Both the position numbers and the translations under genes were made by a program. A DNA stretch of 64,000 nucleotides from Psychromonas sp. Urea-02u-13. GTDB taxonomy: Bacteria > Pseudomonadota > Gammaproteobacteria > Enterobacterales > Psychromonadaceae. Under the pieces are notes generated by a model. It searched no databases, was not told where the DNA came from, and saw nothing but the letters and a program-made list of their open reading frames with translations. Location: the NCBI RefSeq assembly GCF_002835995.1, contig NZ_PJBZ01000042.1, positions 62,001-126,000 on the forward strand. The letters are read 5' to 3'. This document shows positions 1 through 64,000 of this stretch, one piece after another (the first letter of the stretch is position 1; every line of letters starts with the position of its first letter).

Positions 1-445
1 ACAAGGTAAGTTGGATGTACGAGTCATCTGCCATTAGCAATTACCTAAACGAGCGCTTTGCATAAAGCCTATCCATACAACTTCAAGATGCAAAGTCAGC
101 AAGGAAAGTTGTGCCTAGATACTAGGCATAAAATTGAAGCCTAGTCATTCTAAGTCGATATTTTATAACGACGTAGATGAGTGCAAGTTACCTTGCCCTA
201 CGGGGCGCAAGCTCGCTTATTATTCAACCATGGCAGCCCAGTGTTACAACAAGCGAAAAGTGAATAACAATAAGGGAGTAACGTCTTTTTTTAATCCTAC
301 CGTTAGAAGGTTCACGTAGTTAACATTCGATAGGTTACCTCATGTTGTGCCTTGCTCTGGTTATCGAGCTTGTGCCTGACAAAGCATCTTGAAGTAGCAT
401 GGGTATATATAACGGGTTATTGATAGATGAATAACCCATTTATTT
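1..445. other. Gene-free left edge of window
   Basis: I see no convincing gene here. A 61-codon open frame exists but has no ribosome binding site and no recognisable protein features. Positions 87-113 match 39810-39836 in 25 of 27 bases, and both are followed by a TCGA..TTTTATAAC block and a GTTACAAC-like block, so the stretch looks like a dispersed intergenic element or its remnant. Confidence 0.4.
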
Positions 446-1276
446 TTATTTAGCGGAAAACTGAAGTAATAACTGCTTGTTATCATCGTAAAAATAAAGT
501 GTTTCACCCTCCTCTTTTACCAACCAGTTAGTCACTTTAGGTAACGCGCTTAAGAAGTAAGTTTCCACTTCCATTAACTGCTCACAATACTTAGAAGATG
601 CAATAAACTGATTAAATACGATGGTACTTTGATCAACTTGATATCCTCCTTGAAACTTATTACACCCTCCGCTACCAAACGCATACTGCTTTTTCATATC
701 AAAAATAATATACGCTTCGCTGCTTTCTTTGGTTTGTAATAACCAACGTTTATTGGCCAATAGTTTATCCACATCAAGCAGGATTGGCATAGGTGTTGGC
801 TGAATAATCTCTTCTACTATCGCAGTGGGGGCTACGCTGGGGGTAATAATTATTTTTGCGCGTGGTATCACCGGTATTTGTAGATCAATATTAAGAGGCT
901 GTTTTAAGTCGGCACGTGTTAAAGGTAATAGACCTTTATTCACAAATAAAACGTCCTGTTGATGAGTTACTTTTACGCGTAACTGGTAAATGCCCACATT
1001 TGCTAAAGATTTACTTAAAACAGGTAAGCTAAAATGCTGTGGGAATTGCGTAAAATCATTACTTTCAGAGGCAGCTAAAATAGCAAATTTACTCTCCCCT
1101 TGTTCACGAGACTCTAGGCTTAATTTAAAGCTTGTTCCTGGTTTAATTTCTATCGACGAATCATAATTTAACACCCCTTTAATCGTTTCCGACTTAGGGA
1201 TTTGATATAACGCATAACCTTCGGCCAGCGCAACGGCGATGACAATTGCAATCAGGACCCAGTACAACTTTTTCAT
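446..1276 (-). CDS. META (HslJ-like) domain protein with N-terminal membrane anchor
   Basis: The protein of about 276 residues opens with MKKLYWVL and a hydrophobic stretch (residues about 3-22), so it is probably a membrane-anchored or exported envelope protein. The middle (about 35-140) looks like the YscW/lipoprotein-chaperone-type beta domain often paired with META. The C-terminal 100 residues have META-domain features: KRWLL, a Gly-rich SGGCNKFQGGY turn and a conserved Cys pair (GGCN and KYCEQ). Related META proteins include HslJ, linked to novobiocin and heat-shock phenotypes in E. coli; the role here is unknown. I chose the ATG at 1276 because GAGG lies 8 bases upstream, whereas the longer frame to 1324 adds 16 residues before the signal. 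It stands alone, with no operon partner. Confidence 0.75.
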   Translation of the reverse strand: MKKLYWVLIAIVIAVALAEGYALYQIPKSETIKGVLNYDSSIEIKPGTSFKLSLESREQGESKFAILAASESNDFTQFPQHFSLPVLSKSLANVGIYQLRVKVTHQQDVLFVNKGLLPLTRADLKQPLNIDLQIPVIPRAKIIITPSVAPTAIVEEIIQPTPMPILLDVDKLLANKRWLLQTKESSEAYIIFDMKKQYAFGSGGCNKFQGGYQVDQSTIVFNQFIASSKYCEQLMEVETYFLSALPKVTNWLVKEEGETLYFYDDNKQLLLQFSAK

Positions 1277-1380
1277 ATTAAGCCTCACTTTATCAACCAA
1301 TACAGTAAGCAAAGCGTAGTGCATGACAGGGCAAGCGCATTATAAATGCGATTAAACAATTTAAATAAATTCAAAAGAAA

Positions 1381-1487
1381 TTAACCACGAAGGCACGAAG
1401 AAAAAGAAGGTTAAAGAGCAAATTGAATTTTTGCTCTTGGTTTCTTCGTGTTCTCTGTGGAACGAAGTGGCTTCGTGGTCGTTTTTT
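1381..1487. repeat. Imperfect palindromic intergenic repeat (ACCACGAAG family)
   Basis: The element opens with TTAACCACGAAGGCACGAAG and ends with a near reverse complement (CTTCGTGGTC). At its centre is a perfect 9-bp stem AAGAGCAAA/TTTGCTCTT with a 7-base loop (1414-1438). Related pieces occur at about 32996-33020 and 34433-34520, so this is a dispersed family, REP/MITE-like in form. No coding potential is seen. Confidence 0.6.
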
Positions 1488-1680
1488 ATTAAAATAATAG
1501 GGAACAACGCGATAGCAATACGTATTTTGGAGTGCTAAAAGCATTTTCAATTATAATGCACTTGCCATGTAGTGCATGAGGATAACTAGTAATGAGAAAG
1601 CTTTAAATACGCTCTGAGGCTGACAATATTAAAATACCATTATAAGTACGTCTATTTTAGGAGAGAGCGGATGTGCAGTC

Positions 1681-1712
1681 GGCATAATTAACCATTTGTG
1701 GTTAATTATGCC
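1681..1712. repeat. Perfect 14-bp inverted repeat (hairpin)
   Basis: The arms GGCATAATTAACCA and TGGTTAATTATGCC are exact reverse complements around a TTTG loop. It lies 54 bases beyond the stop of the His-rich permease on the minus strand. There is no T-run on that strand, so it is not a canonical intrinsic terminator. It could act as an mRNA 3'-end stabiliser or a protein-binding dyad. Confidence 0.6.
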
Positions 1713-1765
1713 GATAAAGAGTGGGTATCTGCTTCTGTTATCCGAGCGAACAACAGGGGTGCTTA

Positions 1766-3973
1766 TTAATGACTATGGCTATGTTTTAGAAAGCTCTTTG
1801 GTACTAATTCAGCAATAAAACAGCGTGCGCCACGGCGTAATAATGAACTGAAGTAGAGTACTAAAATAACAGCCAAACTGATCATCTGCCAGAGGCCGTA
1901 ATCAGTAATATTTTGCTCAAGCCATGCTGGTGAAAGCACATTAATATATTGATTTAATAACAGTCCGGTTAAAAAAGCGCCCGCGGTCATCAACATCGCC
2001 AAACTCATAGCGGCGAAAAATCCCTGTTGTTTGCTGAGTGTTTTTAATAGTTCCAGACTTATTGTTGGCGCAATTAAGAAGAAAGCAATCGCAGCACCAG
2101 GAGACAAACCAGCCATTAGCAACACAGCAAGCACCGGGGTAATACCCGTGGCACAAAGTGCAAACGGGAAAGCAATAACAATCATCACCAAAACTTGTAA
2201 CCATAATGCTTGTTCAAAGAATGACCATGCTGGCGAAGTTGATAATGTAGCAGCCAGTGCCCAACCTAATAAAACCCAAGGTGCAGTGTGATCAAGCTGA
2301 TGCTGATAACCTTGTTTAATAGCACTAATAAAGCGTGAAGTGGGTTTACCACCCTGACAGCTATGCGCAGCAATCAAAGAGATAGGTGTTTTAAAGTGTC
2401 GCCCTAATAACCACGCAATAGAAAGCGCAAAAATGGCAGCTAAACTAAGGCGTAATAACAACATTTGCTCGCCTAATAAAGGCAGAGAAATAAGCAATGC
2501 ATCAAAACCAATAATCGGTGTTGCGATTAAAAATGCTGTCGCGAAGGTTTGATTTGCGCCTAATTGCAGTAGTTGCTGATGCATTTTACTGGCACTTGGT
2601 GAGCACACAGGTAAAGGCAAACCATAAGTTACCCCTTTCAAACTATCGGCAAAGAAGTTTTGACTGCCCTGCATCGGCATAATAGAAAATTTCGGTTTAA
2701 AATAATGCATTAACGCACTTAAGAAGTAGGCGAATAACAACATCGGTGCGCTATATAAAGCAATTTTAGTCACATTAATAAGCGTTAGCGCTGTATTAGA
2801 ACGATGCTCGTCTTCTGCCACTTCAGTATGTGATTGATGATCATGCCCTTCATGGCCAGCCTCTTCGTGCGCTTCATGTTCTGCATCGTCATGATCATGT
2901 CCCTCATGGCCCGTTTCTTTGTGCTCTACAGCATCATGATCATGTCCTTCATGACCTGCTTCTTCGTGATCTTCATGCCCTACAGCATCATGATCATGTC
3001 CTTCATGGCCTGCTTCTTCGTGCGCTTCGTGTCCTACAGCATCATGATCATGTCCTTCATGGCCTGCTTCTTCGTGCGCTTCGTGGCCTACAGCATCATG
3101 ATCATGTCCTTCATGGCCCGCTTCTTCGTGCGCTTCATGTCCTACAACTTCATGATCATGTCCTTCGTGGCCAGCTTCTTCGTGATTAATCGCCACGATT
3201 GAATGAGTTTCATGTGTCGCCTCATGATCGTGGTTATGTTCTATATAACCTAACCAATGTGGTAATAACACAGCAGCTAAAACAATAAGACCTAAAATAC
3301 TACCAGCCCCCGCAGCATAACGATTTTCTGCTTGTTCTTCTTTTTCTGCTTCGTCATGAGAATGAGAGTGTTTTTTCTTATTAAGATAAGGACGATGCAA
3401 TACCACGTGCATGATCGAGCCCATAACAAAGGCTTGGAACCATGTCACTAATTCGCCATCTAACTGCGCAAAAGAATAATCAGCAAACAGCGCACCACCT
3501 ATGGTTGCCAGAGACATACAGGCTAAAATAACTAAGGGTAAAGTACGTCCGTACTGTGGGCGTAATAACCACCAAACCGTTAACCCAACAGGAAAACGAT
3601 GCAATAAAACACCTAACGCCAGCAGCCATGCAGTATGGTCACCCGTTTCCACTAATAACGCAGAGCCATCAATCGTTGCATGTAAAACAAGGCCTAAAAC
3701 ACCTAAGAACAGGGTTGTTTGGTGTGCTTGATTAGCAACTTTGTGGAAGTATTTTTCTATCCAGCTTGGTATTAACAAACCGATCGCCATTAATAGCAAA
3801 ACGATTAAGCCACCGCTGTGTAATAGTTCGGGAAGAATGTGGAAAAGCACTAAACCAGAGATAGTGACAAAAATAAACGCATCAAGGAAGTCTAACCAAC
3901 CCGGCTGGCGCTGAAATAAGCGATAAGTAATAGGCCCAAGAAACAGGGCTAGGACACTCAAAAACAGCAACAT
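1766..3973 (-). CDS. His-rich two-domain metal permease (ZIP-like N-terminus, ArsP/DUF318-type C-terminus), probable zinc transporter
   Basis: The protein is about 735 residues with many membrane segments. The N-terminal half (about 1-195) has ZIP-like helices with a FHILPEL motif and a LHATIDGSA helix, both placing polar residues in membrane segments. Residues about 200-400 are a hydrophilic loop loaded with His, Glu and Asp, with about seven tandem units containing GHEGHDHDA. The C-terminal part (about 430-700) resembles COG0701/DUF318 permeases: LPLPVCS, then GANQTFATAFLIATPIIGFDA. The ATG at 3973 is preferred (GAGAG upstream) over a TTG at 3991 without a ribosome site. A perfect Zur-type box lies 37 bases upstream, so zinc uptake or handling under zinc shortage is the best inference. 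The transport direction cannot be read from the sequence. Confidence 0.75.
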   Translation of the reverse strand: MLLFLSVLALFLGPITYRLFQRQPGWLDFLDAFIFVTISGLVLFHILPELLHSGGLIVLLLMAIGLLIPSWIEKYFHKVANQAHQTTLFLGVLGLVLHATIDGSALLVETGDHTAWLLALGVLLHRFPVGLTVWWLLRPQYGRTLPLVILACMSLATIGGALFADYSFAQLDGELVTWFQAFVMGSIMHVVLHRPYLNKKKHSHSHDEAEKEEQAENRYAAGAGSILGLIVLAAVLLPHWLGYIEHNHDHEATHETHSIVAINHEEAGHEGHDHEVVGHEAHEEAGHEGHDHDAVGHEAHEEAGHEGHDHDAVGHEAHEEAGHEGHDHDAVGHEDHEEAGHEGHDHDAVEHKETGHEGHDHDDAEHEAHEEAGHEGHDHQSHTEVAEDEHRSNTALTLINVTKIALYSAPMLLFAYFLSALMHYFKPKFSIMPMQGSQNFFADSLKGVTYGLPLPVCSPSASKMHQQLLQLGANQTFATAFLIATPIIGFDALLISLPLLGEQMLLLRLSLAAIFALSIAWLLGRHFKTPISLIAAHSCQGGKPTSRFISAIKQGYQHQLDHTAPWVLLGWALAATLSTSPAWSFFEQALWLQVLVMIVIAFPFALCATGITPVLAVLLMAGLSPGAAIAFFLIAPTISLELLKTLSKQQGFFAAMSLAMLMTAGAFLTGLLLNQYINVLSPAWLEQNITDYGLWQMISLAVILVLYFSSLLRRGARCFIAELVPKSFLKHSHSH
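2837..3190 (-). repeat. In-frame 54-bp tandem repeats encoding the His/Asp/Glu-rich loop
   Basis: The ATGATCATG mark recurs at 2837, 2891, 2936, 2990, 3044, 3098 and 3152. The spacing is 54 bp except one 45-bp unit, all multiples of three. Each 54-bp unit encodes 18 residues around HEEAGHEGHDHDAVGHEA. Neighbouring units are nearly identical at DNA level, so copy number probably varies between strains by slippage or recombination. Confidence 0.85.
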
Positions 3974-4009
3974 AATAATACTCTCAACCAAATTAGCTAA
4001 AAAAAAGAT

Positions 4010-4024
4010 TGTTATAATATAACA
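4010..4024. promoter_or_regulatory. Zur-type operator upstream of the His-rich permease
   Basis: TGTTATAATATAACA is a perfect 7-1-7 palindrome that matches the core of the enterobacterial Zur box. It sits 37 bp before the permease ATG, in position to overlap the promoter; the minus strand contains TATATTAT-type -10 sequence within it. Zur represses such promoters when zinc is plentiful. The assignment is from motif and context only. Confidence 0.75.
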
Positions 4025-4149
4025 CTCTTTGTTTAGGGTCTAGCGATTGAGGGTTATTGTTGTTTAAACACCGTTTGTGGCGGGTATGCATGGACTTTAT
4101 TGTAAAATTATAATTGACCGTAACAGATTAATTTTATTGTAGAAAATAT

Positions 4150-4245
4150 CTAAATAATTTTTATTTGAGCCATAAATAAAAGGGTTAACAAAAATAAAAA
4201 CGACGAAATAGCTATCCACTGAAATAAAGGGCTAAGTCCTGTCAT
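4150..4245 (-). CDS. Possible 31-residue single-span membrane small protein
   Basis: The 31-codon frame reads MTGLSPLFQWIAISS, then a run of Phe, Leu, Thr and Met ending QIKII, which would form one membrane helix with a short lysine-containing tail. A strong ribosome site AGGAGA lies 5 bases before the ATG. It has the same direction as the permease, about 125 bp upstream of the Zur box. An imperfect dyad GTGAT...ATCAC (4266-4286) lies just upstream. I do not recognise the family. It could equally be a chance frame, but the ribosome site and hydrophobic pattern are better than chance. Confidence 0.45.
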   Translation of the reverse strand: MTGLSPLFQWIAISSFLFLLTLLFMAQIKII

Positions 4246-4424
4246 AAGTTTCTCCTAAAACGTAAGTGATATTAATTATCAATCACAATATATCTATAAA
4301 TATTAACAGTCAACAAAAATACAATACGTACCATTAAGATTGAGATACTTATTAACCGAGATCAAGGTCTCTAACAATGTTTATTTTTGATGTAAACCAA
4401 ACAAAAATTTCACTGGAAGAAATA

Positions 4425-5396
4425 ATGTCATCAGTACGCCAAGTTATTAGCGAATTTATTCATCGAGGCGATATAAAACCAGAGCAGGTTAACAATGCCT
4501 TAATCTGCACGCAGGTATCGCCTAATACACACAGTTGGTTTAAGTTTATCGACCGATTATTACTGAGCTTAGGTGTCTTAGCGCTTGGTTTTGCGGCACT
4601 GTTTTTTATTGCCTATAACTGGAATGAATTTGGCCGTTTTGCAAAGTTCACGCTCGTAGAAGTACTACTTGTAGGATCTGTCTTTGCTTATTGGCGAGCA
4701 CCTAAAAACAGCTTCAATGGGCAAATCTGCTTATCATTAAGTGCCCTATTTGTGGGTGTGTTAATGGCCTTTTTTGGGCAAACCTATCAAACCGGTGCTG
4801 ATCCGTGGACCCTGTTTTTTTATTGGGCAATGCTAATTACCCCTTGGGTTATTATCGCCCGCTTTGCCTCACTGTGGTTAAGTTGGCTTGCCTTACTCAA
4901 TATCGCGCTTAGCCTTTATACCGACAGCTTTGGTTCTCCTTGGCCCTTTATGTTTGATGCAAGACATGAGCACTTCCTGACTATTTTTATTCTCAATAGT
5001 TGTGCACTCATTGTATTAGAGCTCAATAACACACGTTTTGATTATTTATCACCACGATGGATTGCACGCACGATTGCTACTTTAAGTGGCTTTATGATCA
5101 CCCTCTCTTACTTTGAAAATATTACCTCATCAAGAGATACAAGCGACTTACCCTTGATATTGTGGCTTAGCTTTATGATTGCTCTTTTAATCGTTTATCG
5201 TTATCTGAAAAAAGACTTATTTATGCTCGCGGGAGGCTGCTTCTCAAGCATTGTGATTATCACCACGCTGTTTATTCATAAAACCAGTAATCATCTAAAT
5301 GGCGGTTTATTGTTATTAACTGCGCTAGTCATTATTGGACTCACTAGCTTAGCGGCTTTGTGGCTGAAAAAAGTGCATAAGGAGATGTCGCTATGA
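4425..5396 (+). CDS. DUF2157 domain-containing membrane protein
   Basis: The protein of about 323 residues opens with a short soluble segment (SSVRQVISEFIHRGDIKPEQV) typical of DUF2157, followed by about ten membrane helices. I prefer the ATG at 4425, with GGAAG six bases upstream, because the conserved N-terminus begins there; an in-frame ATG at 4377 lacks a good site. The stop overlaps the next start by 4 bases (ATGA), indicating translational coupling. The DUF2157-DUF4401-GDYXXLXY trio is a recurrent operon in proteobacteria whose function is not established. Confidence 0.8.
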   Translation: MSSVRQVISEFIHRGDIKPEQVNNALICTQVSPNTHSWFKFIDRLLLSLGVLALGFAALFFIAYNWNEFGRFAKFTLVEVLLVGSVFAYWRAPKNSFNGQICLSLSALFVGVLMAFFGQTYQTGADPWTLFFYWAMLITPWVIIARFASLWLSWLALLNIALSLYTDSFGSPWPFMFDARHEHFLTIFILNSCALIVLELNNTRFDYLSPRWIARTIATLSGFMITLSYFENITSSRDTSDLPLILWLSFMIALLIVYRYLKKDLFMLAGGCFSSIVIITTLFIHKTSNHLNGGLLLLTALVIIGLTSLAALWLKKVHKEMSL

Positions 5397-6466
5397 ATAT
5401 CCAACAAAAAACATGGCAACAACTACAACAAAAAAATATCGTCTCGGGTGAATATCAGGCCAACGAAACGGTTTATTCACCTTGGTTTGTAAAATTATTA
5501 TTAGCCTTTTCTGGCTGGGTCGCCTCATTATTTATATTGGGCTTTTTCTTACTTACGTTACATGATGCCATTAGTGATAGTGTTGCTTGTTTCTTAATTG
5601 GGTCTGGCTTTATTGTACTGGCCTACTTTTTATTAAGAAGTAATCCGCACGAGTTTCTAGAGCACTTAATGTTAGCAACAAGCCTTGCAGGCCAAGCGTT
5701 GATTGCATGGGCATTATTCGCCAATAACTGGGCATCGTCACCGTTAGTAAGCTGGCTTATATTGTTTGCATTACAAAGTGTATTAGCGATTTTCATGCCT
5801 CATTACATACATAGGGTTTGTTCCGCTTTGTTTGCTAGCATCGCATTAATAATCAGTTTTCATTACCTGCAGATTTCCCTGCTAAGTAGTGCAACCTTGC
5901 TCTTTGCAGTGACAACATTAGTGCTAAATGAATGGCGATTCCCTCGATACCAACCATCATTTGAAGCGCTCAGTTACGGTATTGTGATCGTGCTGATTGC
6001 ACTACAAGCCTCTAACACACTGGGTTATGAAATAACTTACTGGCTGAGTGAGCATAATGGAGAGCAAACAATTAACCATTATTTAGATGAAACATTATTA
6101 CTGCTGGTTATGCTTTACCTCGTGATCACGCTCATTAAACGCAGTGCGATGGCGTTTTCCCTGCTTAGCCGTATAACAATTATTGGTACAACGATCTGTT
6201 TTTGCTTGTTATCGATGCAAGCGCCGGGCATTACCGTCGGCTTGGCTATTTTAGTGCTGGGTTTTTCCAATAGTAATAAAGTATTACAAGGGTTAGGCAC
6301 CTGTGCTTTGCTCTATTATATTGGCAGTTATTATTATTTATTAACCTTCACCCTACTGCAAAAATCGGCCAGCTTATTAGTCGTCGGTTTATTCCTGTTA
6401 TTACTGCGTTACCTTTTATTAACCTTCGCCAACCCACTAAAACCAGGAGTGAACAATGAGGCATAA
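5393..6466 (+). CDS. DUF4401 domain-containing membrane protein
   Basis: This is a 357-residue polytopic membrane protein with a hydrophilic first 30 residues and then about ten to twelve helices. It has the length and position of the DUF4401 partner that follows DUF2157 in this operon type. It overlaps the gene before by 4 bases and the gene after by 11 bases, so the three products are probably made together and may form one complex. No catalytic motif is visible. Confidence 0.75.
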   Translation: MNIQQKTWQQLQQKNIVSGEYQANETVYSPWFVKLLLAFSGWVASLFILGFFLLTLHDAISDSVACFLIGSGFIVLAYFLLRSNPHEFLEHLMLATSLAGQALIAWALFANNWASSPLVSWLILFALQSVLAIFMPHYIHRVCSALFASIALIISFHYLQISLLSSATLLFAVTTLVLNEWRFPRYQPSFEALSYGIVIVLIALQASNTLGYEITYWLSEHNGEQTINHYLDETLLLLVMLYLVITLIKRSAMAFSLLSRITIIGTTICFCLLSMQAPGITVGLAILVLGFSNSNKVLQGLGTCALLYYIGSYYYLLTFTLLQKSASLLVVGLFLLLLRYLLLTFANPLKPGVNNEA

Positions 6467-7010
6467 ACTCGTCATCATGATGTTAGTGGTTATTCTCGCT
6501 GTCATTAATTTTTCAATTTATAACAAAGAACAACACCTAAAACATGGCCAAACTGTGTATTTAGAATTAGCGCCTGTTGATCCTCGCTCACTAATGCAAG
6601 GCGACTATATGGCATTACGTTATGTTGTCAGTAATGCTCTTTATAAGGCGTTACCCAAAAACAAAGAAGAGCGAGAATGGCGACAATCTATCGAAGCACA
6701 TGATGGAAAAATTGTAGTCAGTTTGGACTCGAAAAACATCGCGACTTACCAACAAATTCACCAAGGTGAGCCACTACAAGAAAATGAGTTAACGCTGAAT
6801 TACCGCGTGCGTGATAATAAAATAAAGATAGCCAGTAATGCGTTTTTCTTTGAAGAAGGGACAGCTAAAGCTTATGAAAAAGCACGTTATGGCGAGTTCA
6901 AAGTGACGGCACAGGGTGAACTGTTATTGAATGCGATGTTTGATGAAAACTTAACCCTTATTGCACCACAACAGGCCCCGCATAATAATACTTCGCCTAC
7001 TGACTCTTAG
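6456..7010 (+). CDS. GDYXXLXY domain membrane-anchored protein
   Basis: The protein has 184 residues with one N-terminal membrane helix (about 5-22) and an extracytoplasmic domain carrying the name-giving motif in DPRSLMQGDYMALRY (around residues 47-61). The ATG at 6456 lies inside the end of the previous gene, with AGGAG upstream. The last gene of the trio; its stop overlaps the stop of the convergent arsJ by 4 bases. Function unknown; it is always found with the two preceding membrane families. Confidence 0.85.
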   Translation: MRHKLVIMMLVVILAVINFSIYNKEQHLKHGQTVYLELAPVDPRSLMQGDYMALRYVVSNALYKALPKNKEEREWRQSIEAHDGKIVVSLDSKNIATYQQIHQGEPLQENELTLNYRVRDNKIKIASNAFFFEEGTAKAYEKARYGEFKVTAQGELLLNAMFDENLTLIAPQQAPHNNTSPTDS

Positions 7011-8234
7011 CTATTTTGCATCGATTCATTAACAGGTAATCGCCATGAAATAATCGTGGCGATTAAAATAAACAGACAAGAAACCACTAAACAAGCCTGC
7101 AAGCCAAAACTCACAAATACCCAACCTGATAATAGTGTACCGATCAGTCTGCCCATCGCATTAGCCATATAATAAAAACCAATATCTAATGAAACGCCCT
7201 CTTTTTGCGCATAACTCACAATCAAATAACTATGTAATGAAGAGTTAATGGCAAATAAACCGCCAAAGAGGAACAAACAAGCGATCACCAACCAAACTGA
7301 AACAGTAAGGCTGATAAGCACTAATAATGGCGTAAAGGTTAATGCAAGCGCCCAAAATGCAGCATGTTTTCCATTTGGAACTCGTACTGATTTGTTATCC
7401 GATTTTTTTCCAGCTGTTAAGTAAGGCGCGATAGATTGAATGCCGCCATAAACAATAATCCATGCTGCAATCAAAGCGCCAATAGACCAGGAATTCCACC
7501 CATAAGTTTCACTGAAATAAACAGGTAATGCCACCACAAACCAAACATCTCTGGAAGCAAACAAAAATAGTCGGGCAGCCGAAAGACGATTAATAGCAGG
7601 ACTTTTTGAAAACAGCTCTTTGAATTTTATCTTACGTTTAACACGCCCAAGATCCTGCTTTAATAACAGCAAACTGCAGATGAAAACCACCAATAACAGA
7701 GCCGCCATCAATAACATCGCAGATTGGAATCCAATTAAAGTCAATAACAAACCACCCAAAAAGAAACCAATGCCTTTCAGAGTATTTTTAGAGCCGGTTA
7801 AAATGGCAACCCATTTATATAACTGCCCTTGATTATCGTCTGTTACAAATAACTTAATGGCACTTTTAGCGCTCATTTTATTGAGATCTTTAGCGATACC
7901 CGAGAAAGCTTGCGCTAACATCACCCAAGCAATACTTAAATATTCACTGGGTAAAGCCAACATCAACAAAGCAATGACCTGTATAAACAGGCCAATGTTC
8001 ATGGTGCGGTTAAGACCCAGTTTTGCGCCTAACCACCCTCCTAGTAAATTAGTGATAACACCAAAAAACTCGTAGAAAATAAACAACAAAGCAACTTGCA
8101 GTGCATCGTAACCAAGCTGATGGAAATACAGCACCACCAACATACGTAACGCGCCATCCGTTAGCGTAAATGCCCAATAATTCCCGGTAATAACCAGGTA
8201 TTGTTTTAATTCACTAGAGAGGTTTTTAAAAATA

Positions 8235-8254
<20 letters not shown>
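7007..8254 (-). CDS. arsJ: ArsJ, organoarsenical efflux MFS transporter
   Basis: This 415-residue major-facilitator protein carries the distinctive ArsJ N-terminus (QYLVITGNYWAFTLTDGALR), then LGGWLGAKLGLNRT and SGIAKDLNKMSAKSA. In known systems a dedicated GAPDH adds arsenate to glyceraldehyde-3-phosphate to give 1-arseno-3-phosphoglycerate, which ArsJ exports; the product then breaks down outside. The partner GAPDH is directly upstream with a 20-base overlap. The start is uncertain: the frame begins at TTG (8254) with no strong ribosome site, and no ATG precedes the conserved region, consistent with translational coupling to the gene before. Confidence 0.9.
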
Positions 8255-9255
<1,001 letters not shown>

Positions 9256-9309
9256 TCATTTATTTTAAATTCTATTAACAACAACTATTCGGGCGATCTG
9301 TCATTGCAC

Positions 9310-9615
9310 TTAGTTTTGTTTTATTTTATTTTCAGTCAACAACGACTCGCTGTCGGCGCAAGACTCTGCAATCACTTGTAACATCCAACTTTTCAGCTCT
9401 GGGTTTAAGCGGTAATAAACCCACTGTTTTTGTTTTCTATCGAGTAATAACCCCAAGCGTTTTAATTGCGCTAAATGGCGGGATATTTTCGGCTGGTTAT
9501 CTTCTACTGACGCCATTAATTCACAGACACACAGCTCGTTTTCTAAATGAATGAGCATCACTATCTTTAAACGTGTGACATCTGAAAGAGCTTTAAAAAA
9601 CTGAATCGCTTGCAT
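9310..9615 (-). CDS. arsR: ArsR-family arsenic-responsive repressor
   Basis: The roughly 101-residue winged-helix protein has the ArsR start (QAIQFFKALSDVTRLKIV), the metalloid-binding ELCVCEL motif with two Cys in helix alpha-3, and the recognition helix QPKISRHLAQLKRLGLL. It binds As(III), which releases it from DNA. I favour the ATG at 9615, where family alignments begin; another ATG at 9627 is directly preceded by AGGGA and would add four residues. It lies 66 bp upstream of the GAPDH gene on the same strand, and an operator-like dyad sits 27-44 bp upstream of its start. Confidence 0.9.
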   Translation of the reverse strand: MQAIQFFKALSDVTRLKIVMLIHLENELCVCELMASVEDNQPKISRHLAQLKRLGLLLDRKQKQWVYYRLNPELKSWMLQVIAESCADSESLLTENKIKQN

Positions 9616-9641
9616 TACAATATACATTCCCTAATTCGCAC

Positions 9642-9659
9642 ATATGAAAAAACGCATAT
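9642..9659. promoter_or_regulatory. Candidate ArsR operator
   Basis: ATATG and CATAT half-sites are separated by 8 bases (ATATG-N8-CATAT), directly upstream of arsR. Short AT-rich dyads in this position are typical of ArsR operators. The call rests on symmetry and location only. Confidence 0.45.
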
Positions 9660-9772
9660 ATAAGCTGGAAATATATACTATCTGTCATTTATGACAAGTA
9701 GATGACGATCAAAGAAGAAGGAAATAGCGAGTTGTAACTGCTTAGGTAGAAGCAATTACAACGGAATGAAGT

Positions 9773-10276
9773 TTAAAGTTTACTCGCGAGGTTATGCAAA
9801 TAGTCACGATGACAAGCATGTGTAAACGCATTGGGACGTAAGCGCTGAATACGTTTCATCAAAGGTTCTATTTTTTCGCCACGCTCTAATAATATCTGCG
9901 CAGAGATAAGCCCCGTACGGCCTGATCCACCTTTACAGTGCACGGCAATACTTTTACCTTGCTCAATTAAACGATGTATTGCAGGACCTGCTGTTTTCCA
10001 CTCGCTTGAAAATGGCGCTTCTGGTGCTTCGTCATCCACGATAGGAAGATGAAACCACGACATACCTTTCGCTTTAATGGACTCGCCAATATCAGACAGA
10101 TTGTTTTTATCTAATTCTGCTTGGGTCATAAAAGTAAGAATGGCTTGCGCACCCGCTGCTTTTATTTCATTTAATGAAGTAGTTAGATCGGCTTCTTTAG
10201 TACCAGGACAAGGCGTTAAAATTATTTTTGCATCGCTATTTTTAATCGCGAGTGTAAAAAGGGGATGAACTGACAT
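9773..10276 (-). CDS. Dual-specificity/tyrosine-type protein phosphatase (CDKN3-like)
   Basis: This 167-residue protein has the cysteine phosphatase signature HCKGGSGRTG (HCX5R, around residues 113-122) and, upstream, the general-acid region PIVDDEAPE. It is similar in layout to bacterial proteins annotated as cyclin-dependent kinase inhibitor 3-type phosphatases. It lies just upstream of arsR-gapdh-arsJ on the same strand, 145-157 bp away, a pairing that suggests a role in arsenate detoxification, possibly acting on a phospho- or arseno-metabolite. That role is inference. The start at 10276 has AGGTT upstream. Confidence 0.75.
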   Translation of the reverse strand: MSVHPLFTLAIKNSDAKIILTPCPGTKEADLTTSLNEIKAAGAQAILTFMTQAELDKNNLSDIGESIKAKGMSWFHLPIVDDEAPEAPFSSEWKTAGPAIHRLIEQGKSIAVHCKGGSGRTGLISAQILLERGEKIEPLMKRIQRLRPNAFTHACHRDYLHNLASKL

Positions 10277-10303
10277 ATTGATAACCTATATAAATGACTG
10301 ATA

Positions 10304-10327
10304 TAAAAAAGCAGGCCGATGCCTGCT
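10304..10327 (-). terminator. Intrinsic terminator of the hemCDXY operon
   Basis: On the minus strand GCAGGC-ATCG-GCCTGC is followed by six T, 23 bases after the hemY stop. It separates hemY from the phosphatase gene transcribed in the same direction. Confidence 0.8.
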
Positions 10328-10349
10328 AGTTAATATTACCGCTTTTTTA

Positions 10350-11558
10350 TTACACCTTGACGACATCAGTCGCCGTGTCTGTTGCAAATAATAATCCTTG
10401 GCGATAATAGTTATTGGCTTCCTCAAACCTTTCTTGCTCTTCAAGTAAACGTGCAACTAAAGCAAAGTCATCAGCATTAAGCTCTGTTTGTAAACTCAGC
10501 TGTAAATGCTTAATGGCTGCGATAGGATTGTTTTCTTTTAATTTCAGCTTCGCTAATGCTTGGTTAATCAAACCACTATCCGCGCCTTTATTCAGCTTTT
10601 TCTCTAATAACATAATCAGCGGATAATGATCCGTCACTACGATTTTATCCAAATAAGCTAATAACGGCAGCGAGAACTGCTTATTTAATTTTTCAAGGAG
10701 AAGCGCCTGAGCATGTTTACCATTATCGGTTGCGATATACGCATCTAATAGCGCTTTTTGATAATTTAATTCTTTACGCATCCAGCGAGGTGCTTGTTTA
10801 TCCCAAAATAATTTTAAGCTGTCTGCATTGTCTGCGGCTAACTGCTTAAAGAAATGTTGGTGAGCATTTAACTCAACCGCAGCAAATTCAAGCGCGTTAT
10901 AGTTTAATGTTTTACGCTGCTCATTTAATACTTTAATGTATCTTTTCCACTCACTTAAAGCGGGATAAATATCTAAATACAGTTGTGCGATACGTTTATT
11001 ATTAGGAAATTTCAGCGCTAATTCACGCAAGGTCGCCAGTGCATTTTCGTATTGTTTAACGTCAAGCTGTAGTTCAACCCAAACAAGACCCACCGCAAGC
11101 TGTGCGCCTTTATTACTTTCACAAGCCAGTAATAAATGATCATCACGCTGATCGTATAAACCTTGCAGGTGTGCCGCTTTTGCCGCTGCAATATAGGTCA
11201 ACGCCGGGGCTTCACTACGTTCTGCTGATTGTAAAAGCAGTTTATGTGCCTGTTTATTTTTACCTTCAAACAACGCCCACATGCCTAATAAGCTGTTTTT
11301 CTGTGCTTTCTTGGTTTTACGTTGCCCAAGCCAGCCGCGCGTGACCTTACTCATCGATAACAAACGACGTAAAATCCACTCCGCAAGCAACAATAAAAAG
11401 TAGAAAATTACTGCAATAAACCCGGCATTAATAATCGTCGTTTCATAGGTTGTGTAACTATCAAAAGAGATAAGAATGTAACCTTTGTTACCACTAATTT
11501 CAGGCCCTAAAATCAATCCTGCAATAAGGGCTGAAATAATCAAAATCATTCTAAACAT
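10350..11558 (-). CDS. hemY: HemY, TPR protein of the heme biosynthesis operon
   Basis: This 402-residue inner-membrane protein has two N-terminal helices (about 4-20 and 40-62) and a cytoplasmic domain of tetratricopeptide-like helices. This is the enterobacterial-type HemY (PF07219), not the protoporphyrinogen oxidase of the same name. It is thought to help heme-pathway enzymes assemble at the membrane. It has a clear ribosome site AGGAGA before ATG 11558, 10 bases after the hemX stop, and is last in the operon before the terminator. Confidence 0.9.
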   Translation of the reverse strand: MFRMILIISALIAGLILGPEISGNKGYILISFDSYTTYETTIINAGFIAVIFYFLLLLAEWILRRLLSMSKVTRGWLGQRKTKKAQKNSLLGMWALFEGKNKQAHKLLLQSAERSEAPALTYIAAAKAAHLQGLYDQRDDHLLLACESNKGAQLAVGLVWVELQLDVKQYENALATLRELALKFPNNKRIAQLYLDIYPALSEWKRYIKVLNEQRKTLNYNALEFAAVELNAHQHFFKQLAADNADSLKLFWDKQAPRWMRKELNYQKALLDAYIATDNGKHAQALLLEKLNKQFSLPLLAYLDKIVVTDHYPLIMLLEKKLNKGADSGLINQALAKLKLKENNPIAAIKHLQLSLQTELNADDFALVARLLEEQERFEEANNYYRQGLLFATDTATDVVKV

Positions 11559-11568
11559 GATATTTCTC

Positions 11569-12687
11569 CTATTTCAGCGTTGAGCTAGCAAGTGATTTTT
11601 GTAAACGCTGTTCTATGACACGTTCCAATAACGGTGCGCTTTTTAATTGATCTGGATATTTTATCGAGACTTTACGTTTACTTAGGCGTTTTATCGACTT
11701 GTAAAAATGACCTGTCTCGTTATCTTTCAAATCATAATAATTATTCAGTAATGTCAGCGTATTCTCTAATGCAATGTCATAGACATCCTGCTGCTCACGG
11801 TAAATAGCAAACTCAGCCTTTGCTAAGTTATTGCGTAGATGCTCTTGTAAGTACCAGCTTTGCTCAGGTGAAAGTAATGCTTTAATTTTCGATTCACGTT
11901 TATTAACGGTAATGAAACTATCAACAAATACATTCCAAGATTTAATTAAATTGTCATCCCACTCATTAATATCCGTAGAAACTTCTGTGGCTTTATTTTC
12001 ATCAGCATCGGGCATGATTAAACTGGTTGAACGTAGTTTATCAACACGGCGTTCGAGACTTGTTAGCGCTAAAATAACGCCATCAGGGTCACGCTTAGGC
12101 AATGCTTCTAGGGCATTGATGTCTTCAAGTAGTGCACCACGTAACGGGCTTAAACTTGCATCGTTAAGTTCAACAATGCGTTGGTCAGCGGCAATTAATA
12201 ATGAGATAGCTGTTTTTATGTCTTTTTCTAACCAAATTTTTCTACCGGTTAGCGTCAATAGGTATTCAACTTCCGCTAAAATCCAATCGTTAGGGTGACG
12301 TATATTGGTGGCTGCAAAACTGCGTTGTAAAGATTGAATATCTGTCTTAGAAATTTTGTTATCGTTATTCGCTTGCTGCAGTTGCAAAGTCACTTTTTCA
12401 AGTTGTGCTTCTAAGGTGGTTTTAATTTTTATGGTTTGGCGAAGCTGGCTGCTTTGTTCAGAGGATTGTGCGTTTAATTGAGTCGTTAACTCGGTTAACT
12501 GGACTTGTTGAGAGGCAACAGAGGCTTTATTTTGCTTATAAATAGTGAATGCAAAAAGCGCACATGCCACAATTAAAATCAGAGATAATAAACCACTAAA
12601 GAGTGCGATTCTCTGGGATCTAATGCCCTTTTGTTTAGCACTTAACGGCGTTTTTTTATTCTCTATCTTATTTTCAGTATCGGTCAT
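11569..12687 (-). CDS. hemX: HemX, membrane-anchored heme operon protein
   Basis: The roughly 372-residue protein has a short cytoplasmic N-terminus rich in Lys, one membrane helix (about 25-47), a long coiled coil rich in Gln, Thr and Leu, and a helical C-terminal domain (HPNDWILAEVEYLLTL is typical of the family). It is often labelled uroporphyrinogen-III C-methyltransferase, but it lacks that enzyme's methyltransferase motifs. The ATG at 12687 has GAGGG upstream and overlaps the hemD end by 14 bases. Confidence 0.9.
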   Translation of the reverse strand: MTDTENKIENKKTPLSAKQKGIRSQRIALFSGLLSLILIVACALFAFTIYKQNKASVASQQVQLTELTTQLNAQSSEQSSQLRQTIKIKTTLEAQLEKVTLQLQQANNDNKISKTDIQSLQRSFAATNIRHPNDWILAEVEYLLTLTGRKIWLEKDIKTAISLLIAADQRIVELNDASLSPLRGALLEDINALEALPKRDPDGVILALTSLERRVDKLRSTSLIMPDADENKATEVSTDINEWDDNLIKSWNVFVDSFITVNKRESKIKALLSPEQSWYLQEHLRNNLAKAEFAIYREQQDVYDIALENTLTLLNNYYDLKDNETGHFYKSIKRLSKRKVSIKYPDQLKSAPLLERVIEQRLQKSLASSTLK

Positions 12688-13417
12688 AACTACCCTCATC
12701 AGTAAAATAATCAATAATCTTTTGATTTGATATACTTGGCAATAGCTCTGTTTTTTGAAAACCTAAAGCAATTGCATGTTCTAAAATACGTTCACTTGCA
12801 GTAAAAATAGTGAGTGACAATAACCAATTTTTATCGTCTTTGGCTACTATTATTAACTGCTCAAGCAACTCTACACTGCTGATAATAGCACCATTAATTG
12901 CTAGCTGTTGCCATTTCTGGATACTCGTTGATCTGGAAAAGTTAATAGCAACACGCTGATATGATTCATAATAATCAACACTTGCCCCGCGTGCAATTAA
13001 CTCTTCTTTTAAAAATTCTCTACCACCAACACCACGTAAAATTAATATCGAGCGATTTTTCAGTTGTTGTAATTGTGAAAGTGCTAGCAAACCTTCGCTA
13101 TTAAAGGTTTCACAGGGAAGAAAAACAGATTGCCCCACCTTTTGCGCTAATAACGATTTGGTTGACTCTCCAACGGCTAGATAACGGGCTAACGGCCATT
13201 GCTCCCCTTTCAATACACGATCTGTATATTCAACGGCATTGGCACTAATGGCAATAATGTCGTCGTACTTTTTGTGGAATGGGTAAAGAGAACTTGCCAC
13301 TGCTTTTATTTCAAGCAATGGCTGAGCAAGACTATAAATGCCCTGCTCATTAAGTAAATCAGCCAAGCGTTTTGCATGGGGTGCAAAACGCGTGATCAAT
13401 AAACGCGGTTTAGGCAT
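12674..13417 (-). CDS. hemD: Uroporphyrinogen-III synthase
   Basis: The roughly 247-residue enzyme cyclises hydroxymethylbilane to uroporphyrinogen III while inverting ring D. Family marks seen include LLITRF near the start, the SANAVEY segment, [10 protein letters not shown] and RGVGGREFL. The start is the ATG at 13417, which overlaps the end of hemC by 8 bases; a longer frame to 13456 runs into hemC and adds residues unlike the family. Sequence conservation is low in this family, so the operon position adds weight. Confidence 0.92.
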
Positions 13418-14345
13418 TATCTCTATATACTTCTTCAAGGATTTCTTTGGCGCCACAATCTAATAGTTGCTGTGCTAAGTAAAGTCCCATCTGCTCTGCA
13501 TCTTCTGGCTTTCCTGTTATCTCTTTACGGATAATCGTTTTGCCATCAACACTGCCCACTAAACCACGTAAAAACAGACCTTCATCGGTAAAGATAGAAT
13601 AACTACCAATCGGCACCTGACAACCACCTTGAAGCGCAAGGTTCATCGCACGCTCTGCTGTTACTCGCTGACGAGTAGGGATATGCTCAAGTGATTTTAA
13701 TAGAGTGATCGTTTGCTCATCATCCAACCTACATTCAATACCTACAGCGCCTTGACCTACTGCGGGCAAACTCACTTCAGGCTCAATAAAGCTGGCAATA
13801 CGCTCATGCATATCTAGGCGCATCAGTCCTGCCGCGGCCAAAATAATCGCATCATACTGTCCTTCGTCTAATTTACGTAAACGTGTATTCACATTACCGC
13901 GTAAATCGTTAACAATCAGATCAGGTCGACGCTCAAGAAGCTGACATTGACGACGAAGACTACAAGTCCCCACAATCGCGCCCTGTGGTAATTCATCAAT
14001 AGAAGTAAAGTTATTAGAGACAAAGGCATCACGTGGGTCTTCGCGCTCACAAATAACCGTCAGGCCTAACCCTTCAGGAAAATCCACAGGTACATCTTTC
14101 ATTGAGTGAACGGCAATATCAGCACGCCCTTCTAACATAGCGACTTCAAGCTCTTTTACAAAAAGTCCTTTACCGCCAACTTTAGCCAATGGCGTATCTA
14201 GAATAATATCGCCCTTGGTTTTCATTGGTAATAACTCAACGATTAAATCAGGGTGAAACTTCAAAAGCTCAGCTTTTACAAAGTTAGCTTGCCACATAGC
14301 AAGTGGGCTGTGTCGAGTTGCAATACGGATTGTTTTTGTAGTCAT
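13410..14345 (-). CDS. hemC: Hydroxymethylbilane synthase (porphobilinogen deaminase)
   Basis: The 311-residue enzyme joins four porphobilinogen units into hydroxymethylbilane. It shows [14 protein letters not shown] at the N-terminus, [38 protein letters not shown] and [19 protein letters not shown] holds the Cys that binds the dipyrromethane cofactor. It is first gene of hemC-hemD-hemX-hemY, all overlapping or closely packed. ATG at 14345 with an AAGAGA upstream. Confidence 0.97.
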
Positions 14346-14557
14346 GAGATCTCTTAATAAAGATAATGAAAATCAGAATATTAAAGCAGAGTATAAGAGA
14401 ATTAGTGAGGCTTTAAAAGGGGGATTCTACGGCAACAAGATATACCGCTATTAAAGTAAGTCTATTCTAAAGGTCTCATTCAAAACTTTGCCACAGCGCT
14501 GTTTAAATGTTCTCAACATAGGTCAGATCACTCATCAATAGCGCCTTACTTTTTATC

Positions 14558-15328
14558 TCATTGCATACTTTTTTGCAATGAAATCATCGCGCTTTGGTCA
14601 ACATCAATAATGCTACGAGCGGGCCTATCAAGCTCAATAATTAACGTCAGCGTAATAGCAAACGCCAAGGAAAAAGGGATACGCGCCAACATCATACGCG
14701 GTTTCTGTTTGGCACCATTTTGTAATCCGCTTAATATCATCGCAAAACTAATGAGTAAAAACAGCGTCATCCAAATTGTCACCGGTATTCTGCCTTTGAT
14801 AGCACGTTGAGTGCGTACGGTATGCATATCGATAACATCATTAATCGATTCAATATACATTTTTGCAGCACTACCAGAGACAAGGTCGTTAACCTTAATC
14901 GCTATTTGCCACAGCTCAATATGAATCTGCTCACTTTTAGCCATCATCTGATTAACCACAAGTGCATCATCAACACCAACTAAACGAATATTTGTATACT
15001 CTTTAAGTAGTTTTTTGGATTGTAACCTGAGAGGCTGGGGGATTAAATCAGAACGTAGATAAGCAGTGCCAATGCTATTACTTTCTTGAACAACAAGTTG
15101 TTTACGCGCGTCTTGACGACCGGCAGACATATTAAAGGTGATCGCTAAAATAAAGGCGAGCAGACTTGCAACGCCTGTTGCCATGGTGCTCAAGCCATCG
15201 TTGGGTTTTTCTTTAAAGGCTTGTTTTCCGACTAAATAACCCACTTCAAGCATCAAAAGTATTAATAACACTAGCAGCATTAACAAAAGCCATAGCGGTA
15301 AGTTATCAAACTGATTAATGTTATACAT
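14558..15328 (-). CDS. DUF4239 (bestrophin-like domain) membrane protein
   Basis: The 256-residue protein has two N-terminal helices (about 12-32 and 48-65), a soluble central region (about 70-185) and two C-terminal helices. The segments NSIGTAYLRSDLIP and LDRPARSIIDVDQS near the ends are typical of DUF4239. No function is established. It stands alone between hemC and the csrB-like RNA, with 212 bp between it and the hemC start. Confidence 0.75.
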   Translation of the reverse strand: MYNINQFDNLPLWLLLMLLVLLILLMLEVGYLVGKQAFKEKPNDGLSTMATGVASLLAFILAITFNMSAGRQDARKQLVVQESNSIGTAYLRSDLIPQPLRLQSKKLLKEYTNIRLVGVDDALVVNQMMAKSEQIHIELWQIAIKVNDLVSGSAAKMYIESINDVIDMHTVRTQRAIKGRIPVTIWMTLFLLISFAMILSGLQNGAKQKPRMMLARIPFSLAFAITLTLIIELDRPARSIIDVDQSAMISLQKSMQ

Positions 15329-15584
15329 ATATCACCCAAAGCAAAGCAAAATAGAAGAGAGATAAGTATTGACCATTTTTAACTTGTTTCTGTATAGATC
15401 CTTCAATTTGTTTACTGCGTCACTTAAATCAAGCGCTGAGATATAAGAATAATGTTTGATATGAGAGAAGAAAACATAGATAGAGTAAATAGAAAAATGG
15501 CGGTGTATAAGTATTTTTTGTGCTGAGGGTTTTATTGAAATGTTGAAACGTTGAGTATCTGAGGAGGAATTATTTTATTACAGG

Positions 15585-16103
15585 CAAAGGAAAGGGCTGC
15601 CTGGGCTGCCCTAAGTTTAGTCACTCTATCCAATCCGTGATAGTTGATGCTCCCTGCTTGCATCCATTTGACTAATTGCCGTTCAAGGCATCCACTTCCC
15701 AATCCATTGGGCTCTTCCCTTTGTACATCCATATAAGATAAACATCATGTCTATCAATCATCTCCCTGTCCTTAGGAGGTGTCCTTCACTTGTCATCCTG
15801 ACTAATAATAACCATCCTAGTTATTATATTCCCTTCATCCTGAAAGGTGTTCCTTAACTACATCCTGTAGTTTGTTCCTTTGTTTTCCTTAACAATAATA
15901 ACCATCCTAGCTATTATATTCCCTTCATCCTGAAAGGTGTTCCTTAACTACATCCTGTAGTTTGTCCTTTTGTTTTCCTTAACAATAAAACATCCTGTTT
16001 TATTTCTTCTCATCCTGAGAGTGTCCAACGTGTCATCCTGACATTTGCAAAGAGTTGATTCGTTATTGTTCTACATCCTGTAAAACCGTATCTGCTCTCT
16101 ACG
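15585..16103 (-). ncRNA. csrB: CsrB-family regulatory RNA, copy 1
   Basis: On the minus strand the region holds nine exact CAGGATG motifs, most in the loop of a short perfect stem (for example CTACAGGATGTAG, TCTCAGGATGAGA, AAACAGGATGTTT), plus TAGGATG variants and several AGGA sites. This is the signature of CsrB/RsmZ RNAs, which sequester the translational regulator CsrA. A TATTAT -10 (16110-16115) places the start near 16103, and an imperfect stem AGGGCAGCC/GGCAGCCCT at 15593-15612 forms the 3' terminator. It shares long blocks with copy 2 at 18247-18658. Open frames here on either strand are by-products of the repeats. Length is about 519 nt, longer than E. coli CsrB (369 nt), partly through a 90-bp duplication. 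Confidence 0.88.
15804..15983 (-). repeat. 90-bp tandem duplication inside csrB copy 1
   Basis: Positions 15804-15893 and 15894-15983 are near-identical with a period of exactly 90 bp: ACCATCCTAG begins at 15811 and again at 15901. Copy 2 of the RNA has this unit once. Each unit adds one TAGGATG and two CAGGATG sites plus AGGA motifs, so the event enlarges CsrA-binding capacity. Confidence 0.9.
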
Positions 16104-16271
16104 GAACAAATAATACCTGTTTGCGCGAGAAAAATTTTACGATAAGGCATAAACAATTCAGTCCAAAGAACATCAAATAATAATATAGTCTTATTTTTCA
16201 TTTAGTTACGATGTTATTGTTTTTTTGAATAGTGAAATTTATTTTATATTAGAACAATCGCCCCAACCTAC

Positions 16272-16289
16272 AATGGTCGATCTCTCACA
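16272..16289 (-). promoter_or_regulatory. Upstream activating box of csrB copy 1 (UvrY/GacA-type)
   Basis: TGTGAGAGATCGACCATT on the minus strand occurs identically at 18829-18846 upstream of copy 2. Each lies about 170-188 bp before the predicted transcript start, the distance known for GacA/UvrY sites of csrB-type genes. The left half fits the TGTAAGN6CTTACA consensus with one change; the right half does not. Confidence 0.7.
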
Positions 16290-16676
16290 AGGTCATTTCA
16301 ATCATAATTTCCCCCGCGAAATAAGTGTGACAGAGGTAACATGAAAAGGAGAGTAAGCTCTATTTTAAAAATAAGTTTCATTAATAATAACGAATAACCC
16401 TCTTTTATCTCTCCTTAAATTCAAATAATCAAAGCCTAAAAACGTATAAAAGTGAATGACTGATCCTTATAGAAGAGAGCATAAAACACGCTAACATTTT
16501 AAGACGCTGTACTTTAATGGTGAAAATATAAAACAGTCTCGCTAAAACACTTAACTTCTTTAACAAATCACTGATACAGGGGCTACAGAGATAACAACCG
16601 CTTAACAATTATTGCTAGCTATTCTAATGGGAAGGCATATTATTCGTGCAGTTTTTAATTTGCTATAAGGTTTTTT

Positions 16677-17972
16677 ATGTCTGTCTACGCCAGTTTATGT
16701 TTTGTCGCGGCAGCGGCAATGTTGATTGCTTTTATCAACAGTAAGATAGGGAAGATGCAAAGCACGATTGCAATTACAGCAGGATCACTGATTCTATCGC
16801 TGATAATTATCGTTGCAGGTAAAAATGGATTTGAATCATTGGGCCATGAAGCAGCCCTACAACTCGATAAAATTGATTTTAATAGTTTCTTATTGAAAGG
16901 AATTTTAGGCTTTTTATTATTTGCCGGTGGCCTGGGTATTAAGCTGAACAATATACGAGACCAAAAATGGGAAATTACCGTATTAGCACTCGGTGCAACG
17001 TTGTTTTCAACCTTCTTTATTGGTTATGCACTGTTTTATATCTGCCAATACATCGGTTTTCAATTTGATCTAATTTATTGCCTATTATTTGGTGCGTTAA
17101 TATCACCCACCGATCCTATCGCCGTATTAGCCATCGTAAAAAAACTCGATGCACCGAAACGAATATCAACACAAATAGAAGGCGAGTCACTGTTTAACGA
17201 TGGTTTTGGCTTAGTCATTTTTGTTACCTTATTTGCCATTGCCTTCTCAGGCGAAAGCCCGAGCTTTGCTAGCGTTTCAGAACTGTTTTTACATGAAGCG
17301 ATTGGCGGTATTATTTATGGTTTTGCGTTAGGTCTAGTATTCCATTATTTAATTAGCGCCACCGATGATCACTCCATGGAGCTGTTATTAACCATTGGTA
17401 TTCCTACCGCAGGTTATGTATTTGCCGATATTATTCATGTTTCAGGACCGCTAGCTATGGTCGTTGCAGGTATCATGATTGGTAACTGGACCAGAAAAAA
17501 TGGTTTCTCTAAACAGAGTAAAGAAAATTTAGACCATTTCTGGGAGTTAGTAGATGAATTCCTCAATGGTATTCTGTTTTTATTGATTGGTTTAAGCATG
17601 CTTCAATACGGATTCCATGAAGAAGATTGGATATTGATGGTTATCGCGATTCCACTGGTATTGATTGCACGCTACCTAAGTATTCGCATCTCTTATTTTG
17701 GTTTTGGATTTTTCCGTGAATATAATCCTTATTCAGTAAAAATCTTAACCTGGGGTGGTTTACGTGGCGGGTTAGCATTAGCCATGGCAATGGCGATTCC
17801 ATCTGGCGTAATGATTATTCCGGAAAAGAATATTGATGTACGTGAAATCATCTTAGTGATGACCTACTCAGTGGTATTTTTCTCTATATTAGTTCAAGGC
17901 TCAACCATTACGCCATTGATCAATAAAGCAAAAGCCTACCAGAAGAAACACGAAGAAACGCAAGAGAAGTAA
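16677..17972 (+). CDS. NhaP-type Na+(K+)/H+ antiporter (CPA1 family)
   Basis: This 431-residue protein has about twelve membrane helices. Family marks are LFAGGLGIKL, the ion-site segment ALISPTDPIAVLAI (around residues 141-154), QIEGESLFNDGFGLV, and TWGGLRGGLALAMA near the end. It exchanges cytoplasmic Na+ or K+ for protons, fitting a marine lifestyle. The start ATG at 16677 has AAGG 7-10 bases upstream. It is a single gene between the two minus-strand csrB-like RNAs. Confidence 0.88.
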   Translation: MSVYASLCFVAAAAMLIAFINSKIGKMQSTIAITAGSLILSLIIIVAGKNGFESLGHEAALQLDKIDFNSFLLKGILGFLLFAGGLGIKLNNIRDQKWEITVLALGATLFSTFFIGYALFYICQYIGFQFDLIYCLLFGALISPTDPIAVLAIVKKLDAPKRISTQIEGESLFNDGFGLVIFVTLFAIAFSGESPSFASVSELFLHEAIGGIIYGFALGLVFHYLISATDDHSMELLLTIGIPTAGYVFADIIHVSGPLAMVVAGIMIGNWTRKNGFSKQSKENLDHFWELVDEFLNGILFLLIGLSMLQYGFHEEDWILMVIAIPLVLIARYLSIRISYFGFGFFREYNPYSVKILTWGGLRGGLALAMAMAIPSGVMIIPEKNIDVREIILVMTYSVVFFSILVQGSTITPLINKAKAYQKKHEETQEK

Positions 17973-18040
17973 GACGCTGAAAGCTTGAGTGCAAGAAGGC
18001 CTGAAGGTTTAAACTAATAGCTGACGGCTTGATAGCTTGA

Positions 18041-18120
18041 GGTTTTAAGGTTTTAAGGTTTTAAGGTTTTAAGGTTTTAAGGTTTTAAGGTTTTAAGGTT
18101 TTAAGGTTTTAAGGTTTTAA
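18041..18120. repeat. Ten exact tandem copies of an octamer
   Basis: GGTTTTAA repeats ten times without interruption (80 bp). The array is flanked by two copies of CTAATAGCTGACGGCTT (near 18014 and 18138). It is non-coding, lies just after the antiporter gene, and is expected to vary in copy number by slippage. Confidence 0.95.
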
Positions 18121-18156
18121 ACTGAAGGCTGACAGCTAATAGCTGACGGCTTAAAA

Positions 18157-18199
18157 ACTTTCTTTCAGGCAATGAAAAGGGCCGCCGAAGCTGACTGAA
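18157..18199 (-). repeat. Decayed copy of the csrB 3' terminator region
   Basis: AACTTTCTTTCAG..ATGAAAAGGG followed by GCCGAAGCTG matches the terminator end of csrB copy 2 (18232-18273) over about 40 bases, but the closing arm of the stem is broken. It is probably a remnant of a local duplication. Confidence 0.55.
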
Positions 18200-18246
18200 T
18201 ACTTAAGCTAGTCACGTTTTTAGGGGCGTTTAACTTTCTTTCAGAT

Positions 18247-18658
18247 ATGAAAAGGGCAGCCGAAGCTGCCCTTAATTTAGTCACTCTATCCAATCCTTGA
18301 TAGTTGGTGCTCCCTGCTTCGCATCCTTTTGACTATGCCTATCTAGGCTTCCTCTTCCCAATCCATTGGGCACATCCATTTATATATCCGTATAAGATAA
18401 ACATCCTGTTTATCAATCATCTCCCTTTCCTTAGGGGGTGTCCTTCACTTATCATCCTGACTAATAATAACCATCCTAGTTATTATATTCCCTTCATCCT
18501 GAAAGGTGTTCCTTAACTACATCCTGTAGTTTGTTCCTTTGTCTTCCTTAACGATAAAACATCCTGTTTTATCACTTCTCATCCTGAGAATGTCCAAGTT
18601 GTCATCCTGACAATGTAATCCGCTGAAGCTTATATCCTGTAAGTGACTGCGTGTTTAC
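18247..18658 (-). ncRNA. csrB: CsrB-family regulatory RNA, copy 2
   Basis: The minus strand shows seven exact CAGGATG motifs in hairpin loops (for example AAACAGGATGTTT twice, CTACAGGATGTAG, CTCAGGATGAG, GTCAGGATGAC) plus TAGGATG and CAGGATA variants. It ends in a strong terminator, stem AAGGGCAGC/GCTGCCCTT with a TTCG loop and then TTTTC. A TATTAT -10 at 18666-18671 puts the start near 18658, giving about 412 nt. The order of hairpins matches copy 1 apart from the 90-bp duplication there. Its role is to titrate CsrA; csrA itself is outside the window. Confidence 0.88.
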
Positions 18659-18828
18659 GAAAGTTATAATACGATGCTAACAAAGAATTTTAGTCGACAA
18701 AAACCAATAAAAATCATTCACTTAAACATTAAAAACAAGTTAAACAAACAAAATCAACGACTTACATAAAAACAGTGGACTATTAAGGTTGATCTGAAGG
18801 ACTTTTTACCACTATGTCTCCACTATAA

Positions 18829-18846
18829 AATGGTCGATCTCTCACA
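18829..18846 (-). promoter_or_regulatory. Upstream activating box of csrB copy 2 (UvrY/GacA-type)
   Basis: This is the same 18-base sequence, TGTGAGAGATCGACCATT, as upstream of copy 1, at nearly the same distance from its predicted start. Surrounding sequence is not conserved, which points to selection on the box itself. Confidence 0.7.
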
Positions 18847-18915
18847 GGCTATTTTTCATTCAAAAAAGATCTTTCTACGGCGAATCAACAACTAATAAGC
18901 CAGCTAAAAAATAGA

Positions 18916-18942
18916 CAAAAAAAATCCCAGCTAAGCCGGGAT
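18916..18942 (-). terminator. Intrinsic terminator of the porin gene
   Basis: On the minus strand ATCCCGGC-TTA-GCTGGGAT is followed by eight T, 30 bases after the porin stop. The stem has one G-U pair. Confidence 0.88.
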
Positions 18943-18972
18943 CTTTTTGTATCATTTTATGAAAAAAAATGA

Positions 18973-19938
18973 TTAGAAGTTGTAACGTAGACCAACCATT
19001 AATTCGTTTTCAGAGTCAGCCTTACCCACTTCTTTTTCATCTAAGTTATTTAACTTATAAGAAGCGAAAGTACGGATAGATTTATTGAAACGGTATTGCG
19101 CTTCAAGTGCAAAGAAATCTTCTGTATCCATAGTCGCACCGTCATCTTCTTCAGCCATACCAACAATACCCATTAAGCGGAATTCTTTGGTAAATTTGTA
19201 CTGCACGGCAGCTTCTAAAGAAGTAAAGTCAGTGTTTGCATCAGTAGCACCCATTGCGTATGTAGCAGCAACGTACAAGTCATTCCATGTGTAAGTAGCA
19301 CCTAATGTTGCTTGATTTTCTTCATCTTGATCAGAGTAAGATGCACCAAGGTCTAAACCAAAGTCAAATGCGTAAACAGCAGAGATACCAAATGCATCTT
19401 CAGAAGCAGTTTGTGCATTGCCGTCTTTATCAAACTCTTGTACACCATTTGCAATGTAGTTAGTTTGAACTGTTAATGCATCTGCAAATGTACCTGAGTA
19501 TAAGAAGTTATTGTCACGCTTATCTTTTGCCGCGCCAACATATTGTTGCTGACCAGAATGCTCAGACGCAATATCTGTGAAATCAGAAACCTGAACATTT
19601 GCACTATCTTGTTTACCGTAAGAGAAATCACCGATTTTAGTACCGATACCAGCAAATAAGTAACGGTTTTTAACTTCAGATGCACCTGATTTAATTTCAT
19701 ATTCCATGAAACCAAAACCCGTTAGGTTTTCAGATATTTTCGTTTCACCACCAAAGTTAATACGTGCACGGCTTTTATCTTCCATTGTGCCGTCAACTGA
19801 ATCGCTAAATAGACCACGAACTTCAGCACGACCGCCAACTTTCAGTGTTGTTCCGTCTTGGTCATAAACTGTTGCCGCGCCTGCTGTTGCAGAGACTAGG
19901 GCAGATACAATTGCTGTTGCTAATAAAGTTTTTTTCAT
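18973..19938 (-). CDS. OmpU-like outer-membrane porin
   Basis: The 321-residue protein starts with a classical Sec signal peptide (MKKTLLATAIVSALVSATAGA, cleavage after AGA near residue 21). It continues with VGGRAEVRG, alternating beta-strand patterns, and ends in a terminal Phe (VGLRYNF), the outer-membrane assembly signal. It belongs to the Gram-negative trimeric porin group found in Vibrio and Psychromonas (OmpU/OmpC-like), letting small hydrophilic solutes pass. It is a single gene with its own terminator. A 259-bp gap to mnmE upstream shows no clear operator. Confidence 0.88.
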   Translation of the reverse strand: MKKTLLATAIVSALVSATAGAATVYDQDGTTLKVGGRAEVRGLFSDSVDGTMEDKSRARINFGGETKISENLTGFGFMEYEIKSGASEVKNRYLFAGIGTKIGDFSYGKQDSANVQVSDFTDIASEHSGQQQYVGAAKDKRDNNFLYSGTFADALTVQTNYIANGVQEFDKDGNAQTASEDAFGISAVYAFDFGLDLGASYSDQDEENQATLGATYTWNDLYVAATYAMGATDANTDFTSLEAAVQYKFTKEFRLMGIVGMAEEDDGATMDTEDFFALEAQYRFNKSIRTFASYKLNNLDEKEVGKADSENELMVGLRYNF

Positions 19939-20197
19939 GATTCTTCCATGGTTTATTTAAAGGTTATTATTATTTAAGGTTCGGTTCAATTATATTTTGC
20001 AACGCTGCCGCTGCAGACAAAAAAGAGCTTAACTTTTTCATATGACAAATATGTGACAACTCATCATTTTCTATCAAAAAGTAAACTAATTACTCTTTTG
20101 CGACTGATAATAGTGAGAACAGCTATCAATATCAAGGTTATTTAGCAAAAAAATGAAATAAAATAGTATTTAAATGACTTCCAAGGGAACTTTATCC

Positions 20198-21565
20198 TTA
20201 TTTACCAATACAAAAACTTGAAAAAATGCGTCCCAATAAATCATCAGAGGTGAATTCACCGGTTATTTCGCTGAGATATTGCTGTGTTAAACGCAATTCT
20301 TCCGCTAATAACTCTCCCGCTTTATATTCCTCTAACTGTATTTTACCTTCTAATAAATGACGTTCCGCATTATCAATCGCTTCTAAATGACGACGACGTG
20401 CCATAAAGCCACCTCCAGTAGAGCCTTGATAACCCATTATTTCTTTCAGGTGCTCTTTTAATGGATCCATGCCTAAACCCGTTTTTGCTGAGATTCTATA
20501 AACAGGGTGCTGATGATCTTCTGTGACTTCTAATGTTTCACCAGTCAGGTCTGCCTTATTACGCACAACGGTTAATCCGACCGAGTCTGGTAATTTATCA
20601 ATAAAATCAGGCCAGATTTCATGGGGATCTGCTGAATCAGTGGTGGTTGCATCCAACATAAACAGAACACGGTCAGCCGTTTGAATTTCAGCCCAAGCAC
20701 GTTCGATGCCTATTTTCTCTACTTCATCGGCACTTTCACGTAATCCAGCGGTATCAATAATATGCAATGGCATACCATCAATATGAATATGTTCACGCAT
20801 GACATCACGTGTTGTCCCTGCTATATCTGTCACAATTGCGCTTTCTTTGCCCACTAAGCTATTCAATAAGCTCGATTTACCGGCATTTGGACGACCAGCA
20901 ATTACGACTTTCATACCATCACGTAAAATAGCGCCTTGCTTAGCCTGTGCTTTAACAGAATCAAGATTAGCAATAATTTGGTAAAGGTCTTTGGCAATTT
21001 TTCCATCACTTAAAAAATCAACTTCCTCTTCAGGGAAATCAATTGATGCTTCTACGTAGATGCGAAGGTAAATTAAACTTTCAACTAACTCATTTATTTT
21101 ATTAGAGAATTCCCCCTGTAAAGAGTGCAGAGCACTTTTTGCAGCTTGCTCAGATGTCGCTTCAATTAAATCAGCAATCGCTTCAGCCTGTGCTAAATCG
21201 AGCTTATCGTTCATAAATGCACGTTCTGAAAACTCACCAGGATTAGCACTACGCATGTTTTTGATGGTGAGTATCGCTTTAATCAGCATATCCATCACAA
21301 CCGGACCACCATGCCCCTGTAGTTCTAAAACATCTTCACCAGTAAATGAATTTGGCGCTTTAAAAAGCAGGGCGATGCCTTGGTCTAATACATCACCATG
21401 TTGATCATTAAAAGGCAGGTATTCCGCATAACGTACTTTAGGGATTTTACCGAGAATAATTTGTGCAACCGCTCCTACATCAGGACCAGAAACACGAATA
21501 ATACCTACGCCACCACGGCCTGTTGCCGTCGCCTGTGCAACAATTGTATCTGTTACTTCAATCAT
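20198..21565 (-). CDS. mnmE: tRNA modification GTPase MnmE (TrmE)
   Basis: With MnmG it installs the 5-carboxymethylaminomethyl group on wobble uridine of certain tRNAs. The roughly 455-residue protein has an N-terminal tetrahydrofolate-binding domain ([21 protein letters not shown]). The G domain follows, with [26 protein letters not shown] and NKADL. It ends with the characteristic FCIGK. I use ATG 21565; a GTG at 21577 would add four residues. It is transcribed like yidC but is separated from it by a terminator. Confidence 0.97.
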
Positions 21566-21720
21566 AATAAAAACCACCAGTTATATAACGTTAGCTTCAC
21601 CTTTGTACTTTGCATTTCGAAGCAATACCTATAAACACGATTAAGTTTAAGGTGTTTTGTACAAAAGAAGCTGTAAATGCTCATGGCCAAGCCCTGAGTA
21701 GATACAAATAATTAAAAGCA

Positions 21721-21747
21721 AAAAGGCGACTATTAAGTCGCCTTTTT
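21721..21747 (-). terminator. Intrinsic terminator after yidC
   Basis: The stem AAAAGGCGAC/GTCGCCTTTT has a 6-base loop and a T-run on the minus strand, 20 bases after the yidC stop. It ends the rpmH-rnpA-yidD-yidC transcript before mnmE. Confidence 0.85.
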
Positions 21748-21767
21748 ATGGTTAACGAGTGAGAGAG

Positions 21768-23450
21768 TTACTTCTTCTCAATCGATACTTTCTTTTCGCT
21801 CAAGCCCTTTTTTTCAAACTGCTTATAAATATAAGTCTGTTGAATCAAGGTAACGATGTTACTTACTAGCCAGTAAAGTACTAGACCTGCTGGGAACCAT
21901 AAGAAGAAGAAGGTAAAGATTATTGGCATAAACTTCATGATCTTCTGCTGCATCGGGTCTTGCACTTGTGTTGGAGACATCTTCTGAATGAAGAACATGC
22001 TCACACCCATTAAAATAGGTAACACGTAGTACGGGTCTTGAACTGATAAATCTTGAATCCATAACGCAAACGGCGCGTGACGTAATTCAACTGATTCCAT
22101 TAATGACCAGTACAATGCAATGAAGATAGGCATTTGTAGAAGAATTGGGAAACAACCGCCAAGTGGGTTTACTTTCTCAGTCTTGTACAGCTCCATCATC
22201 GCTTTTGACACTTTCTGTTTGTCATCACCGAAACGGTCACGTAGTGCTTGAATCTTAGGTTGTAACAAACGCATTTTCGCCATTGACGTGTATTGCGCTT
22301 TTGTTAGCGGATAAAGGGCACCTTTAACCGTAAAGGTAATCAAGATGATTGCAACACCCCAGTTACCAACAATACTTTGGAAGAACAGTAGTAGTTGGAA
22401 TAATGGTTGTGCAATAAACCATAACCAACCGTAATCTACGGTTAAATCTAGGTGTTTAGCAACTTGAGACATTTCGTCTTGTAGTTTAGGACCAACCCAT
22501 AGGTTCGCTTCAATGTTTGCAGTACTGTGGGCATTGATAGTTTGCACTGGCGCTTTAAAGCCAATCGCAGCATCTTTACCTTGAATGATATTACTGTACA
22601 GCGAGTTGTTTTGATCCGTTGCTGGAATCCAAGCAGAAACGAAGTAATGTTGAAGCATTGCTACCCAACCGCCTTCTGTTGTCTTGCTTAAAGCACCATC
22701 TTGCATATCATCAAAGCTGTATTTTTGGTAACGCGTATCAGATGTTGAGAACGCACCACCACGGTATACAGGCATCATCATATTAGTGCCGGTATCTTTG
22801 ATTGTTTCTTTTAGCTGTCCGTATAGTTGAACGTTTAATGCATTATCAGATTTGTTTTCAACTTGATAATTTACGTTAACAACATATTCGCCACGCTTAA
22901 GTGTGAATGTTTTAGTAAACACGTTACCGTTTTCAGCCACAAAGCGTAATGAAGTAGAAACTTGTGTTTCACCTTCAGAAAGAATTGTTTCAACAGATTG
23001 TGCACTATAGAAAGGACGACCTTTCTTATTTGCATCAGGACCTTGACCGATTAATCCACTTTGCGCGATATAAGTGAAACCATTACCGCTATCTAAAATG
23101 CGGAACGGCTTGCCTGAGTCCATCTCAGTATCATGTTCAAGTAGATCAGCAGATAAAACATCACCACCGACTAATGAGATAGCAAGACGTAACGTATCGT
23201 TCTCTAAAATTACCGATTCATTTGTTGGTAATTGTGCAGGTACTTCATTATTAATAGCGCTAGTTTCTGTTGATGCAGGTACATCTGCACTAAAGTTACT
23301 GCTTGAAGGAACTGAAGAGGTATTATTAGTTGTTTGTTCAGTCGTTTGTGCCGCGACAGGCTGAGGATTTTGTTCTACAACCCATGCTTGATAAAGTAAA
23401 AAACTTACAAACAGTAGGGCAAGTAACAATAAATTGCGTTGGGATTCCAT
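21768..23450 (-). CDS. yidC: Membrane protein insertase YidC
   Basis: The 560-residue insertase places proteins into the inner membrane alone or with SecYEG. It has an N-terminal helix (about 5-22), a large periplasmic beta domain (about 60-350), and the conserved membrane core beginning around GWLWFIAQPLF, with NWGVAIILITFTVKG, PLGGCFPILLQMPIFIALYW and a basic C-terminal tail. The length is close to the E. coli protein (548). It starts 8 bases after the yidD stop. Confidence 0.97.
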   Translation of the reverse strand: MESQRNLLLLALLFVSFLLYQAWVVEQNPQPVAAQTTEQTTNNTSSVPSSSNFSADVPASTETSAINNEVPAQLPTNESVILENDTLRLAISLVGGDVLSADLLEHDTEMDSGKPFRILDSGNGFTYIAQSGLIGQGPDANKKGRPFYSAQSVETILSEGETQVSTSLRFVAENGNVFTKTFTLKRGEYVVNVNYQVENKSDNALNVQLYGQLKETIKDTGTNMMMPVYRGGAFSTSDTRYQKYSFDDMQDGALSKTTEGGWVAMLQHYFVSAWIPATDQNNSLYSNIIQGKDAAIGFKAPVQTINAHSTANIEANLWVGPKLQDEMSQVAKHLDLTVDYGWLWFIAQPLFQLLLFFQSIVGNWGVAIILITFTVKGALYPLTKAQYTSMAKMRLLQPKIQALRDRFGDDKQKVSKAMMELYKTEKVNPLGGCFPILLQMPIFIALYWSLMESVELRHAPFALWIQDLSVQDPYYVLPILMGVSMFFIQKMSPTQVQDPMQQKIMKFMPIIFTFFFLWFPAGLVLYWLVSNIVTLIQQTYIYKQFEKKGLSEKKVSIEKK

Positions 23451-23458
23451 AACGTTTA

Positions 23459-23740
23459 CTAATCTCTTTTATTGATTGAATCTGTTTTATGACTCATTGG
23501 CTGACAACAAGCAGGCACAGGATCGTAACCACCTTCACTTAAAGGTTGGCATCTTATAAGACGTTTAGCTGCTAGCCAACATCCTTTAACGATTCCATGT
23601 AATTTTATCGCTTCGATCGCATAATGGGAGCAAGTTGGCGTAAAACGACAACGAGGTCCGATCATAGGGCTGATGATTAATTGATAACCACGAATGAACT
23701 TAATTGCTATCCACTGCAACGCTGCACTAATTTTCGCCAT
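23459..23740 (-). CDS. yidD: Membrane protein insertion efficiency factor YidD
   Basis: The 93-residue protein shows the family signature [23 protein letters not shown] and ends of CxP-type ([13 protein letters not shown]). It is an amphipathic membrane-associated protein that assists YidC-dependent insertion. Its start overlaps the end of rnpA by 34 bases, the usual arrangement. Confidence 0.95.
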
Positions 23741-24063
23741 AATTTATCCATTACTTTATTAATTTCTTCATTAGATAAATCAGCAATACCGGCTTTTGCA
23801 ATAACTACAATATCGATATTTGGAAGCTGGTGTTGTTGATGGCGGAATTGTTCTCTTACTACACGACGGATACGATTACGCCCAACAGCATGTTTAATAT
23901 GCTTTTTAGGTATAGCCATGCCAAGACGGGGATGTTCTAAAGTATTTTTTCGAGCAAGAAGTGTTAGATGCGGGGAGACTGCTGGAACAGCATTCTTAAA
24001 AACAGGTTGAAAATCTTCAGGAGTTAACAAACGTAACTCCCGAGAATACGAATAATTCACCAC
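23707..24063 (-). CDS. rnpA: Ribonuclease P protein component
   Basis: The 118-residue basic protein assists the RNase P RNA in trimming tRNA 5' ends. Visible marks are [42 protein letters not shown] (RNR motif within GRNRIRR) and [11 protein letters not shown]. The start is GTG: two GTG codons in a row (24063 and 24060) precede NYSYSREL, and either is possible. It begins 10 bases after the rpmH stop. Confidence 0.95.
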
Positions 24064-24073
24064 GTCTGGGAAA

Positions 24074-24208
24074 TTATGCGCTTAAGCTTGCGCGGCCTTT
24101 GGCACGACGACGAGCTAGTACGTTACGACCATTTTTAGTCGCCATACGAGTTCTGAAACCGTGTGAACGCTTACGCTTAATGTTGCTTGGTTGAAAAGTA
24201 CGTTTCAT
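24074..24208 (-). CDS. rpmH: 50S ribosomal protein L34
   Basis: The 44-residue protein begins [19 protein letters not shown] and continues [20 protein letters not shown], almost identical to other L34 proteins. It is the first gene of the rpmH-rnpA-yidD-yidC run, divergent from dnaA. Confidence 0.98.
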
Positions 24209-24493
24209 GCTCTTTCCACTTATGTTAAGTACTGTACAGTAGCTAATATTTTCATTTTGTGATTTTCAAAAAACTTAAAAAGTTAATCTAAATAACAAAG
24301 TAAAACGGTTAGCCGATTTAAAAGAGAGCAGATTCTATGGTTAGATTGACTAAAAGTCAATCACAGATATCGCTTTCACGCACATTAAATAATTCCCTTA
24401 AAAAGCATTCGCTTAAATAAGGTAGATATTAATTGCTTGCCACACTCGAAAGTTTGGGTGGGAGGATTATATAGAAGCGACATTAATAAGCAA

Positions 24494-24645
24494 GGATCTA
24501 TCTGTGATCTTTCTGGTTTTTGTTTAAAATTAATACGCAATAATCTGCTCTATTATGGTCAATATTTACATTGCATATTATTGCAACCAATTTAATGATC
24601 TTTTTTTACAAAAAGATCGCATGATCTTGTGGATTGATCGTGATC
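24494..24645. other. GATC-rich dnaA upstream region
   Basis: The rpmH-dnaA gap (24209-24691) has no gene. Its dnaA-proximal part holds seven GATC sites in about 150 bp, several close to the likely dnaA promoter, and one weak DnaA-box-like TGTGGATTG (24628-24636, seven of nine to TTATCCACA in reverse). No cluster of consensus DnaA boxes is visible, so I do not call an origin. The GATC density suggests Dam/SeqA control of dnaA. Confidence 0.45.
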
Positions 24646-24691
24646 TTATCGGTAGAATTATCCGCCCCGAAATTCACAACTGGAGTTAGTC

Positions 24692-26071
24692 ATGTCCCTC
24701 GTTATTTGGCAAGAGTGCTTAGCACAATTAAAGGATGAATTGTCAAAGAGTGACTTCAGTACTTGGTTGCGTCCATTACAGGCTGGATATAACAATTCTA
24801 TCCTTTCTTTGTACTCTCCAAACAAGTTTACCAGTGATTGGGTACGCAATAATTTTATGGATGTTATTGAAAGTAAAATTCAATTATTAGCGCAAATTGA
24901 AGATCCAAATCTGACTATTCAAATTCGCTTGTTAGTAGGCAGACCTGAAACTGTTGATGTCGCTCCCCGTATTGCCCCCGTTGCAGCACCGCAAGTCAGC
25001 ACCTCTCATCCGTGGCAAGGTCAGAACAAAGCACAAGATGTCGCACATAAAAGTAATTTAATAAAACGTTTTACCTTTGATAACTTTGTTGAAGGTAAAT
25101 CGAATAACTTCGCGATCGCAACCACACAGCAAATTGCAGAAAATCCAGGTGGCGTTTATAACCCACTATTTTTATATGCACATCCAGGACTAGGCAAAAC
25201 ACATCTATTACATGCGGTAGGTAATTCGATTGTGGCTGCCAACCCAGATGCGAAAGTGGTTTATATTCGCTCTGAACGTTTTGTACAAGATATGATCAAC
25301 TCGATTCGTAACAATACCATCGAGCAATTTAAAGACTACTACGCGTCACTCGATGCATTATTAATAGATGATATCCATTTCTTTGCCGGTAAAGAACGTT
25401 CGCAAGAAGTCCTTTTCCAAACATTTAACTCAATGTTAGATGGTCATCAACAGGTTATTTTAACCAGTGATCGTTTTCCAAAAGAGATTGAAGGCATTGA
25501 TGAACGTCTGCGTACACGTTTTGGTTGGGGACTATCAATTCCCATTGATCCACCAGAATTAGAAACACGTGTTGCGATTTTAATCAGTAAAGCAGAAGAA
25601 CGTGGTTTAACCTTACCGGATGATGTTGCTTTCTTTATAGCAAAACGTCTGACCATTACCGATGTACGTGTTTTAGAAGGTGCCATTGCCAATATATCTG
25701 CAAAAGCGCAGTTCACAGGTCAAGACATCACTATCTCATTAGTGCAAGACGCACTACGTGATATGTTAGCCGTACATACCAAGCAAACGACCATTGATAA
25801 CATTCAAAAAGTGGTTGCTGAACATTACCGCATTAAAATTTCTGATATGTCTTCAAAACGTCGTACTCGTACTGTTGCTCGCCCGCGTCAAATCGCGATG
25901 GCACTAGCAAAAGAGTTAACCCAACATAGTTTGCCTGAAATTGGTGAAGCTTTTGGCGGACGTGACCATACAACGGTATTGCATGCTTGTCGTAAAGTGA
26001 CTGAACTGCGTAACGAAAACAATGACATTCAAGAAGATTACAAAATTCTGATCCGCACATTATCGATGTAA
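24692..26071 (+). CDS. dnaA: Chromosomal replication initiator DnaA
   Basis: The 459-residue protein has domain I ([16 protein letters not shown]), a linker, the AAA+ domain ([10 protein letters not shown]; Walker [12 protein letters not shown]; Walker [13 protein letters not shown]) and the C-terminal DNA-binding domain ([21 protein letters not shown], then [14 protein letters not shown]). It binds DnaA boxes and opens oriC. It is the first gene of dnaA-dnaN-recF-gyrB with GGAG before the ATG. Confidence 0.98.
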
Positions 26072-26082
26072 GGTTATAAACC

Positions 26083-27186
26083 ATGAAATTCTCTATCTCA
26101 CGTGAAGCCTTTTTACGCCCATTACAATTGGTCGTTGGCTCAGTAGCTGGCGGTCGTCCCGCATTGCCGATCATGGGTAACATCTTAATCGAAGTAAAAC
26201 AGGGCATGTTAAGCCTAACCGGTACCGATTTAGAAGTTGAACTGATCACCCAGATTCCACTTCAGCAACCCGCTGAAGAGGGTGTAATCACTGTGCCTGC
26301 ACGTAAGTTACTGGATATTTGTCGTGGTTTGTCAGAGCCTTGTGAAATTACCTTTGAAGTTAAAAATGAAAAAGTAACAATCCGTTCAGGCCGTAGTCGT
26401 TACTTACTTTCATCATTACCTGCTATTGATTTTCCAAATATTGAATCATGGAATAGCCTGCTTGAACTAAATGTTTTGCAGGGCGAATTTAAAAAGTTAA
26501 TCGAATTTACACAATTTGCAATGGCTAGCCAAGATGTACGTTATTACCTCAATGGTATGTACTTTGAAGCCAGTGAAAACAGCTTACGCAGTGTCGCAAC
26601 CGATGGTCATCGATTAGCCTCTTCAGCAATAACATTGCCGCAAACAATTGAAACACAATCTATTATCGTGCCGCGTAAAGGTGTATTAGAACTCGTTAAG
26701 CTACTCGATAATGAACAAGATAATGTGACATTACAGATCGGTCAGAATAACTTACGTGCAATTATTGGTGGTTTTATCTTTACCACTAAATTGGTTGATG
26801 GTCGTTTCCCTGATTACCGTCGCGTTATTCCACGTAACGGTGATAAAGAGCTATTAGCTAACCGTGAATCATTAAAACAAGCCTTTACCCGTGCTGCGAT
26901 TTTATCGAATGAAAAATTCCGCGGTGTGCGTCTCACGTTATCTGAAAATCTATTGCAAATTACCGCAAACAACCCAGAGCGCGAAGAAGCGGAAGAGTAT
27001 ATTGACGTTAATTATCAATCTGAGTCACTAGAAATAGGCTTTAACGTAAGTTATGTTTTAGATGTATTAAATACGCTAAAAAGTGAACAAGTAAAAATAA
27101 CATTAAGCAGTTCAGACCACAGTACGTTAATTGAGTCTACCGATAGTGATGACTCACTATATGTACTAATGCCAATGCGCTTGTAA
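26083..27186 (+). CDS. dnaN: DNA polymerase III beta sliding clamp
   Basis: The 367-residue clamp subunit forms a ring of two subunits around DNA. The expected three clamp domains are present: MKFSISREAFLRPLQ at the start, YYLNGMYFEA and TDGHRLA in the middle, and the end YVLMPMRL. It starts 11 bases after the dnaA stop with AAGG upstream. Confidence 0.98.
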   Translation: MKFSISREAFLRPLQLVVGSVAGGRPALPIMGNILIEVKQGMLSLTGTDLEVELITQIPLQQPAEEGVITVPARKLLDICRGLSEPCEITFEVKNEKVTIRSGRSRYLLSSLPAIDFPNIESWNSLLELNVLQGEFKKLIEFTQFAMASQDVRYYLNGMYFEASENSLRSVATDGHRLASSAITLPQTIETQSIIVPRKGVLELVKLLDNEQDNVTLQIGQNNLRAIIGGFIFTTKLVDGRFPDYRRVIPRNGDKELLANRESLKQAFTRAAILSNEKFRGVRLTLSENLLQITANNPEREEAEEYIDVNYQSESLEIGFNVSYVLDVLNTLKSEQVKITLSSSDHSTLIESTDSDDSLYVLMPMRL

Positions 27187-27276
27187 GCATATATTAAGAC
27201 GGTGGGACAAGCGTCCCGCTGCTAATATTTACCTCGATAGTTTAAAATCCCCTCTCAATATAAACGGAGTTGTTTG

Positions 27277-30808
<3,532 letters not shown>

Positions 30809-30827
30809 TCGACACGATATTATCGCT

Positions 30828-30856
30828 AAAAAACCAGCTTATAAGCTGGTTTTTTT
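30828..30856 (+). terminator. Intrinsic terminator after gyrB
   Basis: The palindrome CCAGCTTATAAGCTGG is preceded by six A and followed by seven T, 20 bases after the gyrB stop. The symmetry lets it work in both directions. Confidence 0.92.
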
Positions 30857-30990
30857 ATGCCTGTAAAATATAAACAACTGAATTCCGCCTTAGAAAACCC
30901 ACTGAAAATAAGCAAAATGATAGACGCTGAAACATAACTGACATATTTGAATTCTATAATTCACTTCAAAATTCATCTTATGAGCCTGTC

Positions 30991-32931
30991 ATGTCAGTAA
31001 ATTTACTCACTAAAATAATTTCCATTACGATTGCTTTACTGCTCTTTTTTATTAGCGCTTTTATTGGTTGGGCCTGGCACGAAATGGATAAACCCTACCA
31101 AATAAACCAGTCTTACCATGATATTAAATCTGAGCTCGAAACAGACATCGCACTCTCTCTAGAGCAATATCTCGGCTCCGGTAATGCCAGTAAATTACAG
31201 CAAGCTGAAAGCCAATTAACTCAGCTGAAAAACACACCGATTACTTGGCTCAATAAAAACCAGAAAAGTACAATTAGCGTGGCTATTTCACAACTACAAA
31301 GCGCGATTCAACAAGCAAGAAGTGCAGGTAAACTAGCAGCAGATCCAGAAATATTATTAATTAATAATGAGATGGAAAGACGTGCAATCATCGAAGATAT
31401 GAGCAAACTCATTGCGCAGTCAACTATCTCTGATGACATTAAAATGCAATATCAGCAGTCATTGCTGTCTATTAGTCTCACGCTACAACAGATATCTGTT
31501 TCCCGTCAGCGCTATTTACAGCGCAACCAGAAGGCCTTAAATACGGCATTATTAACTGAAAATAAATCCATTAATATCGACTTACAAAAATTAAGAAATT
31601 TACCAAGTTTAGGTATTATTGAAACAGAAGAGGTTGATGAATTTAGCTTTGATGAGCCTGAAACAATCGATTTAACCCAAGAGAATATCAATAGTTTAAT
31701 CAGCCTAACAGCACGTTATCCTAAAGAGTTATCTAATACCGCAAACATGTTGCAGGCGGTTATTCTCAGTCGAGAAAATTTAACCGCGCAATTAACTAAA
31801 TTAACGAATAACTTTGCTTTATATGCCAGTGTCGTTGATGTAGAAAAACAACGTATCACTAATCAGGTTAAATTTATTGGCGCATTTTCTCTGTTTTTAT
31901 TTATGGTCATGATCGCTCTCTCTGCTTCTTTACAATTTAAAAGCTTAGGTTTTATCAAGCAACTACTTCCTTTTTTCGACGCGTTAACCGTAGGTGATTT
32001 TAGCCAATGCTTAACCATCAAAAGTAAACTGTCTGAATTTACCGCCGTCAGCGCACGTAGCCAGCTTTTACAGAACTACTTAAAAGAGCTAACAACCGCC
32101 TTGCAAGAACAGTCTCAGCAGGCATTAAACGCTAGCGCGGCATTACAAAAACGTACTTTGCAAGCCAAAGAAAGTAGCCAACAACAACGACAACAAACAG
32201 AACAGGTGAGCGTCGCGATTAGTCAGCTTTCCAATTCATTTAATCAAGTAACAAAAAATGCTGCCGATACCTGCCAGCAAACAGACAAAGCCGTAAAATT
32301 GGTGACTCGAGCAGATAAAGCATTAGCGATTGAAGCAGAGAAAACCAAATTACTCTCCGATAACATTCTCTCTTTGAGCAAATTGGTTAAGCAACTGAGT
32401 GCCGATACACATTCAATTAATAATGTTTTAGACGTTATTAATAACCTCTCAAAACAGACTAATTTATTAGCCCTAAATGCAGCCATTGAAGCCGCCAGAG
32501 CTGGCGATCAAGGCCGGGGTTTTGCTGTTGTTGCCGATGAAGTGCGTGCACTCGCCATTCGTACTTCTGATTCAACCAGTGAAATACAAGCGATCATCAA
32601 CCAATTGGTTAATACCGCGAAACAGACAAACGATTATGTTTTACAGCAAAGTGAGGTGGCGATTGACTGTGCGCAACATAGCTTAACCGTGCAGCAAGAA
32701 TTAAAGTCTGTCGCTTTGATTATCGATAATATTTATACCTATAATACGAGCATTGCGTCAGCAACAGAAGAACAAGCCATGACCATTACTGACGTGGCTA
32801 ACAATACAAAAATGATTGAACAACACACCAAAAAGGTGAGTAAAAACATGCAGGATATTGATGAGTCAGGGGAGATGATCAAAGGAATAAGTGAAGTATT
32901 AAACACGCTCATTACGCAGTTAAAACGTTAA
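30991..32931 (+). CDS. Methyl-accepting chemotaxis protein
   Basis: The 646-residue receptor has one N-terminal membrane helix (about 7-27), a long, mainly helical periplasmic region (about 30-285), a second helix (about 295-313), and a cytoplasmic signalling domain. The hairpin tip reads [20 protein letters not shown] followed by [12 protein letters not shown], which is diagnostic. The sensor region is not a recognisable Cache domain, so the ligand is unknown. It stands alone after the gyrB terminator. Confidence 0.92.
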
Positions 32932-32995
32932 TCGCCTAACCTATAGCAGAACAAGAAAAGGGCGGTTTACGATTGCCCTTAATCAACTAAGTTTT

Positions 32996-33020
32996 GTTTT
33001 TCTTCGTGCCTTCGTGATTA
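32996..33020. repeat. Partial copy of the CTTCGTG repeat family
   Basis: TTTTTCTTCGTGCCTTCGTG, followed by ATTAATTGC, resembles the arms of the elements at 1381-1487 and 34433-34520. Only one arm is evident here. Confidence 0.4.
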
Positions 33021-33088
33021 ATTGCTTTTGAACTTATTTAAACACGACTAAATCTGTCTACGTATATTTGCAACAGGTTTGTCGTGTA

Positions 33089-33493
33089 CTATGCACCCAG
33101 TAAGGGTAAATGTTTTATTTCATGATAGCGCAGAGAAAGCGCGATACAGTGTTTTAACTCTGGCCAAGGGATTGGTTCATTTACATTAAAAACAATCGCT
33201 CTATTGCCTTCAAATTTGAGCCTATGCCCATAGATTTCTTTAAACGTATCTACTAAAGATGTTTTGCAATTGAAGTAGATGCAAAACTGTTCAGGGTGTT
33301 TTTCTTTCCAATCAAAACGGATCGTACTGCCTAATTTAGTTATATAACTTGGCTCGCCCCATTTTAACGTCTCTTGTACATCCGTCAGCGACAACTCATC
33401 GGCAACCAATAAAATTGTTTCACGCACTGCTAATAAAAGCGGTTTTACACTGACAGGGTAAGTTTCAAACTTGTGTTGCACATTCAATTCCAT
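33089..33493 (-). CDS. DUF1801 (YdhG-like) domain protein
   Basis: This 134-residue soluble protein has the family pattern KPLLLAVRETIL, a helix followed by ETLKWGEPSY, then IRFDWKEKHPEQFCIYF and LKHCIALSLRYHEIK. The fold is shared with YjbR/frataxin-like proteins; the biochemical role is unknown. A good ribosome site (AAGGAAAAC) precedes the ATG at 33493, and a perfect parS lies 15 bp upstream of the start. Confidence 0.75.
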   Translation of the reverse strand: MELNVQHKFETYPVSVKPLLLAVRETILLVADELSLTDVQETLKWGEPSYITKLGSTIRFDWKEKHPEQFCIYFNCKTSLVDTFKEIYGHRLKFEGNRAIVFNVNEPIPWPELKHCIALSLRYHEIKHLPLLGA

Positions 33494-33507
33494 TTGTTTT
33501 CCTTAAC

Positions 33508-33523
33508 TGTTTCACGTGAAACA
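33508..33523. promoter_or_regulatory. parS site 1
   Basis: TGTTTCACGTGAAACA is an exact match to the 16-bp chromosomal parS consensus bound by ParB. It lies in the gap upstream of the DUF1801 gene. Confidence 0.92.
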
Positions 33524-33639
33524 TGGCCTTGTATTATTGCTGTAAGTATTGTTGCAATAGGTATTGCTGTAGTGGTCTATCTAGTGAGGGAAAATGCACT
33601 ATCTTCTATTGAAGCCTAACCATTTAACTATTTAACTAT

Positions 33640-34116
33640 TTAACCACCAAGGCGAAGTTGAAAATAAAAACCGGGCTCGTCATTTTTCATCGTGTCGCAA
33701 AGTCGTAACCAATTAAGCTTCTTCGCAAGTGCTAAACTAGCGTGGTTCTGTTTAGCGATAAAGACCTGTAAAGTTGAAATATCAAAGTCTTCACTGAGCT
33801 TAGCAATCACTAATAAACAAGACTCGCTGGCGTAACCTTTAGCCCAGAATTTCTTACGTAAAAAATAACCAAAATCGCTAATATCACCAATGACCTTCAT
33901 GCCACAGAATCCGATTAACTCATCACTCGATGTTAACGCAACGACATAACGAGATGGCGAAGTTAACTCAGCTTCAAACCATTGCTCAGCTTCATTTCGA
34001 GAGAGCGCTCGTCTTGGGCCCAGAAAAGTCATCACCTCAGGATCAGTTAACAACTCAAAAACCGCTTCTGCATCCGTCGTTTTTAACGTTCTTAAGGTCA
34101 CTCGGTTTGTTTTCAT
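33640..34116 (-). CDS. GNAT-family N-acetyltransferase (RimJ/RimL-like)
   Basis: The 158-residue protein opens RVTLRTLKTTDAEAVFELLTDP, typical of the RimJ/RimL/SpeG branch. The acetyl-CoA region is KFWAKGYASESCLLVIAK, and IAKQNHASLALAKKLNW is the usual end of the fold. It moves an acetyl group from acetyl-CoA to an amino group; the substrate cannot be told. It is followed upstream by a small membrane-protein gene 7 bases away on the same strand, so the two are probably co-transcribed. Confidence 0.85.
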   Translation of the reverse strand: MKTNRVTLRTLKTTDAEAVFELLTDPEVMTFLGPRRALSRNEAEQWFEAELTSPSRYVVALTSSDELIGFCGMKVIGDISDFGYFLRKKFWAKGYASESCLLVIAKLSEDFDISTLQVFIAKQNHASLALAKKLNWLRLCDTMKNDEPGFYFQLRLGG

Positions 34117-34123
34117 GAGGCGT

Positions 34124-34366
34124 CTATTTTAAATGGTCTTTATCTATAAATCCTTGGCTGGTATTAACGATGCTAATTTTACAGCCTAAAAATAAACTGA
34201 TCACCAAAGCAACAATAATAAAGCCCGAAAGAAAAACCATCGCAATTAAAAACCATAATATTTGTAAATCAAAGATGATTTCATTACTGCGGTTTTCTAA
34301 TACTACTTTACGAGATTTTAAAAAATTAAGAATACCTTTTCCATCTACTTTTATATCCGTTTTCAT
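34124..34366 (-). CDS. Small membrane protein, possibly DUF4342-like
   Basis: The 80-residue protein has a soluble N-terminus (KVDGKGILNFLKSRKVVLENRS), one long hydrophobic stretch (about 32-62) and a short hydrophilic tail starting CKISIVNTS. The pattern of a basic segment, a hydrophobic middle and a closing polar strand resembles DUF4342, but the match is by eye. A strong AAGGAGAAAG precedes the ATG. It is paired with the acetyltransferase gene downstream. Confidence 0.6.
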   Translation of the reverse strand: MKTDIKVDGKGILNFLKSRKVVLENRSNEIIFDLQILWFLIAMVFLSGFIIVALVISLFLGCKISIVNTSQGFIDKDHLK

Positions 34367-34432
34367 ATTTCTTTCTCCTTAAATAAATACAAACTTAACC
34401 ACTACACACTAAGTCATTGCGTTACATAGATA

Positions 34433-34520
34433 ACACGAAGAAGGAAAGCTCAATGCAATGTTATTGCTTTTCTTCTTCTTTCTTCGTACCTTCGTACCTT
34501 CGTACCTTCGTGGTAAATCA
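34433..34520. repeat. CACGAAG-type intergenic repeat with tandem TTCGTACC
   Basis: ACACGAAGAAGGAAAG and the later CTTCTTTCTTCGT arm are inverted around a core with CAATG repeats. After it come three tandem copies of TTCGTACC and then TTCGTGGTAAA. It belongs to the same family as 1381-1487. Confidence 0.55.
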
Positions 34521-34567
34521 CTTTGAACGTTCTTAGCATTTAACTTTTGAGCGACTCATAATAAAAG

Positions 34568-34583
34568 TGTTTCACGTGAAACA
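34568..34583. promoter_or_regulatory. parS site 2
   Basis: This is an exact TGTTTCACGTGAAACA, with the palindrome extended outwards (AAGTG...CACTT) to 22 bp. It lies just downstream of avtA. Confidence 0.92.
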
Positions 34584-34606
34584 CTTTCTCTATTTATTAA
34601 TCCATA

Positions 34607-35854
34607 TTATGAATATAACGCGTTAATCTCTTTCGCTAAAATGGCAACACCACGTTCAACCACGTCATCATCTTGCGCGTAGTTAAGACGAATACATTCT
34701 TGAGTATGTTGCCATTCTTGATCAAGACCAGGGAAGAAATAATGCCCAGAAACAATCAGCAGACCTTTCGCTTTTAAGCGAGTATATAACTCGTGTGACG
34801 TGATAGGTAATTCTTCAAACCATAACCATAAAAACAAAGCTCCTTCTGCTTTATGGATTTTAAACTTAGGCGTATCGATTTGAGACTGTAATAACTTAAT
34901 CGCTGTTTGTGATTTTTTATAATAATACGGCTTGATCACCTCATCACTGAGTGTAAGTATCTCTTTTGTTTTAACCAAGGGTAATGCGATTTCTGGTCCG
35001 ATACCCCCTGGCGATAATGCCATAATGCCAGACAGGTTAGACATCGCTTTAATGATCTCAGGATTAGCAATCACGATACCGCAACGTGCACCCGGTAAAC
35101 CAAATTTAGATAAACTTAAGCATAAGATGGTATTACTGTTCCAAAAGGGCGTAACGTCCTCAAAAATGATATTAGGGAAAGGTGTGCCGTAAGCGTTATC
35201 GATAATCAGTGGAATGTTATTAGCTTGCGCTAACTGATCCAAATGAATGATCTCTTCATCTGTTAATACATTACCGGTTGGATTCGTTGGACGAGAAACA
35301 CATATTGCGCCAATATCCTCACCAACTTCTAAGGCATCAAAATCAACGTTGTATTTAAACAGACCATTTTCAAGTTCGCTTATTTTTGGACGAACCGCAA
35401 CAAAGGCATCTTCTGAAACACTCGCATCAGCATAACCAATATATTCAGGCGCCAGTGGGAATAGGATTTTTTTCTTTTTGCCTTCGCTAAAATTACCCCC
35501 TAATAAGTTAAACAGGTAGAAGAAAGCGTTTTGGCTACCATTGGTTAACATGATATTTTTGGCGCTTAAATCCCAATCATAAAGATCATTAAACAATCCT
35601 GCTAATGCTTCGATAAAGGTATTTTTACCCTGTGGCCCATCGTAGTTAGACAGGGTATTTATCAAGTTACCTTCGTTTAATAACTCTTGCATTAGCTCGG
35701 TAAGACGCTCTTGAATAGCAGGAATTGAAGCGGGGTTACCACCGCCTAACATCAGGATATCATCGCCACCTTGTACACCTGCATTTAGGTCATCCATTAA
35801 TTCCGTGATGCCAGAATGCTTTGCGAATTTATTTCCAAATATTGAGTAGGGCAC
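34607..35854 (-). CDS. avtA: Valine--pyruvate aminotransferase
   Basis: The 415-residue fold-type I PLP enzyme interconverts valine/2-oxoisovalerate and pyruvate/alanine. It matches AvtA at GNKFAKHSGITELMDDL, LMLGGGNPA, TNGSQNAFFYLFN, CVSRPTNPTGNVLTDEE and LSLSKFGLPGARCG, where the Lys of SLSK is the PLP-binding residue. Length is nearly that of E. coli AvtA (417). The start is GTG at 35854 with AGGA 7 bases upstream. It stands between two parS sites. Confidence 0.95.
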   Translation of the reverse strand: MPYSIFGNKFAKHSGITELMDDLNAGVQGGDDILMLGGGNPASIPAIQERLTELMQELLNEGNLINTLSNYDGPQGKNTFIEALAGLFNDLYDWDLSAKNIMLTNGSQNAFFYLFNLLGGNFSEGKKKKILFPLAPEYIGYADASVSEDAFVAVRPKISELENGLFKYNVDFDALEVGEDIGAICVSRPTNPTGNVLTDEEIIHLDQLAQANNIPLIIDNAYGTPFPNIIFEDVTPFWNSNTILCLSLSKFGLPGARCGIVIANPEIIKAMSNLSGIMALSPGGIGPEIALPLVKTKEILTLSDEVIKPYYYKKSQTAIKLLQSQIDTPKFKIHKAEGALFLWLWFEELPITSHELYTRLKAKGLLIVSGHYFFPGLDQEWQHTQECIRLNYAQDDDVVERGVAILAKEINALYS

Positions 35855-35879
35855 TTAAAAATCCTTTATGGGTAATGAT

Positions 35880-35895
35880 TGTTTCACGTGAAACA
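35880..35895. promoter_or_regulatory. parS site 3
   Basis: This is an exact TGTTTCACGTGAAACA with flanking symmetry (GATTG...CAATC), giving a 22-bp palindrome. It lies 26 bp upstream of the avtA start, so ParB binding may also affect that promoter. Confidence 0.92.
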
Positions 35896-35995
35896 ATCTG
35901 TTTAAATTTTTTGTTAACCGAAATACCATTCAAAATTTAGAAATAGTAAGTGATAATGAATGTGATTTTTTTTGTAAAAACAGCACGAACGTTTG

Positions 35996-36649
35996 TTATA
36001 AATGCTTATAAAATAGCGAATAAGAAAATGCTAATAGACAACAAAGCAGTATTGGAAAAAGTAAGGCATTAAATAAATAAACAGAAAATAACCAAGAGCC
36101 AATAATACTGCCCACAATAAACCCAGCTAATATAAGTAAAAACAAGCTAGCTTTACGTCGGTCAAATGGTTGCCCTTTTATCCGTTGTCCTATCATTAAA
36201 CCTAAGTCTGTAAATATACCGGTTACATGTGTCGTGCGTAATGTCGCACCACTAAAAGTGGTAAATAATGCATTTTGTAAGCCACAGGCCATTGAAGTAA
36301 AATAACTGCCAAGGGATAAGTTTTGACGTAATGTAGCAAAAGCAATCAACAGTAAAAATGATTCAATCATTAATGCAGAGCCGTAATGTCGACCTATTTT
36401 CAGCGTTGTATTTTCAATAAGAATACCACTTAAAATAGCGCCACATAAAAAACTAAGCAGAACAAATAATAAGTGCAGTGAGCTTGTTGGATTAACCAGT
36501 AGGTCTGCGCCTAATCGTGAAACCGTGCCAGAAACATGTGAGATAGCCTGGTGATCAAAGCTAATTAATCCAATGACATTAACACTACCTGCTAAAACAG
36601 ATAATAAAAAAGCACTGTATTCAACCCACCTCGGTAGTTTTCTAATCAC
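35996..36649 (-). CDS. YoaK/DUF1275 family membrane protein
   Basis: The 217-residue protein has about six membrane helices and the DUF1275 marks AGSVNVIGLISF, SHVSGTVSRLGADLL, CGLQNALFTTFSGATLRTTHVTG and then FTDLGLMIG. Function unknown. Start is GTG at 36649 with GAGG seven bases upstream; no ATG is available near. It lies between two parS sites. Confidence 0.85.
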   Translation of the reverse strand: MIRKLPRWVEYSAFLLSVLAGSVNVIGLISFDHQAISHVSGTVSRLGADLLVNPTSSLHLLFVLLSFLCGAILSGILIENTTLKIGRHYGSALMIESFLLLIAFATLRQNLSLGSYFTSMACGLQNALFTTFSGATLRTTHVTGIFTDLGLMIGQRIKGQPFDRRKASLFLLILAGFIVGSIIGSWLFSVYLFNALLFPILLCCLLAFSYSLFYKHL

Positions 36650-36665
36650 AGGTTAGCCTCAATAA

Positions 36666-36681
36666 TGTTTCACGTGAAACA
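36666..36681. promoter_or_regulatory. parS site 4
   Basis: This is an exact TGTTTCACGTGAAACA that abuts the terminator of glyS (shares its last A). It is the fourth perfect site within 3.2 kb. Confidence 0.92.
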
Positions 36682-36710
36682 AAAAAGCCCAGTTAAAAAC
36701 TGAGCTTTTT
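36681..36710 (-). terminator. Intrinsic terminator after glyS
   Basis: On the minus strand AAGCTCAGTT-TTT-AACTGGGCTT is followed by TTTTTT, about 40 bases after the glyS stop. One G-U pair in the stem. Confidence 0.85.
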
Positions 36711-36748
36711 GATAGTAACGCAACCTTACCTATTCAGTAAGCAGCTTT

Positions 36749-38833
36749 TTATAAAACCGATACATCAGCAACTTGTAAGAACAAGTTACGTAAACGGTTT
36801 AATAATGCCAAACGATTCTGCTTAACCGCTTCATTTTCTGCCATAACCATTACGTTATCGAAGAATTGGTCCACAGGAGCCTGTAGAGAAGCAAGTTCGA
36901 ACAAGGCTGCCTCGTAGTCTCCGGCTTCAAATAAAGGGCTTAGCTTGCTTTCTAGAGAGCCTAATTTTTCAGCTAATGCCTTTTCAGCGTCTTCTTCAAA
37001 CAAAGTATTATCAACAACGGCGTTGATTTCACCTTTTACTTTTGCAAGGATATTTGAAATACGTTTATTAGCAGCAGCAATTGGCTGCGCTTCTGGAAGC
37101 TCTTGGAACTTAGCAACCGCTTGAATACGTTTTTCAAAATCAACAGGTTTTGTAGGACGACGATCAAGCACTGATTGAATAAGTTCTGCAGAGAAACCAT
37201 TTGCTTGGTAAGTTGCACGGAAACGCGCGAATAAGAAATCCACAACATCGTTAACCACATTCTCATTGCTTAACTTATCTGCATATTGTGCTTTAGCAAT
37301 TTCTACTAATTCAACAATATCTAAATCCAGCTCTTTGTCTTTGATGATACGTAAAAGACCGATGGCTGCACGACGAAGTGCAAATGGGTCAGCTGCACCT
37401 TTTGGTGCTTGGCCAATACCAAAAATACCTACAAGCGTATCTAGTTTGTCAGCAAGAGAAACAGCACAAGCCACTAATGAAGTGGGTAATTTATCACCCG
37501 CGAAACGTGGTAAATATTGCTCGTTTAGTGCAATAGCCACTTCTTCTGCTTCGCCATCAAAACGTGCGTAATACATACCCATGATGCCTTGAACATCAGG
37601 ACATTCTAAAACCATTTCAGTCATCAAATCAGTTTTTGAAAGTAAACCAGCACGTTGTGCGTGTTTAGTATCAGCATTAATTTGCACAGCAATTGTTTCA
37701 GCAACGTTAGCAATACGCTCAGATTTCTCTTTTAGCGTACCTAATTGCTTTTGGAAAAGTACTGTTGAAAGTGACTCTAAACGACTTTCTAGTGTTTTCT
37801 TTTTATCTGTTTCAAAGAAGAACTCTGCATCCGCTAAACGAGGACGAACTACTTTTTCGTTACCTTCAACAACTTGTGTTGGGTCGCGACTTACAATGTT
37901 AGAAACAAAGATAAAGCGGGGTAATAAGTTGCCTTCTTTATCTAATACTGGGAAGTATTTTTGATGATCTTTCATTGTGTAGATAAGTGCTTCAGAAGGA
38001 ACGTCTAAGAATTTTTCTTCAAATGAACCGGCTAATGTTACTGGCCATTCCACTAAAGAAGTCACTTCTTCAAGTAAGTCTTCATCAATGGCTGCAACAC
38101 CATTTTCATGAGCAGCTAATGCTTCAACTTGTTCACGAATAATCGCTTTACGGCGTTCGTAATCAACAATAACTTTACCTGTTACATCCAATAACGACTC
38201 GTATTCGTCAGCATGGTTAATCGTGAATTCAGCTTCACCTAAGAAACGATGTCCACGGATAACACGATCAGATTCAACACCTAAAAGTTCACCTGCAATC
38301 AATTTATTTCCGAACAACATACACACAGTATGAACAGGACGGATAAACTGAGTGCTTGTAGCACCCCAACGCATTGGTTTTGGAATCGGTAACTTAGCAA
38401 GTGCTTCTGCAGCAATAGCAGGAATTAATTCAGCAACTTTTTTGCCTTTAACTTCCGCTTTAAATAATAACCACTCGCCTTTATTCGTTACTAGACGCTC
38501 AGCCTGTTCAACAGTAATACCGTTTGAACGTGCCCAACCCTGTGCTGCTTTAGTTGCATTACCTTCAGCATCAAAAGCGACATTAACGGCAGGACCGCGT
38601 TTTTCTACTACTTTATCCGCTTGAGAGTCAGAAAGGTTAGTAATAACTAACGCTAAACGACGCGGAGAAGCTAACCAGCTTACTTTTTCAAAGCTAAGTT
38701 CTGCTTTATTTAATTCTGCTTCAACGTTGCTTGCAAAAGACTCAGCAAGTTGGCGCAATGATTTCGGTGGTAACTCTTCTGTTCCCAGCTCAATCAGTAA
38801 ATTTTCTTGTGATTGTTGTGATTGATTTGACAT
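36749..38833 (-). CDS. glyS: Glycine--tRNA ligase beta subunit
   Basis: The 694-residue subunit of the alpha2beta2 glycyl-tRNA synthetase joins glycine to tRNA-Gly. It begins with [15 protein letters not shown] and includes [46 protein letters not shown] and the anticodon-binding tail. Length agrees with E. coli GlyS (689). GAGG precedes the ATG, 9 bases after the glyQ stop. Confidence 0.97.
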
Positions 38834-38842
38834 TAGCAGCCT

Positions 38843-39751
38843 CTACTTCTCTAAATTTTTACAAAGTGGGAAACCAAGCGCTTCACGCTTCGCATAATAA
38901 GCTTCAGCAACTGCTTTTGATAAAGCACGTACACGTAAAATATAACGTTGACGTTCAGTCACAGAGATTGCATGGCGCGCATCTAACAAGTTAAATACAT
39001 GTGATGCTTTCATGCCTTGCTCGTAAGCAGGTAGAGGAAGATCTAAGGCAATCAGTTTCTGGCTTTCTTTTTCACATTGATCGAACTGTGCAAATAATGC
39101 ATCCACGTCAGCATGTTCAAAGTTGTAAGCAGATTGCTCAACTTCGTTTTGATGAAAGATATCACCGTAAGTAATTTTACCCATTGGACCATCAGCCCAA
39201 GTAAGGTCATAAATACTATCAACACCTTGAATGTACATTGCAAGACGCTCAAGACCGTAAGTAATTTCACCAGTAACAGGTGAACACTCTAAGCCGCCAA
39301 CTTGTTGGAAATAAGTAAACTGTGTTACTTCCATGCCGTTTAGCCAAATTTCCCAGCCTAAACCCCAAGCACCTAATGTAGGTGACTCCCAGTTATCTTC
39401 AACGAAACGAATATCATGGATAGACGTATCAATACCAATCTCTTCAAGTGACTTAAGGTAAAGCTCTTGAATATTCTTTGGAGATGGCTTTAATACCACT
39501 TGAAATTGGTAGAAGTGTTGCAGACGATTAGGGTTTTCACCGTAACGACCATCTGATGGACGACGAGATGGTTGAACATAAGCACTGCTCATTGGCTCTG
39601 GGCCAATCGCACGTAAAAATGTTTGTGGGTGGAATGTACCAGCGCCCACTTCCATATCGAGTGGTTGAACGATGACACAACCTTGGCGAGCCCAGAAATC
39701 TTGCAATGCAAGAATCAGCCCTTGGAATGTTTTTGTATCGAATTTTTGCAT
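38843..39751 (-). CDS. glyQ: Glycine--tRNA ligase alpha subunit
   Basis: The 302-residue catalytic subunit activates glycine with ATP. It is almost identical in pattern to other Gly[59 protein letters not shown] and [19 protein letters not shown]. It is first of the glyQS pair; the ribosome site is weak (GAAGCC). Confidence 0.97.
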
Positions 39752-40413
39752 GATTTCGGCTTCGAGTTGATTAGAAAAATTGGTGGATATTATACCCCTG
39801 ATACCGCCAGATGCAAAGTCAGCAAGGCAAATTGTGCTGATATGTTAAGCATTAAATGACAACTATTGAGTCATTAAGCCATTCAATCTTGTTGCGCTAA
39901 AACGATGAAAACACGTGATTTTTTGTCGTTAAAAAAAATCGACGTTTTATAACCCTACAGATTATGACCATTTAGCTTACGTGGCGTTAGATCAACAACC
40001 AGCTCTACCTTGCAAGCGTCCCAAGGAGAAATACACTCCTATTTTCGCCTCGCGCTCCCCTATAACAAGCCTCCTGGCGTTGTTACACCATAGTGACATG
40101 CAAAAAAATGATGACAATAGCTGTGCAGCAAGACGTCAATAAAACAGGAGAAACAGTCAAATAACGGATAAACCTCCTCGTTATTCACGCTAAAAAAGCG
40201 AGCATGTTATAAACCCGATTAAAGGCGTTTTATGAAGATCTTGGGTAGTACAACCGTGGCATTGTTTTTATTTTAATATAAATACATTGAATGTTAAGAT
40301 GCGTTTTAAGAGTGAGTTAAAAACTTATAATCTGCGTCCGTAGCATTCCAACAACGTCAGTGGTCAAATTACACCATTATGTCATCAATGAATATTTGAA
40401 AGGTAAACCGAGC
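39752..40413. other. Gene-free region between glyQ and the first hybrid kinase
   Basis: No gene is visible in about 660 bp. Positions 39810-39836 match 87-113 (25 of 27 bases), and the stretch to about 40100 shares further short blocks with the left edge of the window, so it probably holds a copy of the same intergenic element. The part near 40250-40400 should hold the kinase promoter. Confidence 0.4.
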
Positions 40414-43272
40414 ATGCACAGTAAGACAGAGCGATCATCCATAAATAATTTATCGATACGCAGCAAAATAATTTTAAGCGCAGCCATTCCAATGTTACTA
40501 ATGAGCATGATTGCGACTGTGGTTTATATCAATATAGAAAAGACCATTTCCACCGCTAAACTGGTCGAACAGACACATTCAATTACCGCAAAAGGTAATG
40601 AGCTGATAAAACTGATGCTCGACATGGAAACAGGTGAGCGTGGTTATTTAATTACCGGTAATGCCGCTTTTTTAGCCCCGTTTAATAATGCTAAAAGAGT
40701 GTGGGTAGCACGTATCAATGAACTAAAAACGTTAGTGGCTGATAACCCACCACAACTGGCGAGAATTACTAAAATAGATCAGTTACAAACACAGTGGTTA
40801 ATAGAAGCGGCTGACATTGTTATTGCAGCCAGACTCAAAGTGAATAATATCAGCCAGCAAGGTGACAGCGCAGCAATAAATGAAGCCAAGCAGAGCAAAG
40901 CACAAGCCTTAGCTAACGTGGTGAAGCTGGTTGAAGATAAAACCGGCAAAGACATTATTGATAATATTCGCGCGACAAAAGAGCGCTTTGTTGAGGCAGA
41001 AAACCTATTACTGGTTAAACGCCAACAGGCTGCATTAGTGGCTGCCACCAATACCAAAACCATGATTATTGTAGGCACCTTATTTGCTATTATTTTAGCC
41101 AGTTTGATCGCCTTTTTTACCTCTGCAAATATTCTTAGTAATCTTAAAAAATTAATCCTTGGGACAAAAAAGATAGCCGAGGGCAACTTTGACCATATCA
41201 TTGAAGTGTCTAACAAGGATGAATTATCTTTATTAGCAGACTCTTTTAATAATATGTCGCAGTCATTAAAAGATTCTATCGATGAAATGGAAAGTGCATT
41301 GCAAAGTAAAGGTGAATTCCTTGCTTCAATGAGTCATGAAATTCGCACACCAATGAATGGCGTGTTGGGTATGTTAGGTTTATTGCTTAATACTAAACTG
41401 GATAAAGATCAGCATCATAAAGCCTCAATCGCACAATCAAGCGCGCAATCATTATTGACGATCATCAATGATATTTTAGATTTTTCTAAAATTGAAGCGG
41501 GTAAATTATCTCTCGAAAAAATTCCTTTCAACCTGCAAAAAACCTTAGAAGAAGTGGCTGAAAGCCTCGGTTACCAAGCACACGAAAAAGAACTGGAGCT
41601 AGTGCTCGACATTGCCAAAGTGGAACATCTTCACATTAAAGGCGATACCAACAGACTGCGCCAAATTTTAACCAACTTAATTAGCAACGCGATTAAATTT
41701 ACCGCCACTGGTGAAGTGATTATTCGTGCTTCTACTAAGCAGATAGATACTAATAATGTGCAATTCACTTGTCATATTATTGATACCGGCATTGGTATTG
41801 AGGCTGATAAACAAAGTGGTTTATTTGAATCATTCACTCAAGCAGATTCTTCAACAACTCGAAAATATGGCGGTACAGGATTAGGTCTTACCATTTGTAA
41901 ACGCCTCACGGAATTAATGTTAGGTCACGTTGCTGTTAGCAGTGAAATAGGAAAAGGCAGTGATTTCTCGATTGAAATTCCCTTTGAAGTGGAAAATGAA
42001 CAACCGCTTGCCGTGCCTAACATCAATATCAAAGGATTAAATATCTTAATTGTTGATGATAACAAAACCAACCGTGAAGTCTTACAGGGTTTATTAGAAA
42101 GCTGGGGCGCAATTGTTGTTGAGGCCGTTAGTGGTAAAGAAGCACTACAAATTTGTCAACAACGTAGCCAACAAGCCCATAAAAAATTCTTTGATATCGC
42201 CTTTTTAGACATGCAAATGCCAGAGATGGACGGCTCAGATTTAGGTAAGCAATTACAAAGTAATGCTGCTTTTTCTAAAATGAAATTAGTCATGATGACC
42301 TCAATCGGAGAGCAGGGCGATAATGAATATTTCTCTAATATAGGATTTAGCGCCTACTTTACTAAACCAACGACCACCTCAGATCTGTTCTCTGCATTAG
42401 CTATCATCATTGAAGACGGTGATACCTTAAAACGCGCTCAACCTTTAGTGACAAGCCAATATATTAAAAGCTTAAACCCATGCCAATCAACACAACCTGC
42501 TAGCTGGACAAAATCAACGCATATCTTGCTCGTCGAAGATAACAAAGTAAATCAGATGGTCGCAAAATCGGTATTAGAAGAATATAAATTTTCTGTCGAC
42601 ATTGCAGAGCATGGTGGAGAAGCCATATCGAAGTTGCGCGCTTATCCTTATCACTTAGTCTTTATGGATTGCCAAATGCCAGTGATGGACGGTTATGAAG
42701 CGACACGTAGAATACGTTCGGGTGAGGCAGGTACATCAAACAGCCAGATAACCATTATTGCAATGACAGCCAATGCGATGGTCGGTGATAAAGAGAAATG
42801 CTTTGAAGCCGGTATGAATGACTATCTGAGCAAACCACTCGATATTGAACAATTATTAAAGAAATTACAGCAATGGGTTCCTATCACCGACAAAAGTGCA
42901 ACCCGACCTGAAGTTGAGAAAATAGCACAAGCTGAAAAGCCATCAGTGGTTATTTGGGACAAACAGCAAGCGATGCAACGCTTATTAAATAATAACGATT
43001 TATTACTTGCCGTTGTTGATCAATTTCACCAGGAAGCACCGGATAATATCAACCAATTAACCCTCGCTATCAATGAAAACAATTGGTCACAAGCGAGTAA
43101 AATAGCGCACATTATAAAAAGTAATGCGGCTAACCTGAGTGGATTAGATTTGTTGGATAAAACCACTGAACTTGAGCTGCACATAAAAAATGAAAATGAG
43201 AGCCAGGTAAAAACATTGTTACCTGAATTTATCATTTCATATCAAACGCTGATTAGCACACTACAAGAATAG
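40414..43272 (+). CDS. Hybrid sensor histidine kinase with CHASE3, HAMP, HisKA, HATPase, two REC and HPt domains
   Basis: The roughly 952-residue inner-membrane phosphorelay protein has helix 1 (about 18-42), a CHASE3-type periplasmic domain with MLDMETGERGYLITG, helix 2 (about 217-237) and a HAMP segment. HisKA follows, with phosphoacceptor His in SMSHEIRTPMNG near residue 308, then HATPase (NLISNAIKFT, KYGGTGLGL). REC1 has ILIVDDNKTNR and FLDMQMPEMDG; REC2 has LLVEDNKVNQ and FMDCQMPVMDG. An HPt domain with AHIIKSNAANLSG ends it. I chose ATG 40414 because AAGGTAAACC upstream is shared with the paralogue; a longer frame begins at 40360. No partner regulator lies nearby. Confidence 0.9.
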   Translation: MHSKTERSSINNLSIRSKIILSAAIPMLLMSMIATVVYINIEKTISTAKLVEQTHSITAKGNELIKLMLDMETGERGYLITGNAAFLAPFNNAKRVWVARINELKTLVADNPPQLARITKIDQLQTQWLIEAADIVIAARLKVNNISQQGDSAAINEAKQSKAQALANVVKLVEDKTGKDIIDNIRATKERFVEAENLLLVKRQQAALVAATNTKTMIIVGTLFAIILASLIAFFTSANILSNLKKLILGTKKIAEGNFDHIIEVSNKDELSLLADSFNNMSQSLKDSIDEMESALQSKGEFLASMSHEIRTPMNGVLGMLGLLLNTKLDKDQHHKASIAQSSAQSLLTIINDILDFSKIEAGKLSLEKIPFNLQKTLEEVAESLGYQAHEKELELVLDIAKVEHLHIKGDTNRLRQILTNLISNAIKFTATGEVIIRASTKQIDTNNVQFTCHIIDTGIGIEADKQSGLFESFTQADSSTTRKYGGTGLGLTICKRLTELMLGHVAVSSEIGKGSDFSIEIPFEVENEQPLAVPNINIKGLNILIVDDNKTNREVLQGLLESWGAIVVEAVSGKEALQICQQRSQQAHKKFFDIAFLDMQMPEMDGSDLGKQLQSNAAFSKMKLVMMTSIGEQGDNEYFSNIGFSAYFTKPTTTSDLFSALAIIIEDGDTLKRAQPLVTSQYIKSLNPCQSTQPASWTKSTHILLVEDNKVNQMVAKSVLEEYKFSVDIAEHGGEAISKLRAYPYHLVFMDCQMPVMDGYEATRRIRSGEAGTSNSQITIIAMTANAMVGDKEKCFEAGMNDYLSKPLDIEQLLKKLQQWVPITDKSATRPEVEKIAQAEKPSVVIWDKQQAMQRLLNNNDLLLAVVDQFHQEAPDNINQLTLAINENNWSQASKIAHIIKSNAANLSGLDLLDKTTELELHIKNENESQVKTLLPEFIISYQTLISTLQE

Positions 43273-43279
43273 TAATATT

Positions 43280-43318
43280 GACCCGCTATTAATTAACATA
43301 GCGGGTCTTATCCCTTTT
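43280..43318 (+). terminator. Terminator after the first hybrid kinase
   Basis: A perfect 10-bp stem GACCCGCTAT/ATAGCGGGTC with an 8-base loop is followed by TTATCCCTTTT, eight bases after the stop. The T-run is interrupted. It implies that the second kinase has its own promoter. Confidence 0.75.
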
Positions 43319-43598
43319 GCTCCCTCGTATTAACGCGAATTAAAGACAGCCCTCAACGATAGCAAGCCAGCCCAAAGAACATTGACATCGATTTCACCAC
43401 TACGACAGATAAGTCACTCAACAGCATGCACACTCCTTCTCTGAAAATGAGAGCTACTCAACCAAAAATTGAGTTTTAAATACGCCTTATTCACCATGAT
43501 TTAAAAATCTTCACTATGATTAATGAACATCTGCAAATCAAAAAATTATCAAAACATTCCGCTATTGTAATCGGTGATTATTTCTAAGGTAAACCAGC

Positions 43599-46103
43599 AT
43601 GCAAAAGACCAAGCAATCATTAATAGGCTATTTATCAATACGCAATAAAATCATTATAAGTGCGCTCATTCCAATGCTACTCATGGCAATAATTGCGGCT
43701 ATGGTTTATATCAATATTGAAAAAACAATTTCAACGGCTAAATGGGTTGAACATACTCACTCTGTGACAGCGGAAGGCCATCAGTTAGTAAAACTTATGT
43801 TAGATATGGAAACCGGTATACGTGGTTATTTAATTACCAGTAACCCTACTTTCCTCACCCCCCTTAACCAAGCAAAAAGAGCCTGGGTCAGACATATCGA
43901 GGAACTAAAGAGAAAGGTTGCAGATAACCCTGTTCAAGTTGCTAGAGTCATTGAAATAGAGCAGTTACAGAAAAAATGGCTAAGAGAGGTGGCTGACATT
44001 GTTATTACTGCCAGAATGGAAGCCAGTAGCACTCATTATAACGGTGCTACTGATTTAAAAACCAAGCAACACAAGCAACAACAAGCGCAATCATTAGCTG
44101 AAGTGATTAAACTGGTGGAGGACGAAACAGGCAAACGTATCATGGATAAAATTCGCGCCATTAACATTCGTTTTATTGAAGAAGAAAATCAATTACTCGG
44201 TAAGCGTCAACAAACAGCCTTAGCCGCTGCAGATAGAACCAAGAAAGTGATCCTTATTGGGACGTTAGTAGCCTTTCTTTTAGCCAGCTTGATTGCATTT
44301 TTAACCTCTGCCAATATATTAAATAACCTTAAAAAATTATTACAGGGCACAGAAAAAATTGCTCAAGGTGACTTTGATGATGAGATTCAAGTCTCCAGCC
44401 AGGATGAATTTTCTTTATTAGCAGAGTCCTTTAATAACATGTCTCAGTCATTAAAATACTCTATTAACGAAATGGAAAACGCATTACAAAGTAAAGGTGA
44501 GTTTCTTGCTTCTATGAGCCATGAAATCCGCACGCCAATGAATGGTGTGCTCGGTATGTTAGGGTTATTGCTCAATACTCGATTAAATAAAGACCAGCAC
44601 CATAAAGCCTCAATTGCACAATCAAGCGCACAATCATTGCTCTCTATCATCAATGACATTCTTGATTTTTCAAAAATTGAAGCGGATAAATTAACCCTAG
44701 AAAGCATTCCTTTTAACTTACGACAAACCCTTGAAGAGGTCGCTGAAAGTCTCGGATTTCAAGCACACGAAAAAGAACTCGAGTTAGTCCTCGATATTGC
44801 CAAAGTGCAACACATTCAGATTAAAGGTGATAGCAACAGGTTGCGCCAAATTTTAACCAATTTAATCAGTAACGCGATTAAATTTACAGCCATCGGTGAA
44901 GTCATCATTCGTGCAACAACCGAGCAAAACGATAATAATACTATCCAATTCTCTTGCCATATTATCGATACTGGTATTGGTATTAGCAGCGACAAACAAA
45001 GCTCTTTATTTGATTCATTCACCCAAGCGGACTCCTCAACAACGAGAAAATATGGTGGCACTGGGTTAGGGCTTACTATTTGTAAGCGCCTAACTGAATT
45101 AATGTCAGGTAAAGTCTCTATCAGCAGTAAACCAGGAAAAGGCAGTATCTTTACGATTAACATACCCTTTGAAGTTGAACATAATCAACCTCTTGAAATA
45201 CCTAATATTAATATAGAGGGCCTAGAAATATTAATTGTCGATGATAATAAAACTAATCGAGAGGTATTACAGGGGTTATTAGAAAGCTGGGGGGCAATTA
45301 TTGTTGAAGCCGTAAGTGCTAAAGAAGCCTTACAGATTTGCCAGCAACGTAGCCAACAAGCCCATAAAAAATTCTTTGATATCGCTTTTTTAGATATGCA
45401 AATGCCTGAAATGGATGGAGCAGATTTAGGTAAAAAATTACAAAGTAATAAAGATTTCGCAAAAATGAAATTAGTGATGATGACCTCAATTGGCGAGCAG
45501 GGTGATAACGAGTACTTTTCTAATATTGGATTTAGTGCTTATTTTACTAAACCGACCACTACCTCAGATCTCTTTTCTGCACTCTCTATCATTATGGCAG
45601 GTGGCGATACTTTAGAGCGCGCTCAGCCACTGGTCACCAGCCAATATATTAAAAGCCTAACCCCGCGCCAGCCAACACCAAAAACCAGCTGGACAAAATC
45701 AACGCATATATTGATAGTCGAAGATAATAAAGTAAATCAAATGGTGGCAAAAGCGGTCTTAGAAGAATATAACTTTTCCGTCGACATCGCTGAACACGGT
45801 GGTGAAGCAATCACTAAATTACGTGCTTATCCTTATCATTTAGTGTTCATGGACTGCCAAATGCCAATCATGGATGGATATGAAGCAACCAGAAGAATAC
45901 GCGCAGGCGAAGCGGGACAATCAAATAGCCAAATAACCATTATTGCCATGACCGCAAATGCGATGGTCGGGGATAAAGATAAATGTTTTGCAGCGGGAAT
46001 GAATGATTACCTCAGCAAACCATTGGATATAGCATTGTTAGTTGAAAAATTACAACTGTGGGTGCCAAGCCCCGATAAAAACACCCTAAAACCAGAAGTC
46101 TAA
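43599..46103 (+). CDS. Hybrid sensor histidine kinase paralogue lacking HPt
   Basis: This 834-residue protein has the same order as its neighbour (CHASE3-type sensor, HAMP, HisKA with SMSHEIRTPMNG, HATPase, REC1, REC2), and long stretches are identical. It stops just after REC2 (LQLWVPSPDKN), where the neighbour goes on for about 110 residues to an HPt domain. It therefore cannot finish the phosphorelay alone and may use the HPt of the first copy or another. The sensor regions differ more than the kinase regions, fitting duplication followed by change of signal. ATG with AAGGTAAACC upstream. Confidence 0.9.
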   Translation: MQKTKQSLIGYLSIRNKIIISALIPMLLMAIIAAMVYINIEKTISTAKWVEHTHSVTAEGHQLVKLMLDMETGIRGYLITSNPTFLTPLNQAKRAWVRHIEELKRKVADNPVQVARVIEIEQLQKKWLREVADIVITARMEASSTHYNGATDLKTKQHKQQQAQSLAEVIKLVEDETGKRIMDKIRAINIRFIEEENQLLGKRQQTALAAADRTKKVILIGTLVAFLLASLIAFLTSANILNNLKKLLQGTEKIAQGDFDDEIQVSSQDEFSLLAESFNNMSQSLKYSINEMENALQSKGEFLASMSHEIRTPMNGVLGMLGLLLNTRLNKDQHHKASIAQSSAQSLLSIINDILDFSKIEADKLTLESIPFNLRQTLEEVAESLGFQAHEKELELVLDIAKVQHIQIKGDSNRLRQILTNLISNAIKFTAIGEVIIRATTEQNDNNTIQFSCHIIDTGIGISSDKQSSLFDSFTQADSSTTRKYGGTGLGLTICKRLTELMSGKVSISSKPGKGSIFTINIPFEVEHNQPLEIPNINIEGLEILIVDDNKTNREVLQGLLESWGAIIVEAVSAKEALQICQQRSQQAHKKFFDIAFLDMQMPEMDGADLGKKLQSNKDFAKMKLVMMTSIGEQGDNEYFSNIGFSAYFTKPTTTSDLFSALSIIMAGGDTLERAQPLVTSQYIKSLTPRQPTPKTSWTKSTHILIVEDNKVNQMVAKAVLEEYNFSVDIAEHGGEAITKLRAYPYHLVFMDCQMPIMDGYEATRRIRAGEAGQSNSQITIIAMTANAMVGDKDKCFAAGMNDYLSKPLDIALLVEKLQLWVPSPDKNTLKPEV

Positions 46104-46153
46104 AATATCCAGAGTCGTGCCTATGATTTCTGATATACGCAGTAGAAAACAGA

Positions 46154-46627
46154 TTAACGCTTATTAACAAGCTCAATTAAGCCACTAATTTCATCAACTT
46201 TATTCGTGTTTTCTTGATGGGTGGTATTTAACCAAATTGCACTCATTCCAACCGATAAAGCGGGTAAAGCATCACGCACCAAATTATCCCCAACCATAGT
46301 AATCTCCGCCATTTCAGCGCCGACTTTATTAGCAATCGTCTTGTAAAAATCGGCAGATGGTTTTTCATAACCAATATTATCGGGACAGAAATAAGCGCAT
46401 ATATATGGCGCTAACCTTGTCCGAGCAAAGGCGATCTGCATTAATGTAGATGAGGTGCCTTGAGAACCTGTCGCAACAAATATTTTAGCGTTTAACGAGA
46501 GTGTTTTAAGCACTTCATATGCGCCAGAAACCTCCTCTACCTTAGGCCAGTCTTTCATATGCCCCGGCTCATTGGGAAAATTAATCATCAGGGTATCACC
46601 CCAATCAAATAGATAAATACGACTCAT
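46154..46627 (-). CDS. HAD-family hydrolase
   Basis: The protein of about 157 residues has HAD motif I near the start (FDWGDTLM, with both Asp), motif II Thr/Ser in FVATGSQGTSS, the Lys region GYEKPSADFY, and motif IV in MVGDNLVRDALPA. It probably removes a phosphate from a small substrate, which cannot be named. The second of two adjacent ATG codons (46627) is better spaced from GGGAG. Confidence 0.85.
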   Translation of the reverse strand: MSRIYLFDWGDTLMINFPNEPGHMKDWPKVEEVSGAYEVLKTLSLNAKIFVATGSQGTSSTLMQIAFARTRLAPYICAYFCPDNIGYEKPSADFYKTIANKVGAEMAEITMVGDNLVRDALPALSVGMSAIWLNTTHQENTNKVDEISGLIELVNKR

Positions 46628-46757
46628 CATGCTCCCTGCCTATAAAGTTAAAATCGATATGTATCTATCAAAACATACCATGTTTTCAATCTTAAAAGAC
46701 GAGTAGGCAGGCTAAAAAACAGACATAAAACACACTTTATCACATTTTGTGATGATA

Positions 46758-47210
46758 CTATTTTTCTATTAATCGCTTTTGAATTGGTTGTATTAGCTTG
46801 CCCATAATGACAATAACCACAGCGCCGATGAAGACTGGAGTTAGCAAAAACATCCAACCTTGTCCTGCAATCATAATCAATATTGGATTTGCTCCCGCCG
46901 GCGGATGCGTCGTTTTTGATAGTAACATTGCGCTAACGCCAAGCCCTGTCGCAAACGCTAATGTAAAGGAATTAACGCCTACAACCTGAACAAAAAACAC
47001 ACCAATAAAAGCAGTAATTAAATGCCCTAAAATAACATTTTTAGGTTGTGCCAACGGGCTATCTGGTAAGCCAAAAACCAATACTGCGGTTGCCCCAAAA
47101 GGCGCCATCAGCAACACTGCATCGCTTAATATTTCATTTGAATATGAAAGTACTGCAATCGCTAGCGCCACGCCAACACCCGAAAAAAGTGGTAATAATA
47201 ATTTATTCAT
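46758..47210 (-). CDS. HPP family membrane protein
   Basis: The roughly 150-residue protein has four membrane helices and the family motif THPPAGA (around residue 104), plus LLMAPFGATAVLVFGLPDSPLAQP. Members have been linked to nitrite transport in plastids; the bacterial role is not settled. It uses ATG 47210 with GGAG upstream. It is divergent from the TetR-type regulator, with a palindrome between them, so it is probably that regulator's target. Confidence 0.85.
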   Translation of the reverse strand: MNKLLLPLFSGVGVALAIAVLSYSNEILSDAVLLMAPFGATAVLVFGLPDSPLAQPKNVILGHLITAFIGVFFVQVVGVNSFTLAFATGLGVSAMLLSKTTHPPAGANPILIMIAGQGWMFLLTPVFIGAVVIVIMGKLIQPIQKRLIEK

Positions 47211-47235
47211 GTGAAACTCCACAAAACCAAAAAAA

Positions 47236-47251
47236 AGGACAGACTTGTCCT
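47236..47251. promoter_or_regulatory. Candidate TetR-type operator
   Basis: AGGACA-GACT-TGTCCT is a perfect 6-bp inverted repeat with a 4-base spacer in the gap between the divergent HPP and TetR genes. Position and form fit an autoregulated operator. Confidence 0.55.
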
Positions 47252-47307
47252 ATTTAGAATAAACAAAATGATTACCTGCTGTCAACTGCATGATTATGGA
47301 TGAGAAT

Positions 47308-47865
47308 ATGAATAAAAAACGTCAGTTATTGATTGATACCGCGTTAACACTTTTTTATGCAAAGGGGATTAATCACACTGGCATTAACGAGGTGCTTAGC
47401 GTTTCAGGGGTAGCCAAAAATACACTTTATAATCATTTTGAGAGTAAAGAAGCGTTAATCATTGCAACACTTGAACAACGGCACACGCTGTTTATCGAAT
47501 GGTTAACTTCAAAGCTAGAAGGTGCAGATTCTGATCAACAGGTCATTACTCAATTATTTACTGCACTAGCGCAGTGGTTCACTCATTGTGATCCTATTTT
47601 GGGTGATTTTAGAGGCTGTTTTTTTATTAATAGCTCAGCAGAGTTTAGCGATCAAGGTGGTCAAATTTCATTGTTTTGCAAGCAACATAAACAGCAATGC
47701 CGTGACCTTATTGGCCAGTCTCTAACAAATAAAGATGCTTCATTATTGGATGCGATATGTCTGATGAAAGAGGGGGCAATTAGCACCGCTTATGTCAGTG
47801 GTGATGTAACGATTGCGAAAAAATGCATTACGTTGCTCAACATAACCGCTAAAAACATTAATTAA
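47308..47865 (+). CDS. TetR/AcrR-family transcriptional regulator
   Basis: The protein of about 185 residues has an N-terminal helix-turn-helix (RQLLIDTALTLFYAKGIN, then INEVLSVSGVAKNTLYNHF) and a ligand-binding C-terminal domain with several Cys (THCD, RGCFF, FCKQ, QQC). The Cys-rich ligand domain recalls redox or electrophile sensors, but that is inference. ATG 47308 has GGATGAG upstream; 47290 is an alternative giving six more residues. Confidence 0.88.
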   Translation: MNKKRQLLIDTALTLFYAKGINHTGINEVLSVSGVAKNTLYNHFESKEALIIATLEQRHTLFIEWLTSKLEGADSDQQVITQLFTALAQWFTHCDPILGDFRGCFFINSSAEFSDQGGQISLFCKQHKQQCRDLIGQSLTNKDASLLDAICLMKEGAISTAYVSGDVTIAKKCITLLNITAKNIN

Positions 47866-47931
47866 CTAAAGCCAGTATGCATAAAGTGCTGCATAATATT
47901 CGCCTCTATTCACTGTTATTGATTGATTAAC

Positions 47932-48624
47932 ATGCCTAATAAACTGCAAGAGAGTGACCTCTATTTACCTATCAAAGATCACCTAGAAAAATTAGGTTTT
48001 GAGGTAAAAGGAGAAATAAAAGATTGTGATATTGTCGCTCAAAAAGATGATCAGTTAATTATTATTGAGCTTAAATTAAACCTTAATATCACTCTGTTAT
48101 TGCAAGCTGTGGATCGCTTTTCACTGTCTGATATCGTCTATATAGCAATCCCTAAGCAGTGCTCCTTATATAAAAAACAAAGTAAGCAGGTAAAAAAACT
48201 CATCAAACGTTTAGGCATTGGTTTAATGATCGTGGATATACAAAAAACAGCACAATATGTGGAAGTTGTTTTTGACCCACAGGATTACACGCCAAGAACC
48301 AATAAACGCAAGCAGGGCGCATTGTTAAAAGAGTTTTCATTACGTATTGGAGATACACAAAAAGGCGGTTCAACACGCGCTAAAGCCGGCTTAACGGCTT
48401 ATCGCCAGCGATGTATTCGTGTGGCTGAATATCTCGTTGATAAACCATCAGCCAAAGGTGCTGAGATTAAAAAAAAAATTGGAGAAGAACAAGCCACTAG
48501 TTTTTTAAGTAAGGATTATTATGGATGGTTTGAAAAAGTAGACAGAGGTGTCTATCAGTTATCAAAAAAGGGCAAACAAGAGTTGCCTGAATGGTCAGTA
48601 AAATTAGCGAGTATCTCGATTTAA
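47932..48624 (+). CDS. DUF2161 protein with PD-(D/E)XK nuclease-like fold
   Basis: This roughly 230-residue protein opens ESDLYLPIKDHLEKLGFEVKGE, and the core CDIVAQKDDQLIIIELKLNLN carries the D...ExK pattern of the PD-(D/E)XK superfamily (D about 34, ELK about 48-50). The C-terminal part (QRCIRVAEYLVDKPSAKGAEIKKKIG) looks like a winged helix. A nuclease or phosphodiesterase role is predicted but unproven. ATG 47932; no clear ribosome site. Confidence 0.75.
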   Translation: MPNKLQESDLYLPIKDHLEKLGFEVKGEIKDCDIVAQKDDQLIIIELKLNLNITLLLQAVDRFSLSDIVYIAIPKQCSLYKKQSKQVKKLIKRLGIGLMIVDIQKTAQYVEVVFDPQDYTPRTNKRKQGALLKEFSLRIGDTQKGGSTRAKAGLTAYRQRCIRVAEYLVDKPSAKGAEIKKKIGEEQATSFLSKDYYGWFEKVDRGVYQLSKKGKQELPEWSVKLASISI

Positions 48625-48636
48625 TAAGGCTTTTAT

Positions 48637-48665
48637 AAAAAGGGGAGATTTCCCCCCACCTTTAT
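48637..48665. terminator. Weak bidirectional terminator candidate
   Basis: AAAAAGGGGA-GATT-TCCCC, followed further on by CCTTTATT, lies between the convergent DUF2161 and YbaN genes. The stem is only 5 bp and the T-run is poor. Confidence 0.3.
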
Positions 48666-48671
48666 TCTTTG

Positions 48672-49064
48672 CTAACTATTAGCTTCCATATCTAAATTTA
48701 TTTTTTTACTTTTATAACGCACAATAAACCAGGTTTTAAATAGTAGAATAGCGAATAAAAGTAGCTGCAAGTGGATATTACTGATAAAGAAATAAACCGA
48801 TATACTAATCGATAACCAAGTTAATAATAGAATATTAACTTTATCTTTTTTAGTTAATCCATTGCCACTTCTAAACTTATCGATAAGTGGACCCATCACT
48901 TTATTTGCCAGTAATTTATCATGAAATTTTTTAGAACTACGACTAAAAAAGAACAGCGCTAACAATGCAAATGAGGTTGTCGGTAAACCAGGAACAATGA
49001 TTCCTATGATTCCCATCGTTAATGACATAAAACCAAGCGTCATATAAGTATATTTTTTTATCAT
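48672..49064 (-). CDS. YbaN/DUF454 family inner-membrane protein
   Basis: The 130-residue protein has three to four membrane helices and the family sequence GIIGIIVPGLPTTSFALLALFFFSRSS followed by KFHDKLLANKVMGPLI. Function unknown. It is a single gene, convergent with the DUF2161 gene. Confidence 0.88.
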   Translation of the reverse strand: MIKKYTYMTLGFMSLTMGIIGIIVPGLPTTSFALLALFFFSRSSKKFHDKLLANKVMGPLIDKFRSGNGLTKKDKVNILLLTWLSISISVYFFISNIHLQLLLFAILLFKTWFIVRYKSKKINLDMEANS

Positions 49065-49164
49065 GAAATACCTTCTTCATAAAAATAGAAAACTGAAAAA
49101 CAATACGTATATAAGGAGGCATGCATTTTATAATGTATGCCTTTCTAGCGTTATTTAAAGCTCA

Positions 49165-49824
49165 TTATTCGCTTGGGATTTCTCTAACCAAACGTACATT
49201 ACCCCCACTTTGGTTACCCAAAACACCAGTTGAGTATCCATAGTTAATGCTATGAATTTTTTTGGCATCCTTACTTTGTGTTTCCGTCGCGAAGATAAAT
49301 AGATTACTCAAAACCCACCACATTTTATATTGATGGTTATCTGCAATCCTAAGCGCCAGCATTTCATCTAACGTTGCTTGGCTAAGCTGTGAATAATAAA
49401 AGTTAGTATAAATATTCGGCGTACAATCTTTATTATAAATGCTCATTGCTTCGTTAAAATTTGGTGCACGCCAAGGTTGAGCGTACTCACCTAAACGCGT
49501 ATTTTCTTTGTTAATTATCTTACTCACTTCAAGAGGGTAATTGGTTTTCCAATTTCCAGATAACAAGTGCTGCGAACCTGAACATGCTCCTTCTGCAGTG
49601 ACTGTTTGCCCATAAGGGCAGTAAGCCCACTGCAATCCAGTTGCTAAGTCGTTAACGACTTTAAAGTCACCATCATCCGTTGGTAGTATTGTATTTTCAA
49701 AACGACCAGTTTGATCTAATGCACTAGTACCTTCATAACATTCAGGCACTAATACGGGTGCAACTTCTGCAAATACGACTTGGCTAATCAATGCAAAAGG
49801 TAATATCAATGTTAATTTGTTCAT
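49165..49824 (-). CDS. Exported Lcl/DUF1566-type domain protein
   Basis: The 219-residue protein has a signal peptide (MNKLTLILPFALISQVVFA, cleavage after VFA). The rest carries features of the Lcl/DUF1566 fold: VVNDLATGLQWAYCP, QPWRAPNFNEAMSIYN and NVRLVRE near the end. Similar domains occur in collagen-like adhesins and in many marine-bacterial envelope proteins. Its ATG overlaps the stop of the upstream lipoprotein gene by one base (TAATG), so the pair is translationally coupled. It is probably a partner of that lipoprotein. Confidence 0.7.
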   Translation of the reverse strand: MNKLTLILPFALISQVVFAEVAPVLVPECYEGTSALDQTGRFENTILPTDDGDFKVVNDLATGLQWAYCPYGQTVTAEGACSGSQHLLSGNWKTNYPLEVSKIINKENTRLGEYAQPWRAPNFNEAMSIYNKDCTPNIYTNFYYSQLSQATLDEMLALRIADNHQYKMWWVLSNLFIFATETQSKDAKKIHSINYGYSTGVLGNQSGGNVRLVREIPSE

Positions 49825-52800
49825 TATTGTGCACTCCCAGCGATCACTTCTGTGGTGGCTTTAAATCCATCACTCACTAACATCACACTACCTGGTTTCC
49901 ATATTTCATAAGCATCCCCGATAGGTTGTCTCGTTGGTCTAAGTTTGCGCATTTTAGGATAATGATCTGCGGGATGTGGATTCGCGTCTGAAGCGGGGGT
50001 TTGGGAATACCTCTGATGAGTCGCAGTATCACTTGCCCAAAATCCGTAATAATATGATTCGTATTTATCCGTGCCATTAATATCGACCCACTTGATGCTG
50101 TAGGTATAATCTAGGCCTGAATCAAATGGGAAGTAACGCGTATCCCAGTTGATTTTATTTTCAACACGATGATCAACCAGAGAATATAACTCTTCCATAG
50201 TAGGTAATCGCCAGTTAGTTAAACCGCATAATTGGCTTTCATTAACCCATTTCACCTGATTTTCTGAATGGCAAACCTGTGCATCACTCGAGAACTCATC
50301 GGTTTCAGGATTATAACAGCTGCCGTTAAATGGGCTGACAGGTTCAGAAATATTAAAAGGTTGTTGTGCAAAGTAACTTTGATCATCATGCAAAGAAAAA
50401 GGATGCTCTTCGGTTACTTTCTTTTTCGTTTCCCATACCAATCCTGAATTTAAATCGCTGACACAAGAAAACTCTAAGAGTTTATGTGATAAATCTTGGC
50501 GAGAGATTGGTGCACCGCTGTTGTCCAACTTCAAGTAACGCGCCCCTTTTATGCCATCGCGATCACTATTTGTCGCTAAGCCAGATAATGGATCACAGTT
50601 ACTATTTACATCGCGACCACGTGTGGCGTCACCTGTACCACTAGTCACACGCGTATCAGCAACAAATTTTTGACCAGGTTTATAACTTAAAGGCGCACTA
50701 ATACTGCCAGAATCTGACTGCACACGAATTTGGTATGCTTGCCATTTTGTTAACCCTGTAATGGTCGCTTGCGTTTCACTGATATCAATACTCGCCGACG
50801 CGCTGTTAATATTGTTAAAAGCTTCAGTTGCCCATGCAACCGTATAGCTATTAGCTTTAGATTGCGCAGACCAACCAACCGTCACCCAGTGCATGCCTTG
50901 TTCATCAATGCCTTGGCCTAATAAACCTAAACCAATCACTTGATCATTTAATACCTCTTTCATACAAACTGGCGATAAATGTGAATTTGGATAAACCGTT
51001 AACCAATTACCCGCTTGGTTATTATCCGTGAAAAAGGGGTTATCCACCTGCGAGTCATTAATAAGATCAATGCTGGCCTGAACAACATGTGATACGTTTT
51101 TATCATGATTTTCACGCATCACAGCACCTAGCCCTGAATTTTCGCTTAGTTTTTCATACAATTTTAGTAATTCTGGCACCTGATTATTATTGGATATCAT
51201 ACCGTATTTAGCTTTCATATTAATGCCAATGGTTGATAATAGCGTTTGGTGAAAATCAACACCTTCTATTAAATCAACATCTTGCCCAAACAAATGACCT
51301 TGAGCTTGCAATGCAGTTAATCCCGCTAAAAACTCAGTCGCTTCTCTTGGCAAAGCGGCCGATTGTTCTTTTAATTCAAGTAACGTGAGTGGTGTTAACT
51401 CATACATACTGCCATAGCTAACTAAATTTGTTTTAAGCAATAATACTGCTTGCGCTGTGCTCATATAACCTGCATTTAACGGCGCATGTTCATCGCTATC
51501 AACAATACCATCAGCATTATTATCCAGCTGTGCAATTTCACAGAATGACCCAAGCACTGAGCGAACCTGGGCACCAGTCACCGGATCTTCTACAACCAGC
51601 GTTAAGGTATCTTGCATATTATCGTTGGTGAGAAAACTTGAGCCATCTTTACTACCCGGTTGACAGCTTTCAAAAGAGCCCGCGTCATCAAATAAAGGAA
51701 TGGTTAATTGATACGTACTTTTACCTGCGACATCTATTTTTAAATGACGTCGATTATTGTTATCTAAAAGAACCGCTTCAATAATCCTGGGTGGAAAGTC
51801 AGCATTATAATAAGAGTCTTTTTCTGTAACGGTGGGTTTAACACCCAACAAGACACTCACTTTGGCATTAGTAAAAACAGCCGGAAAATTACCTTTAATG
51901 GTTAATTTTTTCTCGTTATTAAGCGTAAGTAATAGCGCTTTTAAAGGCGATTCATAATCGCTATTTTCAAGCACGCTTATTTTGCCTTGGAAGCTTTTCT
52001 GTAGATCATCAACGGCAGGTAAAACAATACTTTTATCAATTGCTATGGAGGTATAAGCGTCAAAAACAGAATTAACAGTACGGCTTTTAAGTTTACTAAT
52101 CACCCCTTCAAGTAAATTGTTAATGTCGGTATTAATAACAGGAAGAGAAGGGTTGGTTGCAATCTCCACACCTTGCTCATCAAACACTTTCTCAGCAGGC
52201 AGGGTTGCTAATGCTAGCGCGGTTAGTTCGAGTACAAACGTTTGATTTAATACTAATTTATCGCGGTATTTACTGAGTTGTTGGTGGTTGAGTTTAATGT
52301 CAAAGTTTTTATCCCCCTTTTTAGTTTCATAGATATGTTTCATCAGATCAGGACTAAGCATGAATATATTACCGCCTTCAGGCTTTCCGCTAATACTGGC
52401 TATTTGTTCTGCTGTTAAATTAACTTTGTAGCTCTCGGGGTAAGCTTTAGACTCATCGCTTTCTTTGCTTGCATTTAAAAGATCTAGTACATCTCTGAAT
52501 AATACAACTTGCTCTTCTGTTATGTTTATAACGCTATTTTCACTTTGCTCGGCAATCAATTCCTTGGCACGATTTAATTCTGCAGGAGTGATCACTGTTC
52601 GAGTAGAACGATTAGTCTCATCCGCAGCTAATACTTCTTTAGCCACTAAATTAAAGGCCATTGTGACAGGTGTTAGCAACAAGTCAGAAAACTCATCAGA
52701 ATCGATTAGTTGGTCATTATTAACGTCATAATTATCGACTTCGGCTAAATTTCCCAAATTATTACTGAGCTTAATTGCTTCATTACTTTGTAAATTTGCA

Positions 52801-53135
52801 CTCAATGTAACGGGTTGATCTGTCGGCCATTGGCTAAAATCAACATCAAATTCGTAGGACCCATCAATAGGATCAGAAACCGTAGTTTCACAAATATTTC
52901 CTGAACATAAACTAACAGCATAAAGATGATCTTTACCCGCATAAACAGAGCCCGCAACAGTAATGGTTTTATTTTCCACAGTAGGGGGTACAAAAATCAC
53001 ATCTCCATCACCATTGGTTGGTTTATCCGTTGCCGTTGAATTATTAGAATTACCTCCTGAATCACTGCCTCCTCCACCACAAGCTGTGAGCGATAATCCT
53101 AGCGTAGACATGATTATTGACTTTTTAAATCTCAT
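49824..53135 (-). CDS. Large lipoprotein with EF-hand-like, FnIII-like and Lcl/DUF1566 regions
   Basis: The 1103-residue protein has a lipoprotein signal (LSLTAC, acylated Cys at 19), followed by a Gly/Ser/Asn-rich linker. Two calcium-loop-like segments, DVNNDQLIDSDE (about 132-145) and LDNNADGIVDSDE (about 540), suggest Ca2+ binding. A fibronectin type III-like stretch (about 745-830) precedes a C-terminal Lcl/DUF1566 domain (SGLVWETKKK, NWRLPTMEELYSLVDH, GFWASD). It is probably displayed on the outer membrane, with an adhesive or structural role by inference. It is divergent from the Tad operon with a Fur-like box between. GGGAAG precedes the ATG. Confidence 0.75.
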   Translation of the reverse strand: MRFKKSIIMSTLGLSLTACGGGGSDSGGNSNNSTATDKPTNGDGDVIFVPPTVENKTITVAGSVYAGKDHLYAVSLCSGNICETTVSDPIDGSYEFDVDFSQWPTDQPVTLSANLQSNEAIKLSNNLGNLAEVDNYDVNNDQLIDSDEFSDLLLTPVTMAFNLVAKEVLAADETNRSTRTVITPAELNRAKELIAEQSENSVINITEEQVVLFRDVLDLLNASKESDESKAYPESYKVNLTAEQIASISGKPEGGNIFMLSPDLMKHIYETKKGDKNFDIKLNHQQLSKYRDKLVLNQTFVLELTALALATLPAEKVFDEQGVEIATNPSLPVINTDINNLLEGVISKLKSRTVNSVFDAYTSIAIDKSIVLPAVDDLQKSFQGKISVLENSDYESPLKALLLTLNNEKKLTIKGNFPAVFTNAKVSVLLGVKPTVTEKDSYYNADFPPRIIEAVLLDNNNRRHLKIDVAGKSTYQLTIPLFDDAGSFESCQPGSKDGSSFLTNDNMQDTLTLVVEDPVTGAQVRSVLGSFCEIAQLDNNADGIVDSDEHAPLNAGYMSTAQAVLLLKTNLVSYGSMYELTPLTLLELKEQSAALPREATEFLAGLTALQAQGHLFGQDVDLIEGVDFHQTLLSTIGINMKAKYGMISNNNQVPELLKLYEKLSENSGLGAVMRENHDKNVSHVVQASIDLINDSQVDNPFFTDNNQAGNWLTVYPNSHLSPVCMKEVLNDQVIGLGLLGQGIDEQGMHWVTVGWSAQSKANSYTVAWATEAFNNINSASASIDISETQATITGLTKWQAYQIRVQSDSGSISAPLSYKPGQKFVADTRVTSGTGDATRGRDVNSNCDPLSGLATNSDRDGIKGARYLKLDNSGAPISRQDLSHKLLEFSCVSDLNSGLVWETKKKVTEEHPFSLHDDQSYFAQQPFNISEPVSPFNGSCYNPETDEFSSDAQVCHSENQVKWVNESQLCGLTNWRLPTMEELYSLVDHRVENKINWDTRYFPFDSGLDYTYSIKWVDINGTDKYESYYYGFWASDTATHQRYSQTPASDANPHPADHYPKMRKLRPTRQPIGDAYEIWKPGSVMLVSDGFKATTEVIAGSAQ

Positions 53136-53334
53136 TTTCTTCCCTTTTTAAAATGCATTTGAAAATATTTTAAAACTATTTCAAAGGTATTTATAAATAA
53201 TTAATGAACACATTATGTCTACATAAGACATTGAAATATAAGGAACCAACCTTGAGTAAATACTTATATTTGACCTTTAAAATACCGCGTAGTTGCCTAT
53301 CAATACTCGTAACCAATAGGTATTTTCAATCGAT

Positions 53335-53353
53335 GATATTGATTATCATTACC
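53335..53353. promoter_or_regulatory. Fur-like box between the lipoprotein gene and the Tad operon
   Basis: GATATTGATTATCATTACC agrees with the 19-bp Fur consensus GATAATGATAATCATTATC at 16 of 19 positions. It lies 90 bp before the flp ATG and 200 bp before the divergent lipoprotein ATG, so it could control either or both. Confidence 0.6.
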
Positions 53354-53442
53354 GAGATCAATACAATTCAACAAAATCATTAACATAAATGATTAAAATT
53401 AAGGTTTGTTTTTTACAAATAATTAACAACAAAGGGATAGAT

Positions 53443-53646
53443 ATGAAAGGCCAAACAAGAAATTTAGTGACTCAATATTTACACGATGAGGAAGGCGCAA
53501 CGGCAATTGAATATGGCATTTTAGCGGCTGGATTAGCGGCTGGAATTTTAGCAATATTTGGTTCTGACGGTATTTTCGTTAGCGCATTAAAAGAAAAATT
53601 TATGACCATTGTTGAAGGCATGAATATGGGAGGAGGAGGTGAATAA
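53443..53646 (+). CDS. flp: Flp-type IVb pilin
   Basis: The 67-residue prepilin has a hydrophilic leader ending in DEEG and the mature start ATAIEYGILAAGLAAGIL, with Glu at mature position 5 and Tyr at 6, the hallmark of Flp pilins. It is the major subunit of the Tad fibre. The start ATG 53443 follows AAGGGATAG. The Gly-rich C-terminal codons (GGAGGAGG) also act as the ribosome site of the next gene. Confidence 0.93.
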   Translation: MKGQTRNLVTQYLHDEEGATAIEYGILAAGLAAGILAIFGSDGIFVSALKEKFMTIVEGMNMGGGGE

Positions 53647-54085
53647 CCCACAGGTTATTTATTCGTTATTTAGCCTCATATTATTTTTATGGATAACAGT
53701 GAGCGATCTCATTAGCAGAAGGGTCCCTAATATTGCATTAGTGATGCTCGCGGTTTTAGTGTTTAGCTCACTGCCTTTTTCAATACTTAATTTATCCATT
53801 AGTTTATTTATTGTCTTACTAGGCGTCATTGCATTCCAGAAAAAGATACTCGGGGCTGGCGACAGTAAATTATTAGCATTGTGTAGTTATGCAGCACAAT
53901 CTAGCTGGTTAGATTTATTGATCATTAGCGCATTATCTGGTGGTGTTTTAGCCATCTTTGCATTGCTTTATAACTATCTGATCACACGTAATGTGATCGC
54001 AAAAAAAACCATGACCACCTTGCCCTACGCGATTGCGATTATTAGTGGCGCGGTGATCACAATCCCTTATATGGAGATATCATGA
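53639..54085 (+). CDS. tadV: TadV/CpaA prepilin peptidase
   Basis: The 148-residue membrane aspartic protease removes the leader of Flp and of the pseudopilins. It has the two catalytic Asp: VSDLISRRVPN (D23) and the GxGD motif LGAGDSKL (D75). GTG start overlapping flp by 8 bases, with AGGAGG directly ahead. Confidence 0.9.
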   Translation: MNNPQVIYSLFSLILFLWITVSDLISRRVPNIALVMLAVLVFSSLPFSILNLSISLFIVLLGVIAFQKKILGAGDSKLLALCSYAAQSSWLDLLIISALSGGVLAIFALLYNYLITRNVIAKKTMTTLPYAIAIISGAVITIPYMEIS

Positions 54086-54951
54086 AAAAAGTAATCTTTG
54101 TTAGTGGCACACTTTTAGTGTTATTAGCATTGTTAACGATGGCCGGGATTAGCTTTACACAAAGTAAAGCAGCAATAATACCCGAAGATCCGATTGTTGA
54201 AGTTCCTCAAGCTGAATTGCAAGTTAATCGCGCAAGAGCCCTGACAATCAATCAAAACATGCAAGTTGGTAGCTTTTTGAAAAGCTCGAGTTTGCTGTGG
54301 ACTGAACTCGATGAAGCACATGAGAAAAATTTTAATGCACTCTTTTTAGATGGCTTTATCAAACCTTCGCAACTTCAGGGTAGTTTACTAACGCGGACCT
54401 TAAAACACGGCGACTTTATCACTGTTGATGACCTTATTCGCCCCGAAGATAACAACTACCTTTCCTCAATGATTACCCCCGGAATGCGCGCTGTCACACT
54501 AGAAGTAAGCAAAAATACGGTTGGTATTGGTTTGTTTCGTGCGGGAAACCGAGTAGATGTTGTTTTAACCAGCTTAACTGAAGTGGATAAAAAAAGTCAG
54601 CGTCAAATTTTAGCCAGCCATGCTTCCGAAATTGTTTTACAAGACATTCGTTTGTTAGCAATTAACAACCAAATATTAGGTGCTCAGGCTCCCCTTATAG
54701 AAACACAAAATGAAAGAAAATTACGCCAAAATATAGAATTTATAGATGTCACCTTTGAAACTACTCCAACGCAAGCCGCACGCTTAGTGCTGGCAGCTCA
54801 ATTAGGTGAGCTTGCTTTGTTGTTGCGTAGCAAACAAAGCGATTCAATGCGTAAACCAAAAGCAATTTGGGCTGAGAACATATCCGAAAACCACAACCCA
54901 GAAAAGCAAGTTAGCCACGGTGTTTCTATTTATCAGGATGAGAATAACTAA
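54082..54951 (+). CDS. cpaB: Flp pilus assembly protein CpaB (RcpC)
   Basis: The 289-residue protein has one N-terminal helix and a periplasmic part with an SAF-type domain (TRTLKHGDFITVDDLIRPED) and ITPGMRAVTLEV, typical of CpaB/RcpC. It links the inner-membrane machine to the secretin. Overlaps tadV by 4 bases. Confidence 0.9.
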   Translation: MKKVIFVSGTLLVLLALLTMAGISFTQSKAAIIPEDPIVEVPQAELQVNRARALTINQNMQVGSFLKSSSLLWTELDEAHEKNFNALFLDGFIKPSQLQGSLLTRTLKHGDFITVDDLIRPEDNNYLSSMITPGMRAVTLEVSKNTVGIGLFRAGNRVDVVLTSLTEVDKKSQRQILASHASEIVLQDIRLLAINNQILGAQAPLIETQNERKLRQNIEFIDVTFETTPTQAARLVLAAQLGELALLLRSKQSDSMRKPKAIWAENISENHNPEKQVSHGVSIYQDENN

Positions 54952-54956
54952 CTAAT

Positions 54957-56327
54957 ATGAAAAATTATATATTTTTAAGTCTACTGCTTTGCCTTATGCC
55001 AAGCTTAGCTCTTGCTAAGATAAGCCAGATTCAGCTAGCAGAAAATCAAAGTAAACTCTTTGAGTTTGATAGCCCAATTAGCAATGTATACGTGGCGAAT
55101 AGTCAATATGCCAAAGTACATTCACCTTCAAATAACAGCATTCTTATTCGAGGCCTTAAATTAGGTAAAACCGATGTGGTGGTTTTTGGTGCCAATGATA
55201 AAACCATTGCGCACTATCAAGTACAGATAAGCGCAGACCTATCTCGATTAGAGATGAGTGCATTAAAGCACTTCCCAGATGCGTCAATAAGCTTTCAACA
55301 AATGGGCACCATGCTTATCGTCAGTGGTGAGGTGAATACTCCACTGCAGGCAAATGAAGTGCTAAATATGGCACAGGGCTTTGCAAAAACGCACCTTAAA
55401 ATTGAAGAACAACAGCCTCCATTAGTCGCAACACCAAAAACCGGTGCAGAAGGTACTGCAGTCGGTGGCGGTGGTATAGGTAATTACCAGCAAGTAATTA
55501 ATAAATTAACCATTGCCGGCTCTGATCAAATAAATATTTCAGTGCGTATTATTGAAATGCAACGCTCAACCAGTGAGCAGTTAGGATTACGTTGGAACGC
55601 AGTAGGTGAATATTTAGCATTAGGCGTCTCGCCAGGTAAATATGCTGCGCCATTGGCAGCAGTGGGTGCCATCGAAAAGAAAAATATTAATGCGATTATC
55701 GATGCTTTAGTTCAAAACAGTTTAGTGAATGTACTTGCTGAGCCTAACTTAACCGCTAAATCAGGAGAAACAGCCACGTTCATGTCAGGCGGTGAATTCC
55801 CTATTCCTGTTGATAATAGCGATGATGGCATCACTATCGAATTTAAAAAATTTGGTATCTCCTTAGAGCTAACACCCACTTTATTAAGTGCTAATCGTAT
55901 TAGCTTAACCGTATCCCCTGAAGTATCGACCATCAGCCACCAAAATAGTGTCACGCTCAATGGCGTATCAGTTCCGGGTATTGAAGCGCGACGCACAACG
56001 ACCACTGTTGAACTTGCCGATGGGCAAAGCTTCGCACTAGCAGGCATGATTCGCACCTATCGAAATCATAAGGTCGAAGCACTGCCAATTTTGGGAGAAA
56101 TTCCATTTCTAGCCCCTTTCTTTAGTACTAACAGTTACACCAATGCAGAAAGTGAATTAGTCATCATTGCAACGGCACGTTTAGTACAACCAACAAGTTC
56201 AGCAGGTAATTTATCAAGCCCTCTTGATTCTTTTAGAGCACCCAGCCGCTTTGAGCGTTTATTTTTTGGCGAGTTAGCGAATAAAGATAAACCCCGTTTG
56301 TTTGGACAATATGGTTACAACTATTAG
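54957..56327 (+). CDS. cpaC: Tad secretin CpaC (RcpA)
   Basis: The 456-residue outer-membrane secretin has a signal peptide ending SLALA, an N-terminal BON/N-domain (ISQIQLAENQSKLFEFDSPI) and a secretin core (INISVRIIEMQRSTSEQLGLRW, then VLAEPNLTAKSGETATFMSGGEFP and TVSPEVSTI). It forms the channel through which the pilus leaves the cell. Five bases after cpaB. Confidence 0.94.
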   Translation: MKNYIFLSLLLCLMPSLALAKISQIQLAENQSKLFEFDSPISNVYVANSQYAKVHSPSNNSILIRGLKLGKTDVVVFGANDKTIAHYQVQISADLSRLEMSALKHFPDASISFQQMGTMLIVSGEVNTPLQANEVLNMAQGFAKTHLKIEEQQPPLVATPKTGAEGTAVGGGGIGNYQQVINKLTIAGSDQINISVRIIEMQRSTSEQLGLRWNAVGEYLALGVSPGKYAAPLAAVGAIEKKNINAIIDALVQNSLVNVLAEPNLTAKSGETATFMSGGEFPIPVDNSDDGITIEFKKFGISLELTPTLLSANRISLTVSPEVSTISHQNSVTLNGVSVPGIEARRTTTTVELADGQSFALAGMIRTYRNHKVEALPILGEIPFLAPFFSTNSYTNAESELVIIATARLVQPTSSAGNLSSPLDSFRAPSRFERLFFGELANKDKPRLFGQYGYNY

Positions 56328-56337
56328 GCACTTATGT

Positions 56338-56880
56338 ATGAAAAAAATAAAACTGATTAGTCTCTTCGTGCTACTTGTTGGCACTGTGGCATGCACATCG
56401 ACCCCTACTAACTATGTTGAAAGTTATCGCTTTAGTAGCGAAACAGACACATTAACCAGCCGTTTAAGGGAAGTGCTATTACCACTTGCCGCACGCGCAG
56501 AAAAAGGGCGCTTAACTGTGGCAATAACGGGTCCAAAAATCACAGCTGAAAAAGAAAAAATGTTATTAGATGAGATGAAAAGAAACCTGCTTATCGATGT
56601 CATTTTAGAGCCTATTGAGCAACAACAGGACTTCTATGAAGTGGCACTAGAGGTAAAACTAGCAGCAAAGACCTGCCGCTTTAATCAACAGAAAGTGCCT
56701 TTATCTGATTCAGCGTGTTTATTAAAACGTAATCAATATTTACAACTAGTCGATAACGCTACGTGGGAAAGGGGCCTGAAATATATCAATAATGATTCAG
56801 CGCTTGCGACCGGTGCAGTGCAAAGACTCTTTGAAAACCGTATCAAAATTGCTGATAAGCAACCTGTGACGGGAGAATAA
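56338..56880 (+). CDS. CpaD-like pilus assembly lipoprotein
   Basis: The 180-residue protein has a lipoprotein signal (LLVGTVACTS, acylated Cys around 19) and a compact domain with two Cys (TCRF, SACL). Its place between the secretin and tadZ is that of CpaD or RcpB lipoproteins, which support the secretin. Sequence similarity is too weak by eye to be certain. The true start is probably ATG 56338, 8 bases after the cpaC stop; a longer frame would overlap cpaC. Confidence 0.65.
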   Translation: MKKIKLISLFVLLVGTVACTSTPTNYVESYRFSSETDTLTSRLREVLLPLAARAEKGRLTVAITGPKITAEKEKMLLDEMKRNLLIDVILEPIEQQQDFYEVALEVKLAAKTCRFNQQKVPLSDSACLLKRNQYLQLVDNATWERGLKYINNDSALATGAVQRLFENRIKIADKQPVTGE

Positions 56881-56882
56881 TT

Positions 56883-57998
56883 ATGTCATCAGAAAAAACT
56901 AACATATTGGCCTTTGCCCTGAATAAAACCACGCTAGAGGCCCTACACGCAATCAACTTAGAACTCGCTGGTTCATTACAATGCCAACTCGGTGATATCA
57001 ACAAAGCCACACAAACTTTAATCGAGCAGGGCGCTCCAGATATTTTAATTGTCGATGGCGGACAGTGTTTACAATTAGAGTCTGCATTATTAGCATTATC
57101 AGAGTATTGCCCACCGCAGATGAAGTTGATTGTACTCGGTGAAAAGACAGATTTGTCTCTGTATCGAAATCTACTTTTTGCAGGTGTCAGTGATTACCAC
57201 ACAACACCCTTAGATCAAGACGTATTACGCTTAAGCATTCTACATTTACAGGGAAAAAAGCTAAACAAAGTCTTACGTCAAGGTAGAACCATCTGTGTCA
57301 TTGGTTGTGCGGGCGGAACAGGTGCAAGCACGGTTGCTAGTAATCTTGCTTGGATAATGGGCCAAGAACAAAAGCAACGTGTTGCTTTGTTAGACTTTGA
57401 CCTTTTTCATAGCCAGCATCCTATTTTATTAGGCATGGATTATGAACCTTCTCTCAATAATTTATTAAATAATGCCCAACGTATTGATGCAACTCTATTA
57501 ATGCACAGTGCACAACAAGTAAGCCCTAACTTACATCTTTTTTATGATCAAAATTCTCACCTTAGTTTTGAGCATATTGAGCAACCAGAATTGTGTGTAA
57601 AAGCGATGGCAGAACATTATGGAACCGTCATTTTAGACATTCCTGACTTACGTCATCCCGCACTATTAAAAATGCTAGATCAGGCTGATATTTGCATTTG
57701 GATCAATGATGCCAGCCTCAGTGGTTTCCGGTATATCGATAAATTACGTCATCGATTCAGCAATCAAGAACAACGAAACTTACTGGTCTACAACGCGAGT
57801 CGACAGGCCAAAGCACGTATCCCTAAAGCAGAGATTGAGCGAGCAGCCACTATCAAAATTTGTTGTGAATTGCCTTTTGACGATAAAGCGTTTTTAAATG
57901 CAGAGTCTCAAGGAACTCCTTTAGTTAAAGGTAAGAGTAAATTAGCTAAGCAGCTTCGTTCACTGGCATTGCAAGTCAGCAATGTTCAAGAGGGATAA
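56883..57998 (+). CDS. tadZ: TadZ/CpaE ParA-like localisation ATPase
   Basis: The 371-residue protein has an N-terminal receiver-like domain (ILIVDGG around residue 54) and a ParA/MinD-type ATPase domain beginning TICVIGCAGGTGAST (about 136-150). The usual deviant Walker A (KGGxGKS) is here AGGTGAS, without either Lys, as seen in some TadZ proteins that bind but barely hydrolyse ATP. It places the Tad machine at a cell site. Two bases after the lipoprotein stop. Confidence 0.88.
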   Translation: MSSEKTNILAFALNKTTLEALHAINLELAGSLQCQLGDINKATQTLIEQGAPDILIVDGGQCLQLESALLALSEYCPPQMKLIVLGEKTDLSLYRNLLFAGVSDYHTTPLDQDVLRLSILHLQGKKLNKVLRQGRTICVIGCAGGTGASTVASNLAWIMGQEQKQRVALLDFDLFHSQHPILLGMDYEPSLNNLLNNAQRIDATLLMHSAQQVSPNLHLFYDQNSHLSFEHIEQPELCVKAMAEHYGTVILDIPDLRHPALLKMLDQADICIWINDASLSGFRYIDKLRHRFSNQEQRNLLVYNASRQAKARIPKAEIERAATIKICCELPFDDKAFLNAESQGTPLVKGKSKLAKQLRSLALQVSNVQEG

Positions 57999-58001
57999 AA
58001 C

Positions 58002-59303
58002 ATGTTTGGTTTTAATGCGAATACTACTAGCCAGAAAACCCAGCGTAGCCACGAGTTGTTGGCTATTTCAGAAGATGCACGAGAAGCTTTTTATGAATTA
58101 GTCGATCCCTCGGTAGCCGCTAAGCTTTCAAGTGAAGAACTACTACCCCGTGTCACAGCGGCACTTAACAAGCTCTCTGAGCAAAAAATGTTGCCATATA
58201 ATAATCTCGAATTAGTTCAGTTATGCCACCAGCTGGTAGATGAAATGAATGGTATTGGCCCCATTCAACCGCTTCTAGAAGACGATACTATTTCTGATAT
58301 TTTAGTAAATGGTCCCGACACGGTTTATATCGAGCGTTTTGGTAAATTACAAAAAACAGATATCCGTTTTCGCGATGCACAACATGTTTTAAATGTCGCG
58401 CAACGTATCGTTAATGCGGTCGGGCGTCGTATTGATGAATCAACACCACTGGTTGATGCGCGCTTAAGCGACGGTAGTCGAGTCAATATTATCGCGCCTC
58501 CGTTGGCACTGCATGGTACTTGTATCTCTATTCGTAAGTTTCCGGCCAGTAAATTACAGCTCAGCAATATGGTCACAACGGATAGTTTGTCACAACCGAT
58601 GGCTGACTTTCTGGCTATCGCAACGGCCTGTCGTTTTAATATATTGGTCTCGGGGGGCACAGGATCAGGCAAAACCACCTTATTAAATGCGCTTAGTAAA
58701 AACATTAGTAATGACGAACGTATTTTAACCATTGAAGATGCAGCTGAATTGTCATTAGACCAACCACATTGGGTTGCATTAGAAACACGTAATGAAAGCA
58801 GTGAAGGCAAAGGTGAAGTTAACGTTCGTGCATTAGTTAAAAATGCGCTGCGTATGCGTCCTGATCGTATTATTTTAGGTGAAGTACGTGGTGCAGAAGC
58901 CTTTGATATGTTGCAAGCCATGAATACTGGTCACGATGGTTCATTGTGCACCTTACATGCCAATTCCCCCGAAGACGCTCTATTGCGTTTAGCGAATATG
59001 TTACTGATGGGATCAGATCGTTTATCCGAAAATATTATTCGCAGTCAAATTGTCAGTGCAATTGACTTAGTCGTACAACTTGAGCGAATGCGTGATGGCA
59101 GTCGTCGCATCACTGCAATTAGCGAAATCACCGGTAGCGAAGGTGATCGAATATTAATGTCGCCTATTTTTAAATTTAATATTCAAGAAAGTATTGATGA
59201 GAAAATTAGCGGCACTTATCAAAGCTATCAGGTATCTCCTGCTTTACTTAATAAGTCTGCTCATTTTGCTAAAAAATCAGCCTTACAAGAGACACTGAAA
59301 TGA
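58002..59303 (+). CDS. tadA: TadA/CpaF secretion ATPase
   Basis: The 433-residue type II/IV secretion ATPase powers pilus assembly. Conserved parts are LLEDDTISDILVNGPD, Walker A SGGTGSGKTTLLNAL (about 217-231), Walker B-region DRIILGEVRGAEAFDMLQAM and the His motif TGHDGSLCTLHANSP. Three bases after tadZ. Confidence 0.96.
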   Translation: MFGFNANTTSQKTQRSHELLAISEDAREAFYELVDPSVAAKLSSEELLPRVTAALNKLSEQKMLPYNNLELVQLCHQLVDEMNGIGPIQPLLEDDTISDILVNGPDTVYIERFGKLQKTDIRFRDAQHVLNVAQRIVNAVGRRIDESTPLVDARLSDGSRVNIIAPPLALHGTCISIRKFPASKLQLSNMVTTDSLSQPMADFLAIATACRFNILVSGGTGSGKTTLLNALSKNISNDERILTIEDAAELSLDQPHWVALETRNESSEGKGEVNVRALVKNALRMRPDRIILGEVRGAEAFDMLQAMNTGHDGSLCTLHANSPEDALLRLANMLLMGSDRLSENIIRSQIVSAIDLVVQLERMRDGSRRITAISEITGSEGDRILMSPIFKFNIQESIDEKISGTYQSYQVSPALLNKSAHFAKKSALQETLK

Positions 59304-60196
59304 CTTTTCTGATCATCGCATTCACTTGGTTATTACTGTGTATTTTGGCATGGCTCTATTTACAAAAAAAAGCCACCTGGAATTTACAACTGCAGCGTTA
59401 TAGTCGCGAGACATTAGCAACACAATCTATGTCTCGATTCTCTTTTATGAGCTCTTGGTTATGGCTACAAAACTTAAAAACATTCCTAGGGGCAGAGAAA
59501 CTACGTCGTTGGCAGTTAATACTTTGTATAAGCATTGTGGTTAGCCCCTTAATACTGGTTAGTAATGGCATGAGCTTGTGGTTTGCTGTGTTAATTACCT
59601 TTATCAGTGCAGGATTATTTGTGTGGTTTGCTTATCTACAGATACAACAACAGGCGATGGATAATTTTCGTAAAGAATTACCCGACGTAATTGATGGGTT
59701 AATTCGTGCAATCCGTGTCGGCTCCCCCTTAGCCGATGTGTTTGAGATGATCTCCATGCAGCAAAAGGGCAGCATCGCGCGTTTATTCAAACAAATGTGC
59801 GATGAGCTAAAAGTAGGGCAGACAATACCAGAAGTGATGAGAAATGCGGCACAACGTATGCCTATTGCAGAATTTCGTTTTCTCACCATTGTATTGAGTT
59901 TACAACAAGAGACGGGAGGCCGTTTAGCCGATGTATTGAGTCGTTTAAGCAATACTTTGCGTGATCGTCGAGAGCTGGAATCGAGTATTCAAAGCATCAC
60001 GTCTGAGTCTCGTAATTCAGCCAAAATTCTTGCGCTATTGCCGGTCTTTGTTTGTTTAGTGTTGTTTACCTCTGGCAAAGCACATTTTCATTTCTTAATG
60101 ACCTCTAGTTCTGGGCAAATGATTATTGCCTATGTCTTAAGTAGCATTCTATTAGGGTTGTATCTGATTCGTCGTATGACGCAATTAAAGGGCTGA
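59300..60196 (+). CDS. tadB: TadB inner-membrane platform protein
   Basis: The 298-residue protein has N-terminal helices, a T2SSF domain (ELPDVIDGLIRAIRVGSPLADVF, then LSLQQETGGRLADVLSRLS) and C-terminal helices. It forms the platform with TadC. It overlaps tadA by 4 bases. Confidence 0.93.
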   Translation: MTFLIIAFTWLLLCILAWLYLQKKATWNLQLQRYSRETLATQSMSRFSFMSSWLWLQNLKTFLGAEKLRRWQLILCISIVVSPLILVSNGMSLWFAVLITFISAGLFVWFAYLQIQQQAMDNFRKELPDVIDGLIRAIRVGSPLADVFEMISMQQKGSIARLFKQMCDELKVGQTIPEVMRNAAQRMPIAEFRFLTIVLSLQQETGGRLADVLSRLSNTLRDRRELESSIQSITSESRNSAKILALLPVFVCLVLFTSGKAHFHFLMTSSSGQMIIAYVLSSILLGLYLIRRMTQLKG

Positions 60197-60198
60197 TC

Positions 60199-61134
60199 AT
60201 GTTATCTATAAATTTAAATACTTTATCGCTCTCTCTGAGTGACCCCTTGAGCTTAATCGCTATCGCAACGCTTATTTTGATCCTATTTATGACTGTTTTG
60301 CTACTACAAGAACAGCAACATAAAAATATTAAAAAACAGTGTCAGCGCTATCTATTTAGTTATGTCGAAACAACCGAGTTAACAAGCAAAAATAGTGGGT
60401 TTTCTAAAATAGGACTGCTTTACCCGGTCTCTGGAAAAGAAGCGAAACGCTTAATGCAACTACTCGAACAAGCAGGTTTTCATCATTTAAACGCGCTTAA
60501 TCAAGTTCGGGCGGCTAAATTATTGTTTGGTTTATCTTTTGCTTTATTAACACTGATTTGGCAACTCACTAAAACACCAGAAATAAGCGCGATGACGGTT
60601 ATGTTTATCTTGGTTTTTTATGTGATCGGTTCAAACATCCCAGAGTATTGGTTAAAACGCTCAGCCACTAAGGCACGCCAAGCTCAGCAACATGTGGTGC
60701 CCGATGCGATTGATTTACTGGTCATTAGTGTAGAAGCGGGATTATCGTTAGATCGTGCGATTGAAAAAGTTGGCCATTATTTACGCCATATCGAGCCAGG
60801 ATTATCGGCACACTTTTTACGTACCCACGCAGAAATGATCGTCATGGGTGATCAGGCTGAATGCATGAGGAAACTAGGTTGGCGAAGTGGCCTTGAAGAG
60901 CTGAAACGTCTTGCGAACACCTTAGTCATGGCGCAAAAATATGGCTCACCACTGGCAGATACAATGCGTACCATTAGTGAAGATGCGCGTTTATTGCGAA
61001 AAATATCGCTTGAAGAACAGGCTGGTAAGTTACCCGGACGTATCACGTTAATTCAAATGGCCTTCATTATGTTGCCGTTATTAGTCTTAATTATTGCTCC
61101 CACCATGAATCTTTTATTAGAAAGTTTGAAATAA
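60199..61134 (+). CDS. tadC: TadC inner-membrane platform protein
   Basis: The 311-residue protein has a T2SSF domain (VVPDAIDLLVISVEAGLSLDRAI, then RLANTLVMAQKYGSPLADTM) between helices; it pairs with TadB. Two bases after tadB. Confidence 0.93.
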   Translation: MLSINLNTLSLSLSDPLSLIAIATLILILFMTVLLLQEQQHKNIKKQCQRYLFSYVETTELTSKNSGFSKIGLLYPVSGKEAKRLMQLLEQAGFHHLNALNQVRAAKLLFGLSFALLTLIWQLTKTPEISAMTVMFILVFYVIGSNIPEYWLKRSATKARQAQQHVVPDAIDLLVISVEAGLSLDRAIEKVGHYLRHIEPGLSAHFLRTHAEMIVMGDQAECMRKLGWRSGLEELKRLANTLVMAQKYGSPLADTMRTISEDARLLRKISLEEQAGKLPGRITLIQMAFIMLPLLVLIIAPTMNLLLESLK

Positions 61135-61146
61135 ATAGGAAAAATG

Positions 61147-61926
61147 ATGTTAGAAACAAAAAAACAGATGAACCAGCATTACTTTAGTGCTTGGTTACTG
61201 TGTTGTTTATTGCTCAGTGGCTGTGCTTCAACCGAGCAAAAAAATGAACAATATAGTATTGATAACAATGCCTCACTGGCACAGGCCGCTTTTGATTATG
61301 CACAATACGATAAAGCGACCGTGCTGTATCGCACGCTCATTAAATCAGCACCAAAGAGGCCAGAGTTCCAAGTAATGCTCGCGAGAAGTTTATACCAGCA
61401 AGATAAAAAAAAGGCGGCTCAGAAAATTTTACACTCGCTCTTAGCACAAGGAGAATCAACAGATGCGGCTTTGTATTTAGGAAAATACTTACTCAGAGAT
61501 AGCCGAGTAAAAGAAGCCACGACGGTTTATCAACAAGGCTTAAACATTGCTTCATCACAAATCATAGCCGCGGATAAGTTAGCCGCATTACACAACGGAT
61601 TAGGCGTTGCCTGGTTAAGTGAAGATCAGTTTGAAAAAGGAAAAATGGCCTTTGTAGAAGCGATGTTATTAAACCCTGACGATCCTAGTTATCGCTCAAA
61701 TCTCGCATTATGTTGGTTACTAAGCGGAGATACTAAACAAGCACGTGACGTTTTTACGCCCCTATTAAGCTATCAAAAACTGCCCGCGCAAGTTGAAATG
61801 AACTTTGCCTTGTTATTATTGGCAGAAGGCAAAGAACAACAAGCACGCAAGGTATTATCTCGCTACCTTTCTTCTAGCCAAATTGATCAAGATATTAACC
61901 AACTAAAAGCAGGGCTAGTCCAGTGA
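61147..61926 (+). CDS. tadD: TadD-like TPR lipoprotein
   Basis: The protein of about 259 residues has a lipoprotein signal (LLLSGCAST) and several tetratricopeptide repeats (for example YDKATVLYRTLIKSAPKRPEF and GLGVAWLSEDQFEKGKMAFVEAM). TadD is thought to be a pilotin for the secretin. Two ATG codons are adjacent (61144, 61147); the second is better spaced from AGGA. Confidence 0.88.
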   Translation: MLETKKQMNQHYFSAWLLCCLLLSGCASTEQKNEQYSIDNNASLAQAAFDYAQYDKATVLYRTLIKSAPKRPEFQVMLARSLYQQDKKKAAQKILHSLLAQGESTDAALYLGKYLLRDSRVKEATTVYQQGLNIASSQIIAADKLAALHNGLGVAWLSEDQFEKGKMAFVEAMLLNPDDPSYRSNLALCWLLSGDTKQARDVFTPLLSYQKLPAQVEMNFALLLLAEGKEQQARKVLSRYLSSSQIDQDINQLKAGLVQ

Positions 61927-62405
61927 ATCGAGGGCCTTTAAAATACAAGCAAAGAGGTATTGCCAGCGTTGAAGCCGCTTTCATGCTACCGGTATTGCTG
62001 ATTGTGGTGTTTTTATTCTTTGATTTAGCCCGTGTGCATTGGCAATACACACTATTGGATCAAGCCATGCGCCAAACCTTACGTGAACTGGTCTCCGAAG
62101 ACTGGACTGAAACAGCCTTAACCAAAGGAGTCATTAAAGCAAAAATACAAAAACATGGTTATGGCATGTTAGAGCGAATAGACGTTAATACACGCCAATA
62201 TGATTCACTGAAAGAGATGTTGGCAGCCCAAGATGAGGAAACAGAACAGGCGGTCGATCAGATTAAAGCTCCGTCACAACCTATTTCCAAAATCGATGTC
62301 ACTTTACATACCAGCATGATATTAACGCCCACTTCATTTCTAGATAGCAAAGAGTTGAGCTATACCAGCACCTTAATTTTAAATCCTGAAAAACTATTTG
62401 ATTAA
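61923..62405 (+). CDS. tadE: TadE-like minor pseudopilin
   Basis: The 160-residue protein has the prepilin-like start QRGIASVEAAFMLPVLLIVV, with Glu at +5 after the Gly, one helix and a globular tail. It is processed by TadV. It overlaps tadD by 4 bases. Confidence 0.88.
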   Translation: MNRGPLKYKQRGIASVEAAFMLPVLLIVVFLFFDLARVHWQYTLLDQAMRQTLRELVSEDWTETALTKGVIKAKIQKHGYGMLERIDVNTRQYDSLKEMLAAQDEETEQAVDQIKAPSQPISKIDVTLHTSMILTPTSFLDSKELSYTSTLILNPEKLFD

Positions 62406-62406
62406 T

Positions 62407-62916
62407 ATGAAACTAATATCGAAACATCACAGTAAAAATAGACATAGTCAACGTGGCAGCATTAGCATCGAAACGGCTTTGTTATTACCCGTGCTGATCA
62501 TACTAACCTTAGCTGCTGCCGATATATTCCAACTACTACGTGTTGAGCAGAAGCTTACCAACATTAATTATAATATTACCCAGATGGTCACCACCAAAAA
62601 GACCCTTGCATCACAGCGTGAAATTGAAAAATTTCATTTCTACACAAAATTTGCACAACAGCAATTAAACCAAACCATACCGGGAGAAGCCAGCCTGGTT
62701 ATTGAACGATATAGCGCAGAAAACTTACAGGTATTAACGCTGTTGCAAAGTGGAGGGGCTTGTAACCCAACTGCACCCTGGCCTGATTTACGCATTGGTA
62801 CGCTCATTAGAGTGACCTTGTGTTTCCAGCCGGACCAGAGTGTTTATCAAAAATTGCCTTGGTCTATGTGGCCTGCATCAGGGTTTAAATCTCATTTTAT
62901 TCAGGAAGTACATTAA
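62407..62916 (+). CDS. tadF: TadF-like minor pseudopilin
   Basis: The roughly 169-residue protein has the leader SQRGSISIETALLLPVLI and a C-terminal region with two Cys (GGACNPTAPW and TLCFQP). Its position and form match TadF. The start is ATG 62407, one base after the tadE stop. Confidence 0.87.
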   Translation: MKLISKHHSKNRHSQRGSISIETALLLPVLIILTLAAADIFQLLRVEQKLTNINYNITQMVTTKKTLASQREIEKFHFYTKFAQQQLNQTIPGEASLVIERYSAENLQVLTLLQSGGACNPTAPWPDLRIGTLIRVTLCFQPDQSVYQKLPWSMWPASGFKSHFIQEVH

Positions 62917-64000
62917 GTGAAAGGTTATCGATACAATAGCGGTTCAGTCTCGCCTATGTTTGTAATGTTGTTACTCGCAATGTTAACTTTTATGGGTGTT
63001 GTGGTAGAAACCATTCGTATTAATATTGCCAAAAGTCGTGTTTCTGCAATAGGTGATAGCGCGCTCTATTCTGCTAGTGATAGTGATGTAGCTTACAGCG
63101 ATGCGCGTCAAATAGTGAAGAGTAACCTTTCCCATACAGATAAAAACGGGCTAAATAATGGCCAAATTTTATTACAACAGGGAGAACAGGGAAGCACGTT
63201 AACATTAACCAACAAGTTGGATAACAGTGTAAATCTTCAAAGCTTTGAAGATCCCCAACCTAACTTAGTGGTTTCTTATCAGGCACAAACAACACAAGTC
63301 TTAACGACACTGGAGATTGCTTTTTCAATTGATGTATCGGGCTCAATGGCTGGTCCATATTTAGATCAAACCATCAAAGGCTTACATGATTTTTCAGATA
63401 TAATTTTTGAACATGAACGTAGGAATGATGCTAAAACAATTAGTATAGTGCCAGCGACTGGATACGTTAATATCGGAAATTTCCCTCATTTTTTTGATCA
63501 AAAAAGTACTCGGATTCCACGTTCTATACGTAAGTTAGCAAGGGAGCAGAGATGGAGTTCTTTATTAAATCAAGAAATACCAGGTCGAGATAGAGATGCT
63601 TTTTGCGCTCGATTAGACGAAAACATTGATGGCATCAATAGCCCTAGAGATATCACCGCTAACTGGATACGTAGCCTAGAAGCGGCCCCCTCTAGGCTGA
63701 AGAAATTGAAATTACAGTACTCCGTTAAACAACCCGTCAAAAAAGAATACTCCCAAGGTACACCACTAAAAGAATATATACCCACTGGAAATCGTAATCC
63801 CTACCTAGATGGAAGGCGTGATAACCAAGGTATTTTTGATGATGTCGATTGTGGTATTAGCCAAATTCAATTGATGGATAATACTTACCAACAATTCAAA
63901 AATAGTATTAATAATCTATATGACGAACATAATACCAATAACGCAGAAGGCGTACTTTGGGCTTGGCGAGTCTTGTCACCTAAATGGAAAGGATTATGGG
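62917..64000 (+). CDS. tadG: TadG-like protein with von Willebrand A domain, cut by the window end
   Basis: The frame opens at GTG 62917, immediately after the tadF stop, with AGGAAG upstream, and stays open to the last base (361 codons seen). The N-terminus is a TadE-type helix (NSGSVSPMFVMLLLAMLTFM). From about residue 128 a vWA domain starts with the metal-site motif FSIDVSGSM (DxSxS). A large insertion rich in charged residues follows. The C-terminus is outside the window. Confidence 0.85.
   Translation, partial: MKGYRYNSGSVSPMFVMLLLAMLTFMGVVVETIRINIAKSRVSAIGDSALYSASDSDVAYSDARQIVKSNLSHTDKNGLNNGQILLQQGEQGSTLTLTNKLDNSVNLQSFEDPQPNLVVSYQAQTTQVLTTLEIAFSIDVSGSMAGPYLDQTIKGLHDFSDIIFEHERRNDAKTISIVPATGYVNIGNFPHFFDQKSTRIPRSIRKLAREQRWSSLLNQEIPGRDRDAFCARLDENIDGINSPRDITANWIRSLEAAPSRLKKLKLQYSVKQPVKKEYSQGTPLKEYIPTGNRNPYLDGRRDNQGIFDDVDCGISQIQLMDNTYQQFKNSINNLYDEHNTNNAEGVLWAWRVLSPKWKGLW

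Follow-up and report, generated by a model that had tools for sequence, protein, structure and literature searches.

Two CsrB-Type RNA Genes Flanking an Antiporter Gene

The window, that is the whole stretch of 64,000 nucleotides of Psychromonas sp. Urea-02u-13 analyzed here, was confirmed to hold two CsrB-type RNA genes on its minus strand, which flank, as the initial annotation had proposed, a gene encoding a Na+/H+ antiporter (16677..17972, plus strand; PF00999, E 4.2e-56). CsrB-type RNAs are sponges of the global regulator CsrA and constitute a known kind of switch. Copy A (18250..18659, minus strand) would produce an RNA of ~410 nt with 27 GGA triplets, its ends being placed from the -10 element and the terminator, and copy B (15587..16103, minus strand) an RNA of ~517 nt with 32 GGA and ends predicted likewise. 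Nine and seven CAGGATG motifs had been announced on this strand and both counts were right, with nine at 15794-16080 in copy B and seven at 18402-18609 in copy A. These 16 motifs, all on the minus strand, belong to a total of 19 in the window, compared to 4.29 expected and a maximum of 10 among 100 shuffles. The number of GGA per 400 nt peaks at 29 and 27 at the two loci, and the next densest segment on either strand has 10. Similarly, a genome-wide search for three closely spaced AGGATG-type sites gave 14 occurrences, all of them inside copies A and B, versus four for the reversed control pattern.

A large part of these triplets is presented by hairpins. GGA flanked by a stem of 4 bp or more amount to 13/27 in copy A (null mean 5.2) and 16/32 in copy B (null mean 6.7), numbers equalled by 0 of 300 shuffles in each case, and the minimum-energy folds place 12/27 and 14/32 GGA, respectively, inside hairpin loops. 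That nearly all motifs lie in stem loops also held, since only one of the 20 AGGATG sites, located in copy A, has no stem, and the stems of the other 19 measure 3-11 bp.

Each copy is preceded by a TATTAT hexamer on the minus strand (18671-18666 for copy A, 16115-16110 for copy B), in agreement with the matching -10 elements described initially; the hexamer is kept in five aligned copies and gives the predicted starts. At the 3' ends, an inverted repeat is present at both loci as claimed, that of copy A (18254..18271, minus strand) forming a perfect stem of -16.5 kcal/mol, whereas that of copy B (15594..15611, minus strand) is imperfect, with one A-A mismatch, and weaker (-11.2 kcal/mol). A csrB-terminator-like fragment of repeat family D6 lies 3' of copy A (18172..18193, minus strand); it is degenerate, folds weakly (-3.3 kcal/mol) and is possibly the remnant of a former csrB copy. 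The segment separating copy A from the antiporter gene, where the 3' ends of the two face each other, also harbors a perfect 8-bp tandem repeat, AGGTTTTA, at 18040-18120; it has 10.1 copies, and its flank is repeated in part.

A UvrY-Type Box Upstream of Both Copies

An exact match to the UvrY-type box TGTGAGAGATCGACCATT is found on the minus strand before copy A (18829..18846) and before copy B (16272..16289), centered ~178 and ~177 nt before the respective predicted starts. When two mismatches at most are tolerated, with either base at position 11, the 4.75-Mb genome contains three such boxes (reversed control, one), located before copy A, before copy B and before a GGA-rich RNA on contig C68. 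Throughout the genus, 48 of the 50 GGA clusters that could be tested have the box upstream with no more than three mismatches, the other two having five and six; the box is positioned 151-263 nt before the first GGA with a mean of 1.3 mismatches, versus 7.0 in shuffled sequence. The genome itself encodes CsrA, UvrY (70%) and BarA (45% over 1-915 of 918).

In the excerpts available of the published account, the UvrY site of E. coli csrB is TGTGAGAGATCTCTTACA, centered at -183/-182, and that of Salmonella csrC is TGTGAGACATTGACCATT, with weaker symmetry (PMC4682653). With its right half, the present box does not complete a near-perfect palindrome as in E. coli csrB; it rather resembles the weaker csrC sites (PMC4682653).

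Family Assignment and Covariation

The proposed search with the Rfam model RF00018 returned zero hits when the whole window was scanned at the gathering score (cut-off 71 bits), which, taken literally, triggers the covariance-model half of the refuting condition set in the initial annotation. With E-value reporting, the two loci score 64.9 bits (E 2.9e-16) and 63.9 bits (E 5.7e-16) with all 356 model positions matched. Within copy B, the duplicated part accounts for an additional, partial match of 31.8 bits. The gathering score is thus missed, yet the CsrB-family identity put forward initially is supported by full-length matches at E ~1e-16, by covarying hairpins and by a UvrY-type box at each locus.

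At E <= 0.001, RF00018 matches 28 of 41 genomes (the present one and 40 relatives), 16 of them above the gathering cut-off, compared with a single one of 14 control genomes, E. coli; at E <= 10, 8/14 controls match. The run at E <= 0.001, which used stricter filters, listed copy B, dropped copy A of the same genome and left 5 of the 24 same-genus genomes without a match, whereas blastn found a match in all 24 when queried with copy A plus the region upstream of it, which indicates that the filters and cut-off of RF00018 are tight for this genus. Matches to RF00018 on contigs C248 and C284 were rejected as terminator-like matches beside protein-coding sequence, and a further one on contig C12 reaches 8.9 bits only.

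Covariation was assessed on 16 csrB sequences of the genus, namely copy A plus 15 sequences of relatives, all free of internal arrays. The consensus has 63 pairs in 11 helices, which are 95.2% paired, and 25 pairs changed on both sides. Either value was reached by 0/500 shuffles, a control inflated by sequence relatedness, and slid structures were 35-49% paired, a comparison that favors the true structure as it was predicted on the same alignment. Apart from the sub-gathering score, the presence at both loci of the CsrB-family features testable from sequence is supported.

With a probability of roughly 95%, we therefore consider the two loci to be paralogous, UvrY-switched CsrB genes whose RNAs titrate CsrA, copy B having been enlarged by an internal duplication. 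By analogy with the CsrB family, from which transcription, UvrY control, CsrA binding and titration are extrapolated, BarA would activate UvrY, and phosphorylated UvrY would bind the box that precedes each start by ~178 nt and turn on copies A and B. Each RNA would then offer its 27 or 32 GGA sites, many of them in hairpin loops, to many CsrA dimers, and the sequestration of CsrA would free the mRNAs under its control. Copy B, having presumably gained CsrA sites through a later 90-nt duplication, would hold more CsrA per molecule.

Origin of the Pair and Role of the Antiporter

The catalog of csrB-type genes, built from regions around blastn hits and thus liable to miss copies, comprises 49 clusters in 24 genomes, with three in nine genomes, two in seven and one in eight; the two identical copies of G012 lie at contig ends and may be one gene. 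The tree contains two triplets, one of copy A, the first G008 copy and G016:C3 (98/93), the other of copy B, G016:C132 and the second G008 copy (97/90), and the forks inside both are weakly supported. Since A and B each group with copies of G008 and G016, the pair would predate the species, and both genes most likely derive from an older tandem duplication.

The antiporter gene that separates the two copies seems to be a secondary feature. Copies A and B and the antiporter could in principle form one functional unit, for example if UvrY bound at the box of copy B acted on the divergent antiporter gene, and eight other loci of the genus (L206, L214, L219, L220, L223, L230, L232, and L234) indeed have a full-length antiporter copy with a divergent csrB immediately upstream of it. 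The csrB genes of these eight loci nevertheless belong to a separate clade (100/100), not to that of copy B, and their position beside the antiporter may be due to chance or to conversion of that copy. Moreover, the antiporter and csrB are on different contigs in G008, G010, and G016, the genomes nearest to the copies of the window, and 4/24 genomes lack an antiporter hit at E <= 1e-60. Between the two csrB copies of G008, the antiporter is absent. In view of the tree and of synteny, the idea that the antiporter is a partner conserved with copy B was set aside, and a common functional unit appears improbable.

A second alternative is that copy A alone is a working CsrB and that copy B is a decaying duplicate carrying a repeat and a weakened terminator. 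The terminator stem of copy B does combine its mismatch with a broken T run, and CATGATG replaces CAGGATG in one of its hairpins, but the copy retains the exact box, the -10 element, 32 GGA and the excess of hairpins. Its grouping with copies from two other genomes shows that it was kept across species, and the hairpin variant is old because CATGATG or CATGACG is common to the second G008 copy and G016:C132. Decay of copy B seems to us quite unlikely, and we retain two CsrB genes that would both function.

Internal Expansion of CsrB Genes

Copy B contains a tandem duplication (15804..15996, minus strand) of a 90-nt unit present 2.2 times with 95% matches, which is missing from copy A and from four related copies in the alignment. 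Neither this duplication nor the UvrY-type boxes had been mentioned in the initial annotation. Such arrays recur in the genus, where 10 of the 49 csrB-type clusters hold one, with periods of 57-159 nt. TRF applied to whole loci detected arrays of period at least 40 in 12/51 clusters (ten being the csrB-type clusters just mentioned and an eleventh G023:C58), and the 402,200 bases flanking them were free of such arrays. Extreme examples are G019, with 64 GGA in a 792-nt cluster made of 81-nt units repeated 6.7 times, G009, with 58 GGA in 731 nt (81 nt x 5.5), and G020, with 36 GGA in 519 nt (85 nt x 2.5). These three are sister copies in the tree (100/99), and the expansion events are not all independent. 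A third-type RNA, that of G001, has 54 GGA and a period of 105 nt. In expanded Psychromonas RNAs, stem-flanked GGA number 29/58, 21/44, 32/64, 18/40, and 20/41, values matched by at most 1% of 300 shuffles.

Similar arrays are found in the genus of Moritella, defined here by DNA identity to M. dasanensis (100% for G159, 85-92% for eight other genomes). In seven regions from six of its genomes (L268-L274), all 10 clusters consist of 50-52-nt units, with 2.8 to 12.6 copies and 22 to 62 GGA per cluster, the maximum being the 801-nt cluster of G070, with 62 GGA and 12.6 copies of a 51-nt unit. Two more chosen regions of this genus (L276 and L277) have such units in 0/4 clusters, so that an array marks particular csrB loci and not every copy. 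The 12 regions that were chosen for their neighboring RF00018 hits give no rate; among the 26 unchosen loci (L242-L267), an array of period at least 30 is present in 1/36 clusters, and among 11 earlier loci in 0/21, some loci overlapping one another.

One might also read the loci as repeats that are not transcribed, or as what is left of a repeat protein, the GGA motifs being a by-product, given the tandem repeat inside copy B and long stop-free runs on the sense strand of two Moritella-genus loci (136/267 and 127/233 codons) and on the antisense strand of G019 (206/264 codons), but single-base length differences between units shift the frame, the hairpins show compensatory changes, the box is conserved at a fixed distance and copy A has no such repeat, and this reading was rejected as having next to no likelihood.

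Arrays thus exist in Psychromonas and Moritella and their unit number differs between species; draft assemblies may miscount repeats, but G019 (2 contigs), G022 (1), G024 (3), and G135 (1) are near-closed. A broader proposal is that the CsrA-sponge genes of both genera behave like minisatellites, with hairpin modules gained and lost by tandem duplication and repeat number setting the capacity of the sponge, and on this we are evenly balanced. Copy B (90 nt x 2.2) would be an early stage of such an expansion, and G019 and G070 its far end; the tuning of CsrA capacity through repeat number would follow by extrapolation.

A Third GGA-Rich RNA

The third genomic box, on contig C68, is followed by a 487-nt cluster (L239 5106-5592; L239/L004) that contains 30 GGA, lacks CAGGATG, has an intrinsic terminator and is located between genes for DUF1145 and DUF1318 proteins. 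It scores 22.4 bits with RF00018. By blastn, it has matches of at least 190 nt in seven other same-genus genomes, and no match in 17 genomes from other genera. In a four-genome alignment, GGA tops the conservation of trinucleotides, with 0.81 over 30 sites versus 0.50 for all trinucleotides, three rows beginning at a fixed place, those of G010 and G016 ending early and missing letters being counted as not conserved. Presentation of GGA by hairpins is no higher than chance in this RNA (P 0.14 and 0.11). It was retained as Csr-like because of its exact box and of GGA being the most conserved trinucleotide, and would represent a divergent Csr-type RNA, a status less certain than that of copies A and B. 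The initial annotation had taken the pair to suggest a dosage-redundant Csr switch, which is plausible, and with this third Csr-like RNA, two would be an undercount of the Csr RNAs of the genome. On the same locus, L239 1886-3685 encodes a protein, which we take to be FtsY-like and whose N-terminal part includes a long low-complexity repeat of the EKLEA type.

Comparison with Known Csr Systems and Significance

The two genes resemble the CsrB/RsmB family RF00018 by their full-length model match, GGA in hairpins, the presence of barA and uvrY genes, the upstream box and the 3' terminator, and differ from it by their sub-gathering score and by the length of copy B (~517 nt), with its 90-nt internal duplication. 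For comparison, CsrB of E. coli is 369 nt long, and the numbering of its GGA sites goes up to at least 21 in the part of the source available (PMC5027483).

Several other bacteria offer parallels, each taken here from excerpts of the respective publication. Shewanella oneidensis has an adjacent pair, csrB1 and csrB2, with a protein gene between them and a box before each, and both depend on UvrY; however, the intervening gene encodes a transposase and the RNAs are predicted to have 420 and 421 nt (PMC3171408). In Vibrio and Aliivibrio, several csrB paralogs arose through gene duplication, including one neighboring pair, that of Aliivibrio, and the excerpted account covers copy number and synteny, without internal repeats (PMC6262261). 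The marine Pseudoalteromonas fuliginea has three Csr RNAs, Pf1 to Pf3, with 25, 21, and 9 GGA, which were detected through GGA, promoter and terminator and later verified; for Pf1 and Pf2, the paper reports no significant match outside the genus (PMC11882849).

Order-wide, RF00018 matches occur in at least 77/148 genomes and many are neighboring. In L191 (G032, from another family), five GGA clusters or RF00018 hits stand in a row, ~700 nt apart. Neighboring csrB copies are an ordinary, known arrangement. The recurrent internal expansion is the less ordinary part, which a specialist may not expect, and in the open-licence papers searched we found no report of internal tandem expansion of CsrB RNAs.

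The pair brings another genus into the well-studied Csr switch, and this genus is a case of likely csrB genes missed by the curated cut-off of Rfam. The expansions would make the stoichiometry of the sponge a natural experiment on the number of CsrA sites that one RNA can carry, and they raise the questions of whether capacity grows in step with the number of repeats and whether a change in repeats tunes a global regulator.
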